A stretch of 64,000 nucleotides of DNA. It comes from Aurantimicrobium minutum. Lineage in GTDB: Bacteria; Actinomycetota; Actinomycetes; Actinomycetales; Microbacteriaceae. The stretch lies in NCBI RefSeq assembly GCF_029893825.1, contig NZ_JARXXV010000001.1, forward strand, positions 620,001-684,000, read 5' to 3'. Shown piece after piece: positions 1-64,000 of the stretch; the first letter of the stretch is position 1; the number at the start of each line of letters is the position of its first letter. The notes under the pieces were generated by a model. It saw only the letters and a list, made by a program, of their open reading frames with translations. It was not told the origin of the DNA and made no database searches. The position numbers were made by a program, and so were the translations under genes.

Positions 1-2244
<2,244 letters not shown>

Positions 2245-2305
2245 GATTCAAGTTTAAGCGGTGGAGAGCTGACACTGGGCCAGTTCGATTCAGCCTGTAG
2301 TGAAG

Positions 2306-3505
2306 CTAGATCGTGGTTCCAGCTTTGCGAGCACGCTCTACAGCCTCAGGAAGTGCAGCAAAGAATTCTTCAAGTTCTGCTTCAGTGGTGCTGTGCCCGA
2401 GGGAGATGCGCAAAGCAGATGATGCACCGCGTTCGTCGTGCCCCATGGCTAGCAACACATGAGAAGGTTGGGCAACGCCTGCCTGGCAGGCAGATCCTGT
2501 GGAAACAGAGACCCCCATGGCATCGAGCAAGAACAACAGTGAATCGCTTTGACATCCGGGGAAGGTGAAGTTCACGTTGTTATCCAGACGATTCACGGGA
2601 TCACCACTGAGCACAGCATCGGGGACAAGTTCCTGAATCTTCGCAATAGTGACATCGCGCAGAGCTGTGAGGCGTTCATGTTCGTGTGCGAAGGCTTTGT
2701 CCACCATCAGGGCCGCGATAGCCATTGAGGAAATGGCTGGCGCATCGAGTGTTCCGCTGCGCAGTCCGCGTTGTTGCCCACCGCCATGAATTAATGGCTC
2801 GAGTTGGGCTTCGCGCGACACAATAAGTGCACCAACCCCTGGCACAGAGCCAAACTTATGCCCGGAAATGCTCATGGCTACCAGCCCCGCATTTCCGGAA
2901 GCACCCGATGTATCTCTGAGCTGCGCAAAGTTGATGGGGATGTGTCCGAATGCCGAGACGGCATCAATGTGAAGCGGCACAGAGTGTTCTGCGGCGAGCG
3001 CGGCTATCTCTGCCACGGGCTGAATAGTGCCAACCTCATTGTTTGCCCAAAGCATGGTGGTCAATGCCACGGCTTTTCCAGCACGTTCGAGGGTGTCACG
3101 ATATTCCTGAACATTGATGCGGCCCAGGTTGTCTACTGGCACCCATTCCAGAACGGCACCTTCATGTTGCTGAAGCCATAATACAGTGTCGAGGGTTGCG
3201 TGGTGTTCCGCTTCGGGCACAACGATGCGATTGCGCTTGGAATCTTTCTCAACCGCTGCACGGAAGAGTCCAATCAGCGCCAGGTTGATGGACTCTGTGC
3301 CACCTGAAGTGAAGATGACCTCTATGGGCTGACAACCCAGAACAGTTGCCAGGTATTCACGGGCATCTTCAACCAGTGCCCTGGCTGCCTGACCGTGGCG
3401 GTGGACAGAAGAAGGATTACCTACATGCTCTAAAGCATCAGTGAACGCCTTGGTTGCTTCAGGGCGCACAGGAGTAGACGCTGCGTGATCGAGGTAAGCA
3501 ACCAC
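2306..3505 (-). CDS. Cysteine desulfurase (NifS/IscS class, PLP-dependent)
   Basis: This enzyme removes sulfur from L-cysteine and passes it on as a persulfide. The 399-residue fold-type I aminotransferase shows HHATLDT around residues 101-107, the PLP lysine K217 in SISGHKFG, and the active-site cysteine C340 in VSTGSACQAG. The GTG start at 3505 follows a good Shine-Dalgarno (AAGGAG, 7 nt upstream). It is co-directional with mnmA, so the context suggests a dedicated donor for tRNA thiolation. There is no adjacent IscU or SufU, which argues against a primary Fe-S assembly role but does not exclude it. Confidence 0.93.
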   Translation of the reverse strand: MVAYLDHAASTPVRPEATKAFTDALEHVGNPSSVHRHGQAARALVEDAREYLATVLGCQPIEVIFTSGGTESINLALIGLFRAAVEKDSKRNRIVVPEAEHHATLDTVLWLQQHEGAVLEWVPVDNLGRINVQEYRDTLERAGKAVALTTMLWANNEVGTIQPVAEIAALAAEHSVPLHIDAVSAFGHIPINFAQLRDTSGASGNAGLVAMSISGHKFGSVPGVGALIVSREAQLEPLIHGGGQQRGLRSGTLDAPAISSMAIAALMVDKAFAHEHERLTALRDVTIAKIQELVPDAVLSGDPVNRLDNNVNFTFPGCQSDSLLFLLDAMGVSVSTGSACQAGVAQPSHVLLAMGHDERGASSALRISLGHSTTEAELEEFFAALPEAVERARKAGTTI

Positions 3506-3589
3506 GGAGATCTCCTTCTCGACTGTTTTCTTCTGGTAACCGATTTACGGCACACCTACGGCATCAAAACGTGATGGCGATTATCTGGC

Positions 3590-3595
3590 TAGTCT
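3590..3595 (+). promoter_or_regulatory. Predicted -10 box of a leaderless glgX promoter
   Basis: The hexamer TAGTCT ends 7 nt before the GTG start of glgX. No Shine-Dalgarno lies in between, so transcription probably starts at the start codon. No convincing -35 element is visible. Confidence 0.5.
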
Positions 3596-3602
3596 ATTTC
3601 GA

Positions 3603-5648
3603 GTGTCTATCCCTCCCACACTCAAAGACCTTGGCGTGCGCCTGACCCGAAGCGGCGGCGAGATCAAGGTCTTTAGCGACAGTGCCGAGGGTATCGACAT
3701 CGTTATCTACGATGCACCAGGCAGTAATCACATTGCTGAACGTCATTCATTGACCAAGGGCAAGGCTGGCGTGTGGAGCTCTTCCAGTGCAGCTTTAGTT
3801 CCTGGGGCAGAGTATGCCCTGCAAGCTTGGGGTCCTTCTGGGCCTCAGGATTCTTTCTCTGCTGAAGAGCTCCTGATTGACCCCTATGCCAAAGGCCTCA
3901 CCAAGGTTGGCAATCAGTGGCGCTCTGTCGTGGTCGATACGAGCTTTGACTGGGGAACAACAAAGAAGCCAGAGAATCCTCTGGATCAATCTGTTATTTA
4001 TGAAGCTCATGTACGTGGTTTGACCAAGATGCACCCGGGTGTTCCCCTAGAACTTCGTGGAACCTATGCAGGTCTGGGTCACGAAACCATGACCACCTAC
4101 CTCAAGGAGCTCGGCGTTACGGCTGTGGAACTCCTCCCGGTACACTCGTTCATCTCTGAAGAGCATCTTCTTGACCAAGGTGTGACGAACTACTGGGGTT
4201 ACAACACCCTCAACTTTTTCACGCCACACGCTGCCTATGCGACCAAGGCTTCTCGCGAAGAGGGACCTTCAGCTGTTCTGCGTGAGTTCAAGCAAATGGT
4301 CAAAGACCTGCATGATGCTGGGCTCGAAGTCATTCTTGATGTGGTTTATAACCACACTGCAGAGGAAGGAAAGGGCGGCCCTCGCCTGAGCTTCCGCGGT
4401 CTCGACAACGCGTCCTACTACCGCCAGGACGAAGACGGTAACTACATCGACACCACCGGCTGCGGCAATTCTCTCAACGCATCCAAGCAGGTTGTTCAAC
4501 AGCTCATTCTGGACTCTCTGCGCTATTGGGCAGAAGAAACCCAGGTGGATGGTTTCCGCTTTGACCTCGCCGTCACTCTCGGCCGCGACGAAAAGGCTGA
4601 ATACCAGCGTGAGCACCCTCTACTCGAGGCAATCCGCACTGATCCAATTCTCTCCACCACCAAGCTCATTGCTGAGCCCTGGGATGTGGGCATGGGTGGC
4701 TGGCAAACTGGTAACTTCGCCGACGGCTGGCACGAATGGAATGATCGCTACCGCGACCGCATTCGTAACTTCTGGCTGCCAGATATCGCGCAAGCACGTG
4801 AGACGGGCATTGCACCGACAGGTGTCGGTGGCTTTGCCACTCGCCTGGCGGGTTCAAGCAATACGTTCTCCGCAGAGCGTGGCCCTGTTGCTTCTGTGAA
4901 CTTCATTACTGCACATGATGGCTTCACGCTCAACGACCTGACGACGTATAACTACAAGCACAACATCGGTAATGGTGAAGACAACCGCGATGGCGCCAAT
5001 GACAACCGCTCGTTCAACCACGGCGTTGAGGGCCCCACAGACAACCCCGACATTATTGCCGCTCGTCGTCGCACAATGCGCAACTTGATGGGCACACTGA
5101 TGCTTTCCGCTGGTATCCCCATGATTACTGCTGGTGATGAGTTTGGTCGCACCCAGCACGGAAACAACAACGCCTACTGTCATGACTCTCCCCTGACCTG
5201 GGTCAACTGGGAGTTGCAGGAGTGGCAGCAAGACATGCTGGCCACCACAAAGCACTTGGCCAAGATGCGCCGTGAACATCCTGCGCTTCGCCCCACACGT
5301 TTTGGTGTCTTCGGCGAGCGCATCCCGAGCGCTAGCCAGGTGGATTGGTATAACACCCAGGGCGAAATGATGGAGAACGAGGACTGGGAAGATCCTCACA
5401 ACCGCACCCTGCAATACGTCGCAGCAAGTACTCCAGAAAATGAAGAATTCAACCGCATTCTGATGATCATCCACGGCACCGAACAGCCCACCTCTGTGGT
5501 TGTTCCTAAGCATGATGGTGTTCAGTTCTATGAGCCGCTGTGGTTTAGCCCCCACCACACTCCTCGCGAGGTTCCTGGTGTGTTGCGCCCGGGTGAAACC
5601 TTCAAGCTCACCGGCACCTCGATTTTGTTGTTCAACGCCGCAAATTAG
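3603..5648 (+). CDS. glgX: Glycogen debranching enzyme GlgX (GH13)
   Basis: The 681-residue protein is an isoamylase-type debranching enzyme that hydrolyses alpha-1,6 branches of glycogen after phosphorylase trimming. An N-terminal CBM48-like beta domain (about 1-130) precedes the GH13 barrel. Catalytic signatures are clear: DVVYNHTAE, nucleophile Asp in DGFRFDLA, acid/base Glu in LIAEPWDVG, and the third Asp in TAHDGFTLNDL. It starts with GTG directly after a -10 box. It is the first of three alpha-glucan genes (glgX, glgE, glgB) and is divergent from the cysteine desulfurase. GlgX is distinguished from maltooligosyltrehalose hydrolase TreZ by its length and by the NNAYCHDSPLTWVNW segment. 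Confidence 0.94.
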   Translation: MSIPPTLKDLGVRLTRSGGEIKVFSDSAEGIDIVIYDAPGSNHIAERHSLTKGKAGVWSSSSAALVPGAEYALQAWGPSGPQDSFSAEELLIDPYAKGLTKVGNQWRSVVVDTSFDWGTTKKPENPLDQSVIYEAHVRGLTKMHPGVPLELRGTYAGLGHETMTTYLKELGVTAVELLPVHSFISEEHLLDQGVTNYWGYNTLNFFTPHAAYATKASREEGPSAVLREFKQMVKDLHDAGLEVILDVVYNHTAEEGKGGPRLSFRGLDNASYYRQDEDGNYIDTTGCGNSLNASKQVVQQLILDSLRYWAEETQVDGFRFDLAVTLGRDEKAEYQREHPLLEAIRTDPILSTTKLIAEPWDVGMGGWQTGNFADGWHEWNDRYRDRIRNFWLPDIAQARETGIAPTGVGGFATRLAGSSNTFSAERGPVASVNFITAHDGFTLNDLTTYNYKHNIGNGEDNRDGANDNRSFNHGVEGPTDNPDIIAARRRTMRNLMGTLMLSAGIPMITAGDEFGRTQHGNNNAYCHDSPLTWVNWELQEWQQDMLATTKHLAKMRREHPALRPTRFGVFGERIPSASQVDWYNTQGEMMENEDWEDPHNRTLQYVAASTPENEEFNRILMIIHGTEQPTSVVVPKHDGVQFYEPLWFSPHHTPREVPGVLRPGETFKLTGTSILLFNAAN

Positions 5649-5676
5649 TCGTTACCTCAGCGATATAAATATGCGC

Positions 5677-5682
5677 TAGTTT
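5677..5682 (+). promoter_or_regulatory. Predicted -10 box of a leaderless glgE promoter
   Basis: TAGTTT lies 6 nt before the ATG of glgE, in the 40-bp gap after glgX. There is no ribosome binding site, so glgE may be transcribed separately from glgX as a leaderless mRNA. Confidence 0.5.
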
Positions 5683-5688
5683 TCGTTT

Positions 5689-7686
5689 ATGGAACCCTCC
5701 TCCATCGGACGCTTGCCCATTCTCAATGTGACCCCTGATTTAGGCGTGCCTGAGCTCACTCCTAAGGCCTTTGTTGGCGAAGTTGTGCCCTTTGGGGCCA
5801 CCGCTTTCCGTGAAGGTCACGACGCTATCGGTGTTGCCCTGCACTTGCGCGCACCTGATGGAAAGTCGACCCGAATCCAGATGCACCAGGTTGCTCTGGG
5901 AACGGATCGCTGGAACGCACAGGCACAGCTAGATAAAACCGGTATGTGGAGTTTCACTATTGAGGCCTACTCGGATGACTACGCCACGTGGCACCACAAT
6001 GCCGAAGTGAAGATCCCGTTAGGGATTGATGTTGAGCTCATGCTCACTATTGGCTCTCAATTGTTTGCCAGGGCTAGTAAAGAAGCCTCACGCACTGCAA
6101 CTTCACGCAAAAAATTGGCAGCAATTGCCGAGGCACTAGCCGATACGTCTGTTGATCCTCTTGTGCGCTTCTCTCAGGCAGAGGGTGAAGCGATCGACAA
6201 ACTCCTTGCTGGAGCTCCTATCTCTAGTTTGGAGACGTATTCAGCTGAGTATCCGCTGCTGGTTGAACGCAGTCTTGCTGGAAACGCTAACTGGTATGAG
6301 TTCTTCCCACGCTCTGAAGGAGCGAAGAAGAACTCGGACGGTTCCTGGGTTTCTGGAAACTTCCGCACCGCCGCCAAACGCCTGCCCGCAGTGGGCAAGA
6401 TGGGCTTCAACGTTTTATATATGCCGCCGATTCACCCGATTGGCACAATCAACCGCAAGGGGCCTAACAACACGTTGGTGACCAAGCCTGGTGACCCGGG
6501 ATCTCCCTGGGCTATTGGCTCAGCCGATGGCGGTCATGACGCTATTCACCCAGACCTGGGTGATTTCAAGGACTTTGCATATTTTGTGAAGGAAGCCAAG
6601 AAAAACGGTCTTGAGGTTGCTCTGGATCTTGCGTTGCAGGCAGCGCCGGATCACCCCTGGGTGAAGACCCACCACGAGTTCTTCACCACCTTGCCTGATG
6701 GCTCGATTGCCTATGCGGAGAATCCTCCCAAGAAGTATCAGGACATCTATCCCATCAACTTCGATAACGACCCTGAAGGTATTCGTGCTGAGGTGTTGCG
6801 AATTGTCTTGTTCTGGATTTCTCAGGGAATCAAGATTTTCCGAGTAGATAATCCCCACACCAAAACCGTGGAGTTCTGGGAGTGGCTGATCAAGACCGTT
6901 AATGCCGAGCACCCTGATGTGATCTTCTTGGCAGAAGCGTTTACCCGCCCTGCGATGATGCAAACGCTTGCCAAAATCGGTTTCCAGCAGTCATATTCCT
7001 ATTTCACCTGGCGCAACACCAAGTGGGAGCTTGAAGAGTTCTTCCGCAGTATCTCCACCGATACTGCCGACTTTATGCGACCTAACTTGTTCGTGAATAC
7101 TCCAGATATTTTGACCGAGTATCTGCAATTTGGTGGCCCTGCCGCGTTCACGATCCGTGCCACCTTGGCAGCAACCGCAGCACCGCTGTGGGGCGTGTAT
7201 ACCGGATTTGAACTCTTCGAATCTGTGGCTCGGCCTGGAGCTGAGGAATACATCGACAACGAAAAGTTCGAATACAAGTTCCGTGACTGGGCCGCTATTG
7301 AGAAAGAAGGCACCTCACTGGCGCCCTACCTCACGACGCTCAACCACATTCGTGCCGAACACCCTGCACTTGGCCAACTGCGCAACATCACCATTCAGCG
7401 CACGGACGACGATGCCATCTTGTGTTACAGCAAGCACCTTGATGCCCAGTTCACAGGCACCGGCAAGAACGACACCATCATCGTGGTGGTGAACACCGAT
7501 CCACACTCGGTGCGTGAAACCACTGTGCATCTGGACCTCACAACTCTGGGTGCCCAGCACGGCGACAGTTTTGAAGTGACCAATTTGGTTACCGGAACAG
7601 TATGGAACTGGACCGCAGATAACTATGTTCGTCTCGACCCCTTTACTGAGCCTGTCCACATCCTGCACGTGAGCAAGGTGAACTAA
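5689..7686 (+). CDS. glgE: Alpha-1,4-glucan:maltose-1-phosphate maltosyltransferase GlgE
   Basis: GlgE transfers maltosyl units from maltose-1-phosphate to growing alpha-glucan, the actinobacterial alternative to GlgC/GlgA. The 665-residue protein has an N-terminal beta-sandwich (about 1-110), a helical dimerisation insert, and a GH13_3 barrel. Landmarks are MPPIHPIG, HPDLGDFKDF, the nucleophile Asp in FRVDNPHTK and the Glu in FLAEAFTRP. The KYQDIYPINFD segment is typical of GlgE. The stop overlaps the glgB start (TAATG), so elongation and branching are translationally coupled. The partner enzymes TreS and Pep2/Mak or GlgM are not in the window. Confidence 0.95.
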   Translation: MEPSSIGRLPILNVTPDLGVPELTPKAFVGEVVPFGATAFREGHDAIGVALHLRAPDGKSTRIQMHQVALGTDRWNAQAQLDKTGMWSFTIEAYSDDYATWHHNAEVKIPLGIDVELMLTIGSQLFARASKEASRTATSRKKLAAIAEALADTSVDPLVRFSQAEGEAIDKLLAGAPISSLETYSAEYPLLVERSLAGNANWYEFFPRSEGAKKNSDGSWVSGNFRTAAKRLPAVGKMGFNVLYMPPIHPIGTINRKGPNNTLVTKPGDPGSPWAIGSADGGHDAIHPDLGDFKDFAYFVKEAKKNGLEVALDLALQAAPDHPWVKTHHEFFTTLPDGSIAYAENPPKKYQDIYPINFDNDPEGIRAEVLRIVLFWISQGIKIFRVDNPHTKTVEFWEWLIKTVNAEHPDVIFLAEAFTRPAMMQTLAKIGFQQSYSYFTWRNTKWELEEFFRSISTDTADFMRPNLFVNTPDILTEYLQFGGPAAFTIRATLAATAAPLWGVYTGFELFESVARPGAEEYIDNEKFEYKFRDWAAIEKEGTSLAPYLTTLNHIRAEHPALGQLRNITIQRTDDDAILCYSKHLDAQFTGTGKNDTIIVVVNTDPHSVRETTVHLDLTTLGAQHGDSFEVTNLVTGTVWNWTADNYVRLDPFTEPVHILHVSKVN

Positions 7687-9965
7687 TGACTGAAAAGAAA
7701 CCTGTGAAGAAGACCACTGCAGAAAAGACACCCGTGAAGAAGACCGTCAAGAAAACAAAGGGTGCCACCGAATGGCACACCCCTTCCCTCGATGAAGGAC
7801 TTCTTGCATGGGTTGCACAGGGCAGCCACTATGACCCCCACAGTGTTCTGGGTCAGCACCTGGTCCCTGTCGAAGGTTCAACAGACTCCGTCACTGTCAT
7901 TCGCACGCGTCGGCCACTGGCCAGCGAAGTCATTGCCGTCTTGAGTAACAAGACTCGCATTGAGTTGGCACACGCAGGTCACGGGATCTGGGAAGGAGCC
8001 CACACACTGGGGCTCACCGATTACGTGATCGAGACCCGCTACCCCGATGGTGCCCAGTGGATTGCCGAAGACGGGTATCGCTTCACACCTACTGTGGGTG
8101 AACTCGACCTGCACCTCATTCGTGAAGGTCGTCACGAGCGTCTCTGGGAGGCTCTCGGTGCCCGCTACATCGGTCACGGTGGCGTAAAGGGCACGGTTCA
8201 AGGAACCGCGTTCTCTGTTTGGGCACCCAACGCGAAGGCTGTGCGTGTCAAGGGAACCTTCAACGGCTGGAATGGCGAAGGCCACTCTTTGCGTTCACTT
8301 GGTGCCAGTGGCGTGTGGGAACTCTTTGTTCCCGATGTTCACCCCGGTGAAACCTACAAGTTTGAAATCCTGACCCAGGCAGGTCACTGGGTTGAGCGTG
8401 CTGATCCCATGGCGCGTCAGACAGAGTGTCCACCGCTGACAGGCTCGGTCATTGCCCACTCGAACTACAAGTGGGGCGATAAGAAGTGGCTGACCAAGCG
8501 AGACAAGACCTCAGCCCACGCTGCACCGATGAGTATCTATGAGCTTCACGTCGGCTCCTGGCGTCAGGGTCTGTCCTACCGTGAACTAGCCGATGACCTG
8601 ATTGGTCACTTGCTGGAGACTGGCTTCACCCACGTTGAGTTCATGCCGTTGGCAGAGCACCCCTATGGACCTTCGTGGGGATACCAGGTCACTGGCTACT
8701 ACGCCCCCACTGCTCGGTTTGGTAACCCTGACGATCTGAAGTATTTGATTGATCGCCTCCATGATGCCGGTATTGGCGTCTTGCTGGACTGGGTTCCCGG
8801 TCACTTCCCCAAGGACGAATGGGCACTGGCACGTTTCGACGGCCAGCCACTCTATGAACATGCTGACCCTCGCAAGGGCGAACACCCTGACTGGGGAACC
8901 TACATCTTTGACTTTGGTCGTAATGAGGTGCGCAACTTCCTGGTTGCTAACGCCCTCTACTGGATTGAAGAATTCCACATCGATGGTCTGCGCGTGGATG
9001 CTGTGGCATCCATGCTCTATCTGGACTACAGCCGCGAGGACGGGCAATGGCTGCCCAACCAGTTCGGTGGTCGCGAAAACCTCGAAGCCATCAACTTCCT
9101 ACAAGAAGCAAACGCCACTGTCTATAAGCACCACCCAGGCGTGAGCATGACTGCTGAGGAGTCCACGTCGTGGGGCGGCGTCACTGCCCCCACCGAAGGT
9201 GGCGGACTGGGCTTTGGTTTCAAATGGAACATGGGCTGGATGCACGACAGCCTGGAATACATCCACACCGACCCGATGTATCGCGAGTATCACCACTGGG
9301 ACATCACATTCTCTTTCCAGTATGCCTTTAGTGAGAACTTCGTTCTGCCCATCTCTCACGATGAGGTCGTTCACGGCAAGGGATCTTTGCTTGCCAAGAT
9401 GCCCGGTGATCACTGGCAGAAACTAGCCAACATGCGCGCCTATCTGGCGTTTATGTGGGGCCACCCAGGCAAGCAGTTGTTGTTCATGGGGCAGGAGTTC
9501 GGCCAGCCTTCAGAGTGGAGCCAGGAACGTTCACTGGACTGGTGGATTCTGGAACAGCCAGCCCACCAAGGTCTGCAGCGCATGGTCAAACAGCTCAATG
9601 CTGTCTATAAAGACACTGCAGCGCTGTGGGAACGCGATAGCGACCCTGACGCTTTCCAGTGGATTGACGGGGCAGATAATGGCCGTAACGTGGTTTCTTT
9701 TGTCCGCTATGACAAGAAGGGCAATGCCCTTTCCGTAGTGGCGAACTTTGCTGGTAATCCCCACAGCGACTTCCAGCTGGGCTTGCCCTCTGGCGGAGTG
9801 TGGACGGAATTGTTCAACTCCGATGCAACCGACTTTGGCGGTTCAGGAGTAGGAAACATGGGCAAGGTCACTGCAACCAAGGACCAGTGGTCACACTTCG
9901 AGCACTCTGCCCGCATCACTCTGCCACCGTTGGGTGTGCTGTTCCTTTACAAAGCAGCTAAATAA
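7686..9965 (+). CDS. glgB: 1,4-alpha-glucan branching enzyme GlgB with Lys/Thr-rich N-terminal tail
   Basis: GlgB makes alpha-1,6 branches in glycogen. The 759-residue protein contains a DPHSVLGQH N1 domain near residue 55, a CBM48 (SVWAPNAKAVRV, near 175) and a GH13_9 barrel. Catalytic residues are in DGLRVDAVASM (nucleophile), MTAEESTSW (acid/base) and ISHDEVVHGK. The first about 30 residues are an unusual basic tail with repeats of the type PVKKT and EKTPVKKT. This tail is not part of the enzyme fold and resembles histone-like actinobacterial tails. The ATG overlaps the glgE stop. Confidence 0.96.
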   Translation: MTEKKPVKKTTAEKTPVKKTVKKTKGATEWHTPSLDEGLLAWVAQGSHYDPHSVLGQHLVPVEGSTDSVTVIRTRRPLASEVIAVLSNKTRIELAHAGHGIWEGAHTLGLTDYVIETRYPDGAQWIAEDGYRFTPTVGELDLHLIREGRHERLWEALGARYIGHGGVKGTVQGTAFSVWAPNAKAVRVKGTFNGWNGEGHSLRSLGASGVWELFVPDVHPGETYKFEILTQAGHWVERADPMARQTECPPLTGSVIAHSNYKWGDKKWLTKRDKTSAHAAPMSIYELHVGSWRQGLSYRELADDLIGHLLETGFTHVEFMPLAEHPYGPSWGYQVTGYYAPTARFGNPDDLKYLIDRLHDAGIGVLLDWVPGHFPKDEWALARFDGQPLYEHADPRKGEHPDWGTYIFDFGRNEVRNFLVANALYWIEEFHIDGLRVDAVASMLYLDYSREDGQWLPNQFGGRENLEAINFLQEANATVYKHHPGVSMTAEESTSWGGVTAPTEGGGLGFGFKWNMGWMHDSLEYIHTDPMYREYHHWDITFSFQYAFSENFVLPISHDEVVHGKGSLLAKMPGDHWQKLANMRAYLAFMWGHPGKQLLFMGQEFGQPSEWSQERSLDWWILEQPAHQGLQRMVKQLNAVYKDTAALWERDSDPDAFQWIDGADNGRNVVSFVRYDKKGNALSVVANFAGNPHSDFQLGLPSGGVWTELFNSDATDFGGSGVGNMGKVTATKDQWSHFEHSARITLPPLGVLFLYKAAK

Positions 9966-9968
9966 AAG

Positions 9969-10955
9969 CTAGTAAAGCAGGTTTGTCAGCCGCATACGTG
10001 CAGCGTTGACGGCAGGGTCAGTTACACCGACGACCTCGAAGAGGTCTAACAGGCGTGCACGAACAGTGTTCTTGCCGTCCTGATCAAGTTTGGGAAAGAG
10101 CACCAAGAGTCGGTCAAAGGCATCTTCGACGTGGCCTCCGGAAACATCCAAGTCAGCAACGTCGAGCTGCTGCTCTAAACCGTCAGGGTTGGCAGCAGCG
10201 GCAGCACGAATATCTGCCATTGCTTTGCCTTGGAGGCGATAAAGCAGTGAAATCTGTGCCAGGCCAGCTTTGGCATCAGCATCTTGCGGGTTTTGCTTGA
10301 GTGCCTTTTCCCAGGCCGCAATCGCTGCAGGGTAATCTGCACGCTCGGCAGCATCGAACGCTTCCTGGTGGAGTGGAGGCAGAGCTGGAGCAGGTGGTGC
10401 AACGGGAGCACCAACCTCTCCCGCAGGGGCAGCGGCAGGTGCAGCAACGCCCACGACACCGTTTTGAGCTGCCAGTTCGAGTACTTGCTCAAACAGGTTG
10501 AAAATATCTGCCTCGCCGGCAACACCCGCAAACAGTGGCAGAGGACGTCCTGCGATCACGGCAGCAGTAGTTGGTGCGGTTTGAACCTGGAATGCCTGGG
10601 TCAGTCCTGGGTTTTCTACCGCGTTCACACGAACCAGGATCAGGCGTCCCTCAAATGCCAGAACAAGCTTTTCCAGAATGGGGGAAAGCTCAGCACATTG
10701 GGGGGCTTCTTCTGCCCAGAGGTCCACGATCACAGGAACTTGATTAGACAGGTCCAAAATCGCGGTGAAGTTCGCGTCTGTTCCCTCTAGCACCAGCTGA
10801 GGAACAGGAACTCTCGTTCCGGCAGAAACAGGCGCAGAAGGCTCTCCAGGGGCTCTCGTGCCACCAGCTGTGTTGACCGAGCCCTGTTGCCGGCGATTGA
10901 CCAGTGAACTGAGATCTACTGCTCCACGCAGATTAGGCAAAGACGGCATGGACAT
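9969..10955 (-). CDS. Thioredoxin-domain/TPR protein, CnoX (YbbN)-like
   Basis: The 328-residue protein has a disordered N-terminus, a thioredoxin-like domain (about 50-160) and C-terminal tetratricopeptide-type helices (from about 195). The redox motif is degenerate: the family WAxxCxxC is here WAEEAPQC, so the first cysteine is Ala84 while C87 remains. This is the layout of YbbN/CnoX proteins, which act as holdases or GroEL/DnaK partners rather than dithiol reductases. Its ATG overlaps the stop of the upstream membrane protein (TAATG), implying coexpression. The chaperone role is inferred from architecture. Confidence 0.82.
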   Translation of the reverse strand: MSMPSLPNLRGAVDLSSLVNRRQQGSVNTAGGTRAPGEPSAPVSAGTRVPVPQLVLEGTDANFTAILDLSNQVPVIVDLWAEEAPQCAELSPILEKLVLAFEGRLILVRVNAVENPGLTQAFQVQTAPTTAAVIAGRPLPLFAGVAGEADIFNLFEQVLELAAQNGVVGVAAPAAAPAGEVGAPVAPPAPALPPLHQEAFDAAERADYPAAIAAWEKALKQNPQDADAKAGLAQISLLYRLQGKAMADIRAAAAANPDGLEQQLDVADLDVSGGHVEDAFDRLLVLFPKLDQDGKNTVRARLLDLFEVVGVTDPAVNAARMRLTNLLY

Positions 10956-12739
10956 TAGAGACCTCGCGCAGAAATCAGGCCCTGGGTGTAACCCAGGAGA
11001 CGAATCTTGTCTTTACTACCCAGTGGTGGCACGTAGAACGCGAGCTCCATGCCATAGGTGGATTCGACGCCCGAGGTGGAAGTGCTGATACCGCTGAGGA
11101 TCTTTGCTTGACCCTCAGGGCTGACAGAAGCACCAGCTTGGGTGGGACGAACGGTTTCGATTTCGTTCAAACTCACCGTCACGATTGCGCCAGAGTCCAA
11201 TGTTGCCAGGCCTAGTGGTGTTCCCGAGCCTGCATTCTGGCTGAACTCGAGGGAGGCATGTTCAGACACTGAGGCTGCCTTTTGAGCCTTGTAATCTTTA
11301 CCAACTTGGGTAACCAGGGTGTCAGCAGTGAAATCGAACAGGCCGTAATAGGGGCTGTCAGTTCCCTGCGTCAGCACAGAACCGTATGCCGCTGAGAGCT
11401 GGTCTGGGGAGATCAGTAGCAGCTTTGAATCTGGCGGAACCAACGCCGATCCCACGTTCGCAGGTGCAACGGTGGGCACGGTGGCATTGGGCTCTAAGGT
11501 CACCATGTATTCCACGTGATAGTTATCACGAGGTGAATTCTGAATCATCATCAGACCCATGGTGGGAACCGACGGGTCATTCTCATTCTGAACAACGGCA
11601 ATGACCTGGCGAGGCCAGGTGGCCGTTGCCTGAGGCATGGTGAATGTAATCGGTGAAGCAGCAAGCTTGGGAAGTGATGCTACTGATCCATCTGCTTTAC
11701 GAATGGAATAGTTCGCTGCGCGGATCTCCTGGGCTGGGCCAATCAATCGCGTTCCCGACAGCGCGGCATCCAGCGTCTCATCTGCCGTGGTGACGGTTTC
11801 TGAGATGCGGCTCAAAATACGCTGCAGCTGACGCTCAGACACCGCTGGTGGCTGTCCATCAATTTCTACCGACTGCGTTGCAGTGGGGGTTGGTTCGACC
11901 ACACCTTGGCCTGAGTTGTAGGGACTACACGAGCTCAGACCCAGGGTGAGCGCCCCGGCAAGGCCGAGAGCAATAAAACTGGAACCGCGGGTAATTCCAC
12001 GGCGGCCCTTCGGCAGTGCACTCACCAAAGAAGAGGGCTTCGGCATGCTCAGTGCACGAGGCTTAGGTGGCTTGGGGAGGCGACCGCGGCGACGTGGACC
12101 TTGAGAGTTGCGGTCGTGGCGCAATGCCCACAAATACAGAATCAAACCAATCAAAGCCAGGATTCCACCGCCGATGATGAAACCAGTGGCGAAAGGAATA
12201 CGGCTGGGAAGAGGCCACGAGATAGTTACGTTGCCTGGAGCATTGGTTTTTCCATCAGCGGCGATGATGGCTGACATGTCCTTATCTAAGAAGGTAGCCA
12301 ATGTCGCGGTCGACTTACCGGCCTTCTCCCCCAGCCACAAGTCACTGCCTTCAGGAGTGACAATGGTGGCTTCTGTCAGTGCCGGAGTCTCCTTGGGAGT
12401 TTCTTCGGTGACATGAGTAGTTCCCTCACCAAAGACGAAGTCACTCTTCTTGGTTGAATACTTCAAAACGTCATAGTCATCGGCACCAATCCAGGCAGCC
12501 ACATCTTCACTACGACCAAAGCCGACAAATGTTGCCTTGGTTCCCGAGACAGTAATGATGGGGTTTGTGCCGTGCAAGGTCAGAGTCTTGCCGTCAATGA
12601 CCATGTAGGGAGCATTGGTATCCACCGTGGTGGTGAGGGTGGTGTATTCGTCGCCAGCAAAGAACACTTTCTGGACAACACCCACACCCAGCAAAACTGC
12701 AGCCACGGCAAACACACCAATGGCAATTAGGAACCGCAC
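10955..12739 (-). CDS. Membrane protein with internal lipobox-like segment, function unknown
   Basis: I do not recognise a named family. The start is set at GTG 12739, because a strong Shine-Dalgarno (GGAGGAG) sits 6 nt upstream; a longer frame from 12754 would include it as codons. About 594 residues: TM1 about 1-23, an extracytoplasmic domain of about 150 residues, TM2 about 183-205 with a following Arg/Pro/Lys-rich cytoplasmic linker, then a third hydrophobic stretch ending ALTLGLSSC at about residue 271. The last resembles a lipoprotein signal and lipobox inside the chain. The remaining about 320 residues form a soluble domain. It looks like a fusion of a two-TM protein and a lipoprotein, and it is coupled to the CnoX-like gene. 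Confidence 0.75.
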   Translation of the reverse strand: MRFLIAIGVFAVAAVLLGVGVVQKVFFAGDEYTTLTTTVDTNAPYMVIDGKTLTLHGTNPIITVSGTKATFVGFGRSEDVAAWIGADDYDVLKYSTKKSDFVFGEGTTHVTEETPKETPALTEATIVTPEGSDLWLGEKAGKSTATLATFLDKDMSAIIAADGKTNAPGNVTISWPLPSRIPFATGFIIGGGILALIGLILYLWALRHDRNSQGPRRRGRLPKPPKPRALSMPKPSSLVSALPKGRRGITRGSSFIALGLAGALTLGLSSCSPYNSGQGVVEPTPTATQSVEIDGQPPAVSERQLQRILSRISETVTTADETLDAALSGTRLIGPAQEIRAANYSIRKADGSVASLPKLAASPITFTMPQATATWPRQVIAVVQNENDPSVPTMGLMMIQNSPRDNYHVEYMVTLEPNATVPTVAPANVGSALVPPDSKLLLISPDQLSAAYGSVLTQGTDSPYYGLFDFTADTLVTQVGKDYKAQKAASVSEHASLEFSQNAGSGTPLGLATLDSGAIVTVSLNEIETVRPTQAGASVSPEGQAKILSGISTSTSGVESTYGMELAFYVPPLGSKDKIRLLGYTQGLISARGL

Positions 12740-12838
12740 GATTATCTCCTCCACGTATTCCGCGAGACATCAGATTGTTACGTCGACGCGTCACGTTAAG
12801 TCAGTAATAAAGATACCCGAAAGCACGATGACAAACCT

Positions 12839-12860
12839 GAGAGGGGCCTCAACCCCTCTC
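12839..12860. repeat. Perfect 8-bp inverted repeat in a divergent intergenic region
   Basis: GAGAGGGG and CCCCTCTC flank a 6-nt loop between two divergent genes. No T-tract follows on either strand, so it is not an obvious terminator. It could be an operator or a leader hairpin of the downstream DivIVA-like gene. Confidence 0.5.
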
Positions 12861-12939
12861 CCGTCCTGCGCGATGGAGCACAGCTAGGTAGACTCACACA
12901 GTTGGAAATCCCCCAAGACGGGGCCTATGGAGGTCAACG

Positions 12940-14037
12940 GTGGCATCGGAAGAATCGTTTTCTCGCGTCCTGCGCGGATACGACCCCGCTGAGGTTGATC
13001 CCCTCATTCAAAAGCTTCGCCGTGAGTTACTCAGTGCGAAATCTTTACACGACGACTCCATCGCTCAACTCAAGCAAATAGAGGCACGTCTAGCCGAGCT
13101 GGAACTTGAATCAGATGTGAAGGCTTCCCCCACTGTTGAAGGATTGAGCACCGCACTGAATAACAAGCTCAAGAAAGCAGACAAACTCGCTGCTGAGATT
13201 GTTCGAAGAGCAGAAAGCGATGCGTTGCTCATTCGTTCAGCTGCAGAAAAAACTGCTAACAAATTCGTTGACGCGGCACGAGAAGGATTTGAGCAGGCAC
13301 GTGCCGAAGCACAACAACTCTCTGAACAACTTGCTACCCAAGCTCGGGAAGAAGCACAGAGAATTCTTACCGAAGCCCGTGCCGCAGCTGAAAACATAGT
13401 TGCCGCAGGCCACAGTGACGCGCTGCAATTACGAGGTGAAGCGTCCACCATCGCAGCGAACCTTCGCGCCGAGAGCCACAACGAAATTGCCCGACTCAAA
13501 GCAGATGCCCAGCGAGAAATAGAAGAGCTGAAGTTGGTGCTCACGTCACAAACCAACCCTGAAATCTCAGTCAACGACAAAATTATGAGCATTCTCAAAC
13601 TGAATGCGGACGGTGCTGCGATTCGTGCAGAGATGGAAGCAGAGCTTCAAATTCGGCACCAAGAATCCGTGCTGCAAACTGAGAAGTACGTTGGTGCTGC
13701 TGAAGCACAGCTAGCTACTGCTCGGACCCGTCAACGCGCTATTGAATCAGAGTGCGAACGACTTGAGGCAACGGCGACCGAAGAAGCGAAACGTATCGTT
13801 GAACAGGCCCGTCAAAAGGCAGCTGTCGAGCTCGACAGTGCACAAAAACTCGCGCGCAAAAAAATTAACGACGCCGAGAAGTATGTTGCGGCCGTTATTT
13901 CGTCTATCTACTCCCAAATTGATGGCCTCCACGTGGAGCGGGAAGCCGTCGCTTCGTTCTTTGACGCGCTACGGTTGGAGTTAGAACACAGCTTGGGCAA
14001 ATCTTCGCCTCAGAAGAAGCTGACTACCAAACGTTAA
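12940..14037 (+). CDS. DivIVA-domain coiled-coil protein
   Basis: The 365-residue protein starts with GTG after a good Shine-Dalgarno (GGAGGT). Residues 5-25 (FSRVLRGYDPAEVDPLIQKL) form the short membrane-curvature motif of DivIVA/Wag31 proteins. The rest is an almost uninterrupted Ala/Glu/Arg-rich coiled coil with ATPase-stator-like heptads. Such proteins mark cell poles or septa and organise peptidoglycan synthesis in actinobacteria. It is too long and too far from ftsZ to be assumed the main Wag31. The next gene, a permease, begins 10 bp downstream, so the two are probably cotranscribed. Confidence 0.8.
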   Translation: MASEESFSRVLRGYDPAEVDPLIQKLRRELLSAKSLHDDSIAQLKQIEARLAELELESDVKASPTVEGLSTALNNKLKKADKLAAEIVRRAESDALLIRSAAEKTANKFVDAAREGFEQARAEAQQLSEQLATQAREEAQRILTEARAAAENIVAAGHSDALQLRGEASTIAANLRAESHNEIARLKADAQREIEELKLVLTSQTNPEISVNDKIMSILKLNADGAAIRAEMEAELQIRHQESVLQTEKYVGAAEAQLATARTRQRAIESECERLEATATEEAKRIVEQARQKAAVELDSAQKLARKKINDAEKYVAAVISSIYSQIDGLHVEREAVASFFDALRLELEHSLGKSSPQKKLTTKR

Positions 14038-14047
14038 GGAGTACCCG

Positions 14048-15097
14048 ATGAGAATCCAGAATGCATTCCGCGCTGGTTTGATCGGTAGCTTGGGCGTCGG
14101 CCTGGGTATCGTGTTGATGACGGCAGTTCAGTCCCTCGCCACGGTTCTCACCTACATCTTTATTGCCCTCTTCCTTTCGTTGGGCCTTGACCCTGCCGTG
14201 AAATGGCTCACCGCAAAAGGCCTGCCCAAGTGGGCTGCCATCCTCACCGTGGTGATCATTGTTGTCGGTGCCTTCGTGGCCATCTTGGTCGCGGTTGTGC
14301 CCATGATGGTCGATCAGATTATCTCGCTGTGGAATACCTTGCCGAAGGAAATTACGACGCTGAAAACACAGGACTGGATTGCCTATATTCAAAAGCAATT
14401 CGGCAGCGTAATTGATGTCAACCAGGTCATTACCGAAGTGGGCAAGTTCTTTGGAGATCCCGCAAACATTGGCAAGATTGCTGGTGGTGCACTCGCAGTT
14501 GGTGTTGGCGTTGCTAACGCTCTGACGGGCACGCTAATCGTAGTTATCTTGACTCTGTACTTCACCGCGTCTTTGCAAACCATCAAGGACACCGCTTACT
14601 CTCTGGTTCCTCTGAGCAAGCGTCAGAAGTTCGTTGAAATGAGCGAAGAGATTACCGGCGGTGTGGGTAAGTATGTTGTGGGCCAAATCTCTTTGGCAGC
14701 GTTGAACGGTATTTTGGCATTCATCATGCTGACCCTCATTGGCGGAAAGCAAGTCATGCTCTTTGCCTTCCTGGCTTTCTTGTTCGCATTGATCCCACTC
14801 ATTGGTACTGTGATGGCGTCCATCATTGTGACCCTGGGTCAGCTCGTTCTCGCCGATTCACAGGTTGCCATCATCATCGGCATCTACTTCCTGATTTATA
14901 TGCAGGTTGAGGCGTATGTCTTCAGCCCCAAGATCATGAACAAGGCAATCTCAATCCCCGGTTCCATTGTGGTGATTGCCGCACTGGCTGGTGGAACGCT
15001 GATGGGCATCTTGGGTGCACTGGTGGCAATCCCCATCGCAGCATCCATTGTGCTGATTATCAAAGAAGTGGTCATACCGGCCCAAAACGAGGCCTAG
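14048..15097 (+). CDS. AI-2E family transporter (PerM/YdiK-type)
   Basis: The 349-residue integral membrane protein has an early hydrophobic pair (about 10-45 and 60-85), an amphipathic middle region and further membrane segments from about 205 to the end. This is the pattern of the PF01594 family (TqsA, PerM, YdiK). The segment LFAFLAFLFALIPLIGT is close to the conserved P-x-x-G motif. Members include an AI-2 exporter and Na+/H+ antiporters, so the substrate cannot be predicted. The gene has an upstream Shine-Dalgarno (AAGGAG) and ends in a hairpin shared with the convergent hydrolase. Confidence 0.88.
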   Translation: MRIQNAFRAGLIGSLGVGLGIVLMTAVQSLATVLTYIFIALFLSLGLDPAVKWLTAKGLPKWAAILTVVIIVVGAFVAILVAVVPMMVDQIISLWNTLPKEITTLKTQDWIAYIQKQFGSVIDVNQVITEVGKFFGDPANIGKIAGGALAVGVGVANALTGTLIVVILTLYFTASLQTIKDTAYSLVPLSKRQKFVEMSEEITGGVGKYVVGQISLAALNGILAFIMLTLIGGKQVMLFAFLAFLFALIPLIGTVMASIIVTLGQLVLADSQVAIIIGIYFLIYMQVEAYVFSPKIMNKAISIPGSIVVIAALAGGTLMGILGALVAIPIAASIVLIIKEVVIPAQNEA

Positions 15098-15118
15098 TAC
15101 TCCCGCGTCAGGAGTACT
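15096..15118. terminator. Hairpin between convergent genes (possible bidirectional terminator)
   Basis: AGTACTCC and GGAGTACT form an 8-bp stem around a 7-nt loop. It overlaps the stop region of the AI-2E gene and the stop of the opposing hydrolase. There is no long T-run, so efficiency is uncertain. Confidence 0.5.
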
Positions 15119-15855
15119 TAGTCGCTGGAGCCTGCGACAGGACCATCCCACCATTCCGGTAGGGGTACTGCAGCAGGATTCACGCGTTCAACAATCTCGT
15201 TAAGCACACGCTTGGTTTGGTTTTCCCCCACCCACAGGTGCTTGCCGCCCTCCACCTCGACAATGTCAATGTGTGAAACAGAAGAGAAACGCTCGCGCGC
15301 TTCGGGGCCCTGCAGATAATCATCCAGCTCAGGCACGAGAGCGATGAGTTGACGATGATCGCCATCCCAGGCAGCAACCTCTTCGGGGGTTGCCCGGTGG
15401 AGCGGCGGCGAGAGCAAAATGGCTCCCACAATGGCGTGCTCTCGCCCATACTTCAACGCCAGTTCTGTCCCGAAAGACCAGCCCACCAACCAGGGGTTGG
15501 GCAATCCACGTGCGGCGACAAAATCCATAGCTGCCGCAACATCAGCTTGTTCCGTGATGCCGTGACCAAACTCTCCGTGGCTGTGTCCACGAGCAGACTT
15601 TGTGCCACGGGTATTGAATCGCAACACCGCGATGTTCGCCAGTGCAGGTAATCGACCTGCTGCCTTGCGCAGGATGTGGGAGTCCATGAAACCGCCGGCA
15701 GTAGGCAGGGGGTGCAACGTCACCAGCGTGGCAACAGGAGCACCATCGAGCGGCATCGCCAGCTCACCCACGAGCGTTAGCCCGTCGCTGGTGTGAAGTT
15801 CAATCTCTTCACGGTGTGCAGGCAGGTTAATCCCACCACGAATTTCAGTACTCAC
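15118..15855 (-). CDS. Alpha/beta hydrolase
   Basis: A 245-residue alpha/beta-hydrolase with the nucleophile elbow GWSFGTELAL, a candidate acid in the VPELDD region and a C-terminal His in GGKHLWVG. The HPLPTAGGFMDSHIL segment resembles the oxyanion-hole region of the YtfL/CocE-like short hydrolases annotated in actinobacteria. I place the start at GTG 15855, 2 nt after the upstream stop, with GGAGG 10 nt away; an in-frame TTG at 15873 lies inside the upstream gene. Substrate unknown. Confidence 0.85.
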   Translation of the reverse strand: MSTEIRGGINLPAHREEIELHTSDGLTLVGELAMPLDGAPVATLVTLHPLPTAGGFMDSHILRKAAGRLPALANIAVLRFNTRGTKSARGHSHGEFGHGITEQADVAAAMDFVAARGLPNPWLVGWSFGTELALKYGREHAIVGAILLSPPLHRATPEEVAAWDGDHRQLIALVPELDDYLQGPEARERFSSVSHIDIVEVEGGKHLWVGENQTKRVLNEIVERVNPAAVPLPEWWDGPVAGSSD

Positions 15856-15857
15856 GT

Positions 15858-16148
15858 TTAGCTCATCCTCCAACAGGCTTCGTGCCAGTGACGACGTGCC
15901 TCAACATCAGCAAGATCGCCCAGAATGCCATCATTACGCCATGCCACCAGGTGTGAGACACCTGGAGCGATCTCGAGCGAGCATCCCGGACAGGTGTAGG
16001 ACTTAGCCGCATTGAGGGCAGAAATAGGCTGAACGGTCCATTCGCGTCCCTTGCGGACTTCCGTGCGTCGCCAGCCTGTGGTCAGTCTCTCCACATCCAG
16101 CGGCTCGTAGTCAGCGTCACGTTTGCGCGAACGATTGTTGCGTGCCAT
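15858..16148 (-). CDS. Small conserved actinobacterial protein with CxxC...H...C metal-site pattern
   Basis: A 96-residue protein with a basic N-terminus (RNNRSRKRD), then CPGC at about 53-56 and a distal HWHEAC near 88-93. Together these could bind one zinc. Similar short proteins are widespread in actinobacteria and often carry a vague ATP/GTP-binding label that I would not repeat. It is locked in a tight operon: its ATG overlaps the upstream SLT gene stop (TAATG), and its stop lies 2 nt before the hydrolase start. Confidence 0.75.
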   Translation of the reverse strand: MARNNRSRKRDADYEPLDVERLTTGWRRTEVRKGREWTVQPISALNAAKSYTCPGCSLEIAPGVSHLVAWRNDGILGDLADVEARRHWHEACWRMS

Positions 16149-16846
16149 TAGTACCAGTGAACAGCTTCAGAGTGCGCCCACGCACCACAGGGTGAACCGT
16201 AACGACCCTCGATGTATCGAAGACCCCACTCAATCTGTGTAGCGGGGTTGGTCTGCCAGTCATCAGCCACGGTTGCCATCTTTTCACCAGGCAAAGCCTG
16301 CGGAATACCGTAAGCACCACTGCCGGTGTTGTGGGCATAGACGTTCCAGTGAGACTCGCGGTTCCACAGCGCCACCAGACAGTCGTATTGATCCATACCC
16401 CAGCCACGTGCCTTCACAGCGGCAAGACCGAGTGCCTGAGCAGTGTCGGGATCGGGAACACCTGCAGCGGGGGCAGAGGCAGAAGCCTTCGCAGCCGAAC
16501 GCGCAGAAACAGTCACACCATCACGTCCGGCAGCTGTGGTGTAAGTGCCAGAAAGGGTTACTTCTTGACCATCGGGGGCAACGATAGTTGCGGGGATGTA
16601 ATACGGAGAAGCAACAGCACCTGAATAGGGGTCAACGACGTTGACGAGCAAGACACCCACCGTGATGAGGAAGGCAGAAGAAAACAGGCTAAATGAGCGC
16701 TGCGAAGGGAACAAACTGGGTACGACAAGACGAGGACGAACAACAGAGCTGGCTGCGAGACGCACCTTGCCCTTGTTCGCGGTTTCTCGTAACGAGGCAA
16801 CGACAGTCTGTGCTGGCGTGCTGGTTACATCTGAATGTCTACCCAC
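16148..16846 (-). CDS. Membrane-anchored lytic transglycosylase-like (SLT domain) protein
   Basis: The 232-residue protein has a cytoplasmic N-terminus, one membrane segment (about 50-72), a Val/Thr-rich linker and a C-terminal SLT fold. The putative catalytic Glu is in LWNRESHWNV, followed by GAYGIPQ and a terminal EWGLRYIEGRYGSPCGAW block as in Rpf/SLT-like actinobacterial cell-wall enzymes. It would cleave peptidoglycan outside the membrane. A TAAAAT -10 box lies 9 nt before the GTG start, so the mRNA leader would be only a few nucleotides. Confidence 0.85.
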   Translation of the reverse strand: MGRHSDVTSTPAQTVVASLRETANKGKVRLAASSVVRPRLVVPSLFPSQRSFSLFSSAFLITVGVLLVNVVDPYSGAVASPYYIPATIVAPDGQEVTLSGTYTTAAGRDGVTVSARSAAKASASAPAAGVPDPDTAQALGLAAVKARGWGMDQYDCLVALWNRESHWNVYAHNTGSGAYGIPQALPGEKMATVADDWQTNPATQIEWGLRYIEGRYGSPCGAWAHSEAVHWY

Positions 16847-16855
16847 AGTTCTCTG

Positions 16856-16861
16856 ATTTTA
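16856..16861 (-). promoter_or_regulatory. Predicted -10 box of the SLT-protein operon
   Basis: TAAAAT ends 9 nt before the GTG start at 16846. The predicted leader is about 2-3 nt and there is no convincing Shine-Dalgarno. Confidence 0.45.
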
Positions 16862-16909
16862 GCCCAGAAGCCTGTGAATCAGCCACCAGAGTGGCTCTGA
16901 ACAGGGGTT

Positions 16910-17461
16910 TTAGTTGTTTCCGAGGGACAGAAGTAAGTCGATCAGTGCGTCCAGCACCGCATCCACTTGAGCTTCGTCATACCCGCCACGGGCCGCACGG
17001 AAGGTCACCGAGCGCACATCAGCAACGCTGAGTGGCTCTCCTGAAAGCAAATAGGCATTCACGCGCTCAGCAAATGCATCAACATCTTTGACGGCATATC
17101 CCTGAGTGAGGAAACCCACTCGAGAGAAACGATGCTTGGGCTCACGTGAGAAACGAGCGGTGAGCACAGCTGCACTCTGACTTGCTTGTTCCAGTAGTGC
17201 CGCCTCACCAATAGTTGCCAACGCAACGGCACGCTCACGCTCAGCAAACGCGGTCTCTAGGCGCTCCAGCGCGCCATCGACGTGACGGGTTGAGTAGCCA
17301 CCCTTGTGCAGGGAGAAGGAGGTGTCGCGAATAGCGCGAGAAGTGAGGGAGGTGGCTCCAGCGATATTACTGTCATAGGCAACGCGGGCTTCAGCAATGA
17401 AGGCATCAACCTCAGCGGTGTTGTAACCACGGGTGCCGCGCTTCACGCGGGGAAAAGACAT
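16910..17461 (-). CDS. Four-repeat DivIVA-motif protein
   Basis: A 183-residue protein made of four related DivIVA-like units of about 45 residues. Each has a Gly-Tyr turn and an (E/H/D)VD element: GYNTAEVDAF, GYSTRHVDGA, GYAVKDVDAF and GYDEAQVDAV. There is no long coiled coil, unlike classic DivIVA. Single units bind negatively curved membrane in the family, so tandem units could act as a multivalent polar or septal adaptor; this is inference. A GTG at 17467 is an alternative start; ATG 17461 has TAAGTT 8 nt upstream, consistent with a near-leaderless mRNA. It lies downstream of cdsA. Confidence 0.78.
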   Translation of the reverse strand: MSFPRVKRGTRGYNTAEVDAFIAEARVAYDSNIAGATSLTSRAIRDTSFSLHKGGYSTRHVDGALERLETAFAERERAVALATIGEAALLEQASQSAAVLTARFSREPKHRFSRVGFLTQGYAVKDVDAFAERVNAYLLSGEPLSVADVRSVTFRAARGGYDEAQVDAVLDALIDLLLSLGNN

Positions 17462-17498
17462 ACTCACAGAACTTATTGTTTCAGAAGATGTTCAAGAC

Positions 17499-18473
17499 TT
17501 AGTGCACGACGAGGATATAGATCAGGTATGTCACTAAAGCAGAGGGAAGAATCGAGTCCAGACGATCCAAGAATCCACCGTGACCAGCAAGCCAGGAGCT
17601 CATGTCCTTGACTCCGATGGTGCGCTTGATGTGGGACTCTCCGAGATCACCCAAGGTGGCCGTGACCAAGATGATGGGCCCCATGATCAACCCGAACCAC
17701 CAGGGTTGACCAATCATGAACATGCTCAATAAGATTCCAGCAATAATGGCTGCCAGTCCCGCGCCAGCAAAACCTTCCCACGTCTTCTTAGGACTGATCT
17801 TGGGCGCCATCGGGTGCTTGCCGAAGTTCAAACCGCTGACATAGGCACCGGTGTCGACAGAAACCACCATGATCAAGAAGGCCAAGGTCCACCACTGACC
17901 GTTGGGCTCGGCAACGAGCGCAACAGCAAAGCTACCCAAACCCGTGACATAAGCCTGCACGAAGGCAGCTGCCTGTGCGTCCTTGACCAAGCTGACGTCA
18001 GCAGTGGCGTGATAGCCGCGCTTGATATCAAACCAACGCCACAGCACCACAACGATTGTGCCAAGAGCGGCGAAAGCCAGTGCTGCCAGTGCGCCAAAGT
18101 AATAGGCAATCGGAACTGCTGCCACAGCCACCACACCTGTGGGAATGCGTGGAACCCTGCGCCCCATGGCCTGGAGTGCAGTAGCTAACTCAACCGAGGA
18201 AATACCCAGCAGTACTGCCGCAAAGAGCATGAATAGGTCTTTATTGACCAACAAGCTCAGCAGTAATAGTCCCCCGAGGACAATGCCGATACCGATGGCG
18301 CCGAGAAGGTTACGCCCAGACTTTTGCTTAATGCGTTCATTAGTCTTTTCGAACTGCATTCGCCGGGCTTCGAGCTGACGCTCGAAGTCTGCACGAGTGG
18401 CACGAAACTGCGCATGCAGTTCACCAGCAGGATTTCTCCTGCTGTGCTCATCTCGATGGGGATTCTCGTTCAT
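17499..18473 (-). CDS. cdsA: Phosphatidate cytidylyltransferase CdsA
   Basis: CdsA makes CDP-diacylglycerol from phosphatidic acid and CTP, the branch point of phospholipid synthesis. The 324-residue protein has a charged cytoplasmic N-terminus of about 60 residues, about eight membrane segments and the diagnostic C-terminal signature SHIKRTIGVKDMSSWL followed by GHGGFLDRLDS. The order rpsB-tsf-pyrH-frr-cdsA is the usual bacterial one. The long charged N-terminus is typical of actinobacterial homologues. Confidence 0.95.
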   Translation of the reverse strand: MNENPHRDEHSRRNPAGELHAQFRATRADFERQLEARRMQFEKTNERIKQKSGRNLLGAIGIGIVLGGLLLLSLLVNKDLFMLFAAVLLGISSVELATALQAMGRRVPRIPTGVVAVAAVPIAYYFGALAALAFAALGTIVVVLWRWFDIKRGYHATADVSLVKDAQAAAFVQAYVTGLGSFAVALVAEPNGQWWTLAFLIMVVSVDTGAYVSGLNFGKHPMAPKISPKKTWEGFAGAGLAAIIAGILLSMFMIGQPWWFGLIMGPIILVTATLGDLGESHIKRTIGVKDMSSWLAGHGGFLDRLDSILPSALVTYLIYILVVH

Positions 18474-18494
18474 GCCTGGGCCCAGAGATGGGGG

Positions 18495-19049
18495 CTAAAC
18501 CTTGAGAAGTTCAGCTTCCTTGTGCTTGAGGGCGTCATCGATAGCGTCTACAAACTTCTTCGTGATCGCTTCGAGTTCTTTTTCTCCACGTGCACGTTCG
18601 TCATCGCCGAGCTCACCCTTGAAGGCATCAATGCCGTCCTTGGCACTACGGCGAATGTTACGCAGGGAAACCTTGGCGTCTTCAGCTTTTGCCTTAACGA
18701 TCTTGACGTATTCCTTACGACGCTCTTCAGTGAGCTCGGGCATGGTGACGCGAATCACGTTGCCGTCGTTGGTGGGGTTAGCGTCCAGGTTGGGCACGTC
18801 GCGGATTGCCTGCTCAATGTCGCGCAGTGCGCTCTTGTCGAACGGGGTGATCAGCAAGGTGCGAGCCTCAGGGTTCTGCATCGAGGCAAGCTGAGCCAGC
18901 GGTGTGGGGGTTCCGTAGTAAGTCACCATGACCTTCTGGAACATTGCGGGGTTGGCGCGACCCGTGCGCACGTTAGAGAAATCTTCTTTGGCTACTTCAA
19001 CAGCCTTGGCCATACGCTCTGAGGCATCTGATAGTACTTCCGCAATCAC
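18495..19049 (-). CDS. frr: Ribosome recycling factor
   Basis: The 184-residue protein splits post-termination ribosomes together with EF-G. The length is standard and family landmarks are present: [10 protein letters not shown] near residue 29, the helical tip region, [13 protein letters not shown] and the C-terminal [11 protein letters not shown]. The GTG start at 19049 follows AAGGAG at 7 nt. It lies 36 bp downstream of pyrH in the ribosomal/translation operon. Confidence 0.97.
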
Positions 19050-19085
19050 GGTAACTCCTTGAAATTTGGTGCGATGGTCTTCAGT

Positions 19086-19799
19086 CTAGTTGGTGACCAG
19101 TGTGCCGATCTTTTCGCCCAAGATGGCCTTAGTGATGTTGCCGGAAGGCTCCATACCGAACACGCGCATAGGCATCTTGTTATCCATGCACAGGCTGAAT
19201 GCGGTCGAGTCAACCACCTTGAGGCCACGCTTGAGGGCATCGCGGAAGGTGACCGACTCCAGCTTTTCTGCACTGGGGTCCGTCTTGGGGTCTGCGGTGT
19301 AGACGCCGTCAACACCGTTCTTGGCAACGAGCACCTCATCGGCGTGAATTTCAAGTGCGCGCTGAGCGGAGACGGTGTCGGTAGAGAAGAAGGGTAGACC
19401 TGCACCAGCACCGAAGACGACCACGCGGCCCTTCTCCAGGTGACGGATTGCACGAAGTGGCAGGTAAGGCTCAGCAACCTGGCTCATGGCAATGGCTGAC
19501 TGCACGCGGGTGGCAGCACCTGCCTGCTCGAGGAAGTCCTGCAGAGCAAGAGCGTTCATGACGGTGCCGAGCATACCCATGTAGTCGGCACGTGCACGAT
19601 CCATACCGCGCTGAGACAGCTCAGCACCGCGGAAGAAGTTTCCACCACCGACGACGACGGCAATGTCGACATCCTTCGATGCCGCCGCAATCTCGCGAGC
19701 AATCGCGCTGACCACGTCGGGGTTGACACCGAGTCCACCACCACCGAATGCCTCACCCGAAAGCTTGAGTAGAACGCGACGGCGGGTGTTTGTCGGCAT
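19086..19799 (-). CDS. pyrH: Uridylate kinase PyrH
   Basis: PyrH phosphorylates UMP to UDP for nucleotide synthesis. The 237-residue amino-acid-kinase fold protein begins with the nucleotide-binding [11 protein letters not shown] loop, has [10 protein letters not shown], and the [11 protein letters not shown] region near the C-terminus. The hexameric bacterial enzymes have this length. The ATG has the upstream site AAGGA. It follows tsf after a terminator, so it may have its own promoter in the 131-bp gap. Confidence 0.97.
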
Positions 19800-19877
19800 G
19801 AGTTTCCTTATCTAAAAGCAGTGGCGCTAGAACTAATTTACTGGGTGCATGGCATGAGCTGATACCCACCACACATG

Positions 19878-19912
19878 AAAGAAGCCCGATCCATAGTGGA
19901 CCGGGCTTCTTT
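19878..19912 (-). terminator. Rho-independent terminator after tsf
   Basis: A long stem pairs AAAGAAGCCCG...TCCA with TGGA...CGGGCTTCTTT around a short TAG loop. On the minus strand the hairpin ends in TTCTTT. It separates rpsB-tsf from pyrH. Confidence 0.8.
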
Positions 19913-19930
19913 ACGAGATAACCGAAACGA

Positions 19931-20758
19931 CTATGCGCCAACCTTGAAACGAGCGAAGCCCGTCACGGTGATGCCAGCGTTCTCGAGAACCTGCTGAACC
20001 TTGAACTTGTTGTCGCGAGAGTATTCCTGCTCCAGCAGAGCAATCTGCTTAATGTAGGCAGTGATACGACCGTCAACGATCTTCTCCAGCTGTGCTTCGG
20101 GCTTGCCCTCGTTACGGCTGATTTCGGTAACGATTGCGCGCTCCTTCTCGATGTCCTCTGCAGGAACATCTTCGCGGCTGAGGTACACAGGGTCAGCGAA
20201 GGAGATGTGCTGTGCAATTGCACGAGCAGTCTCAGCGTCATCACCGGTGTAAGCAACAACAACACCAACCTGTGGAGGAAGGTCCTGGCTGGTCTGGTGC
20301 AGGTAGATGGAGAACTTGTCACCGCTGAATGAAGCCAGACGACGAAGTTCGATCTTTTCGCCCAGGATTGCTGCCTCATCTGCGATGAGCTCAGCAACAG
20401 ACTGTGAACCTGCAGGAGCGGCAAGTGCTGCCTCAACAGAGGTTGCACCAGCAGCGGATACTGCATCGAGAACCTTCGCTGCGAGTGCAACGAACTTGTC
20501 ACCCTTAGCCACGAAGTCGGTCTCGCAAGCGAGCTCGATCATGGTTGCGGTGCCGTTCTCCTCCTTGGCAGCAACGAGGCCTTCGCTGGTGGAGCGGTCG
20601 GCACGCTTCGCGTTACCCTTTGCTCCCTTGAGGCGGAGGATTTCAGTTGCCTTCTCCAAGTCACCGTTAGCTTCGGTGAGAGCGTTCTTGGTGTCGACCA
20701 TGCCGGTGCCGAGGCGCTCGCGCAGAGTCTTGAGGTCTTCCATGCTGAATGATGCCAT
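19931..20758 (-). CDS. tsf: Elongation factor Ts
   Basis: EF-Ts is the GDP/GTP exchange factor of EF-Tu. The 275-residue protein begins with a UBA-type region containing LRERLGTGMVDTKNALTEAN, a slightly divergent form of the family signature. The core ELACETDFVAK motif and the HISFADPVYLSREDVP segment follow. It lies 36 bp downstream of rpsB and is followed by a strong hairpin. The Shine-Dalgarno AAAGGAGAT precedes the ATG. Confidence 0.97.
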   Translation of the reverse strand: MASFSMEDLKTLRERLGTGMVDTKNALTEANGDLEKATEILRLKGAKGNAKRADRSTSEGLVAAKEENGTATMIELACETDFVAKGDKFVALAAKVLDAVSAAGATSVEAALAAPAGSQSVAELIADEAAILGEKIELRRLASFSGDKFSIYLHQTSQDLPPQVGVVVAYTGDDAETARAIAQHISFADPVYLSREDVPAEDIEKERAIVTEISRNEGKPEAQLEKIVDGRITAYIKQIALLEQEYSRDNKFKVQQVLENAGITVTGFARFKVGA

Positions 20759-20794
20759 GGTTGTATCTCCTTTAGAGGGATAGAAAGTGGAAAA

Positions 20795-21709
20795 TTACTC
20801 TGCTGCGGGCTTCTTGGCAGCAGGCTTCTTAGCTGGAGCCTTCTTAGCAGCAGGCTTCTCAGCAGCAGCCTCAGCTACTACCTCTTCAGCAACAGCTTCT
20901 GCAACTGCCTCAACGACAGCAGCTTCAACAGCTACCTCAGCAGCAGGTGCGCCAGCCTCGAGGAGTTCGCGCTCCCACTCAGCCAGTGGCTCAGCAGCGT
21001 CGCCCTCAGCAGGCTTCTGGTGACGCTGAATCAGACCCTCAGCAACAGCATCTGCGATAACGCGAGTGAGCAGTCCAACAGAGCGGATTGCGTCATCGTT
21101 ACCAGGGATGGGGTAGGTCATCTCGTCTGGGTCACAGTTGGTGTCGAGGATACCGATAACGGGGATACCAAGCTTCTTAGCCTCCTGGATTGCCAGGTGC
21201 TCCTTCTTGGTGTCAACTACCCAGATAGCGGATGGGGTCTTGGTAAGGTTGCGGATACCACCGAGGCTCTTGTGGAGCTTGTCGAGTTCACGCTTCTTGA
21301 TCAGAAGTTCCTTCTTGGTGAAGCCACTCTTAGTGGTGTCTTCGAAGTCGAGCTCTTCGAGCTCCTTCATACGTGCGAGGCGCTTACCAACGGTGTTGAA
21401 GTTGGTGAGGAGGCCACCGAGCCAACGCTGGTTGACGTAAGGCTGACCTACGCGAGTTGCCTGCTCGAGGATTGCTTCCTGAGCCTGCTTCTTGGTTCCA
21501 ACGAAGAGGATGGTTCCACCGTGAGCAACAGTCTCCTTGACGAAGTCGTATGCATTGTCGATGTGAGCCAGCGACTGCTGGAGGTCGATGATGTGGATAC
21601 CGGAACGCTCAGCAAGAACGAAACGCTTTACTTTAGGGTTCCAACGACGGGTCTGGTGACCAAAGTGAACGCCGCTGTCGAGCAGCTGGCGGATTGTTAC
21701 GACGGCCAT
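20795..21709 (-). CDS. rpsB: 30S ribosomal protein S2
   Basis: S2 sits on the 30S back near S1. The core runs [19 protein letters not shown], then [13 protein letters not shown] and [13 protein letters not shown]. The start is set at ATG 21709, 6 nt after AAGGAG; the open frame extends upstream to 21811 without coding character. The C-terminal about 60 residues are an Ala/Val/Glu-rich then Lys-rich tail with [12 protein letters not shown]-type repeats, longer than in E. coli but common in actinobacteria. It is followed by tsf. Confidence 0.96.
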
Positions 21710-21925
21710 GGCCATCTCCTTTTCTTGGCATGTTTTGTGCACAGCACAACACACACCGCTTGCGGTTTTGTCGCGAGGACCGGTTGGTTCTCGCCCTAGT
21801 GCCCGATGCAATTCCCGCGAGAATGATTACTCATACTCGACCGTTGGGTTTTGTCATACGTGTTGGGCACGCGAAGTCACTCCATAAATGAAGTGCCTGA
21901 CCAGCATAACAGGCACAATAGGGGT
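21710..21925. promoter_or_regulatory. Divergent promoter region between rpsB and the MFS gene
   Basis: This 216-bp stretch has no gene. On the minus side the rpsB leader includes short hairpins (for example ACCGC-AAGCGGT near 21755), which might support S2 autoregulation, but I cannot match a known leader motif. On the plus side the box CACAAT at 21914-21919 lies 6 nt before the MFS ATG, suggesting a leaderless transcript. Confidence 0.4.
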
Positions 21926-23521
21926 ATGGCATCTTCAGCGACAGTCGCACTTCCTCCGAGTACCTCTCCCAAGAACGCAGGTTTGGTGCTCACTGCGCTG
22001 ATTCTCGGTGCGGGTGTAGCGAACATGAACCTTGCAGTGGCCAACGTAGGCCTGCCCGACATCGGTCGCGACCTGGGCGCTTCACAGGCAGGGCTGAACA
22101 TTGTTGCTGCCGGCTTCTCACTTGGCCTTGCCTCTACTGTTCTCTACTTAGGTGCCCTGGGAGACCGTTACGGCCGCAAAATGATGCTGATGATGGGCTT
22201 GATCATTGGTGTTCCTGCAGCGTTTATGTCGGCACTCTCCCCCAATATTGAAATGTTGGCAGCCTCTCGTTTGATTGGTGGTTTTGCGGCAGGTATGGCT
22301 TACCCCACCACCTTGGCGCTGATTACTGCGCTGTGGTCAGGTCCTGCTCGCACACGAGCAATCGCACTGTGGTCAGCCATTGGTGCCGCAATGTCGGCAT
22401 CCTCCACCTTGCTTGCCGGCGCTGTGCTCATGATTTTGCCCTGGGGATACTCTTTCCTCATTGCCGTTCCCTTTGCCGTGGTGGCAATTGTGTTGGTTTG
22501 GAAGCTTGTTCCCGCGCACGTCAACGAAACCAAGGACAAGGTTGATCACCTTGGTGGTGTGCTCTCCGGACTCTTTGTGGGAACACTTGTGCTGGGCATC
22601 AACTACATTGCTCTGGATGGCCAAAGAGATATTGCGGTGGCTTTACTGGGTGGTTCTGCCGTCACAGGCTTCTTGTTCTTTTGGCGCCAAAAGCGAGTCG
22701 GCGAACCGCTTTTCGATCTGAAATATGCCGCTCGCCCACCGTTTTGGGTGGCTGCAGTTTCCGGCATCATTGTCTTTGGCTCTTTGATGGGGGCGATGTT
22801 TGTTGGTCAACAGTTCCTGCAGAACGTCTTGGGATACAACACCTTAGAGGCAGGAGCAGCTATCTTGCCCTGTGCGATCACCATGGTGATCGTGGCTCCG
22901 TTCTCCAGCACACTCATTGAAAAGCGTGGGTCTCGCATCACTCTCCTGCTGGGCTTCATTGTCTGCATGGCAGGCTTCATGGTGATGCTGTTTGGCTGGA
23001 ACATCCACACTCCCCTCGGCATGGTGGCACTGAGCTATGTGCTCATTGGTGCTGGTGTGGGCTTCGCCGGAACACCAGCCAGCCATGCCCTGACCGACTC
23101 TGTGCCCGTCACCAAGGTGGGCATGGCCTCGGGAACTGGTGACCTCCAGCGTGACCTGGGTGGCTCCATCATGCAGTCTTTGCTCGGAGCAATTCTGGGT
23201 GCAGGCTACGCAGCAGCTATTTCTCGCTCAATTTCTGCAGCTCCTGCAGCAACCCAGGCAGAAATCACAACAAGTATTGGTGACACTCTGCGGAAGTCGT
23301 TTGGTAGTGCTGAAGATCTTGCTTCCAAATACCCCGACTACAGTCAAGCAATTATGGAAGCTGCTAAACAGTCCTTCCTCGACGGAGCGAACTGGGCCTA
23401 TGCCTCCGGCATTTTTGTCATGCTGATCGGCATGTTCATCACGTTCTTTTTCTTCCCCAAGAAGAACAAAGAGCGTGAACTCTATGCCGAATATGCCAAG
23501 CAGTCCTCCACAGTTCACTAA
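21926..23521 (+). CDS. MFS transporter, DHA2 drug-efflux type
   Basis: The roughly 531-residue protein has about 14 predicted membrane segments. Motif A is well preserved as GDRYGRKMM between segments 2 and 3, and the motif-C-like GPARTRAIALWSA and GMASGTGDLQRDLGGS regions point to the QacA/EmrB (DHA2) group. Such proteins export drugs or lipophilic compounds by proton antiport; the substrate is unknown. The start is set at MASSATVAL (21926); an in-frame ATG at 21851 lies too far upstream. It is divergent from rpsB. Confidence 0.88.
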   Translation: MASSATVALPPSTSPKNAGLVLTALILGAGVANMNLAVANVGLPDIGRDLGASQAGLNIVAAGFSLGLASTVLYLGALGDRYGRKMMLMMGLIIGVPAAFMSALSPNIEMLAASRLIGGFAAGMAYPTTLALITALWSGPARTRAIALWSAIGAAMSASSTLLAGAVLMILPWGYSFLIAVPFAVVAIVLVWKLVPAHVNETKDKVDHLGGVLSGLFVGTLVLGINYIALDGQRDIAVALLGGSAVTGFLFFWRQKRVGEPLFDLKYAARPPFWVAAVSGIIVFGSLMGAMFVGQQFLQNVLGYNTLEAGAAILPCAITMVIVAPFSSTLIEKRGSRITLLLGFIVCMAGFMVMLFGWNIHTPLGMVALSYVLIGAGVGFAGTPASHALTDSVPVTKVGMASGTGDLQRDLGGSIMQSLLGAILGAGYAAAISRSISAAPAATQAEITTSIGDTLRKSFGSAEDLASKYPDYSQAIMEAAKQSFLDGANWAYASGIFVMLIGMFITFFFFPKKNKERELYAEYAKQSSTVH

Positions 23522-23589
23522 GAAGTTCGTTTTCCACTTCTAAGCCAACGAGCTCCTCGTAGTGCTGAATTCACCGCATGCTCTGAACC

Positions 23590-24096
23590 ATGTGGGGATT
23601 TCAGAACAACACCATCACCAAACTGCTCGCAACGAGTTTGTTCAGCGTGGCATGCATTGTTTCTCTCAATGCCTCCTCCGCACATGCACTGCGTGCAGGC
23701 AGTTGGTCCTGGCCGGTTGCAGGTGCTCACACCATTTCTCGCGGCTATGAAGCACCCAGCGTGTTCTATGGACCAGGACATCGCGGCATAGACCTACTCG
23801 CTGACGAAGGTCAAGAAATCCTCGCCCCCGCAGATGGTGTGGTTCATTTTGTAGGCACTGTTGTTGATCGAGAACTCATCTCTATAGATCACGGCGTCTT
23901 CCTATCCACCTTTGAGCCCGTGACCTCCACGTTGAAAGAGGGTCAAAGTGTTCAACGAGGCGAGGTCATCGGCACCCTCACAACAAGTACCCACTGCGCC
24001 TGCCTCCACCTGGGTGCACGGCAGGGAAAAGAGTATCTTTCACCACTTGCCCTGCTGGCATCGATTCCGGCGGCAGTTCTATTGCCATGGGACTAG
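23590..24096 (+). CDS. Secreted M23 family peptidase (LytM-like)
   Basis: A 168-residue secreted protein: signal peptide about 1-34 (hydrophobic core followed by SSAHA), then an M23 domain. Zinc ligands are visible in GHRGIDL (HxxxD) and in CACLHLG (HxH-type, here HLG after CxC). The compact lysostaphin fold covers about residues 40-160. It would cut peptidoglycan cross-bridges or act as a non-catalytic regulator. A cysteine pair in THCACLHLG is unusual for the family. An M23 gene near rpsB is a common actinobacterial arrangement. Confidence 0.85.
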   Translation: MWGFQNNTITKLLATSLFSVACIVSLNASSAHALRAGSWSWPVAGAHTISRGYEAPSVFYGPGHRGIDLLADEGQEILAPADGVVHFVGTVVDRELISIDHGVFLSTFEPVTSTLKEGQSVQRGEVIGTLTTSTHCACLHLGARQGKEYLSPLALLASIPAAVLLPWD

Positions 24097-24543
24097 CTAG
24101 GCAGAGTTTGCTTTGTGGAGTGCAATAGCGGTGCGCATGGCAGCCCGTGCACGCTTGCGATCACCTGAGGCGTCATAGGCTAAACCTAGACGACACCATG
24201 CACGCCAGCTGGCAGGTTCTGCATCCACTGCCTGGGCATACACCGGAAACTCACTATCGGCATCTGCTCGAATAGGTTTACCGCTGGGTCTGTGAGGTAA
24301 GTCTTCACCCGGTAAGGAACCTTCAGATTGCACGATATTGACCAATTTGGTGGAGTTGATTCCGAAGGCAATTTCTCGCCAAAGTCCCCATGCCCCCACC
24401 ACTGGCAACACAATAAGTGCAACACCCATCACAATTGCCACGGGAACACCCGTGCCAATCATGACCACGCCTTGATATGCAGCTGCCCACAAATACAGCG
24501 CTAACAGCGCTGCCATGAGCACGGCTCCTAAGAATGCGCGCAC
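24097..24543 (-). CDS. Small membrane protein with TPR-like C-terminus
   Basis: A 148-residue protein with two membrane segments (about 5-25 and 32-52), a charged linker and a C-terminal tetratricopeptide-like helix pair (WRAWCRLGLAYDASGDRKRARAAM). It ends exactly where the M23 gene ends on the other strand. It lies 8 bp after dapB, so it is probably in the dapB operon. Similar proteins accompany dapB in related Microbacteriaceae to my knowledge; the function is unknown. Confidence 0.72.
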   Translation of the reverse strand: MRAFLGAVLMAALLALYLWAAAYQGVVMIGTGVPVAIVMGVALIVLPVVGAWGLWREIAFGINSTKLVNIVQSEGSLPGEDLPHRPSGKPIRADADSEFPVYAQAVDAEPASWRAWCRLGLAYDASGDRKRARAAMRTAIALHKANSA

Positions 24544-24551
24544 GAAAACTC

Positions 24552-25274
24552 TCAGAGGTTAATAACGCGGTCGAGACCAACGATTTTGCCCGTGAGACCA
24601 GGCAGTGCACGAATAGCAGCCATGATGCCCGCTTCATATGAGCGGTCCGAGAGCGTGGTGTGCGTAATGGTGACGGTCTCACCATTGCCACCAAAGATCA
24701 CGTCCTGCTTGGCAACGACACCTTCCATGCGCAATGAGTGCACGGGAACGCCCGCCACCAACTGACCACGAGCACGCTGATCAGCGTGAGGAGCCTGAAC
24801 ATCTTGGTCACGAACCTTACCGATGCGCTCAGCAGTGCTGACAGCAGTTCCCGAAGGTGAATCCACCTTGTGAATGCCGTGGGCCTCGATGATCTCGATG
24901 GAGTCAAAGTGCTTAGCAGCAAGAGTGGCTAAGTGTGCAGAGAGGGCGGAGCCTAAGGAGAAGTTCGAGATAAAGATCACACCAACTTCAGGGTGTGCTT
25001 CGATTAGGGGCTCAACCTGGTTGATGCGCTCGGCAGACCAACCCGAGGTGCCAATCATGATGGACTTGCCGTTCTCCACGGCAAACTCCAACACCTTGCG
25101 ACTGATGGACGGCAGTGAGACGTCAACAACGATGTCTGCCACGAGCATTTCGCTCAAATCACTCTGCGAACCCAACTGGGCAGCCAGAGTGAAGTCCTCT
25201 GATTCAGTAATCAGACGACAAACAAGTGAACCTAGTTTTCCTGAGGCTCCAACGACGGCAACGGATGTAGTCAC
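24552..25274 (-). CDS. dapB: 4-hydroxy-tetrahydrodipicolinate reductase DapB
   Basis: DapB reduces HTPA to tetrahydrodipicolinate in lysine and diaminopimelate synthesis. The 240-residue protein has the nucleotide motif VVGASGKLG and the catalytic/substrate segment EAHGIHKVDSPSGTA with the key lysine. The usual HH pair reads HG here, a minor change. The GTG start lies 6 nt after TAGACT, so the mRNA is predicted leaderless. The -10 box overlaps the stop codon of the phosphatase gene upstream. Confidence 0.94.
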   Translation of the reverse strand: MTTSVAVVGASGKLGSLVCRLITESEDFTLAAQLGSQSDLSEMLVADIVVDVSLPSISRKVLEFAVENGKSIMIGTSGWSAERINQVEPLIEAHPEVGVIFISNFSLGSALSAHLATLAAKHFDSIEIIEAHGIHKVDSPSGTAVSTAERIGKVRDQDVQAPHADQRARGQLVAGVPVHSLRMEGVVAKQDVIFGGNGETVTITHTTLSDRSYEAGIMAAIRALPGLTGKIVGLDRVINL

Positions 25275-25280
25275 AAGACA

Positions 25281-25286
25281 AGTCTA
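25281..25286 (-). promoter_or_regulatory. Predicted -10 box of dapB, overlapping the upstream stop codon
   Basis: On the minus strand TAGACT is followed by 6 nt and the dapB GTG. Its first three bases are the TAG stop of the histidine-phosphatase gene. No Shine-Dalgarno is present. Confidence 0.5.
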
Positions 25287-25886
25287 GATTGTGTAGGCGT
25301 CAGGAATACCCGTGCGCAGTTCACGTGGCAGGTGACCGAGGTCGTTGTGTGACACAAGCGCCCAAGGGCGTCCAGGTCGTTGCTGCAGCACGGTAATGCC
25401 GCAGTGTGCCTGGTTGAGGGTGACCCACTTCCAGGCAGGAGCTCCGAGAGCTTCTCGCACGAACCAGGCAATGACGTTGTTGTGGGTAACAAGTAGATCA
25501 GTTTCGCCCTGACGACCAGGGGCTAAGAATTCAGCAACAGCATCTGCCATTTGGGCAGAGCCAGCTTCAATATCAACTTCCGTGACCGAACCAAAGAAGG
25601 GATCAAACACGGATGGCGTTTCGTCACTCTTGCCTGAAGGTATGCAATCCATCAGCAAAGCAGAGGGTTCTGTTGATACTCCCTGCATCTGCTCACTCAT
25701 CACACGAACGGTTTCCCAGGCACGTTCGAGCGGAGAATGCCAGACGTGAGAGAACTCCACATCTGCCAGTCGACGGCCCACAGCTTCAGCTTGAGCAATA
25801 CCCCTGGGTGAGAGAGGTCCATCAATAACGCCGTGCTCGGCGTCGAGTTGTTCGCCGTGACGAACCAAGATGATGTTGTGTGCCAT
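25284..25886 (-). CDS. Histidine phosphatase family protein
   Basis: A 200-residue protein of the phosphoglycerate-mutase-like branch. The phosphohistidine motif LVRHGEQ is at residues 7-13, LSPRGIAQAEAVG follows, the second Arg is in SPLERAWET, and a late His is in LLVTHNNVI. All four core residues appear present. Substrate specificity cannot be told from sequence; small-molecule phosphatases are common in this group. It starts 3 nt after the M16 peptidase stop, so it is cotranscribed. Confidence 0.88.
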   Translation of the reverse strand: MAHNIILVRHGEQLDAEHGVIDGPLSPRGIAQAEAVGRRLADVEFSHVWHSPLERAWETVRVMSEQMQGVSTEPSALLMDCIPSGKSDETPSVFDPFFGSVTEVDIEAGSAQMADAVAEFLAPGRQGETDLLVTHNNVIAWFVREALGAPAWKWVTLNQAHCGITVLQQRPGRPWALVSHNDLGHLPRELRTGIPDAYTI

Positions 25887-25889
25887 GAA

Positions 25890-27272
25890 TTACCCCCGTG
25901 CAAGAATACGCGATAACGCGGCCTCATCAGCTTGACCGACGGAGACGAGGGAGAGTTTGCCTGCGGCAAGTTCTTTCGCCAGTTCCTGAATACGTTCGAT
26001 AGTCACAGCGTTCAACAAGGTCAAAGCAGCGTCATAGTCAATGAATTCACCCGAGGAAATCTCCGCTTTACCCAAACGAGACATCCGAGTATCAGTATCT
26101 TCAAGGGCCAGCGCAGAACCACCAGCGAGTTGACCCTGTGCACGGCTGAGCTCATCCGCGGTGACACCGTGATCGGCAAGTTTGTGGAATTCAGAAAGCA
26201 ACAGCTCAGCAACTTCCGGGGCTTTCTTGGGAGAAGTTCCTGCGAAGAGGCCAAAAGCGCCAGCATCTGAATAGGACGAAGCAAAGGAGAACACCGAATA
26301 GGCAAGTCCCCTCTTTTCACGGATTTCTTGGAATAAGCGAGATGACATTCCCCCACCCAAGATGGCGTTCATCACGGTCTGAACCACGCGACGCTCATCC
26401 GTTGCCACAATTCCCGGAACCCCCAGAATGATGTTGGCTTGCTCAATGGGACGCTCAATCACCTGAAGGGCGGTGCCCTGGGTGATTAGAGCTGGCGTGC
26501 GATCACGACGGGCAACCGGTGCGGCCTCCACAGCCAAATCCCACCCTGCAGCTTCCAAGGTTCGCTGAACGTGAGCGACAAGGTGATCGTGATCGAGTGA
26601 ACCAGCAGCGGTGATCACTAAATCATTAGGGCGGTAGTTTGCGCGGTAGTGCGCCACGACAGCCTCGCGCGTGGCCGCACGAATAGTTTCAGGGTTTCCA
26701 CCAATTGGACGCCCCAGTGGGTGCTCTCCCAGTACTCCTTCAAAGAAGCGCTCTTGTGCAACATCCGACGGGTCATCCTCGGCCATTGCTAGCTCTTCCA
26801 GGATGACATCGCGTTCGGTTTCAAATTCGTCTGGATCAATCACACTCGAGGTGAGCATGTCGCTCATCACCTCGATGGCCATATCTAGATCACTATCGCG
26901 AATCTTGGCGTAGTAACAGGTGTATTCCTTGGCAGTGGCAGCGTTGTGCTCACCGCCAACCGAATCGAAGGCGATAGCGATATCGAGTGCTGTGCGCGTA
27001 GGCGTTCCCTTGAATAACAAGTGCTCGAGGAAGTGTGTGGAACCCAAGCTTGCCGGATGTGCACTGTGGCCATCATGTGCAGCTTCGGCAGGGAACTCAT
27101 CCCGTGAACCAACAGCAACCCAGTAACCCAGGGTGACACTGCGTGCACCGGGTACGCGTTCGGTCAGAATGCGCACGCCCGAAGGGAGGACGCTGCGTCG
27201 AACAAGGGCATCACCAGAGGCGACAAACTCAAGTTCTGGTTGATCGAGGGGAAAAGCAATGGGGTTATTCAT
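25890..27272 (-). CDS. M16 family zinc peptidase (processing-protease type)
   Basis: A roughly 460-residue single-chain M16 protein. The inverted zinc motif HFLEH is followed about 75 residues later by the family Glu region (EVMSDMLTSSVIDPDEFETERDVILEE). The C-terminal R/Y motif is in RGLAYSVFSF, so it appears catalytically complete. The start is ATG 27272; a frame-extending GTG at 27299 is less likely. The box TAGGCT lies 10 nt before the ATG, giving a very short leader. In actinobacteria this gene usually follows pnp directly; here an aldo/keto reductase intervenes. The physiological substrate is unknown. Confidence 0.9.
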   Translation of the reverse strand: MNNPIAFPLDQPELEFVASGDALVRRSVLPSGVRILTERVPGARSVTLGYWVAVGSRDEFPAEAAHDGHSAHPASLGSTHFLEHLLFKGTPTRTALDIAIAFDSVGGEHNAATAKEYTCYYAKIRDSDLDMAIEVMSDMLTSSVIDPDEFETERDVILEELAMAEDDPSDVAQERFFEGVLGEHPLGRPIGGNPETIRAATREAVVAHYRANYRPNDLVITAAGSLDHDHLVAHVQRTLEAAGWDLAVEAAPVARRDRTPALITQGTALQVIERPIEQANIILGVPGIVATDERRVVQTVMNAILGGGMSSRLFQEIREKRGLAYSVFSFASSYSDAGAFGLFAGTSPKKAPEVAELLLSEFHKLADHGVTADELSRAQGQLAGGSALALEDTDTRMSRLGKAEISSGEFIDYDAALTLLNAVTIERIQELAKELAAGKLSLVSVGQADEAALSRILARG

Positions 27273-27317
27273 ACGGTGCTCAAGCCTAGAGCACACCACC
27301 TACTTCGTGATGCGAGA

Positions 27318-28331
27318 TTACGAACGAGTACGCCCAGGCAGCCAGTTTCTGCCCTGTTCAGCAGATGCCCGGTCAAGTTCGGCAATCTGCTGACGGGTCA
27401 ACACAACCTGTGGTGCGTGCATCAGTGCCTCGAGTTCTCTGATGGACTCCACACCAACAGTGGGAACTCCCACAGCAGGCCTGCCCAGCACCCATGCGAG
27501 CGCGATAGTGGAGATATCCACTCCTTGACTCATCGCGATGTTGTCGAGAGTTTTGAGCACATGAGCACCGTGACGACCGCCGTGCTGTGCTGCACGACGA
27601 GCACGAGTGTCTGAAGGATTGAATGTCTTGATATTGCGATGACGACCAAGGTAGCCATTAGCCAGCACGAAATAGGGCATGACAGACATTCGCTGGGCAA
27701 TCGACATCATGGCGATATTGCCTTCCACAATGTCTCGGCGCAGCAGGGAATATTCCAAAGCCACAGCTTCGAATCGTGGCAATCCGCTGCCGGCGGCAAT
27801 ACGAGCTTCCAAGAGTCGATCAGCAGAGAAGTTCGACGCACCGAGAGCACGAACCTTGCCTGCTTGCATCAGTGTTTCAACTGCCGAGAGGCTTTCCTCG
27901 AGAGAGACTTGAGGATCTTCTGCGTGAAAATAGAGCAGATCGATGTGATCTGACTGCAGCCGCTCGAGAGATGCTTCAACTGCAGAAATGATGTTCTGGG
28001 CAGAAAGCCCTGGGTATTCGGGGTGACGACCCACTTTAGTTGCCACAACAACACTGTTGCGGTTTCCGCGTTCACGCATCCACTTGCCAATGATCTGCTC
28101 GGACATTCCAGAGGAATACGAGTCAGAAGTATCCACCAGGTTGCCACCAAGTTCGACGAAACGGTCGAGAAGATCCGTCGAACGACCACTAGGAAGCGTC
28201 CACCCGAACACCGCGCCGCCAAGTGCCACGGGATAGACCTCGATGTCTGTTTGGCCGATGAAACGGGCAGGGGCTTCCACCTCAGAGAGGATGTTTTCCC
28301 CTGAGGTTAATTCCCCGAAATCTCCTGTCAC
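27318..28331 (-). CDS. Aldo/keto reductase
   Basis: A 337-residue NADPH-dependent aldo/keto reductase. The tetrad is recognisable: D in LVDTSDSYSSG (with Tyr nearby), Lys in VATKVG and His in LLYFHAEDP, where the family more often has LLYLHxxD. The cofactor region NFSADRL and the C-terminal GVPTVGVESIRELEAL are typical. The start is uncertain: GTG 28331 is the outermost codon but has no good ribosome site. It lies between pnp and the M16 peptidase, apparently an insertion into a conserved pair. The substrate is unknown. Confidence 0.85.
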   Translation of the reverse strand: MTGDFGELTSGENILSEVEAPARFIGQTDIEVYPVALGGAVFGWTLPSGRSTDLLDRFVELGGNLVDTSDSYSSGMSEQIIGKWMRERGNRNSVVVATKVGRHPEYPGLSAQNIISAVEASLERLQSDHIDLLYFHAEDPQVSLEESLSAVETLMQAGKVRALGASNFSADRLLEARIAAGSGLPRFEAVALEYSLLRRDIVEGNIAMMSIAQRMSVMPYFVLANGYLGRHRNIKTFNPSDTRARRAAQHGGRHGAHVLKTLDNIAMSQGVDISTIALAWVLGRPAVGVPTVGVESIRELEALMHAPQVVLTRQQIAELDRASAEQGRNWLPGRTRS

Positions 28332-28440
28332 AACTCTGACGATAGAGCAGAAATGTCACGGCAATGTTACGACAGACCATTGGTCTACCTCTCGGCGGAA
28401 ATTGTCCCCCGTCAGGGCTTTAAAGTGTCCCCCAGAAAGA

Positions 28441-28476
28441 CGAATACCCGCCCCACAACAGTGGGACGGGTATTCG
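28441..28476 (-). terminator. Terminator hairpin after pnp
   Basis: CGAATACCCG plus CCCAC pairs with GTGGG plus CGGGTATTCG around a 4-nt loop. The minus-strand hairpin is followed by TCTTTCTGG, a weak T-tract. Confidence 0.72.
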
Positions 28477-28487
28477 GATGAGTGAAT

Positions 28488-30737
28488 TTACTCAGCGTCG
28501 CTTTCAGCGGTTGCTTCGCCCTCTTCACCTTCGAGAACGGGCTCAAGCGAAAGCTTGCCACGGTCATCGATCTTGGTGATCTTGACGAGAACCTTCTGAC
28601 CCACGGAGAGAACGTCTTCGACATTCTCCACACGCTTGCCACCAGCGAGCTTGCGCACCTCAGAGATGTGCAGCAAGCCGTCCTTGCCAGGAAGCAAGGA
28701 GACAAACGCACCGAAGGTTGCGAGCTTGACGACGGTACCGAGGAACTGCTCGCCAACCTCAGGGTTGGTGGGGTTCGCAATGGCGTTAACCTGTGCGCGA
28801 GCTGCCTCAGCCGAAGGACCATCGGTTGCACCGATATAAACGGTTCCATCATCTTCGATCGAGATGGTTGCACCAGTCTCGTCCTGGATGGTGTTGATCG
28901 TCTTGCCCTTAGGACCGATGAGTTCACCGATCTTGTCGACAGGGATCTGAACGCTGATCACGCGAGGAGCAGTAGGTGCCATCTCGTCTGGACCATCGAT
29001 CGCTGCATTGATCACAGCGAGGATTGCGGTACGAGCTTCCTTCGCCTGAGTCAGTGCACCGGTGAGCACGGAGGCAGGGATGCCATCGAGCTTGGTGTCG
29101 AGCTGAATCGCGGTGATGAATTCGGAGGTACCAGCAACTTTGAAGTCCATGTCGCCGAGAGCATCTTCTGCACCGAGGATGTCGGTCAGCGCTGCGTAGC
29201 GGGTCTCACCGTTGACCTCGTCAGAGACGAGACCCATAGCAATACCTGCAACAGGAGCGCGCAGAGGAACACCAGCGTTGAGCAGCGACAGAGTCGATGC
29301 ACAGACAGAACCCATCGAGGTTGAACCGTTGGATCCAAGAGCCTCAGATACCTGACGGATTGCGTAAGGGAACTCTTCACGTGCTGGAAGCACGGGAACG
29401 AGTGCACGCTCTGCCAGGAAGCCGTGACCAATTTCGCGGCGCTTAGGTGTTCCCACGCGACCGGTTTCACCGGTGGAATATGGCGGGAAGTTGTAGTGGT
29501 GCATGTAGCGCTTTGAAGTGATGGGAGACAGCGAGTCAATCTGCTGTTCCATCTTCAGCATGTTCAAGGTGGTGACACCCATGATCTGGGTCTCTCCACG
29601 CTGGAAGATTGCTGAACCGTGAACGCGAGGGATGACCTGAACTTCAGCATCGAGTGCACGAATGTCGCGCAAACCACGGCCGTCCATACGAACACCCTCG
29701 GTGAGGATACGTCCGCGAACAACCTTCTTGGTTACTGACTTGTAAGCAGCACCGAACTGGTTCAGAGCAGTCTCATCGAGTTCGCCAGCTTCAACCTTGG
29801 CCACAATGGCTTCCTTGACGCGTGCCTTGACCTCGTCGTCAGCGTTCTGACGCTCGATCTTGTCAGCGATGAGGTAGACCTTCTCCAGGTCAGCAAGAGC
29901 GAGTTCGCTCACTGCTGCGTAGAGCTCGTCAGAGTAGAGAGGGAATACAGGGTAGTCCTGTACTTCCTTCGCGGACTGACGTGCGAGCTCTTCCTGAGCC
30001 TTGATCAGTGCAGTGAGGAAAGGCTTCGATGCTTCAAGTCCTTGAGACACGATTGCCTCGTCTGGCTTGATGCCACCAGCCTTGATGAGGTCCCAGCTCA
30101 CTTCGGTAGCTTCTGCCTCAACCATCATGATGGCGACGTCTTCCTTGCCATCCTTGTCAACCACGATGCGACCTGCTACGACGAGGTCGAAGACGGCGTC
30201 CTTGAGCTGCTCAACGTTGGGGAACGCAACCCACTGACCATCGATCAGGGCCATACGGATACCACCGATAGGACCTGAGAATGGCAGACCGGAGATCTGG
30301 GTTGATGCCGAAGAAGCGTTGATAGCCAGTGCGTCATAGAACTCACCTGGAGCAATAGACAGAACGGTTACAACAATCTGAACCTCATTACGCAGACCAT
30401 CAACGAATGATGGGCGCAGTGGACGGTCGATCAGACGGCAGACCAGAATGGCCTCAGTCGAGGGACGGCCTTCACGACGGAAGAACGAACCGGGGATCTT
30501 GCCTGCTGCGTAGGAACGCTCTTCAACGTCCACGGTCAGCGGGAAGAAGTCGAAGTTATCCTTAGGCTGCTTGCTCACAGAAGTAGCAGAGAGCAGCATG
30601 GTTTCTTCATCCAGGTAGGCCGCAACTGCGCCCTGAGCCTGCTGTGCGAGACGTCCGGTTTCGAAACGGACTACGCGCTTACCGAACTTACCGTTATCAA
30701 TAACGGCTTCGGCGAATTTGATTTCTGGACCTTCCAT
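28488..30737 (-). CDS. pnp: Polyribonucleotide nucleotidyltransferase (PNPase)
   Basis: PNPase degrades RNA 3'-5' by phosphorolysis and can add tails. The 749-residue protein has two RNase PH domains (about 10-140 and 320-545), an intervening helical domain, a KH domain (GPKGKT) and an S1 domain ([15 protein letters not shown]). FFRREGRPS and TSMGSVCA are typical active-site segments. The start is ATG 30737 with AAGGAG 10 nt upstream; the open frame extends to 30803. It lies downstream of rpsO, the classical rpsO-pnp order. Confidence 0.97.
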
Positions 30738-31075
30738 TAAGGTCTTTCTCCTTTGTTTTACGTCGAGACCCCGTGTGGGTTCCGACTCATACATCCGGAG
30801 CAAAGCAAGGCAGAACGAAGCCGCTCAAACACGGACATACGTTGCACGAGTATCAGACTTCGTGCTGGCCACCAGTAGAAATCCACCAACGTTTGTTGGT
30901 AAACCACCACCGAAGACCAGCGAACTGCCTGCCTGCTCTTATTTCAAGAGTACCCCAAAACCCTCAATAAGCCCATGAAGGCTGGAAATTCTGAAGTGAA
31001 TGTCAGATGAACGCTTTGCAGATTAACCACAAGAGCCACCCCGAAGGGTGGCTCTTGATCAATGACTGTGTTCGA
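30738..31075. other. 338-bp rpsO-pnp intergenic region without a gene
   Basis: The region holds the rpsO terminator (31030-31057), then the pnp leader. A short hairpin ACCAAC-GTTT-GTTGGT is at 30885-30900, and CTCTT-ATTTC-AAGAG at about 30938-30952. In other bacteria a pnp leader hairpin is cut by RNase III for autoregulation; whether this happens here is inference. No coding character seen. Confidence 0.5.
31030..31057 (-). terminator. Terminator hairpin after rpsO
   Basis: CAAGAGCCACCC and GGGTGGCTCTTG form a perfect 12-bp stem with the stable CGAA tetraloop (TTCG on the other strand), 19 bp after the rpsO stop. A clear T-run is absent, so partial read-through into pnp is possible. Confidence 0.75.
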
Positions 31076-31345
31076 CTAGCGACGCAGACCGAGGCGCTCG
31101 ATGAGCTTACGGTAGCGGTTGATGTCGACATCAGCGAGGTAGCCGAGAAGGCGGCGACGCTGACCAACGAGCAGCAGCAGTCCACGACGTGAGTGGTGGT
31201 CGTGCTTGTGCTCCTTGAGGTGCTCGGTCAAGTCCTTGATGCGCTTGGTGAGAAGAGCAACCTGAACTTCTGGAGATCCAGTGTCACCGGGGTGAGTTGC
31301 GTATTCGTCGATGATCGCCTTCTTGACATCTGCTTCTAGTGCCAT
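31076..31345 (-). CDS. rpsO: 30S ribosomal protein S15
   Basis: The 89-residue protein binds 16S rRNA early in 30S assembly. It contains the diagnostic [16 protein letters not shown] and [20 protein letters not shown] segments (each quoted in part). Length is standard. The ATG at 31345 follows AGGGGA. The 210-bp upstream leader contains CAGAAC-CTGTT-GTTCTG (31385-31401), a hairpin that might take part in S15 autoregulation. Confidence 0.97.
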
Positions 31346-31495
31346 GTTGGGATCCCCTTTCTTAGTACCTCGTTGCGCGGCGCCCAGAACCTGTTGTTCT
31401 GAGCTCTCTTTATCCGCGGCCGTTAGACGGCAACTTCACAAGGTTACCAGAGTGTGGGCACGCCAGAAACCACACGTCCATCTGGAGCTCACTAG

Positions 31496-31505
31496 TCGGG
31501 AGTAA
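31496..31505 (+). repeat. Decamer shared upstream of both DUF805 genes (copy 1)
   Basis: TCGGGAGTAA occurs here and again at 31976-31985, ahead of each of the two DUF805 genes, but at different distances from the start codons. It may be a remnant of gene duplication or part of a promoter. Confidence 0.35.
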
Positions 31506-31555
31506 CCTGAAAATGGTTCCTCTCACCAACATGAGGAATCTCAACGTCAGGAGTA

Positions 31556-31921
31556 ATGATGAATTTCGGTGAAGCAATCAAGTCAGGCTTCAACAACTAC
31601 GCCAACTTCCAGGGCCGTGCACGCCGTTCGGGCTACTGGTACTGGTACCTCTTCACGACACTGGTGAGCTTCGCATTTGGCGTGCTTTCCTCGGGAAAGA
31701 CCGACAACTTCTTTGGAGTTATTGGCGGACTCGTCAGCCTTGCACTGTTCATTCCGAGCCTGGCCTACGTCGTGCGCCGCCTGCACGACACCAACCGTTC
31801 GGGTTGGCGTGTGCTGTTCGTGCTCATTCCACTCGTTGGCTGGATCTTCCTGTTGATCTGGCTGGTAACTGACAGCGAAGCTGGATCTAACCGTTTTGGT
31901 GCAAGTCCCAAGGCAGGCTAG
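31556..31921 (+). CDS. DUF805 membrane protein, copy 1
   Basis: A 121-residue inner-membrane protein of the DUF805 (YhaH/YiiR-like) family. The N-terminal GEAIKSGFNNYANFQGRARR is followed by SGYWYWYLF and membrane segments, then the conserved RRLHDTNRSGW motif and a last helical pair. The C-terminus NRFGASPKAG is also typical. The family has no established biochemical role. The start could be the second ATG at 31559; AGGAG lies just upstream. A terminator separates it from its paralogue. Confidence 0.85.
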   Translation: MMNFGEAIKSGFNNYANFQGRARRSGYWYWYLFTTLVSFAFGVLSSGKTDNFFGVIGGLVSLALFIPSLAYVVRRLHDTNRSGWRVLFVLIPLVGWIFLLIWLVTDSEAGSNRFGASPKAG

Positions 31922-31936
31922 CCGCTCACATTCAAC

Positions 31937-31973
31937 AACTGCCCTCTGTGTTTATTCACAGGGGGCAGTTTCA
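31937..31973 (+). terminator. Terminator hairpin after DUF805 copy 1
   Basis: AACTGCCCTCTGTG pairs with CACAGGGGGCAGTT with one G-T wobble and a 6-nt loop, followed by TTC. It separates the tandem DUF805 genes. Confidence 0.7.
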
Positions 31974-32013
31974 ATTCGGGAGTAAATACCTTCAGTAAGC
32001 CAAGATGGTGTTT

Positions 32014-32406
32014 ATGACTTTTTCTGAAGCTATCCAATCCGTATTCTCCAAGGCAACCAAGATGGAGGGACGTGCTCCCCGTTCTGAGTATTGGTACTGG
32101 ATTCTCTTCACCGTCATTGTTCAGCTCTTCGCGCTTGTTCCACTAGTTGTTGTGGCCATGATGGTTCGCCAGTCTGATTTCTGGGTCATCATGCCCTTCC
32201 TCATCGCTGCTGCAGCAATTTGGTTCTTCTTGTGGCTCACACACATCACCGTGACGGTTCGCCGCTATCACGACCAGGGCCTTTCCGGTTGGATGTTTTT
32301 CATCTCCCTCGTGCCCGTGATCGGCGGCCTCTTGGAGTTCATCTTCATGCTGCAGCCCAGCCAGCCAGGTTCGAACAAGTTCGGCGTTCAAGTTCTCGGT
32401 AAGTAA
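32014..32406 (+). CDS. DUF805 membrane protein, copy 2
   Basis: About 130 residues, paralogous to the preceding gene: same FSEAIQSVF, EGRAPRSEYWYW opening, the RRYHDQGLSGW motif and the terminal GSNKFG. It has an extra hydrophobic stretch in the centre and is more diverged. The start is placed at ATG 32014 by alignment with copy 1 (alternative codons at 32005 and 32008). The ribosome site is weak. A tandem duplication with divergence is the simplest origin. Confidence 0.82.
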   Translation: MTFSEAIQSVFSKATKMEGRAPRSEYWYWILFTVIVQLFALVPLVVVAMMVRQSDFWVIMPFLIAAAAIWFFLWLTHITVTVRRYHDQGLSGWMFFISLVPVIGGLLEFIFMLQPSQPGSNKFGVQVLGK

Positions 32407-32419
32407 TCGCCCTTCGCGC

Positions 32420-32425
32420 TAGCTT
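32420..32425 (+). promoter_or_regulatory. Predicted -10 box of a leaderless DUF167 gene
   Basis: TAGCTT lies 6 nt before ATG 32432, only 13 nt after the DUF805 copy-2 stop. The surrounding sequence GCTAG-TTTTC is nearly the same as before glgE. Confidence 0.5.
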
Positions 32426-32431
32426 TTCTAT

Positions 32432-32653
32432 ATGCGCGTTGTGGTTCGGGTGAAGCCCGGTAGCTCTAAAGGTCCACTCGTCGAGTCAAACGAAGAAGGT
32501 CTTGTCGTTTTTGTGCGAGAAAAAGCCATTGATGGCGCAGCTAATGACGGCGTGATCAAGCTTTTGGCGGAGCACTTTGGCGTCCCGAAGTCACGAGTCC
32601 GTGTTGTGCGCGGCCACACCGCGCGTATCAAACAGGTTCAGATCGACGACTAA
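32432..32653 (+). CDS. DUF167 (YggU-type) protein
   Basis: A 73-residue protein with the DUF167 landmarks VRVKPGSSKGP, DGAANDGVIKLLAEHFGVPKS and VRGHTARIKQV. The small alpha/beta fold is known structurally in E. coli YggU, but no function is established. The ATG follows directly on a -10 box (leaderless). Its stop overlaps the stop of the convergent esterase by 4 bp. Confidence 0.88.
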   Translation: MRVVVRVKPGSSKGPLVESNEEGLVVFVREKAIDGAANDGVIKLLAEHFGVPKSRVRVVRGHTARIKQVQIDD

Positions 32654-33336
32654 CCCGTCACGTTCCTTCGCAAGAATGCTGCTGCGTCTTCGATTTCTTC
32701 CAGCGACAAGCCGTGGCCAACGTGGGCATAGAGCTTTGCTTCAACATCAAAGTGTTCTGGCAACCAGCGACGAGTGAAATCAATGAGGTTTTGTGTGATC
32801 ACAGGATCTTGAGGATCGCGACCCCAGAACAGTGGTGGCTTCACATCAGCGAGCGCCTGGTCACGCTCGGCACCACCTTCAGTGGTGTCGGCAACAGCAA
32901 AGCTGGCAAAGAAGACACCGGCAATAAAACGCTCTGGTTGATGGCGGAAGAGCTGGGTGAGCATGACTCCGCCTTGGGAGAAGCCCAACAGGGCAATATC
33001 TCCTAAACCGCCGACTTGCGTATCGAGTTCATCAATCCAGGCAATGAGGCTGTCTGTCGAGGCGGTGACTTCGTTGATGTCGCGGCGCAGGGTGTCATTT
33101 TCTGCGTCGTAGTCAATAGCGAACCAGGCATTACCTGGTCCTGCCTTCAGTGGTGCACGAAGGGAGGCAATAACAAATTGTTCGGGCAGATACTGCCCCA
33201 ACGAGAAGAGGTCGCCCTCGTTCGAGCCATAGCCATGCATCATGATGAGCAGGGGGCGTTCGGCTAGAGCGGAGGCGACACTCTCTCGTGGTACTGACCA
33301 CCGCACAGCGGTGCTGTCGATGGCAGGGAAGGTCAT
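32650..33336 (-). CDS. Alpha/beta hydrolase, phospholipase/carboxylesterase type
   Basis: A 228-residue esterase of the LYPLA/YpfH-like group. Oxyanion region MMHGYGSNEGDLF, nucleophile Ser in LGFSQGGVML, catalytic Asp in GRDPQDPVI, and His in VGHGLSLEE are all present. It would hydrolyse short acyl esters or lysophospholipids in the cytoplasm; the substrate is unknown. It starts 2 nt after the FKBP stop, so the two are one transcript. Confidence 0.88.
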   Translation of the reverse strand: MTFPAIDSTAVRWSVPRESVASALAERPLLIMMHGYGSNEGDLFSLGQYLPEQFVIASLRAPLKAGPGNAWFAIDYDAENDTLRRDINEVTASTDSLIAWIDELDTQVGGLGDIALLGFSQGGVMLTQLFRHQPERFIAGVFFASFAVADTTEGGAERDQALADVKPPLFWGRDPQDPVITQNLIDFTRRWLPEHFDVEAKLYAHVGHGLSLEEIEDAAAFLRRNVTG

Positions 33337-33338
33337 AC

Positions 33339-33713
33339 TTAGCTAACGCCCAGAAGGTCAATAACGAATATGAGGGTCTTGCCGGAGAGACGGTGACCGC
33401 CACCAGCTGGGCCGTAGGCCTTAGCAGGAGGGCATACGAGCATGCGGCGTCCGCCAACCTTCATTCCAGGGATACCTTCTTGCCATCCGGAGATGAGGGC
33501 CTGGAGAGGGAAGTTGATGGATTCGCCACGGTTCCATGAAGCGTCGAATTCTTCACCGGTTTCGTATTCAACACCGACGTAGTGCACGTCAACGGTTGCA
33601 CCGGGGGTTGCTTCTGCGCCGTCGCCGACGACGATGTCTGTGATTTCCAGCTCCGCGGGAGCAGGCCCCATTGGGGCGTCGATTTCTGGCTTTGTGAGGT
33701 TGTGTTCAGTCAT
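33339..33713 (-). CDS. FKBP-type peptidyl-prolyl cis-trans isomerase
   Basis: The 124-residue cytoplasmic FKBP has no signal peptide. It has VHYVGVEYETGEEFDASW, the FPLQALISGWQEGI core and a pruned flap PPAKAYGPAGGGHRL. Active-site aromatics (Y, W, F) appear conserved. It probably aids protein folding. The ATG lies 6 nt after the box CAGAAT on the minus strand, so it may be leaderless; the promoter abuts that of the divergent permease. Confidence 0.92.
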   Translation of the reverse strand: MTEHNLTKPEIDAPMGPAPAELEITDIVVGDGAEATPGATVDVHYVGVEYETGEEFDASWNRGESINFPLQALISGWQEGIPGMKVGGRRMLVCPPAKAYGPAGGGHRLSGKTLIFVIDLLGVS

Positions 33714-33719
33714 GGGTTA

Positions 33720-33732
33720 ATTCTGGCAGAGT
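33720..33732. promoter_or_regulatory. Abutting divergent -10 boxes of FKBP and APC permease genes
   Basis: On the minus strand CAGAAT (33720-33725) precedes the FKBP ATG by 6 nt. On the plus strand CAGAGT (33727-33732) precedes the permease GTG by 6 nt. Only 1 bp separates the two boxes, so the promoters are probably mutually exclusive. Neither matches TANNNT exactly, so this is tentative. Confidence 0.35.
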
Positions 33733-33738
33733 AATCCT

Positions 33739-34998
33739 GTGAGTGAACACAAAGGCACCCTCGGCATTGCCCAGGGAACTGCCCTCTATATCGCCAGCGT
33801 GCTCGGAACCGGCATTTTGGTATTGCCAGGCTTGGCAGCTCAGGTAGCAGGACCCGCCTCGATTCTCTCCGTCGCCATCATCTTTGTGCTCTCTATCCCA
33901 CTTGCGGGAACCTTTGCTGCTCTGGCTGCGCGCTATCCCGACTCAGGTGGTGTGGCGAGCTACGTGCGTAAATCCATGGGTAACACCTGGGCCCGCGTCG
34001 CCGGATATCTCTTCTACTTCGGTGTTGCAGCTGGAGAACCGGTTGTTGCTGTGATGGGCGCTGAATACGTTGTTGCTATCACAGGCGCTGATCGCTCACT
34101 TCTTCCTGCTGTAGCTGCCGTTCTCTTCCTCGTTCCCTTCACGCTCAATCTCTTTGGTGTGAAAGTGGCGGGCTGGGTTCAGCTTGGTCTGAGTGCACTT
34201 CTGGTCGTTGTAGTGGTGGGCGTGATCGCTTATGGCGCTCCTGCTGTGCACGAAACAAGCTTCCAACCATTCATGCCTCATGGCTGGGTTGGTGTGGGAG
34301 TTGCCATCAGCTTGTTCGTCTGGGCTTTTGCCGGCTGGGAAGTGGGAACCCACATCGCTGCCGAGTTCAAGAATCCGCGTAAGACCATTCCCATTGCCAC
34401 GGGCATTGCTTTGGTCATCGTCGGAACGGCCTATTTAGCCCTGCAGTGGGTCACTATTGGTGTTCTGGGAGAAGATGCCGGCAAGGGGAGCGTTCCGCTA
34501 TTGACCCTGGTCAATGAAACTGCCCCCAAGGCAGGTTCGATCATCATTGCCAGCATTGCCGCAATCGTCTCCTTGGGTGTGCTCAACGCTTATCTGGCTG
34601 CCATTGGCAAGCTGGGTGCATCATTGGGTAGAGATGGAGATCTCCCCCGTTATCTGGCCAAGGGAGCTGAACCGGATGAGGTTCCCCGTCGTAGTTTGAT
34701 GCTCTCGCTAGGTATTTCAATTGTCTTTTTTGCCATCTTGTTTGCCCAAGATTTCCAGCTCTTGAGTCTGATTCCCATTCATTTGAGCTCGATGGTGGCG
34801 ATCTATGTGCTGGGCATGACGGCAGCTGTGTTGATCTTTCCGCGCTGGAGCTGGGACTGGTGGGTTGCCGTGGTGGCGTTGGCCATGACCATCGTGTTGT
34901 TGATTTTGAACGGTCCCAATGTGCTGTTCACTGTGGGCGTTGGCGTCGTGGCCTTGATGGTTACTTGGGTAAAACGGATTCGTTCGCGTCGAACGTAA
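33739..34998 (+). CDS. APC superfamily amino-acid permease
   Basis: A 419-residue transporter with about 12 membrane segments and the LeuT-like APC fold. The first segment has the broken-helix motif LGTGILVLPG and the sixth FAGWEVG, near residues 190-210. Homologues in the YjeH/MTR group export or import neutral amino acids. The GTG start at 33739 has no Shine-Dalgarno. The last 38 bp overlap, tail to tail, the end of the amidohydrolase on the other strand. The substrate is unknown. Confidence 0.87.
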   Translation: MSEHKGTLGIAQGTALYIASVLGTGILVLPGLAAQVAGPASILSVAIIFVLSIPLAGTFAALAARYPDSGGVASYVRKSMGNTWARVAGYLFYFGVAAGEPVVAVMGAEYVVAITGADRSLLPAVAAVLFLVPFTLNLFGVKVAGWVQLGLSALLVVVVVGVIAYGAPAVHETSFQPFMPHGWVGVGVAISLFVWAFAGWEVGTHIAAEFKNPRKTIPIATGIALVIVGTAYLALQWVTIGVLGEDAGKGSVPLLTLVNETAPKAGSIIIASIAAIVSLGVLNAYLAAIGKLGASLGRDGDLPRYLAKGAEPDEVPRRSLMLSLGISIVFFAILFAQDFQLLSLIPIHLSSMVAIYVLGMTAAVLIFPRWSWDWWVAVVALAMTIVLLILNGPNVLFTVGVGVVALMVTWVKRIRSRRT

Positions 34999-36646
34999 TC
35001 TTCCCGTCCATCATGGTGAGAATGACCTTGGTGGAGTGGATGTCGTGGGGATCTATCTTGAAGAGGTTCTTCTCCAGCATGACAAGGTCAGCTTTCTTGC
35101 CTACTTCCAGAGAACCAATCTGTTCTTCTAACCGGAGCTGATATGCCGCATTACGTGTCATACATTTGAGGGCATCTGCAAGTTCTATGCGTTGACGTTC
35201 AACAAAAATACGGTCCTCAGGAAAACCTGGCCGTTGCCTCGTCACAGCGGCTTCGATATGCATCAAGGGCTTTATTTCGGAGATGAGCACACCTGGAATG
35301 TCTGCGCCGTATGTCACAACGGCACCACTGCGCACTAAATCGCCATAAGGCATGGATTCTTGCTCTACTCGATCTTCTCCAAGAAGTTCTCGATACACAT
35401 CGATATAAACACCGTTGTAGTTTGTTCCCCACAATGGCGTGACGTTGGCAATCACTCCTAATTCTGCAAACCGGGGAATATCGTCTGGGTGAACCAGGGT
35501 GTTATGGCAAACCGTGTGGCGAGACTCTCCACGACCAATGCGCTTCTGGACGGCTTCGATAGCATCCAAAATGACTCGAACTGAACCATCTCCGTCATTG
35601 TGAATGTGCATATCGAAACCAGCTTTTTGTGTGGCTTCAATCTGTGCCTCAATGTGCTCTGGACTAAATGACATCGTGCCCAGGCCATGATTTCCAGAAC
35701 AGTAAGGTTCTAACAGCAACGAGCCAAAGCTCATCATGGTGCCATCTGCCCACATCTTGTTGACGCTGATGCTGACGTGTTCTGAAACGAATTCTTTATT
35801 CCACTGTGCCAAGGTCTGGGCAACGTGCTGAGGATCATCATGTGAATTGCGAGTCCAGACCGAACCCACAACTCGCAGAGGCAAGTTCCCAGCTTGATCC
35901 CGATCGATCAACATCTGCACAATAGGAGCTGATTCGTCCTGGGTTTCCCCGATCAAAATTCCGGCGTCATAGGTCGCGGTAATCCCCCAAGAAGGGGCAG
36001 GATCAACCGTGAGTTTCATCGCTTCAGTAATGCCCTCAGGCGAGAAATACCCTAGTCGCGAGCCAATATAAAGGCAGGTTGCCCCTTCAACACCGTGGCC
36101 AGTGGGCCAGCCATCTTCATCTCTGACGTAATACTGTGCACCAGGAACTGGATCAGGGCTCTGATCAGTGATTTCGCAGAGATTCATCGCAGCTGTGTTG
36201 AACCATATATCGTGAGCGTCTGCAGATAACAAAGCCATGGGACGATCTCCGGTGATCTGATCCAGCCACTGCCTACGGGGGCTTCCTTCCTCAAATGAGG
36301 CAGGCATCCAGCCGTGTCCACGAAGAGCTGAGTCTTCTGGCTGTGCTTTCACCCAGTTCTCGATTGCTTTCAACACGTTGGTTGTTCCTGTAATCCCACT
36401 CAGGTCAACACCCACCTTCGTGGCAGCTCCCATGATGAGGTGGTCATGAGCGTCAATGAATCCAGGTAGAAGCATTCCTCCCTGCAGATCAACATGCCGA
36501 GTGTCCTCAGTGAGATACTCCGCTACCCCTGCATTGTCACCGACATAAACAATGACACCCTCTCGAACAACAAGTGCTTCTGCGCAGGGCTGAGCGTCGT
36601 TCACGGTGTGAATCAATCCACCTGAAAAATAGAAATTGTGAGACAT
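34961..36646 (-). CDS. Amidohydrolase (YtcJ-like, amidohydrolase_3 family)
   Basis: A metal-dependent hydrolase of about 561 residues (GTG 36661 is an alternative start). The N-terminal composite beta domain leads into the HxH pair in GFIDAHDHLIMG; other ligands are likely in MHIHNDGDGS and the VCHNTLVH region. The C-terminal KKADLVMLEKNLF is typical. Known members include N-substituted formamide and guanine-type deaminases, so the substrate is open. It lies 39 bp after an aldo/keto reductase, probably in one transcript, and overlaps the permease gene by 38 bp at the 3' ends. Confidence 0.87.
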   Translation of the reverse strand: MSHNFYFSGGLIHTVNDAQPCAEALVVREGVIVYVGDNAGVAEYLTEDTRHVDLQGGMLLPGFIDAHDHLIMGAATKVGVDLSGITGTTNVLKAIENWVKAQPEDSALRGHGWMPASFEEGSPRRQWLDQITGDRPMALLSADAHDIWFNTAAMNLCEITDQSPDPVPGAQYYVRDEDGWPTGHGVEGATCLYIGSRLGYFSPEGITEAMKLTVDPAPSWGITATYDAGILIGETQDESAPIVQMLIDRDQAGNLPLRVVGSVWTRNSHDDPQHVAQTLAQWNKEFVSEHVSISVNKMWADGTMMSFGSLLLEPYCSGNHGLGTMSFSPEHIEAQIEATQKAGFDMHIHNDGDGSVRVILDAIEAVQKRIGRGESRHTVCHNTLVHPDDIPRFAELGVIANVTPLWGTNYNGVYIDVYRELLGEDRVEQESMPYGDLVRSGAVVTYGADIPGVLISEIKPLMHIEAAVTRQRPGFPEDRIFVERQRIELADALKCMTRNAAYQLRLEEQIGSLEVGKKADLVMLEKNLFKIDPHDIHSTKVILTMMDGKITFDANESVLPK

Positions 36647-36685
36647 TGACTTCGCCGCCACTTTCTTGATGAACAGAAAAGGGAT

Positions 36686-37516
36686 TTACAACTCTTCGTG
36701 CGTGTTGGGGTCTCCGCCCCACAGGCGACCACGCTCAAGTCCTGAAATGAGATCCATTTCTTCGGGCGAGAGGTCGAAATCGAAGCTGTGTAGGTTCGAC
36801 ATCTGACGACCACGATCAGCTGACTTGGGCAGTGGAATCGCACCAAGCTGTGTGTGCCAACGCAGGATGAGCTGCGCTGGTGTGACACCGCGAGCCTGAG
36901 CAAGGTCGGTAATGACTTTTTCATTACGGAGTTCTTCTGTCTTCCCCAGAGGGCTCCAGCTTTCGGTTTGGATACCGTGCTGGGCATGGAAAGCACGCAT
37001 CTGTGCCTGGGGGAAGTAGGGGTGGAGTTCGATCTGATTGACCGAAGGAACGACGCCGGTGGCGTCGATAATCTTGGTCAAGAACTCTTCGGTGAAGTTG
37101 CACACACCAATACTCGTGGCCAGTCCATCCTCTTTGAGCTCGATCATGGCCTGCCAGGAGTCGAGGTAGCGGTTAACGCTGGGGTTGGGCCAGTGAATCA
37201 AGTAGAGGTCGATGTAGTCGAGTCCCAGTGTCTGGCGGCTGAGCTCAAAAGCAGCCATCGTTTCATCAAAACCGTGCGCAGCACCGGGAAGTTTGGTGGT
37301 GACAATGATTTCTTCGCGAGGAACACCAGAGGCAGCAATCGCCTTGCCCACTTCACCCTCGTTGTTATACCGAGTTGCGGTATCAATCAGGCGGTATCCC
37401 TCATGGATGGCGTTCACAATCGAAGCAATGCCATCGTCACCAGTGAGTTTGTAGGTGCCCAGACCAATCTGGGGCAGTACTAGACCATCATTGAGAGTAA
37501 CTGTGGGAGTCGTCAT
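36686..37516 (-). CDS. Aldo/keto reductase (2,5-diketo-D-gluconate reductase-like)
   Basis: A 276-residue AKR5-type enzyme. Catalytic residues fall in LIDTATRYNNE (Asp, Tyr), VTTKLPG (Lys) and LYLIHWPNP (His). The cofactor region GVCNFTEEFL and the C-terminal IPLPKSADRGRQMSNL are as in the family. The start is ATG 37516 (a long upstream extension is open but not coding-like). TACGCT lies 6 nt before the ATG, giving a leaderless mRNA. It reduces aldehydes or ketones with NADPH; the substrate is unknown. Confidence 0.9.
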   Translation of the reverse strand: MTTPTVTLNDGLVLPQIGLGTYKLTGDDGIASIVNAIHEGYRLIDTATRYNNEGEVGKAIAASGVPREEIIVTTKLPGAAHGFDETMAAFELSRQTLGLDYIDLYLIHWPNPSVNRYLDSWQAMIELKEDGLATSIGVCNFTEEFLTKIIDATGVVPSVNQIELHPYFPQAQMRAFHAQHGIQTESWSPLGKTEELRNEKVITDLAQARGVTPAQLILRWHTQLGAIPLPKSADRGRQMSNLHSFDFDLSPEEMDLISGLERGRLWGGDPNTHEEL

Positions 37517-37522
37517 AACTCC

Positions 37523-37528
37523 AGCGTA
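37523..37528 (-). promoter_or_regulatory. Predicted -10 box of leaderless aldo/keto reductase
   Basis: TACGCT on the minus strand, then GGAGTT and the ATG. The GGAG is too close to the ATG (2 nt) to be a normal Shine-Dalgarno. Confidence 0.45.
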
Positions 37529-37535
37529 GAGCTTT

Positions 37536-38060
37536 CTAGAGCGTGACGAGAGTGTGAATATCACGCCCTGCAAGTCTTTCACGACCGCCAAGAGCTTCCA
37601 GTTCAAGCACCACTGCAATACCGGCAACTTCCCAGCCAGCACGCTCAATCAAAGACACCGAGGCACCGATGGTGCCCCCAGTGGCCAGTACGTCATCGAG
37701 GACGAGAACTCGAGAACCAGCAGGTAAAGATGCGGGGTTCACCTCGAGGGTGGCAGAGCCATATTCCAAGTCATAGGTTTCACCGATGATGTCGCCTGGA
37801 AGCTTTCCACCCTTGCGAATAGGAAGAACACCAACACCGCCATCAATGGCTGCGGCAGCAGCCAGTAGGAATCCACGGGCTTCCAATCCAGCAACGGCAT
37901 CGAACTTTCCCACGAAAGGCTCAATCAAGCCATCCACAACGGCCCGAAAGGATTCACCGTGAGCAAAAACCGGGGTTAAGTCGCGAAAGAGAATGCCCTC
38001 GGAGGGGAAGTTAGGAACCGTCAGCATGCGCCGCATGACAACATCGGTAGCGTTACTCAT
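37536..38060 (-). CDS. apt: Adenine phosphoribosyltransferase
   Basis: Apt salvages adenine to AMP with PRPP. The 174-residue type-I PRTase has the PRPP loop VLVLDDVLATGGT and the N-terminal hood FPSEGILFRDLTPVF. ARGFLLA and PIRKGGKLPG are also as expected. The ATG is 6 nt after TAGGCT, so the mRNA is predicted to be leaderless. The promoter is part of a perfect palindrome shared with the divergent DUF6328 gene. Confidence 0.96.
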   Translation of the reverse strand: MSNATDVVMRRMLTVPNFPSEGILFRDLTPVFAHGESFRAVVDGLIEPFVGKFDAVAGLEARGFLLAAAAAIDGGVGVLPIRKGGKLPGDIIGETYDLEYGSATLEVNPASLPAGSRVLVLDDVLATGGTIGASVSLIERAGWEVAGIAVVLELEALGGRERLAGRDIHTLVTL

Positions 38061-38066
38061 AATTCG

Positions 38067-38080
38067 AGCCTAGCTAGGCT
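38067..38080. promoter_or_regulatory. Perfect palindrome carrying divergent -10 boxes (apt and DUF6328)
   Basis: AGCCTAGCTAGGCT is a 14-bp perfect palindrome in the 27-bp gap between two divergent genes. TAGGCT on the minus strand ends 6 nt before the apt ATG. TAGGCT on the plus strand ends 7 nt before the DUF6328 ATG. Both mRNAs would be leaderless, and their promoter cores overlap. Confidence 0.55.
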
Positions 38081-38087
38081 TGAGGCT

Positions 38088-38585
38088 ATGCCGAACACCG
38101 CGATAGAAAATGTTGATCCTGAGCTGAGCGAATCTGAGTATGCACGTCTCGAGCGTCGCTGGAATGAGCAGCTCAGTGAACTGCGTGTAACGCAGGCAGG
38201 AACGCAGATCATGATGGGCTTTTTACTCACCCTGAGCTTCCAACCTGCATTCCAAACCATCAGTGTGGTGGAGCGCAACCTATACCTCAGCTTGGTGATC
38301 GCAGCGACTTTGGCAACTGTTCTTGCCATTGCACCGGTCAGTCTTCACAGAACACTCTTCGCACGCCCCGGCGCCAAAATAAGAGTCGTCTCCATCACCC
38401 AGGTTTTCTTGCGCCTCACCCTGATTTTGGTGGGCATCGTTCTCTCTGGAACGGTTGCCCTCATTTTCAACGTGGTGCTGGGCAATACTGCCAGCCTGAT
38501 TGGTGGAGTGTGCGCCGCAGTAGGCATTGCAGCAGTGTGGTTAGCACTACCACTTGGCGTGCGACGCACACTCAAGAAGAACTAG
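38088..38585 (+). CDS. DUF6328 membrane protein
   Basis: A 165-residue protein with a charged N-terminal 45 residues (RLERRWNEQLSELRVTQAGTQIMMGFL), then four membrane helices of about 20 residues each. The RVTQAGTQ signature is typical of the family, which is largely actinobacterial and uncharacterised. The segment VSLHRTLFARPGAK lies in the loop between helices 2 and 3. It ends with a Lys-rich tail (RRTLKKN). The function is unknown. Confidence 0.82.
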   Translation: MPNTAIENVDPELSESEYARLERRWNEQLSELRVTQAGTQIMMGFLLTLSFQPAFQTISVVERNLYLSLVIAATLATVLAIAPVSLHRTLFARPGAKIRVVSITQVFLRLTLILVGIVLSGTVALIFNVVLGNTASLIGGVCAAVGIAAVWLALPLGVRRTLKKN

Positions 38586-38603
38586 TTCTTTCTTAAGAAC
38601 TAG
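38582..38603. terminator. Bidirectional terminator hairpin
   Basis: CTAGTTCTT and AAGAACTAG form a perfect 9-bp stem with a 4-nt loop. It includes the stop codons of both converging genes (DUF6328 and aspA). No long T-run. Confidence 0.6.
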
Positions 38604-40102
38604 GCGTCCATTCCTGAGATCTTCGCGGGCGAGAGCTCGCGCAGAACATCTTCTTTAGTCATTAGGCCTGCTTCAACAACCAGGTCTGCCACGGGGCGAC
38701 CAGTCTTGAGGGCTTGTTTAGCCAACTCTGCAGCGGGACCGTAACCAATGAAGGGGATCAGGGCAGTGATTACACCCACGCTCGAGGCAACCATGCCTTC
38801 TAGGCGCTCCACGTTGGCCGTGATGCCGACAACACAGTTCACGCGTAGCGTCATGCAGGCTTGGGCAAGCCAGCTGATGCCCTGCAGAAGGGAGTAGGCG
38901 ATAACAGGTTCAAACGCGTTGAGCTGAAGCTGACCACCCTCTGCCGCCATTGTCACGGTGACATCGTTACCGGCGATGGCATAGGCAACCTGACTCACAG
39001 CTTCAGGAATAACAGGGTTGACCTTGCCGGGCATGATGGAAGAACCTGCCTGCTGGGCAGGAAGGTTAATTTCACCCAAACCAGCTTGTGGGCCAGAAGA
39101 CAGCAGACGTAAGTCGTTGCTGATTTTGGACAGCTTGATTGCCGAACGCTTGAGGGTTCCGGAGAAGCTCATGAAACCACCGGCGTCACTGGTTGCCTCA
39201 ATGAGGTCGGGTGCGCTGGTGATGTCAAGACCAGAAATAGCAGCCAGGTGTCGAACGGCGGCCTCGCGGTAGCGAGGATCAGCTGTAATACCGGTACCAA
39301 TTGCGGTAGCACCGAGGTTGATTTCACTGAGCATCCACACGGTCTCGGTAAGACGGTCATAGTCTTCACCGAGGGTGGTGCCAAAGCCGTGGAACTCTTG
39401 TCCCAGGGTCATCGGAACTGCGTCCTGCATCTGGGTGCGGCCCACTTTGAGAATGTGCTTGAACTCTTCACCCTTCGCGTTAAAGGCTTCGCGGAGCAAG
39501 TCCAATTCTTTGAGCAGGTGTGGCAGTGCAAACGCGAGCGATAGCTTCACCGCAGTGGGGTAGGTGTCATTGGTGGACTGTGACTTGTTCACGTCATCAA
39601 TGGGGTGCATGTGCTCATACGCACCCTTTGCGTGACCCATGATTTCGAGGCAACGGTTGGCAATCACTTCGTTGGCGTTCATGTTGGTGCTGGTTCCAGC
39701 ACCACCTTGAATAACACCAACGACGAACTGTTCGTGCCATGAGCCATCAATGATTTCCTGGCAGACGCGGTCAATGATGTCGGCCTTGTGCTGGTCCAGT
39801 ACACCGATCTCCGCATTGGCGCGAGCAGCAGCCTGCTTAACACATGCCAGTGCCACAATCAGCTCAGGGAATACCGAGATAGGGCGCTTAGCTATGGGGA
39901 AGTTTTCGAGAGCACGTGCGGTGTGAACACCCCAGTATGCATCTGCTGGAACCTGCATGGCTCCGAGAGAGTCTGTCTCAGTGCGTGTAGCAGCAGGTGC
40001 AATCGGCAGCTGCGCATTCCCGGAAAAGTTTCCTACACGGTCTGTTGAGGTGAGGCCAAGAGTATCGATGGGACGGGTTGACGGTGTGGTCTGTTCAGAC
40101 AC
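38600..40102 (-). CDS. aspA: Aspartate ammonia-lyase
   Basis: The 500-residue enzyme converts aspartate to fumarate and ammonia reversibly. The fumarase/aspartase signature GSSIMPGKVNPV is present, with the PVIPE continuation that marks aspartase rather than fumarase. TSTNMNANEVIANR and the STNDTYPTA segment are also typical. It carries about 35 extra N-terminal residues (rich in Ser, Thr, Ala) compared with E. coli AspA. The GTG start has GGAG 10 nt upstream. Ald and an amino-acid permease in the window suggest use of amino acids as carbon and nitrogen source. Confidence 0.93.
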   Translation of the reverse strand: MSEQTTPSTRPIDTLGLTSTDRVGNFSGNAQLPIAPAATRTETDSLGAMQVPADAYWGVHTARALENFPIAKRPISVFPELIVALACVKQAAARANAEIGVLDQHKADIIDRVCQEIIDGSWHEQFVVGVIQGGAGTSTNMNANEVIANRCLEIMGHAKGAYEHMHPIDDVNKSQSTNDTYPTAVKLSLAFALPHLLKELDLLREAFNAKGEEFKHILKVGRTQMQDAVPMTLGQEFHGFGTTLGEDYDRLTETVWMLSEINLGATAIGTGITADPRYREAAVRHLAAISGLDITSAPDLIEATSDAGGFMSFSGTLKRSAIKLSKISNDLRLLSSGPQAGLGEINLPAQQAGSSIMPGKVNPVIPEAVSQVAYAIAGNDVTVTMAAEGGQLQLNAFEPVIAYSLLQGISWLAQACMTLRVNCVVGITANVERLEGMVASSVGVITALIPFIGYGPAAELAKQALKTGRPVADLVVEAGLMTKEDVLRELSPAKISGMDA

Positions 40103-40187
40103 TAGTTATCAGCTCCATTGCTGGGTTAGGGACTTTGTGGGTCGAAACCGAGTCTAGGACTGTCGTTTGGGCGCGAACAAGGAACAC

Positions 40188-40203
40188 GTCCGACTAATCG
40201 GAC
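40188..40203. repeat. Inverted repeat upstream of aspA (candidate operator)
   Basis: GTCCGA-CTAA-TCGGAC is a 6-bp perfect inverted repeat about 85 bp before the aspA start. It lies just upstream of a candidate promoter (TTGTTC-18-TAGACT on the minus strand). T-tract orientation excludes a terminator for the aspA or ALDH strand. Confidence 0.35.
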
Positions 40204-40241
40204 AAAAAACACCGATTCTTTACAATCAGAAAAAATCTCAG

Positions 40242-41645
40242 CTAGCTCAGCTTGCGCAGCAAGCCTTTAATGAGTTTCTTTTTCGATTCCGTAAACGGTG
40301 GGAAAACCAAGGCAAGCGTTTCTGGCTTGAGTGGCTTGGACAAGATTGCCTTTTCGTGACTGAAGGTGTCGAAGGAGCGCTTGCCGCGATAGGCACCGAT
40401 ACCGCTCTCCCCCACACCTCCAAAGGGCAGACCGGGAACACTCAAGTGAATGACGGCGACATTGAATGCCAATGCCCCCGAGCTTGTCCGCTCGGTGAAT
40501 GCCCTTCTCGCGAGAGTGTTTTCACTAAACACATACAGCGCCAAAGGCTTGGACTTCGAATTGATGAAATCTATGGCATCGTCCAGATCAGTCACCGTGA
40601 TCATGGGCAAGATGGGGCCAAAGATTTCTTCCTGCATCACACCGGCATCACGCTTCACCTCTGCCAACACAGTGGGTGGAATGTAGCGCTGTGCCTTATT
40701 CGGTTTGCCATCTGCCACTACCCGGCCGTCTGCGAGGTAACCGCTGAGGCGAGCGAAGTGGTTGTCGTTAATGATGCGACCGTAATCCTCAGACTGAAGC
40801 GGGTCAGCACCATAGAGCGCTGCGATTGCAGCGACCAGATGTGCTTCAAGCTCGTGCTGAACGCTGGCGGTTGCCAGGATGTAGTCCGGCGCAACGCAGG
40901 TTTGTCCCGCATTCAAATACTTGGCCCAGGCAATGCGCTGCGCAGCAGCTTCCAAATCCACACTCTCATCGATATATATCGGTGACTTCCCACCGAGTTC
41001 GAGAGAGACCGGGGTGAGATGCTTGGCAGCTGCTTCCATCACAATTCGTGCTACGCGGCCATTGCCGGTGTAGAAAATGTGGTCATATTTCTGTTCGAGC
41101 AGCCACCCTGTTTCCTTGGCAGCCCCCTCCACTATCGCGATGGCGCGGGTGTCGAGATAGACCGGAATCAGTTTGGCTAATGCCGCCGAGGTGGCCGGTG
41201 CGAGTTCACTGGGCTTGAGCACAACAGCATTACCTGCTGCCAGTGCACCAACTAACGGCGCTAAGAGTAACTGCATGGGGTAGTTCCATGGAGCAATGAT
41301 GAGTGCAACACCGACAGGTTCGCTCACCACGAATGCCTTGGCAGGCATGACGGCAAGCGGAACACTCACCTTCTGGGGCTTCAGCCATGCCGAAAGATTC
41401 TTCAGGGCATAGTCAATATCGCCCAGAATGATGCCTATTTCGGTCAGCTGAGCTTCAGAGGAGCTCTTGCCTAAATCCTGATGGAGTGCATCCTCGAGCA
41501 CCTTCTGGTTATCTATAACGAGTTGACGAAGTGCAGTGAGCTGGTTGATCCGCCATTGACGTTTCGCGGTGAGGCCTGAGTCATAGGCTTCACGAAGAGA
41601 AGATACGAGTGCGGTGGCTTCTGACACTTTTTTCAGCGTGGTCAT
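40242..41645 (-). CDS. Aldehyde dehydrogenase (class 3-like)
   Basis: About 467 residues; catalytic Cys in AGQTCVAPDYI, general base Glu in LELGGKSP, and the C-terminal VGESGIGAYRGKRSF as in class 3 (fatty or coniferyl aldehyde) dehydrogenases. The terminal KKLIKGLLRKLS is amphipathic. It oxidises an aldehyde to the acid with NAD(P)+; the substrate is unknown. The start is set at ATG 41645; GTG 41654 is an alternative. It is the last gene of the truB-ribF-nitrilase transcript. Confidence 0.9.
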   Translation of the reverse strand: MTTLKKVSEATALVSSLREAYDSGLTAKRQWRINQLTALRQLVIDNQKVLEDALHQDLGKSSSEAQLTEIGIILGDIDYALKNLSAWLKPQKVSVPLAVMPAKAFVVSEPVGVALIIAPWNYPMQLLLAPLVGALAAGNAVVLKPSELAPATSAALAKLIPVYLDTRAIAIVEGAAKETGWLLEQKYDHIFYTGNGRVARIVMEAAAKHLTPVSLELGGKSPIYIDESVDLEAAAQRIAWAKYLNAGQTCVAPDYILATASVQHELEAHLVAAIAALYGADPLQSEDYGRIINDNHFARLSGYLADGRVVADGKPNKAQRYIPPTVLAEVKRDAGVMQEEIFGPILPMITVTDLDDAIDFINSKSKPLALYVFSENTLARRAFTERTSSGALAFNVAVIHLSVPGLPFGGVGESGIGAYRGKRSFDTFSHEKAILSKPLKPETLALVFPPFTESKKKLIKGLLRKLS

Positions 41646-41672
41646 GCCACTCACACTACGCCTGAAGCTGGC

Positions 41673-41933
41673 TTAGGTGCGCCATCTTTCCAAACGTGGA
41701 ATACCTTTAGCAGCGAGCCAACGAAAAAGTTTGGAACTGCCCTGTTCCTTCAAGGCGTTGTCCACGATCTCGAGCATCTCATCCAACGTGCAATCCGGGC
41801 CCACAAAAGCACCCTCCTGGTAACACAGCGAGCACCATGTGTCACTCAACGAGCCATCAGCTTCAGTGCCGCGGCAATCCCCGGCCTTTTTCGTGATGAG
41901 GGGCATGCCACAACTTTGACATTGAGCGGCCAT
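41673..41933 (-). CDS. Small putative zinc-ribbon protein
   Basis: An 86-residue protein. QCQSCGMPL at the N-terminus and the downstream CSLCYQEG pair form a four-cysteine zinc site of the PF12674 putative zinc-ribbon type, with further residues GPDCTLDEM. It starts 4 nt after the nitrilase stop. The function is unknown; the start is ATG 41933, where the frame opens 4 nt past the upstream stop. Confidence 0.8.
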   Translation of the reverse strand: MAAQCQSCGMPLITKKAGDCRGTEADGSLSDTWCSLCYQEGAFVGPDCTLDEMLEIVDNALKEQGSSKLFRWLAAKGIPRLERWRT

Positions 41934-41937
41934 GAAC

Positions 41938-42801
41938 TTAGTCCTTGGGGTGAACGCTGTATCGACGAAGTTCAAGTGCTGGGTTGGTGTCTCGGGCATC
42001 AATGACTGCCTGAACATTAAGCGTGGCGATAGAAACACCCAAGTTCTGACCCATGTCTGCCAAGGTTTCTCCCAGAGGAGAGACAATACGTGACATTCCA
42101 ACCGCTACCGGTGGAATTTGATCAGCACCTGCCACAAACACCATGTTCTCAATAGCGCGAGCAGAGGTCAGTGCCACCCAGTGGTGTGCTTTCTTGGGGC
42201 CTGCGATCCATTCACTGGGCATAGCTACCAGGTGAGCTCCCGCATCGACGATGCGGCGAGTGACCTCAGGAAAGCGCAGGTCGTAGCAGGTCTGCATGCC
42301 CACGGTGATGTCTTCAACCACGAAGGTTTCTGGCTCATCTGCTGCGGTTCCAGGCTGAATCCAGTCGCTTTCTTTATCTCCGAAAGCGTCATAGAGGTGA
42401 ACCTTGCGATATTTCGCAACCACCCCAGCACCTGGAAGAACAGCAACCAGGGTGTTGAAGGGGCGAGGATCTGAGCTGGTGCTCTTCTCCACCATGCCCA
42501 CGACAATGGCGACATTGACTTCATCTGCCAGTTCAGCCATTGCCTCCACGAAAGGACCCTCGAGGGTTTCAGCAAAGGTGTTCACCCAGTCGCCCAGTGC
42601 GCCACCAAAGGCAGCTGAGAACTCAGGCAGGATGACCAAGCGTGCACCGTTCTCAGTTGCAGCATGCACCAAGGCTTGAATCATGGTGATGTTATCGGCC
42701 GGGTTGGGCCCGGGGCCAAACTGCGCAACGGCGACCTTCACTCCCCCGATGTCTTGTGATTCACCCAGGTCATCGTTGGTGGTGTTAAATTCTTCGGTCA
42801 T
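41938..42801 (-). CDS. Carbon-nitrogen hydrolase (nitrilase superfamily)
   Basis: A 287-residue amidase-type enzyme. The Glu-Lys-Cys triad is visible: Glu in ILPEFSAAFG, Lys in YRKVHLYDAFG and Cys in MQTCYDLRFPE. The length and layout match omega-amidase, deaminated-glutathione amidase or NIT-type groups. Its start overlaps the ribF stop by 4 bp (ATGA). A metabolite-repair amidase is plausible but not proven. Confidence 0.88.
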   Translation of the reverse strand: MTEEFNTTNDDLGESQDIGGVKVAVAQFGPGPNPADNITMIQALVHAATENGARLVILPEFSAAFGGALGDWVNTFAETLEGPFVEAMAELADEVNVAIVVGMVEKSTSSDPRPFNTLVAVLPGAGVVAKYRKVHLYDAFGDKESDWIQPGTAADEPETFVVEDITVGMQTCYDLRFPEVTRRIVDAGAHLVAMPSEWIAGPKKAHHWVALTSARAIENMVFVAGADQIPPVAVGMSRIVSPLGETLADMGQNLGVSIATLNVQAVIDARDTNPALELRRYSVHPKD

Positions 42802-43739
42802 GAGTTCGCCAATCCAAGAATGGTGCGCGTGCGGAGGACATCGTCGTGCATTTGTTCAATCAGAGGATCGATGCCGGTGAAGGCAACCATTCCTCGAATA
42901 TGTGCAGCAAACTCAATCGTGACCTGGTGACCATAGAGGTCCAGGTTTTGATCAAGCAGGAAAGCTTCAACCGTGCGCTTGTTCACACCCTCGAACGTGG
43001 GGTTTGTGCCCACGGAGATCGCAGCGGGAAAGCGCTGACCCCCATCAAGGAACCAGCCCGCATAGACCCCATCTCCAGGGACAAGTCCAGTGGAATCCTG
43101 CGACAGGTTCGCCGTGGGGAACCCCAGTTCACGGCCTCGCTTGTGACCGTGCACAACCTCACCGCTCACCCGAGGCAAACGACCTAACAGCTGAGAAACC
43201 CGAGCAATATCGCCTTCAGCCATGAGTTCACGGATCAAAGAGGATGAGACACGAACCCCATCCAATGGCGTGACGTCATCGATGAGCACCACATCAAAAC
43301 CGAACTCTGCTGCCAGTTCCTGCAAGGTGACAACATCACCGGAGGCATGATCACCAAAGCGGAAGTCATGACCAACCAGTACAACCTGGGCGTGGAGTGC
43401 GCTCAGTAAGACGTCGGTGACAAATTCACGGGGGCTCAGCCCAGCAAGTGCAGAGTCGAATGACAGCACCAGTGCCGCTTCAACACCTTGAGCTTCAATC
43501 AGAGACAGGCGCTCTTCGGTTGACACGATGTCGGCAGGACGCTGATCTGGAGTCAACAGCGACGCTGGGTGACGATCAAACGTCACAACGGTTGGTGCAA
43601 GACCACGCTGGGAAGAAATATCTCCCAGCTGACGCAAAATCTCCACATGCCCTAAGTGGACACCATCAAACTTGCCAATTGTGACTGCACTTGGACCCCA
43701 CCCTTGTGGGACGTCAGTAACTGCATGCCAGCTGAGCAT
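42798..43739 (-). CDS. ribF: Bifunctional riboflavin kinase/FAD synthetase RibF
   Basis: The 313-residue enzyme makes FMN and then FAD. The N-terminal FMN adenylyltransferase has the GKFDGVHLGHVE nucleotidyl motif and the VGHDFRFG segment. The C-terminal kinase has GELGFPTANL-like residues (RELGFPTANLS) and GVYAGWF. Its ATG overlaps the stop of the membrane-protein gene upstream (TAATG). It is followed by a nitrilase. Confidence 0.96.
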   Translation of the reverse strand: MLSWHAVTDVPQGWGPSAVTIGKFDGVHLGHVEILRQLGDISSQRGLAPTVVTFDRHPASLLTPDQRPADIVSTEERLSLIEAQGVEAALVLSFDSALAGLSPREFVTDVLLSALHAQVVLVGHDFRFGDHASGDVVTLQELAAEFGFDVVLIDDVTPLDGVRVSSSLIRELMAEGDIARVSQLLGRLPRVSGEVVHGHKRGRELGFPTANLSQDSTGLVPGDGVYAGWFLDGGQRFPAAISVGTNPTFEGVNKRTVEAFLLDQNLDLYGHQVTIEFAAHIRGMVAFTGIDPLIEQMHDDVLRTRTILGLANS

Positions 43740-44149
43740 TAGCCAACCTCAGGGTGACGCCTGAGCCAGCGCAAACCAATAATGGGCATGATCAGCGGGA
43801 TAAAGAGATAGCCCATACCAAAGTAGGACCACACGGTGGGGTGGGCAAACAGGCTTGGCACAACCAGGCTCAGCACACCCACAATGAGCACACCCGCCAA
43901 TTCAAACCCAATCGTGATCTGTGCGATTTTGTACCACAGCGGCCCACGCGCAATCAGAGCAATCGTTGCCAGCACATAGACAACAGCGGCGAGCGCCGAG
44001 AGGCTATATGCCAAGGGCGCCTGGTCAAACTTGGCAACCAGTTGATAGAAGGATCGCCCGGTCGCCGCTAATGCCAGAACGAGATAAATGGCAATGAGAA
44101 TACGACCAGCACCAGAGCGGCGCGATGCGGGAGCAGTGGTCTCTGACAT
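43739..44149 (-). CDS. Conserved membrane protein, unknown function
   Basis: A 136-residue protein with four membrane segments (about 18-38, 48-68, 76-98 and 103-125). The N-terminal MSETTAPASRRSG is cytoplasmic by the positive-inside rule. It lies between truB and ribF, where related genomes carry membrane proteins of this type. No known motif seen. Confidence 0.75.
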   Translation of the reverse strand: MSETTAPASRRSGAGRILIAIYLVLALAATGRSFYQLVAKFDQAPLAYSLSALAAVVYVLATIALIARGPLWYKIAQITIGFELAGVLIVGVLSLVVPSLFAHPTVWSYFGMGYLFIPLIMPIIGLRWLRRHPEVG

Positions 44150-44190
44150 ATCGATACGAGTCTAGTTCTGAGAAGTTTGTGAATTTTCGC

Positions 44191-44559
44191 TTAGGCGCCT
44201 TGAATAAACCAGATCTGGCCCATGCGATAAAGCATGACGGCCACTGCCAGTTGTGCAACACCTAAAATCACTGTGCTCCAGCGGCTGCGGTCGATCAGCG
44301 CCCAGAATCCAGCACCCACGGGCAGGAAGATGGCACTGATCAAGTAGATATAAAACTCAAACAGGCTACCGGTTGGCCTATTGCCGGTTAGTGGTCCAGC
44401 AATTGCCACAGCAAGCTGAACAATGAGCAGCAATGCCACCACGCCGGCAAAGGCCATGGTGAGGTCACTGGGGCGGCGTCCCATCAAGCCCAGAGCAACG
44501 GCAAGAACACCACCGGTCACGGCAACGCCGATCTGGAGAGCAGTAAACCAATCAATCAT
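44191..44559 (-). CDS. Conserved membrane protein, unknown function
   Basis: A 122-residue protein with four membrane segments (about 5-25, 34-55, 68-90 and 95-115). The loop GRRPSDL between segments 1 and 2 is basic. It begins 6 nt after the truB stop. It shares no clear sequence similarity with the next gene, though both have four segments and similar length. Confidence 0.72.
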   Translation of the reverse strand: MIDWFTALQIGVAVTGGVLAVALGLMGRRPSDLTMAFAGVVALLLIVQLAVAIAGPLTGNRPTGSLFEFYIYLISAIFLPVGAGFWALIDRSRWSTVILGVAQLAVAVMLYRMGQIWFIQGA

Positions 44560-44565
44560 GAGAAG

Positions 44566-45501
44566 TTAAGACTTTTCTGTTTCTGTGGGGAAGTTCACCA
44601 CGACACGAGACTGATTCTTTTTGACCGTAATCAGTCCCACCAGCCTATCTTCTGGGCCAATTGCAGCGACGGGTTCTGCACTGTCTGGAAAACCTTCTAG
44701 AAATACTTTCTTCCCTTGGGAGAGCTCCAAGGCTTGTGTCTGATTCAGATCTACAACCGGGAAAATTCCCCTGGCAACATCTGCCGGGGTCAAGAGTTCT
44801 GGGGCATGCTCGAGCTTGTCCAGATCATGCGCATCTGAGACATGGAAAGAGCCAATTCGTGTTCTCCGCAGTGCCGTGAGATGTCCTCCCACGCCTAACT
44901 TGAAGCCCAAGTCTCGAGCTAATGCACGGATATATGTGCCGGAAGAACACTCCACCCTCACATCCACATCAATGAAGCCGTTTCCTGCCTCATCAACACC
45001 CCGAGAAATACCCAAAATCTCGAAAGCATGAATCGTGACAGCACGTGCCTTCAGCTCGACGCTCTCACCTTCACGAGCAAGTGCATATGCGCGTTTGCCA
45101 TCAACTTTGATGGCGCTAAACGTGCTGGGCACTTGCTCAATTTCTCCGGTGAGAGGAATGATTCCCTCAGCAATGAGCTCATCGGTGACTCGATCTAGCT
45201 GCGACTGCGGGGCAAAGCCCAGCAGATCACCCTGAGCATCATCTGTGGTGCTGGAGGAACCCAACCGTATGGTTGCAAGATATTCCTTGCTCAATCCCAC
45301 GATGAAGGTGAGCAACCTTGTCGATGACCCCAAGCCCAGAATTAATAACCCTGTTGCCATCGGGTCCAAGGTTCCGGCATGACCCACCTTGCGCGTGCCC
45401 GCTAGGCGGCGCATTCTGGCCACCGCATCATGGCTGGTGAATCCTTGTGGCTTATCAATCAACACGATGCCATTTGGTGCAGGTGTTGTAGGAGAAGCCA
45501 T
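44566..45501 (-). CDS. truB: tRNA pseudouridine-55 synthase TruB
   Basis: TruB isomerises U55 in the T-loop of tRNAs. The 311-residue protein shows the N-terminal KPQGFTSHDAV, the catalytic Asp in GHAGTLDPMATG, and the C-terminal PUA-like end. The length is slightly longer than in E. coli. The box GATAAT lies 6 nt before the ATG, so the mRNA is predicted leaderless. It is the first gene of a seven-gene operon running to the ALDH. Confidence 0.96.
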   Translation of the reverse strand: MASPTTPAPNGIVLIDKPQGFTSHDAVARMRRLAGTRKVGHAGTLDPMATGLLILGLGSSTRLLTFIVGLSKEYLATIRLGSSSTTDDAQGDLLGFAPQSQLDRVTDELIAEGIIPLTGEIEQVPSTFSAIKVDGKRAYALAREGESVELKARAVTIHAFEILGISRGVDEAGNGFIDVDVRVECSSGTYIRALARDLGFKLGVGGHLTALRRTRIGSFHVSDAHDLDKLEHAPELLTPADVARGIFPVVDLNQTQALELSQGKKVFLEGFPDSAEPVAAIGPEDRLVGLITVKKNQSRVVVNFPTETEKS

Positions 45502-45507
45502 AGGTCA

Positions 45508-45513
45508 ATTATC
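45508..45513 (-). promoter_or_regulatory. Predicted -10 box of leaderless truB
   Basis: GATAAT on the minus strand is followed by TGACCT and the ATG. No Shine-Dalgarno. Confidence 0.5.
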
Positions 45514-45544
45514 TCGGAAAGACAACAGTGCTTTCCCAAACAAA

Positions 45545-45570
45545 AAGACCACCTGGCGAGAGGTGGTCTT
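45545..45570 (-). terminator. Terminator after tRNA-Lys
   Basis: AAGACCACCT pairs with AGGTGGTCTT; the minus-strand hairpin ends in TCTTTTTG, a good T-tract. It lies 6 nt after the tRNA 3' end. Confidence 0.85.
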
Positions 45571-45575
45571 AGTGT

Positions 45576-45651
<76 letters not shown>

Positions 45652-45688
45652 AGTTGGTTCGAAATTGTGTTCCGAACCGAAGGTCAAC

Positions 45689-45716
45689 ATTATCACTCGA
45701 GAGCGAACTGGTCGAA
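45689..45716 (-). promoter_or_regulatory. Predicted promoter of tRNA-Lys
   Basis: TTCGAC (45711-45716) and GATAAT (45689-45694) on the minus strand are 16 bp apart, leaving a leader of about 30 nt before the tRNA. Confidence 0.45.
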
Positions 45717-45808
45717 TTGAGTCACTCTTCACCGTTAACAGCAGAAGAAAATCTACGAAGCTCACTCACGCCAATCTGAGGGAATCATCAGAATTTTCAA
45801 TTATTTTT

Positions 45809-45868
45809 ACGAAATCCGCACAAAAATCATAAAAAACCTTTCGATTTCGTTAGATGACTGGATAAAGT
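45809..45868 (+). promoter_or_regulatory. Predicted ald promoter with flanking inverted repeat
   Basis: TTTCGA (45839-45844) and TAAAGT (45863-45868) are 18 bp apart. The 8-mer ACGAAATC (45809-45816) recurs inverted as GATTTCGT (45843-45850), the second copy overlapping the -35. The stretch 45790-45850 is very AT-rich. An Lrp/AsnC-type (AldR) regulator could bind here; this is inference. Confidence 0.4.
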
Positions 45869-45915
45869 AGGTAGGTACTCACCCAAAGAGGCGTGAGCTC
45901 TATATAGGAGATCCC

Positions 45916-47031
45916 ATGAAGGTCGCAGTCCCCACCGAAATCAAGAACAACGAATTCCGCGTAGCTATCACCCCAGCAGGCGTTCACGAACTCGTTGGTA
46001 ACGGACACGAAGTTCTCGTTCAAGCAGGCGCAGGCCTCGGTTCTTCCATCACCGATGAGGCATACAAAGCTGCCGGTGCGAAGATCGTTGCAACTGCCGA
46101 AGAAGCATGGGCTGCTGCCGATGTACTTCTCAAGGTTAAGGAACCTATCGCAAGCGAATACAAATACTTCCGTGAGGGACTTGTGCTCTTCACATACCTC
46201 CACCTCGCTGCTGAGCCCGAGCTCACCAAGGCCCTGGTAGACGCCAAGGTCACCGGCATCGCCTACGAGACCGTTCAGCTTCCTACTCGCCAGCTACCTC
46301 TTCTCGCTCCTATGAGTGAGGTTGCAGGTCGTCTTGCACCAATCCTCGGCGCCAACGTGATGCTCAAGCCCAACGGCGGTCCAGGTCTGCTCGTTCCCGG
46401 CGTTCCCGGAACCCACCCTGCCAAGGTTGTTGTTCTCGGTGGTGGTGTTGCAGGTACAAATGCTGTGCAGGTTGCTGCCGGTATGGGTGCAGAGGTAACT
46501 GTTCTCGACACCAACTTGTTCCGCCTGCGCGAGCTCGATGCACTCTACGACGGCCGCATCAAGACCATTGCATCTAACTCTTTCGAAATCGAAAAGGCAT
46601 GTCTCGAAGCAGACATGGTGATCGGTTCTGTACTGATTCCTGGCGCTAAGGCTCCCAAGCTGGTCAGCAACGACCTGGTCAAGCGCATGAAGCCAGGTAG
46701 CGTTCTTGTGGACATCGCTGTGGACCAGGGTGGCTGCTTCGCAGACACTCACCCCACCACTCACGCTGAGCCCACCTTCCAGGTTCACAACTCACTGTTC
46801 TACTGCGTAGCAAACATGCCGGGTGCTGTTCCTAACACCTCCACCTACGCTCTGACCAACGCAACCCTGCCTTACCTGCGCTCCATTGCTAACAACGGAT
46901 GGCACGCAGCCCTCAAGGCAGATCAGTCACTGCGCCTGGGCCTCAACACCCACGCTGGTGCAGTAACCAACGCTCCTGTTGCTCAGGCAGTTGGTCTGGA
47001 ATACAGCGACCTCGACGCGATCTTCGCCTAG
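45916..47031 (+). CDS. ald: Alanine dehydrogenase
   Basis: The 371-residue enzyme interconverts alanine and pyruvate/ammonia with NAD(H). The signature KVAVPTEIKNNEFRVAITPAG (quoted in part) opens the protein; LFTYLHLA and the NAD fold VVLGGGVAG follow. Catalytic His is in TYLHLA, Lys in VLLKVKEP. The Shine-Dalgarno AGGAG lies 6 nt before the ATG. A strong terminator follows 15 nt after the stop, inside the opposing gene. Mycobacterial ald is induced by alanine and low oxygen via AldR; the same is not shown here. Confidence 0.96.
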   Translation: MKVAVPTEIKNNEFRVAITPAGVHELVGNGHEVLVQAGAGLGSSITDEAYKAAGAKIVATAEEAWAAADVLLKVKEPIASEYKYFREGLVLFTYLHLAAEPELTKALVDAKVTGIAYETVQLPTRQLPLLAPMSEVAGRLAPILGANVMLKPNGGPGLLVPGVPGTHPAKVVVLGGGVAGTNAVQVAAGMGAEVTVLDTNLFRLRELDALYDGRIKTIASNSFEIEKACLEADMVIGSVLIPGAKAPKLVSNDLVKRMKPGSVLVDIAVDQGGCFADTHPTTHAEPTFQVHNSLFYCVANMPGAVPNTSTYALTNATLPYLRSIANNGWHAALKADQSLRLGLNTHAGAVTNAPVAQAVGLEYSDLDAIFA

Positions 47032-47037
47032 AGATAT

Positions 47038-49551
47038 TTAGATCACAACCCTTGTGGTTGAGCCTTCGGGTTCAACCACAAGGGTTTTTTCATACCCCAC
47101 ATGAGGAAATAACCCAGTCCGCAGTCGAAGTCCTCGTAGTTCCGATGTGGTGCACCCATCCAGAACAAGCACTGCGTCACTTCGCAGTGACGCGAGCAAC
47201 GATAACCGCGCCATCCATTCATCTGGGGTCCCTAGATAAATACCTTCACTGTGTGCAGTGGTCACAGCCAGTTCTGAGGCAAGATCTGTTAATCGAGAGT
47301 GCAGTGGCTTCTCCAGCTTGGCCAGCAACTCTCGTTTGCGGTGAGTAATCACCACATAGGCACTTTCATTCCTCCAACTCATGTGTTGGGCAAGCACAGT
47401 GTCGACTACTGCAGGTGTTACATGAACCAGCTGAATCTCATGACCTCGCCATGTTCCGCGGCCAGGTAAAGAAGCTGAGTTCAACTTCACTATTTCTGGG
47501 AACAAAGCGAGGAGTGCTGAAACACCCCGAACCTGTTCACTGCAGCCCAGCACCACAGCATTGCCCTGCTTGGGTGCTTGCCGTGACTTTGTGGTCAAAG
47601 CCGCAACAAACTGTTCACGATGTTCCAGATCAAACTCTTCGAGAATTCCATCGAGTTCATCAACGAGCAAGGTTGTTGGAGAGTTGATGTTCTCCACCAC
47701 CGCATCCCATGCTTCTTCTGCGTCAGTGATTACGGGAACACCCAGTTGTGTGGCAAGTGCTGCAAGAGTGTTACTCACACCTGTGCGCGCTGGCCCAGTG
47801 ATGAGCAGGTTGCCATCGTGTGTTGGCGAGTAGTTCGCCCACGATTGAACCTGCTGCTGTGGAATGTCGACGAGTCCTAGCCATGCCACGCCAGCTGGTG
47901 CTTCTGGTGAATCGGTAAGAGAAAGAGCTCTTGGAAGTGGCGGCAACCAGGGACTGCGAGCACTCCACTGGGGATGGTGGTCACACCACTTTCGTGTTTT
48001 CTCAATCACGCCATCAACATCCCCCGTGCCCAGAACAGCAGCTTGGAATTCCCGCAATTCCACACCCGTCCCCATCGCCACTGCACGCCCCGGAATATGC
48101 GGAAGTGCATAAGCCAGGTCACTCTCTAGCAGGCTGTGCGAATCATGTTTCTGAGAGACTCTAAACCCGACCCTCACCGCACAATTAGCCAGTAAAGACT
48201 CCCCCACGCTGCCACCCACTCGCTGGCTTGAGAGGATGACGTGAATGCCGAGTGCTCTTCCCCGGGCCGCAAGATCTACGAACGCATTCACGAGCTCCGG
48301 AAATGTTTCGAGCACAGCACGAAACTCATCAACAACAACGATGAGACGTGCCAGATCGACTTCTGTTCTGAGCTGAGAGATATCAGAGATCTTCTCCTGA
48401 GCAAGTATGTGTTCCCGGTAATGAATTTCTGCGCGAAGTGAGGTGATAGCTCGCAGAGCTTCTGCGTGATCAAGGTCGGTGACAACACCGACAACGTGAG
48501 GCAGTTGGGCAAGTTGTGAGAACCCCGCCCCACCTTTGAAATCAATGGCGAGAATGGCAAGTTCTGCAGGTGAATAACTGGCCGCCATCGCCACCAACCA
48601 GGTTCGAAGGAATTCGGTTTTGCCAGAACCTGTCATGCCCGTCACGACAGCATGCGGACCAGCACTGACAAGATCCAGGAGCAGAGGGTGGTCGCCTCCC
48701 CTGCCTACATTCACCACGAGGGAATCTCTCGCAGATGCCCACTCTTCTTCCCTATTCACCACCGCTTGAACATGTGTGGGGATCTCCGTTGAAGCCGCAA
48801 GCGCATGAGGGTGTTCTGCACGCAGTTTCTCGTGAATCAGCGAAGCTTCTGCTGTGCTGAGCAAATCCACGACGACTGCAATGGGCAGTGCAGAAGGGTC
48901 AATGGTGTCGTGGAGCGTAGCAAAGCCTCGATCAACTTCAAGGAAATATCTCACCCCATAGGCGATGCTCTCTTTACTGGAAACAACAGAAACCGTAACT
49001 GGCAGCGCACGTGAGCCCTCTGCCCTGGAGTCTCGCTCTGGAAAACCCACTCGCCCACGCTCATCTATTCCCCACAACCATGCAAGCTGGAAGGCAATAG
49101 CTCGTTGCACCGACAAAGCTTCAACGGGTTGACCCGAAATAGCTAGCCCCTTCGTAATGTCGATCAGTACAGGCATTCCCCCGACTCGAGCGGTTCCGAT
49201 GCGCACTTCACGTGCTGTTCCTTGCGGTATTTCCCCGGCAGCCCAGCGAGGTCGCAAAGAGTAGCCCTCTTCTGCAAATCGACTACTGGGCGGACTGCTC
49301 ACCAGCGCATCCTGACGCCTGGTGAAGGTTTCTAACTGCTTTTGGTGAGCCTGGGCAAGGATTTCTTCACCATCACGTTCTTCCTGACGTGCTTCTTCAC
49401 GCCTGGCATGCCATCTGGCATCGAAGTATTGAGCAAGAGCCATCACGGGGCCCAACAGAGCAAAGAGCAAGGTGTAGGCAGAGCCGGTCACCAGCCACAA
49501 CACAACACTGGTGATGACAGGGGTGATCAGTGCAAAGAGAGGAAAACGCAT
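47038..49551 (-). CDS. FtsK/EccC-like membrane ATPase
   Basis: An 837-residue protein. Two membrane helices (about 5-22 and 26-43), a charged coiled stretch (about 50-80) and then a mixed domain precede an FtsK/SpoIIIE ATPase. Walker A is GMTGSGKT (305-312), Walker B VVVDEF (405-410), with AIDFKGGAGF and the HVILSSQR sensor. A second ATPase-like module (about 585-760) has a degenerate P-loop, GPARTGVS without the lysine, but an intact TLLVDELD. This is the layout of type VII secretion EccC proteins, shorter by one or more modules. Its 3' end overlaps the ald terminator. No WXG100, EccB, EccD or mycosin gene is in the window. Confidence 0.85.
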   Translation of the reverse strand: MRFPLFALITPVITSVVLWLVTGSAYTLLFALLGPVMALAQYFDARWHARREEARQEERDGEEILAQAHQKQLETFTRRQDALVSSPPSSRFAEEGYSLRPRWAAGEIPQGTAREVRIGTARVGGMPVLIDITKGLAISGQPVEALSVQRAIAFQLAWLWGIDERGRVGFPERDSRAEGSRALPVTVSVVSSKESIAYGVRYFLEVDRGFATLHDTIDPSALPIAVVVDLLSTAEASLIHEKLRAEHPHALAASTEIPTHVQAVVNREEEWASARDSLVVNVGRGGDHPLLLDLVSAGPHAVVTGMTGSGKTEFLRTWLVAMAASYSPAELAILAIDFKGGAGFSQLAQLPHVVGVVTDLDHAEALRAITSLRAEIHYREHILAQEKISDISQLRTEVDLARLIVVVDEFRAVLETFPELVNAFVDLAARGRALGIHVILSSQRVGGSVGESLLANCAVRVGFRVSQKHDSHSLLESDLAYALPHIPGRAVAMGTGVELREFQAAVLGTGDVDGVIEKTRKWCDHHPQWSARSPWLPPLPRALSLTDSPEAPAGVAWLGLVDIPQQQVQSWANYSPTHDGNLLITGPARTGVSNTLAALATQLGVPVITDAEEAWDAVVENINSPTTLLVDELDGILEEFDLEHREQFVAALTTKSRQAPKQGNAVVLGCSEQVRGVSALLALFPEIVKLNSASLPGRGTWRGHEIQLVHVTPAVVDTVLAQHMSWRNESAYVVITHRKRELLAKLEKPLHSRLTDLASELAVTTAHSEGIYLGTPDEWMARLSLLASLRSDAVLVLDGCTTSELRGLRLRTGLFPHVGYEKTLVVEPEGSTTRVVI
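47047..47090 (+). terminator. ald terminator embedded in the FtsK-like coding sequence
   Basis: AACCCTTGTGGTTGAGCC and GGTTCAACCACAAGGGTT form an approximately 18-bp stem with a TTCG tetraloop, then TTTTTT. It lies inside the last about 15 codons of the opposing gene, so the same sequence encodes protein on one strand and terminates on the other. Confidence 0.88.
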
Positions 49552-49617
49552 TCCTGCACTTCAGCAGAAACAGCTTCACCTCAAATGGGGTAAATGAGTT
49601 TCGGTGGAAAAGTGCCG

Positions 49618-50250
49618 CTATGAAATGGTGAGGTGGAGATCACCAAAGTCGAGACGCGTTCCCCGCACTACTGTGTAGCGAGTGCCGGGTTGAGCACGAC
49701 GAGGAACTACTCCAGGCTCTCTCACGATTGTGCCGTTACCACTGTTGCGATCAGCAACCCAGAGTTCACCATTGTCGACCCCAAATTCAAGGTGGGTCTT
49801 TGAGACTGACCTTCCAGGATCAGAAACCACGATGAGGTGCTCAAATTCTTCACCCTCAGCAGGAGTGGGCATGCGGCCTAAGAGACCACTGTGGGTAATC
49901 TCGACGCTTTCACCAGTACCTAAGGTGATGGTGAACGAGGCGAGGGTGTCTAGTTCTTGCTCGGTGGCAAAACGCGGGGGCTCCACCTCTCGAACAGGTG
50001 CTGAGTCAAAAAGTTCTGACAGGTCAACACCGTCGACCTGTTCCACGATGTTTGTCGAGGTTGTTTCAGGCTCTGTGGCAGAAACTGGCGCATGTGTTTG
50101 TGGAGCTGGTGCTGGGACCTCAACTACCGCTTCTGGTGCTGGCTCTGGCTTGATGACAGGAATAGCTTGCGTGCGAGCAAGGGAACTTCCGCATTCACCG
50201 CAAAAGAGCGCACCTTCTGGCAACGCACTCTGACAGACATCACACAACAT
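49618..50250 (-). CDS. Zinc-ribbon plus FHA domain protein
   Basis: A 210-residue protein. C3/C6 and C17/C20 form a zinc ribbon (LCDVCQS, FCGECGS). A Pro/Ala/Glu-rich linker (about 30-90) follows. The FHA domain (about 120-210) has GLLGR, the phosphothreonine-binding SVSKTHLEF and NSGNGT motifs. It should bind phosphothreonine on kinase substrates of the cluster. It lies 10 bp downstream of the transglutaminase-like gene and 66 bp upstream of the FtsK-like gene. Confidence 0.88.
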   Translation of the reverse strand: MLCDVCQSALPEGALFCGECGSSLARTQAIPVIKPEPAPEAVVEVPAPAPQTHAPVSATEPETTSTNIVEQVDGVDLSELFDSAPVREVEPPRFATEQELDTLASFTITLGTGESVEITHSGLLGRMPTPAEGEEFEHLIVVSDPGRSVSKTHLEFGVDNGELWVADRNSGNGTIVREPGVVPRRAQPGTRYTVVRGTRLDFGDLHLTIS

Positions 50251-50260
50251 GCTTGTGATG

Positions 50261-52459
50261 CTACCTGCGCTTGGGCAGCAATTCGGTCAAGCGAGCCCAC
50301 GATAGTCCAAATGATTTCACAGAGATGCGTGCACGGATTTTCTGCCACCTGGTGAGCTGTGCATCTAAGCCAGTAATGACCTTTTCCGCTTCTGACCACG
50401 CTCTGGTGACCTCAGCTTCAGAAATGCTGTCCGAGGAATACTGGGCAGTGTCTGCCAATACTGCAACGGCAGTTGCAGCTGGGAGTTCAGTCAGTGCCGC
50501 AACCTCTAAACGAGTGTTAGAGGCAGTCATCAACGCGCCATGGTCAATCAGTGCGTCGTGTATCTCACTCCAGGCGCCAGTAATGCGTTCTCTGGCATCA
50601 GTTGCATTCAGACGTGCTGCACGGCGTCGACGCTTGGCGATGACAATCGCCAGAAGTGGCGATGCGAGTAGTCCAAGCCAGAGCAGTGTCCAGCCCACAA
50701 CAGTAACCACGGCAAGAATGGCCTGCAATACAGGATCTACGGGCTGTGGCTGTTCTTCATCTGCCGCTTCGGGAGCAGAGTTGTCGTTCAGTTGTGGCTC
50801 GTTTTGTGCGGGCGGATCAACTGCTGTTTGTGGGAAGGCAACCTCTGTGGGGTCTTGAGGCTGTTCTTCAGGAATGGGGCGCTCAACTGGAATAGGGTTG
50901 AGGGCAACCCAGCCTTCGGTGGTAGATATTTCAATCCATGCCGTCATGTCAGCACCGGTGAAGGTGACCTGCGTTGCAGGATCTGCCCCTTCCGGTGCCG
51001 TGAATCCCATCACCACACGCGATGGGAACCCGAGCTGGGTTGCAATGAGTGCAGCTGCAGCCGAGTATTGCTCTGCGTCTCCCACCATGGGAGTGGCAGC
51101 GAAGAGTGCGGCAATGCGGTTTGCTCCGTGGCCAGAAGCACTGGGAACTTCATCTGGGCCACCGTGGCTGATGTATCCCTCAAAGGTCAGTGCCTGAAGC
51201 GATGCTTGGAGTCGCTCCCCGGCAGAAGTTTTGCCCTTAGATGTCACAGACACAAAGGCATCAAGACCATTGGGAATCACTGCGGGAGCAGGAACTATGG
51301 CATCTCCTGGCGCGAGTGAACTCAGTGCATCAAGGGAGACTTCTGGGGCAGCAAGGCCTGTTGTTCGGTAACTATCACCAGAGGCAAGGCCCGTTATTAC
51401 TGCTCCAGTTGCAGCAGGGCGGCTGTAGTAGAACGCATCGGTGAGCGCACGGGCTCCACTGCCAGTGAAACGCAGAGAACCGAGCTCACCCGCGAGCGGA
51501 ACCCACGCACCTGTCAGCCCCGAAATTGTGACGTCGGCAGTAATGCTCTCCCCCGCGCTGCCAGTCAGAGGAATTGACCCTGGCAATTTTGTGAAGTCCG
51601 CTGCCACTCCACCAACCGAATAGAGAACGCCGGTGTAGTTATCCAAGGTTGCCAGGCTGACGTGTTGGCCTGAACTCAAACCCGCAACGGTGAGCAAATC
51701 TTCGTTCGCAAGATCACCGGTGACGTAGGAGCGATATTCCGACAGTGGACTGGTGTCATCTTGCAGTACGAAAGGCTGGTCTATTTCTGTGCGCCACACT
51801 GAACGATCGGTGATGGGGGTTACGAGCACAACCGCACTGGCAACTACCGACGAGAGGGCAACAATGCCCAGTGCGCGCATACCCAGGCTGGCACTACCGA
51901 CTCGGCTCAACGCAAACCAGAGCGCAATCAGAACAAAAACGCCCACCGTGACCACGATGCTGGCAAAACTGCGCGAGGGACCTAACCATATAGCAGTGCC
52001 GAGGGTGATGACCGGAACGAGTGCAGCGCTGCTGGCAATGCCCTTCTGGCGGTTGATACGCAGGCTCAACGACACCGCGAGCAGCACGCCGAGGAGGGAA
52101 AGTAGGAATACAGGAACAAGCAATGCCTCATAGGCACCGACGGGAGGCATGACGGTGACCAGTTGCTTCCAGGAGAGCATGATTCCTGTGAGCAGGCTCA
52201 ACTCGCCCTGCACACTGGGCAAGAAACCCAGTATGGCTTCGCTCGGGACCGCTAAAGGAACTCCGAACAGCAAGTAGGCAGCGACTGCCGTGAGAACGGT
52301 GCGCAGCACCGACCACGAACGGCGCGCTGACCACAACGCGATTACTCCACCCAACAGTGCACCACCGGCCAGGGCAATGAAAAAGTACGGGTCTTGATAA
52401 ACCGGCCACAACGGAACCAGAGAAACCACGACGGCGAGGCTCAGAAGTATTGCTCTCAC
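50261..52459 (-). CDS. Membrane protein with degenerate transglutaminase-like domain
   Basis: The 732-residue protein has about seven N-terminal membrane segments (about 1-215), an extracytoplasmic region with a transglutaminase-core fold (about 440-525), one membrane segment (about 580-605) and a cytoplasmic helical tail. The core reads GDAEQYSAAAALI, GADMTAWIE and VALNPIP. In active members these positions carry C, H and D; here they are A462, T506 and N521, so the triad is absent. The function is likely structural or binding. It overlaps the DUF58 gene by 1 bp and is next to the Zn-FHA gene, matching the TGM position of PFNA clusters. Confidence 0.88.
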   Translation of the reverse strand: MRAILLSLAVVVSLVPLWPVYQDPYFFIALAGGALLGGVIALWSARRSWSVLRTVLTAVAAYLLFGVPLAVPSEAILGFLPSVQGELSLLTGIMLSWKQLVTVMPPVGAYEALLVPVFLLSLLGVLLAVSLSLRINRQKGIASSAALVPVITLGTAIWLGPSRSFASIVVTVGVFVLIALWFALSRVGSASLGMRALGIVALSSVVASAVVLVTPITDRSVWRTEIDQPFVLQDDTSPLSEYRSYVTGDLANEDLLTVAGLSSGQHVSLATLDNYTGVLYSVGGVAADFTKLPGSIPLTGSAGESITADVTISGLTGAWVPLAGELGSLRFTGSGARALTDAFYYSRPAATGAVITGLASGDSYRTTGLAAPEVSLDALSSLAPGDAIVPAPAVIPNGLDAFVSVTSKGKTSAGERLQASLQALTFEGYISHGGPDEVPSASGHGANRIAALFAATPMVGDAEQYSAAAALIATQLGFPSRVVMGFTAPEGADPATQVTFTGADMTAWIEISTTEGWVALNPIPVERPIPEEQPQDPTEVAFPQTAVDPPAQNEPQLNDNSAPEAADEEQPQPVDPVLQAILAVVTVVGWTLLWLGLLASPLLAIVIAKRRRRAARLNATDARERITGAWSEIHDALIDHGALMTASNTRLEVAALTELPAATAVAVLADTAQYSSDSISEAEVTRAWSEAEKVITGLDAQLTRWQKIRARISVKSFGLSWARLTELLPKRR

Positions 52460-53721
52460 TATGCCACCGCCATTCGCTTGCCCAGAAGTTGTTGCAGATC
52501 ATCGAGGCGACCAATGGTTGCTACCGTCAATCTGCCCATGCGGCGGGTGGACGGAGAGGCTTCTGGAGCACAACACACCACCACAACTTCAACGCCAGCG
52601 GGGAAGGCAACCGAAGCAGAGTGCAAAGTCTTGGAGTCAACTCCCGCGCCGGTCACGAGGAAGACAATCGACACATCCGCAGCTTGCACGGATGCCAAAC
52701 GAGACAGTTCCACGATGGTGGGACTGCCTTCTTGAAGGTGGATCCCTGAGAGCTCATCCAGGAGTCGATCCCTGGAAACTGTCGACAGCGCTCGAATTCG
52801 AGTCGGAGAAGAACCTCGTTCCTCTCGGCGGCGAGAGGCAAGCTCCCGGGCGGCTTCACGCAATGCACTCAATCGACCTGTGGAAACTGGTCTTGCCTGA
52901 GCACTGACCAGGACAGAAAGTTCACGAGTGTCACGAATCGCACGAACACCTAGCGACGCTGCCGCGCTGACGGCGAGCTCAAATTCGTCATCGGTGGCAA
53001 ACGTTTCAGGACGGGTGTCCACTGCAATCATGAGGTGGCTGCGGCGGGTTTGTTCAAACTGGCGCACCATGAACTGTCCGGTTTTGGCAGTGGACTTCCA
53101 GTGAATGTTGCGACGATCATCGCCGGGAACGTATTCGCGTAAGGCATGGAATGACAGGTCACTATCGGTGAGGTCTTTGGTCGGATTACCTTCCAAATCG
53201 GGCACAAAACCGGTGCTCATACTGAGCAAACCAATGGTTTTGGGGTGAATAAACAAAGTCTTCACACCCCCGTGAACAACTTCACGGGAAATAAGACCCA
53301 GAGGGTCTTGGCGAATCACTCGGGCAGGACCCACCTGCACCATGCCGCGGTGCTCGGTGGGAACTGGAAGTGTGATGTCTTCCTGTGCACTCTTGCGCAG
53401 ACGTCCCACGCGGGTTTCCACCTGTTGATCCCCAACCGGAACAACAACATCCAGGGCAGCTAAGGAGTGCCCTGTGGGGTTAGAAACTGACACAACGAGT
53501 TGTGCTTCATCTCCGACCACTACACGTTCGTGGGCGAGCTTGAAGGAAACCTCATGTGAGTGCCTAAAAAGTGCATAGAGTGTGGCGATGCCAAAGCTGA
53601 GTAGCCCGGCACAACCCAAACCAATCAGTTCTATCCATCCCTGCGCAGCACCAACGACAAGGCTGAGCAGGGCAATAATTACCCAGCCCCAACCTCTCGA
53701 GGTGACGACGCGAAAATTCAT
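52459..53721 (-). CDS. DUF58 (von Willebrand A-like) membrane protein
   Basis: The 420-residue protein has two N-terminal membrane helices (about 10-50), an Ig-like beta region (about 60-150), and the DUF58 core with LREYVPGDDRRNIHWKSTAK (about 200-220). The following IAVDTRPE region corresponds to the metal-site position of a vWA fold but lacks the DxSxS pattern. DUF58 proteins accompany MoxR ATPases and may be remodelled by them. The first codon overlaps the MoxR stop by 4 bp, so the two are coupled. Confidence 0.9.
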   Translation of the reverse strand: MNFRVVTSRGWGWVIIALLSLVVGAAQGWIELIGLGCAGLLSFGIATLYALFRHSHEVSFKLAHERVVVGDEAQLVVSVSNPTGHSLAALDVVVPVGDQQVETRVGRLRKSAQEDITLPVPTEHRGMVQVGPARVIRQDPLGLISREVVHGGVKTLFIHPKTIGLLSMSTGFVPDLEGNPTKDLTDSDLSFHALREYVPGDDRRNIHWKSTAKTGQFMVRQFEQTRRSHLMIAVDTRPETFATDDEFELAVSAAASLGVRAIRDTRELSVLVSAQARPVSTGRLSALREAARELASRRREERGSSPTRIRALSTVSRDRLLDELSGIHLQEGSPTIVELSRLASVQAADVSIVFLVTGAGVDSKTLHSASVAFPAGVEVVVVCCAPEASPSTRRMGRLTVATIGRLDDLQQLLGKRMAVA

Positions 53722-54683
53722 GAGGTGGCAGGAGCTCCCACGGGAAGATCAATCAGGATCTTGCCCACGACATTGTTGGCGGTGACGCCATCAAACTCTG
53801 CCTCAGGATCGAGCACCAGGCGGTGAGAAAGTACCGAGTCTGCGAGTGCTTTCACGTCGTCAGGAATGACAAAGTGGCGACCCTGCGATGCAGCGTGGAC
53901 GCGAGAAGCACTGATCAACGCCAATGCACCTCGAACTGAAGCACCTAAACGAACCTCAGGCGCAAAACGAGTGGCTTCAACAATGCGTGAAACATAGTCA
54001 TTGATTTCAGGATCAACATGAACACTCTTGGCCAGCTCAATAAGCTTGACCACCATCTCGGCGGGCACAACACCGTCGAGTTCAGCAGCCTTCTTCTTGG
54101 CAGAGCCTTCCAAAATGAGCATGGTTGAGGCGTGGTCGGGGTAACCCAGCGATGCCTTCATGAGGAAGCGGTCTAACTGTGCTTCAGGAAGTCGGTAAGT
54201 TCCTGCCTGCTCAATGGGGTTCTGGGTGGCAATCACCATGAATGGTTCACCGGTGGGGTGGGTCACACCATCAACAGTGACGTGGTGTTCTTCCATAACC
54301 TCGAGCAATGCCGACTGGGTCTTGGGGCTTGCTCGGTTGATCTCATCGGCAAGCACAATGTTGGAGAAGATGGGGCCTTTGTGGAATTCGAAGGCACCCT
54401 TCTTCTGATCGAAGATGCTCACACCGGTGATGTCACCGGGCAGAAGGTCTGGGGTGAATTGAATACGCGAGTGACTTCCCTGCACACTTTGCGCCATCGC
54501 TCGAGCAAGCGATGTCTTACCTGTTCCTGGGTAGTCCTCCAGAAGTAAGTGACCACCGGAGAGCATGGCGGTGAATGCCAAGCGGACAGTGCGATTTTTG
54601 CCCAGGAGTACCTGTTCCACGTTTCCGACCAGCTTGTCGAAAACTTTCTGGAACCCGGCTGCTTGTTCGGGTTTCATACTCAT
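53718..54683 (-). CDS. MoxR-family AAA+ ATPase
   Basis: The 321-residue protein has Walker A PGTGKTS (52-58), Walker B LADEINR (111-117), sensor ATQNPIEQAGT and Arg-rich sensor 2 region. MoxR ATPases act as chaperones that insert or activate partner complexes, usually with vWA/DUF58 proteins such as the next gene. It follows the giant surface-protein gene by 27 bp. The cognate substrate is unknown; the giant Ig/FN3 protein and the FtsK-like ATPase are candidates. Confidence 0.93.
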   Translation of the reverse strand: MSMKPEQAAGFQKVFDKLVGNVEQVLLGKNRTVRLAFTAMLSGGHLLLEDYPGTGKTSLARAMAQSVQGSHSRIQFTPDLLPGDITGVSIFDQKKGAFEFHKGPIFSNIVLADEINRASPKTQSALLEVMEEHHVTVDGVTHPTGEPFMVIATQNPIEQAGTYRLPEAQLDRFLMKASLGYPDHASTMLILEGSAKKKAAELDGVVPAEMVVKLIELAKSVHVDPEINDYVSRIVEATRFAPEVRLGASVRGALALISASRVHAASQGRHFVIPDDVKALADSVLSHRLVLDPEAEFDGVTANNVVGKILIDLPVGAPATS

Positions 54684-54710
54684 GTGTTGTGCCTTTCGAT
54701 GGAACGGTAA

Positions 54711-57700
54711 TTACGGGGTGGGAATGTAGATGGGGGCAGGTGTTCCGCTGGACGTGGAACCACCTGGACCGCAGTCACCAGCAGCTGTGCAGCCACGAAT
54801 AACAACAGTCTGGCCTGTGCCGGAACTTCCTCCGGCTTGGAAGTAGGCGGTTTTATCGATTTGATAGGTCGGTGTGGATGCTCCCACAACTTCGGTCAAA
54901 TCAACCCAGTTGCTCCCGATCTGGATTTGCCACGTGCGAATCGAGCTCTGCAGGGAAGCAACTGTGGGGTTTTCTACCCGAATGACGAAGTCACGGCCAT
55001 TGGTCAAGGTTGAACAGGTAACTGCAGGGGTTGCCAGTGGCATTTCTAGACAGGTAGCACTGTCGTAGGAAGCAGCTCCAGGAATACGCTGCGTAATGGT
55101 GACACTGGTTGTCTGTGCAATACAGCTAAAGCCGTTGTCTGCATAGACAACGTAGTTGTAGTTACCCACGCTCTTTGAAGACGTGTCATTCCAGGACGTA
55201 GCTGAGCCCACATTTGTAGCGCCGCTTTGGTATCCAGCCAAACATGCACCATCACTGAAGCTTGAGGTTCCACCCTTGACGTAATAGGTGACAGAGTTGG
55301 CACCATTTGCACCCACAGCATTCCAACTCAATGTTGTTTCACCCTGAGCGCCGGTCTGGGTGGCCACCAGGCCACCTGCCGGCTGTGGTGCACCGATAGC
55401 GGTAATTGAGCCAGAGCTGGTGGTGTTCCAGTTATCTGTGTCGGCATTGTTTTGTGGTGTTACCCGGGCAACGTATGAGTGTCCTGGGCTGAGCCACAAG
55501 GTGGGCAAGCTGGTCACATTCGCGGGCTGGTCATAGCTGGCGCGAACGGTGGTGCCATCTTCGATGATCGTGACCACGTACTTATTAACCGGGCTTCCGC
55601 CGGAGGGAGTCCCAACCGCACTCCACGAGACGTTGATGCCACCGCCTTCAGGGTGGCCGGAATCATAGGCAGCAGTGGAAATGTTGACCTGTGCAGGACC
55701 TGCAGGAACCACATCAGCACTGAGTGGTTCGCTCCAGTTGCTCAGCTGCGACGTGCCAATGGCATTTGTTGCACTGACAGTGAAGCGGAAGCGCTGTCCG
55801 GTGGGCAGCCCATCAAGTGAACAGATCGTGGAGGTGCACTCCTTGCGATAGCCGCCGTCGCTCTCCACGGTGTATTTCGTGATGGACGAGTTGTTTGCAG
55901 CTGGTGCTGGCCAGGACAGTGTGAGTGTTCCTGAAACAAAGCCGGCAGCACGAGTGGGTGCCTGCGGTGCTGAAGGAACATCTTGCACCGAAATGTTGAT
56001 CACTCCCCAGACATAGCGGTCTGGATCATTGGTGGCATCAGCTACTTCATATTGCAACGTTGTGTCACTGGGGTCTGCATTCGCCGAGACCGAAACGGTG
56101 AGCGTGGACTTATCCGCAGACGGCGTCACGGTGACACCGGCAGGGATATTGCCACCATCCAAACCTCGCACCGAGAGGACCTTCAACGGTTGTCCAGGGA
56201 AGGGGTTGGTGGCCTGATCATTAGCCAACACATCGACGGTCTGTGTCTCTCCACGCTTCGCCACGATGCTGTCGGTGACGGGGATAGCTAGTGGGCGGGT
56301 GGAGGGAACAAACCGAATAATGATCTGCCCGGAAGTTCCTTCAGAGACTTTGTCTTTCACCGTGACGGTCAAGGGAACGGTGCGACCCTTGACCGCATCA
56401 TTGCTTGCCTTCAGGGTGAGCGTTTGTCCGTCGAGGGTTGCCGAAACTCCTTGCCCAGCGCCGTTGACGGTGTATTCGAGTTCGTCTTGATCGTCTACGT
56501 AGGGGTAACGCGTGACACGAACGAGATCTAGTGTCTTCTCTTGTCCTGGCTCGAGGTCAATATTGGCACCAAGCATTACTGGTGGCATGTTTTCGCGAGG
56601 GGTCACGGTGATCGGCAGCACAATCGTGGCAGTGTGAGCACCGGGTGAAGTAGCAGAGTCCCCGTCGGTGACTTCAAAGGAGATGGAGGCCGGACCAAAG
56701 TAACGGTCTTCACTGGTGAAACTCAAAGTGGTGTCATTGACTACCAGGCGTGATCCATCAGCGTGTGTGGCACGAACCGTGGAAGCATCTGTGAGTTTCA
56801 CGCTCTTGCCCAATGCAGCAATGACATAGTCATTGAGGTTGATTCGCAGAGGCTGTTCACTGACAACGGTCAGTGGTGCGACACCCCGCTTACGCTGAGG
56901 CAGGGCATCATCCGTGCCAGGAACCCAGATAAATGCGGTCGAGGTGACACTGGGGTCATCGGGGTGGGCAACAGTAAAGGGGATGATTTGGCTTTGCGCC
57001 AACACCTGCACACGAACAGTGTTGCTTGAGATAACACGAGCGGTAGCACCATAGCCATTGACTATGGTTGGGCGCAGACTTGAGACCGGGCCGTCGGCAA
57101 AGAACGCATTAGCCATCACGTTCACGTCCACACTGTTGTGGCCAAGAATGTCGGTCAAGCTGACCACGGCATCTGAGATGACAGGTTTTGCCAAGGGTGC
57201 CTGAGCTTGAACATCGAGGGTAATGAAGTTGGAAGCAGAGCCGGCAATATCGTTCTCGATTTCATAGATCAACCCATAGCGACCGGGGGTCAGCGGTGCA
57301 GTGATCTTGACCAGGTCTCCCACTATTTCTGCCGTGACGGAGTCGTCTTGTGGGGTGACGGTGACCAGTGTGAGTGGACGGCCATCTGGGTCAGAATCGT
57401 TTTGTAGGGCACGAACATAGACGGTGTAGCCAGGTCTAGCCGTAACGTTATCTGCCACCGCCACCGGGTTGCGACCACCGGCAAGTGGTTCTGCAATTCC
57501 CACCCGTATCGTGGCACTTGCTTGTGCACCGAGAGCATCCACTACCGAGTAGGTGAATTGGTCTGTGCCTGTTGCATAGGCCGAGGCTTCATATTCGATC
57601 CAATCTGCGCCGACAGAACTGATGGAACCCTTTTCAGGGTTGGTGTCCAGTCCCACGAACTGGACCGAGTCACCATCTGGATCAATGCCCACCAACGGTA

Positions 57701-60455
57701 TGGGGATGCGCACTGTCTGCCCCGACATGGCACGTGCTGTCACAGCACGTGGTGTCGGTGGCTGGTTGGTATCTTCATCGATGGCACGAACCGCAATCGT
57801 GACGGTTCCACTTGCCCACTGCCCGTTATCTGCATTCACGCGGTACACAGCAGAGTAAGTGCCGGGGTTGGTTCCAGCTAGGAAGCGCAGTTGGTTTCCA
57901 GATACAAAAAGCAAACCTGAGCCTGCGGGAACATCCTGATCTAGGTTTGGAGCCAAACTCAGCTCTCCCCCGTCTGGGTGAATATCGTTGGCGAGGACCG
58001 GAATCGTGATGACGTCCCCTACGCGAACAGCGACAACGTCGGGAACAGCAACCGGTGCTTGCGCGATGGTGGGGGCAGGTGTTTGCACAACCGTGATGGT
58101 TCCCTCACTTTGCGAAATACCGTTACTGATTCGGTATCCGAAGGAAACTGCCTGATCTAGTGGTTTGGTCAGCGTCACACGCACCAAACGGTGATCAACT
58201 ATCTCAACTTGTATTCCGGACTCCACCGGAACATTCATTGTTCCGGTCACCACCAGCACACCGCCTGCGGGGTCGCGGTCTGTGGCGGTCACGTCCACTG
58301 TTCGTGATTGCTGAAGAGGAACATAGACGGCATGTGCTGCAGTGATGGGCTGAGCAGAGATCTCTGGCGGATCAATCACATCCACGCGGACTAAACCAGA
58401 GCCCGTGGTCTGACCATCGGTCACCGCATAGGTGACATAGGTTGAACCGGTGCGAGAAGCCGTGACGGAGAAAGAGAAATCGGCGAAGTCGGTGACGATA
58501 TCCATTCCCGGAACAGCGGGAACACCGGTAAGGCTAAGCACCCCAGATCCACCGCGAATGTGGGAAGACGGGTTGATGCTCAGCGGCTGACCCTGAATAG
58601 CAATCACCGCGAAAGCTTCGGCCACGATTGGAACCTGACCTGCCGCCTTCACATTGACCTGGACTGATCCAAAACCTGATGCACGGCCGTCAGAAACTTC
58701 CAAGGCGATCTGCTTAGCCCCGCCGCCACCTCGACCAGAGTCAGTGAAGGCGACTCGACCAGCAGGTGAGTAGGAAAGCGAATCAGGCTGTTCAGTAGTT
58801 GCAGAAGCAACAAAGATGGCATCGCCATCGGGATCAACCCAGTCACCTAAGACATTGACAATGACCTGACCGCCCATTGCCACATCGGTGCGGGTTGGTC
58901 TGGCCTGAACAGGTGGTGAGTTTTCAGAATCAGGGTGAATGTTGAGGGTGACAGTTGCCGATGCTTCCCCACCTCGACCATCGGAGATGGTGTAGTCGAA
59001 CTGGGTTGCTCCTGCCGCATCTGGAGCCAGTCGAACCATGACTTGGTTACGGTCTGCGCTGATATAAATTTCCCCCAGTGCTGCAGGTATCGACGTGATC
59101 GAATCGATCACTAACGCATCACCGTTGGGGTCATAGTCGTTGAGCAGTACGGGAAGGGACGTCACTCGTCCCGGGCGAGCACCCAGATCGTCATCAACAG
59201 CAACCGGTGGTGCAGGATTCTTGTCATACTCTGGCGAATCAGCATTGTTGGTTTGAACAACCTGTTGTTCAAGTGCTTGCTGAGCTAACAAAGAATCCCA
59301 GTTGTCGATCAGGCGAACACCGCCTTGGACCGCCCAGACAAGGCCGTTGAGGGAGTCATTGAGCGCAATCACGCCATCGCTCGTGCGGAACGTGAGTTCG
59401 GCAGAACCAGCCATCGACTCTGCGTTTTCCACGCGGTTTGCTTGCGCGCCACAGGTGGACCACACCGTGCCACCTGACCACGCAGCATATGCGCAATCCC
59501 CTGAAATCAGCGGTGCCGCTGGGCGTCCATTTGCTGCCGTGATGACAGTGCTATCGCCGTTATCCAGGTTGAGTGCGGTGAGACCTGAGCTCAGCGCCAA
59601 CAGCACAGAGCTGGTTCCAGAAACAGTTGTCGACTCAGTAGAGTTGGCGTTCACGCCCACAGTGCTGGGTAGTTGCATCTGGGCTTGAGACAGTTCCGTG
59701 GAGGTTGCACTGAGCTGGATTACTCGCCCTGCAGTAATGAGCTGTGCATTTTGAGTATCGAGCACTGCCCAGCGTTGTCCCACCAGCGTGATCTGAACCT
59801 TGCCCTTGGTGAGCGTGGCGTCGATCGCAGAGCTTTCAGGAGTGACAGAGGTCAAGGTGTTGATGGTGGAGAGAGTGTTCGTCTTTGCACTGACCCCCAC
59901 AAGTAGTCCTGCGTCATTGACCGCCACAACCGAATCTGCTCCCACGGTGAAGTTGGCGGGCTGAGTCTGGGCATCAAAGTTGGTGATAGTAGCTGCGGGA
60001 ATTACCCACACATCACCGGTGCTTGGCGCATGCAAGATCACATTCTCACCAGAAAGTGCAGCATAGGTCACATCTGCCGGAAGTGGAATGCTTTCAGAAA
60101 CTTCACCAGTTGTCTGGTCAACCACGTCTAATGACCTGGTTGCATCATTGATCAGAAATACGTGTGAGGCGTTTTGCACCAAATCCATCTGACTGGAGTC
60201 GGTGGTCAATACGGTGTTGAGTTCAAAAACTTTGGTGTTTGCTCGCCCAATTGCCTGCTTGTCACCGTTGGTGACCCACACCGCACCGTCATCAAGATTC
60301 ACGCGTTGTGCTTGATAACCCGTGGCCACAATTGCACCAATGATCAGCAGTGCCAACACACTTGTTGCCGCAGTCCACTTGATCACCGTGCGGCTCAACA
60401 CAGAACGTCCAGGCACGGTGTCCCCCAGAATGCGGGTCAACCAGGAGCGAAACAT
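54711..60455 (-). CDS. Giant Ig-like/fibronectin type III surface protein
   Basis: A 1914-residue protein with a short cytoplasmic N-terminus, a single membrane segment (about 28-47; type II orientation) and an outside chain. A beta-propeller-like region (about 55-400) follows. From about 415 come at least eight cadherin/Ig-like repeats with DPDGD or related turns (DYDPNGDAL, DWVDPDGDAI, IDPDGDSVQ, NDSDPDGRP). From about 1493 there are two or three FN3 modules (AAPQ-type PSAPQAPTRA, SWPAPAANNSS, SWSAVGTPSGG) and a Cys-containing C-terminus ending IYIPTP. No LPXTG sorting signal is seen, so anchoring is by the N-terminal helix. It corresponds to the FN3 member of PFNA clusters. Confidence 0.88.
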   Translation of the reverse strand: MFRSWLTRILGDTVPGRSVLSRTVIKWTAATSVLALLIIGAIVATGYQAQRVNLDDGAVWVTNGDKQAIGRANTKVFELNTVLTTDSSQMDLVQNASHVFLINDATRSLDVVDQTTGEVSESIPLPADVTYAALSGENVILHAPSTGDVWVIPAATITNFDAQTQPANFTVGADSVVAVNDAGLLVGVSAKTNTLSTINTLTSVTPESSAIDATLTKGKVQITLVGQRWAVLDTQNAQLITAGRVIQLSATSTELSQAQMQLPSTVGVNANSTESTTVSGTSSVLLALSSGLTALNLDNGDSTVITAANGRPAAPLISGDCAYAAWSGGTVWSTCGAQANRVENAESMAGSAELTFRTSDGVIALNDSLNGLVWAVQGGVRLIDNWDSLLAQQALEQQVVQTNNADSPEYDKNPAPPVAVDDDLGARPGRVTSLPVLLNDYDPNGDALVIDSITSIPAALGEIYISADRNQVMVRLAPDAAGATQFDYTISDGRGGEASATVTLNIHPDSENSPPVQARPTRTDVAMGGQVIVNVLGDWVDPDGDAIFVASATTEQPDSLSYSPAGRVAFTDSGRGGGGAKQIALEVSDGRASGFGSVQVNVKAAGQVPIVAEAFAVIAIQGQPLSINPSSHIRGGSGVLSLTGVPAVPGMDIVTDFADFSFSVTASRTGSTYVTYAVTDGQTTGSGLVRVDVIDPPEISAQPITAAHAVYVPLQQSRTVDVTATDRDPAGGVLVVTGTMNVPVESGIQVEIVDHRLVRVTLTKPLDQAVSFGYRISNGISQSEGTITVVQTPAPTIAQAPVAVPDVVAVRVGDVITIPVLANDIHPDGGELSLAPNLDQDVPAGSGLLFVSGNQLRFLAGTNPGTYSAVYRVNADNGQWASGTVTIAVRAIDEDTNQPPTPRAVTARAMSGQTVRIPIPLVGIDPDGDSVQFVGLDTNPEKGSISSVGADWIEYEASAYATGTDQFTYSVVDALGAQASATIRVGIAEPLAGGRNPVAVADNVTARPGYTVYVRALQNDSDPDGRPLTLVTVTPQDDSVTAEIVGDLVKITAPLTPGRYGLIYEIENDIAGSASNFITLDVQAQAPLAKPVISDAVVSLTDILGHNSVDVNVMANAFFADGPVSSLRPTIVNGYGATARVISSNTVRVQVLAQSQIIPFTVAHPDDPSVTSTAFIWVPGTDDALPQRKRGVAPLTVVSEQPLRINLNDYVIAALGKSVKLTDASTVRATHADGSRLVVNDTTLSFTSEDRYFGPASISFEVTDGDSATSPGAHTATIVLPITVTPRENMPPVMLGANIDLEPGQEKTLDLVRVTRYPYVDDQDELEYTVNGAGQGVSATLDGQTLTLKASNDAVKGRTVPLTVTVKDKVSEGTSGQIIIRFVPSTRPLAIPVTDSIVAKRGETQTVDVLANDQATNPFPGQPLKVLSVRGLDGGNIPAGVTVTPSADKSTLTVSVSANADPSDTTLQYEVADATNDPDRYVWGVINISVQDVPSAPQAPTRAAGFVSGTLTLSWPAPAANNSSITKYTVESDGGYRKECTSTICSLDGLPTGQRFRFTVSATNAIGTSQLSNWSEPLSADVVPAGPAQVNISTAAYDSGHPEGGGINVSWSAVGTPSGGSPVNKYVVTIIEDGTTVRASYDQPANVTSLPTLWLSPGHSYVARVTPQNNADTDNWNTTSSGSITAIGAPQPAGGLVATQTGAQGETTLSWNAVGANGANSVTYYVKGGTSSFSDGACLAGYQSGATNVGSATSWNDTSSKSVGNYNYVVYADNGFSCIAQTTSVTITQRIPGAASYDSATCLEMPLATPAVTCSTLTNGRDFVIRVENPTVASLQSSIRTWQIQIGSNWVDLTEVVGASTPTYQIDKTAYFQAGGSSGTGQTVVIRGCTAAGDCGPGGSTSSGTPAPIYIPTP

Positions 60456-60457
60456 GA

Positions 60458-61564
60458 CTATCCCGCCACCTGTGCAAGAACAACAGTGACGATGGCAACA
60501 ACTGCCACTGCTGCTGTGGCAACGCTGATCAACAGCTTGCGTCGACGCTTGGCAGCCACGAGAGTCAACTCATCACGCAGGGCAGGAGTGGAGTTATATC
60601 CTTGGCGACGCCAGCCTGGGTTGGCATGAGCATCGAGAGGGGTGAGTGCTGTTCGATCGTTCTCATTGATCACAATCGCGCTAGAACCCCACTCATCCCC
60701 CACCACGTCGATAGGTGTTTGGGCCAGACCCAGAGAAGTTTCAACCTGTTGCAACTGGCGAGCAAACTCGAGAGCCGAGTGTGGCCGGTCAATTGGGTTC
60801 TTACTCATCACCTTGGTGAGCACTTCTTCCAGCTTCGCTGGAACATCACCGCGGCCAATCGGTGTCGGCTTGGATTTCAGGATACGCCCCGCCAAGTGCC
60901 CCGGAGAGTTATCTTTGCCAGGAACTTCAAAGGGTGAGCGACCTGCCAGCAGGGAATACACCGTTGCACCCAACGCCCAGATTTCTGAAGCTGTCGACCC
61001 AGTGGTGCTTTCTCGAATCACTTCCGGAGCAGACCACGGAACTGACAATCCGACAGCGGTGGAGTTATCCCCCAGATACACAGACGAGGCAATACCGAAG
61101 TCACTGAGCACAGGGTGGCCATAGGCCGTCACCAGAATGTTGCCGGGCTTGATATCGCGGTGTAGAACATTAGCTCGGTGCGCGGTTTCTAAGGCGGCAG
61201 CGATACGAATACCGGTGCGCAAAGCTTCGGAAACAGGAATCGTTTCAGCGCGGAAGCGTTCACCGTAGCCACCCACACACACTTCGGTGACGAGATATGG
61301 CCTGCCATCCGAACTCACCCCTGCCTCAAACACACTCAAGATGGAGGGATGAGTGCTCAGCTGAGACATCAGCTGAGCTTCAGATTGGAACATGTCGCGA
61401 ACGCGAGGGTTGACCACCTCGGGCAACAGGACTTTGATCGCCACATTTCGCCGAGGGAGCTGTTGCTCATAGAGAAAAACATCACCAAAGCCACCCGAGC
61501 CGAGGACTCGAACGAAGGTGAATCCGGAGAGAACAGGCGGGGTTGCGGGGAGTCTTCTCGACAT
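60458..61564 (-). CDS. Serine/threonine protein kinase with C-terminal membrane anchor
   Basis: The 368-residue protein has an N-terminal eukaryotic-like kinase domain: glycine loop GSGGFGDV (22-29), VAIK lysine (K44), HRDIKPGN (D137, N142) and DFG (155-157). The activation loop is Thr/Ser-rich. A Ser/Pro-poor linker (about 265-340) precedes one membrane helix (about 345-366), leaving almost no extracellular part and no PASTA domains. It lies 2 nt before the giant protein gene. The likely partners are the PP2C and FHA proteins of the cluster. Confidence 0.93.
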   Translation of the reverse strand: MSRRLPATPPVLSGFTFVRVLGSGGFGDVFLYEQQLPRRNVAIKVLLPEVVNPRVRDMFQSEAQLMSQLSTHPSILSVFEAGVSSDGRPYLVTEVCVGGYGERFRAETIPVSEALRTGIRIAAALETAHRANVLHRDIKPGNILVTAYGHPVLSDFGIASSVYLGDNSTAVGLSVPWSAPEVIRESTTGSTASEIWALGATVYSLLAGRSPFEVPGKDNSPGHLAGRILKSKPTPIGRGDVPAKLEEVLTKVMSKNPIDRPHSALEFARQLQQVETSLGLAQTPIDVVGDEWGSSAIVINENDRTALTPLDAHANPGWRRQGYNSTPALRDELTLVAAKRRRKLLISVATAAVAVVAIVTVVLAQVAG

Positions 61565-61645
61565 CTGCCACCACCTTCTTCGCCCTGGGTGAGCTTCATA
61601 CGAAACTCAACGCAAATAACGCCGTAAATTCAGCGCAATTGAAGT

Positions 61646-62461
61646 TTAGGCAGGTGAAACTGAGGATTCGGTGTGCCCCACCGTGACCGCAATAACGTCG
61701 ATCACAATCAGGGTGACGTTGTCGCGGCCGCTGTTGGTCAATGCAGCATTCATCAACTCGTTGACCGCATCTTCGACGGTTGCTGAGTTGGTAAGGAAGT
61801 GTTCAATTCCGACATCTGTGAGCTCTTTGGTGAGCCCGTCAGAACACAGCAGCAAACGCATGCCAGGAACAACAGGGAGAGCAACATAGTCAGGAATGGG
61901 CTCGTCAATAATGCCCACCGCACGAGTAATCACGTTGGCGTGTGGGTGGTAATCCGCCTCTTCCTTGGTGATTGTTCCGGCATCCACTAGCTGCTGCACT
62001 ACGGAGTGATCAACCGTCACCTGCTGGAAGGTGTCTTCCAACTTCACATACACGCGAGAGTCACCAATGTTGAATACTGCCCACTGCAGTTGTGGGCCTT
62101 CTTGCACCAGCGCAACACCGGTGACCGTAGTTCCAGCACCCTGCTGATCTTCGGTGAGTTTGTTGCGCAGATCCACGACCGACATCGCCAAGGCCATCTC
62201 GAGGGCATCGAGATCTGCAAAACCAGGCTTTTCTAGGCCTGCAATGCGTTGAACAACACAGTCGCTGGCAATATCTCCAGCACTGTGTCCACCCATGCCG
62301 TCTGCAACAGCAAAGACGGGACAGGCAATCGCATAGGAGTCTTCATTGTTGGCACGGTGGTTTCCCACATCAGTGCCAGCAGCCCATGACAGGGTGACGC
62401 TCGCACCGGTACTCGTGTCGACAACAGTCGTGCCGGTCGAGTTCTGGCCAAGGGCAGTCAC
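61646..62461 (-). CDS. PP2C-family protein phosphatase
   Basis: The 271-residue protein is a soluble PPM/PP2C phosphatase. Metal-binding motifs are in RANNEDSY (about 36-43), ADGMGGH (53-59) and the CSDGLTKELTD segment; a late GRDNVTLI holds the last Asp. It should reverse phosphorylation by the adjacent kinase. The GTG start has GGAGA 9 nt upstream. An 81-bp gap separates it from the kinase. Confidence 0.92.
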   Translation of the reverse strand: MTALGQNSTGTTVVDTSTGASVTLSWAAGTDVGNHRANNEDSYAIACPVFAVADGMGGHSAGDIASDCVVQRIAGLEKPGFADLDALEMALAMSVVDLRNKLTEDQQGAGTTVTGVALVQEGPQLQWAVFNIGDSRVYVKLEDTFQQVTVDHSVVQQLVDAGTITKEEADYHPHANVITRAVGIIDEPIPDYVALPVVPGMRLLLCSDGLTKELTDVGIEHFLTNSATVEDAVNELMNAALTNSGRDNVTLIVIDVIAVTVGHTESSVSPA

Positions 62462-62506
62462 AGGAAAATCTCCAAGAAAACGGGGTTACAACCGCGGTGA
62501 ATACGG

Positions 62507-63184
62507 CTAACCAAGAACTTCAAGTCTATTACCGTCACCGAGGTCAATAATCGCGCCCACAGCCAGTGCCATCGAGTCTCCGGGAGCAAGCAAGATTGTG
62601 GGCTTACCTGGGATGATCACGCGCGTGCCATTGGTTGAGCGCAGATCTGTCACCACGACCACATCTCCCACTGCCTCAACACGGGCATGCGTGGAAGATA
62701 CGACACCTTCTGGCGAAGCCAGAACAACCAGTGAGACTCCCTGTTCTCCACGCAGTGGTGCGGATGGAAGGCGACCCAAAATGACCGGGGTGGTCAGTAA
62801 ATACTTGGTTCCGTTAATGTGTCGCAGTCGAAAGCGAGAAACCTGCTCGGGAGCAGGTTCGCCAATACCTGCATCACTGCCCTCAAGATCGTCATCATCG
62901 ATTTCTTCAATCAGTGCACGAACGCTCTCGGAAGTGTCCAGCATGGAGCGCAAGATGGTGTTGTATTCATCAGTTGTGCTTTCGGGAACAACCGTGTCAT
63001 CACGGGTGATCACGGTTGAATCATCGGGCACCACGGTGTCGATGACTGTGGTGTCAATCACCTCAACAGAACCCACCACAGTTTCCTCGATGGGAACACG
63101 AATGATGGTGTCATCACTGGCATCAGTGCCGATGACAGTGTCATCGTTGGCGGTGATGCGCGTGTTGTCGTCGGGTGAAGTCAT
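62507..63184 (-). CDS. FHA-domain protein with Thr/Asp-rich N-terminal tract
   Basis: A 225-residue protein. The N-terminal about 85 residues are full of Asp, Thr, Val and Ile with recurrent DDT(V/I) units (NDDTVIG, SDDTIIR, IDTTVID, RDDTVVP). The C-terminal FHA domain (about 125-225) has ILGRLPSAP, SSTHARVE and LRSTNGTRV, all binding residues intact. This is the layout of GarA/Rv-type phospho-switch proteins, in which a phosphorylated N-terminal Thr is bound by the own FHA. It starts 11 bp after the smc stop, probably in the same transcript. Confidence 0.88.
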   Translation of the reverse strand: MTSPDDNTRITANDDTVIGTDASDDTIIRVPIEETVVGSVEVIDTTVIDTVVPDDSTVITRDDTVVPESTTDEYNTILRSMLDTSESVRALIEEIDDDDLEGSDAGIGEPAPEQVSRFRLRHINGTKYLLTTPVILGRLPSAPLRGEQGVSLVVLASPEGVVSSTHARVEAVGDVVVVTDLRSTNGTRVIIPGKPTILLAPGDSMALAVGAIIDLGDGNRLEVLG

Positions 63185-63195
63185 GATGTGTGTCG

Positions 63196-64000
63196 CTAGG
63201 CAGCTGGCGTGTTCTCCGTTGCCGACACGCGCTGACCCACCACAGCAGAGACACCGTCCTGGCGCATCGAGACACCATAGAGGGCATCTGCGATTTCCAT
63301 CGTGCGCTTTTGGTGAGTGATCACGATGAGCTGACTGGAGTTACGCAGGTCTTCAAAGATCGCCAGCAGACGTCCCAGGTTGGCATCATCAAGAGCTGCC
63401 TCGACCTCGTCCATGATGTAGAACGGCGAAGGGCGAGCCTTGAAAATGGCCACCAGCAGTGCAACAGCTGCAAGCGATCGTTCACCACCAGAGAGCAGAC
63501 TCAGGCGGTCAATCTTCTTACCCGCAGGCTTGACCATGACCTCAATACCGGTGGTGAGCAGGTCATCAGGGTTGGTCAACGCAATGCTTCCTGAACCACC
63601 GGGGAAGAGGATGGGGAATACTTCAGCAAATGCTGCTTGGGTGTCATCGAAGGCAGCCTGGAACACCGACTGCATCGTGGTGTCGACTTCCTCAATGATC
63701 GTCATCAAGTCCTTGCGGGTGTTGGTGAGGTCAGTGAGTTGCTCAGTGAGGAAGGTGTGGCGCTGTTCCAGCGCGGCAAACTCTTCCAGTGCCAACGGGT
63801 TCACACGGCCAAGCTGACCGAGCTTACGCTCTGCTTTCTCCAGGCGGGTCTGCTGTTCGGAACGGTTGTAGGGCTTAGTTTCTGGCTCTGCATCTGCAGG
63901 CGCATCAACCTCTACTGGAATAGCAATGGGAACCTCAGGGCCGTATTCGGCAATGAGGACATCCTCGACAAGTCCTAGTTCATTTCCTGCACGCTCGAGC
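63196..64000 (-). CDS. smc: Chromosome segregation protein SMC (C-terminal part; start outside window)
   Basis: About 268 C-terminal residues of a structural-maintenance-of-chromosomes ATPase. The frame is open to the window end; the GTG at 63804 is not a real start. The C-terminal ABC half has the signature LSGGERSLAAVALL and Walker B FYIMDEVEAALDD, then the D-loop and VITHQKRTMEIAD. The preceding residues are the last part of the coiled coil (KAERKLGQLGRVNPLALEEF, quoted in part). It is followed by the FHA gene. Confidence 0.96.
   Translation of the reverse strand, partial: LERAGNELGLVEDVLIAEYGPEVPIAIPVEVDAPADAEPETKPYNRSEQQTRLEKAERKLGQLGRVNPLALEEFAALEQRHTFLTEQLTDLTNTRKDLMTIIEEVDTTMQSVFQAAFDDTQAAFAEVFPILFPGGSGSIALTNPDDLLTTGIEVMVKPAGKKIDRLSLLSGGERSLAAVALLVAIFKARPSPFYIMDEVEAALDDANLGRLLAIFEDLRNSSQLIVITHQKRTMEIADALYGVSMRQDGVSAVVGQRVSATENTPAA

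Follow-up and report, generated by a model that had tools for sequence, protein, structure and literature searches.

Why should the short gap between two divergent genes of Aurantimicrobium minutum be filled largely by a perfect palindrome, and is this palindrome one regulatory element or two promoters placed end to end? The locus lies in a 64,000-nucleotide stretch of the genome, which we call the window and to which the coordinates refer unless another locus is named. On the minus strand, apt (37536..38060), predicted to be leaderless, encodes an adenine phosphoribosyltransferase; in the profile comparison its ORF scored above the cut-offs of NCBIfam NF002636 (198.5 bits, cut-off 125) and NF002634 and below the cut-off of TIGR01090. 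On the plus strand, the DUF6328 gene (38088..38585), also predicted to be leaderless, encodes a membrane protein of unknown function (PF19853, Pfam, 148.1 bits) with hydrophobic stretches at approximately residues 63-88, 98-135 and 134-159. The apt ATG is on the complement at 38060 and the DUF6328 ATG is at 38088, leaving 27 bp between them (38061..38087). Within this gap lies the palindrome AGCCTAGCTAGGCT (38067..38080), which ends in TAGGCT when read from either side and has a single exact copy in the window's genome. These two hexamers are the predicted -10 boxes of apt (38067..38072, minus strand, 6 nt to the ATG) and of DUF6328 (38075..38080, plus strand, 7 nt to the ATG). The sequence confirmed the original prediction of a 14-bp perfect palindrome in the gap with TAGGCT on each strand at these distances, and the same palindrome is present in A. 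minutum MWH-Mo2.

The probability of finding a perfect 14-bp palindrome anywhere within one given 27-bp gap is approximately 0.0009. Because 40 such palindromes occur in 384 kb of the window's genome, compared with 23 expected, symmetry by itself is little proof. Start-like triplets at 5-8 nt on both sides were found for only two of the 40, the apt/DUF6328 site and one other. What exceeds chance at this gap is that both hexamers stand at the distance typical of leaderless genes and that they are conserved.

To define that distance, TANNNT was counted before candidate ATG/GTG starts of ORFs in the window's genome (358 ORFs in 384 kb). The profile peaked at spacers of 6 nt (49) and 7 nt (26), in comparison with approximately 6.2 at each other offset, and the same peak appeared in six further sampled genomes (G004, G007 and four from other genera). 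A TANNNT peak 6-7 nt before starts is known to mark leaderless genes. Earlier work puts TANNNT roughly 12 bp ahead of the start and gives an average of 19.2% leaderless genes in Actinobacteria (PMC3160421); in M. tuberculosis, TANNNT was reported with no accompanying -35 motif (PMC3898074). The leaderless fractions in our samples, 17-22% in five small genomes and 10% in two large ones, are rough because the gene set was mechanical (greedy long ORFs). TAGGCT was the commonest leaderless -10 hexamer, accounting for 28 of 236 in the three Aurantimicrobium samples.

Both genes of the pair fit this signature, with apt at the peak of the profile and DUF6328 at its second value. A comparison of three species by eye revealed no conserved purine-rich Shine-Dalgarno core in either spacer. 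The DUF6328 spacer TGAGGCT contains GAGG, which counts against two leaderless promoters, though it lies near the ATG and is not conserved. From the -10 spacing, transcription of apt is predicted to start at the A of its ATG (38060, minus strand), and that of DUF6328 at the A of its ATG or the preceding base (38088, plus strand). The -35 consensus is TTGACA. Its best matches in the two directions were 3/6 and 4/6, within the random range, and leaderless promoters as a set scored no better than random positions. The proposal that the -35 element of each promoter lies inside the coding region of the other gene thus found no support: because neither direction shows a recognisable -35 hexamer, such a placement is a matter of geometry only.

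Given these observations, the palindrome is very probably a minimal divergent promoter consisting of two independent -10 boxes, back to back and 2 bp apart, and it looks palindromic because the hexamer is the same for both genes and the GC separating the two copies is self-complementary. The housekeeping sigma factor would presumably read TAGGCT on either strand. Each polymerase would then melt its own -10 box, opening the DNA toward its own gene, and transcription would begin at or beside the A of the start codon, producing two leaderless mRNAs.

The distribution of the pair within the genus offers a view of how the two boxes evolve. DUF6328 is present in three of the eight Aurantimicrobium genomes (G000, G004 and G007), and no match was found at E 0.001 in the other five. 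All 14 positions of the palindrome are identical in the three genomes that have DUF6328, and the spacers on both sides vary, so the check on conservation came out in its favour. Together with the TANNNT profile, this conservation in relatives keeping both genes supports the original view that both genes are leaderless and that the palindrome contains their divergent -10 boxes. The apt gene has TANNNT 6 nt before its ATG in seven of the eight genomes. In G007, the start codon of apt is a GTG at 8 nt, outside the TANNNT peak, a point against the two-box reading; for this reason the G007 pair is absent from the 6-7 nt counts. The five genomes lacking DUF6328 carry TACGCT (three) or TACTCT (two) 6 nt before apt.

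We then compared the conservation of the palindrome with that of ordinary -10 boxes. Among 201 three-way orthologs, 33 leaderless genes were common to three species (the apt/DUF6328 locus included); the hexamer was identical in 14 of the 33, and the full 14 bp up to and including the hexamer were identical in two, the apt/DUF6328 locus and one side of another divergent pair. The conservation of the palindrome is thus at the top of the range, yet it exceeds what two ordinary -10 boxes would give by only a small margin. In a tree of apt and part of fumC, the genomes with DUF6328 were scattered, and three changes were needed, at least two of them forced by well-supported branches; this would imply repeated loss, gain or exchange of DUF6328 at this place.

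Two observations concern the other end of DUF6328. A hairpin with a 9-bp stem and a 4-nt loop (CTAGTTCTT/AAGAACTAG; window 38582-38603; -10.9 kcal/mol, z -3.0) extends across both stop codons where DUF6328 and fumC converge, and it could act as a two-way terminator. In another genus (locus L007 in G014), fumC ends at a distance of approximately 1.2 kb from a DUF6328 gene convergent to it, a hint that the two were neighbors before Aurantimicrobium arose.

The same 14-mer also occurs between unrelated genes. It was found in five of 299 genomes of the family, always in a divergent gap: three belong to Aurantimicrobium and two to another genus, in which it separates a divergent M13 peptidase gene and a MATE transporter gene with either start 6 nt away. 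The peptidase and MATE genes are divergent in all eight genomes of this second genus. Four of the eight have a 26-bp gap with the palindrome and both starts 6 nt off; in the other four the gap is 66, 87, 649 or 719 bp, the palindrome is absent, and a separate TANNNT stands 6-8 nt before the start of each gene. In the order of these gap lengths, the peptidase boxes are TAGGCT, TAGGGT, TAGGCT and TAGTCT, and the MATE boxes are TACGCT, TACGCT, TAGGCT and TACGCT. The 649-bp gap contains a Fic/DOC-family ORF, and TAGGCT is nevertheless retained at both genes, so that the two arms exist there as free-standing boxes. Each arm follows its own gene, and this therefore fits two promoters, contrary to one operator.

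Fic/DOC-like ORFs were seen in the peptidase/MATE gap at two loci (L112 and L114; PF02661 was tested in L114), where four sister genomes have 26 bp; a putative toxin-antitoxin module would thus have been inserted into, or lost from, a divergent promoter. In L114 (approximately 2995-3012), the Fic/DOC ORF appears to end with the TAG that opens the peptidase -10 box TAGGCT.

At the level of the order, one further genome (G378) among 396 carried the exact 14-mer, besides the window's own. Here an acyltransferase gene, with a GTG 7 nt away, is divergent from an acetyl xylan esterase gene, and no start codon was found 3-14 nt from the palindrome on the esterase arm. One arm of this third locus thus speaks against reading the palindrome as a pair of boxes.

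To ask whether a 2-bp separation is common, gaps of <35 bp were surveyed in seven samples of 384-400 kb. Adjacent divergent ORF pairs with TANNNT 6-7 nt before the start on both sides numbered 4 of 67 in G000 and ranged from 0 of 84 to 12 of 65 elsewhere. Divergent leaderless genes with so short a gap between them turned up repeatedly, at box-to-box distances of -7, -2 (in three genera), 2, 4, 6 and 7, and the 2-bp spacing was found in the sampled stretches at the apt/DUF6328 locus alone (G000 and G004). The other gaps comprised three at -2, one each at -7, 4 and 6, and a dapE/dapD-like pair at 7; a 12-bp gap at a distance of -14 was taken as spurious. Because the other gaps show -14, -7, -2, 4, 6 and 7, an optimum at 2 bp was not evident in the sampled stretches. 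The predicted starts are 18 bp apart in the -7 case and 23-24 bp apart in the -2 cases, near two of the preferred start distances given for E. coli bidirectional promoters in PMC12825309. In G017, two predicted leaderless genes share a 17-bp gap in which the -10 boxes overlap by five bases and the starts are 18 bp apart, a leaderless version of the geometry most common among E. coli bidirectional promoters.

The dapE/dapD-like pair, outside the window (L063:3376-3425; G000 contig C1, approximately 727383-727415), is a second divergent leaderless pair. It consists of an M20 peptidase gene (probably dapE) and the tetrahydrodipicolinate succinyltransferase gene (dapD), separated by 31-32 bp in the three Aurantimicrobium samples, and a core, TTTATCGCCGGTAA, common to all three lies between unlike -10 boxes. 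Like apt/DUF6328, it has TANNNT 6-7 nt from both starts, in the same three genomes. Unlike apt/DUF6328, its boxes are 7 bp apart, its hexamers differ, and its two genes probably belong to one pathway.

Could the symmetry itself be what selection maintains? Identical paired -10 boxes would make a strand-symmetric promoter at which both directions compete evenly. The recurrence of the 14-mer with unrelated gene pairs in two genera favors this reading. So does the choice of hexamer: the apt -10 box is TAGGCT wherever DUF6328 is present (three congeners) and never where it is absent (five), and both peptidase/MATE arms are TAGGCT in all four short-gap genomes compared with one of the four with longer gaps. 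However, TAGGCT is simply the commonest hexamer, the independent cases are few, and among the other gaps of <35 bp identical hexamers on both strands were found only in G017, at -2. We consider selection for symmetry improbable at this locus. A broader version, in which a symmetric identical -10 pair is a recurring, selected module of leaderless Actinobacteria, reached independently with different gene pairs and evenly balancing two mRNAs through its symmetry, is somewhat less doubtful but still unlikely; if true, its 26-27-bp divergent control region would be among the smallest seen.

A second alternative is that only one arm is a real promoter box and the other a chance by-product of its symmetry. 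Such a case is found before a single leaderless EamA gene, where a near-palindrome serving that gene only keeps TAGGCT in seven of seven genomes; the mirror arm occurs in three forms and, in four of the seven, includes the stop codon of the gene upstream. In an eighth genome, G004, no such near-palindrome was found in the examined locus, which may not cover the EamA gene. At apt/DUF6328, however, both arms are conserved, and both stand 6-7 nt from a start in G000 and G004. Each gene also has evidence of its own box: in 12 of 27 DUF6328 loci outside the genus, a candidate start is preceded by TANNNT at 6-7 nt, and the five congeners without DUF6328 still carry a -10 box before apt. A single functional box is therefore very improbable.

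The EamA loci gave two further observations. In L043 and L044, the -10 region before EamA also carries the stop codon of the preceding gene. The idea that near-copies of the palindrome mark nucleotide salvage genes, suggested by a phosphoribosyltransferase gene following EamA, was rejected: TAGGCT there is the leaderless -10 box of EamA, and the other arm varies.

The weakest alternative is an operator, in which AGCCTAGCTAGGCT would be the binding site of a dimeric transcription factor acting on both genes. Fourteen base pairs is a usual length for an operator, and a perfect palindrome identical in three species, with identical 14-mers at two other gene pairs, would suit one. The genomic copies showed no excess, however: each genome carrying the 14-mer has only one exact copy, and sites with up to two mismatches, as forward counts summed over the eight Aurantimicrobium genomes, numbered 26 (three exact), the same as the 26 of the reversed control. 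Neither adjoining gene encodes a regulator, and the palindrome sits at -10 distance on both sides. Nor is the palindrome kept as a unit on rearrangement; it is split in the four of eight genomes in which the peptidase and MATE starts stand apart, each with its own box, and its mirror arm drifts at EamA. Copy number and this splitting make an operator or regulon the least probable of the readings, and the palindrome is most likely two -10 boxes.

If the gap is a pair of -10 boxes, the two promoters should be occupied by one polymerase at a time. RNA polymerase has a footprint of approximately 75 bp; this exclusive occupancy follows from its size, because it spans the whole gap in either orientation. 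The original prediction went further and proposed that purine salvage and the membrane protein are thereby linked in expression, a claim for which we found no support. Outside the genus, apt was near DUF6328 at none of 27 loci within flanks of approximately 1.5 kb (30 such genomes had a match). The pairing is dispensable within the genus as well, since the five of eight congeners that do without DUF6328 keep a TANNNT box before apt alone. In E. coli, none of the five bidirectional promoters examined in PMC12825309 was strong enough at basal levels for competition, which appeared only on activation. Because the effect of exclusion depends on promoter strength, which was weak in the E. coli cases, a link between purine salvage and DUF6328 expression is possible at most.

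How does this arrangement compare with those already described? Our search retrieved no paper on DUF6328, and a search for Aurantimicrobium gave no paper containing the name among the matches listed; for leaderless genes with divergent or overlapping promoters, the titles and abstract beginnings disclosed none on this exact arrangement. The nearest relatives in form are the bidirectional promoters of Warman, Grainger and colleagues (PMC12825309, PMC10268837), which in the portions consulted share with the apt/DUF6328 gap a short symmetric sequence, divergent transcripts and an exclusive orientation of the polymerase. There, starts 7-25 bp apart, most commonly 18 bp, are served by reciprocally overlapping -10 elements (PMC10268837, in the same portions). 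In contrast, the predicted apt/DUF6328 starts are 28 bp apart (27 bp in G004), the hexamers are separated by 2 bp rather than shared or overlapping, and the genes are predicted to be leaderless, a word absent from the accessible text of PMC10268837. The apt/DUF6328 pair should thus resemble the Warman promoters sterically, yet it falls outside their definition because its starts are 28 bp apart and its boxes do not overlap.

A second comparison is with M. tuberculosis, in which closely juxtaposed divergent promoters are common and a divergent leaderless pair, prpD and Rv1129c, has been described (Cortes et al. 2013, PMC3898074, in the sections available). As at apt/DUF6328, divergent neighbors there give leaderless mRNAs from TANNNT -10 boxes with no -35 consensus; unlike at apt/DUF6328, these sections give no perfect palindrome or gap length for prpD/Rv1129c. 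The apt/DUF6328 locus is therefore a conserved, unusually compact divergent leaderless promoter pair of a kind already described in outline. To that kind it adds an exactly symmetric sequence that recurs with unrelated genes, as well as natural controls with the boxes apart. Leaderless translation compresses divergent control: with no leader and no visible -35 element, 26-27 bp serve two genes. A symmetric promoter of this kind is a clean natural test of polymerase competition, and the related genomes with separate boxes provide its controls.
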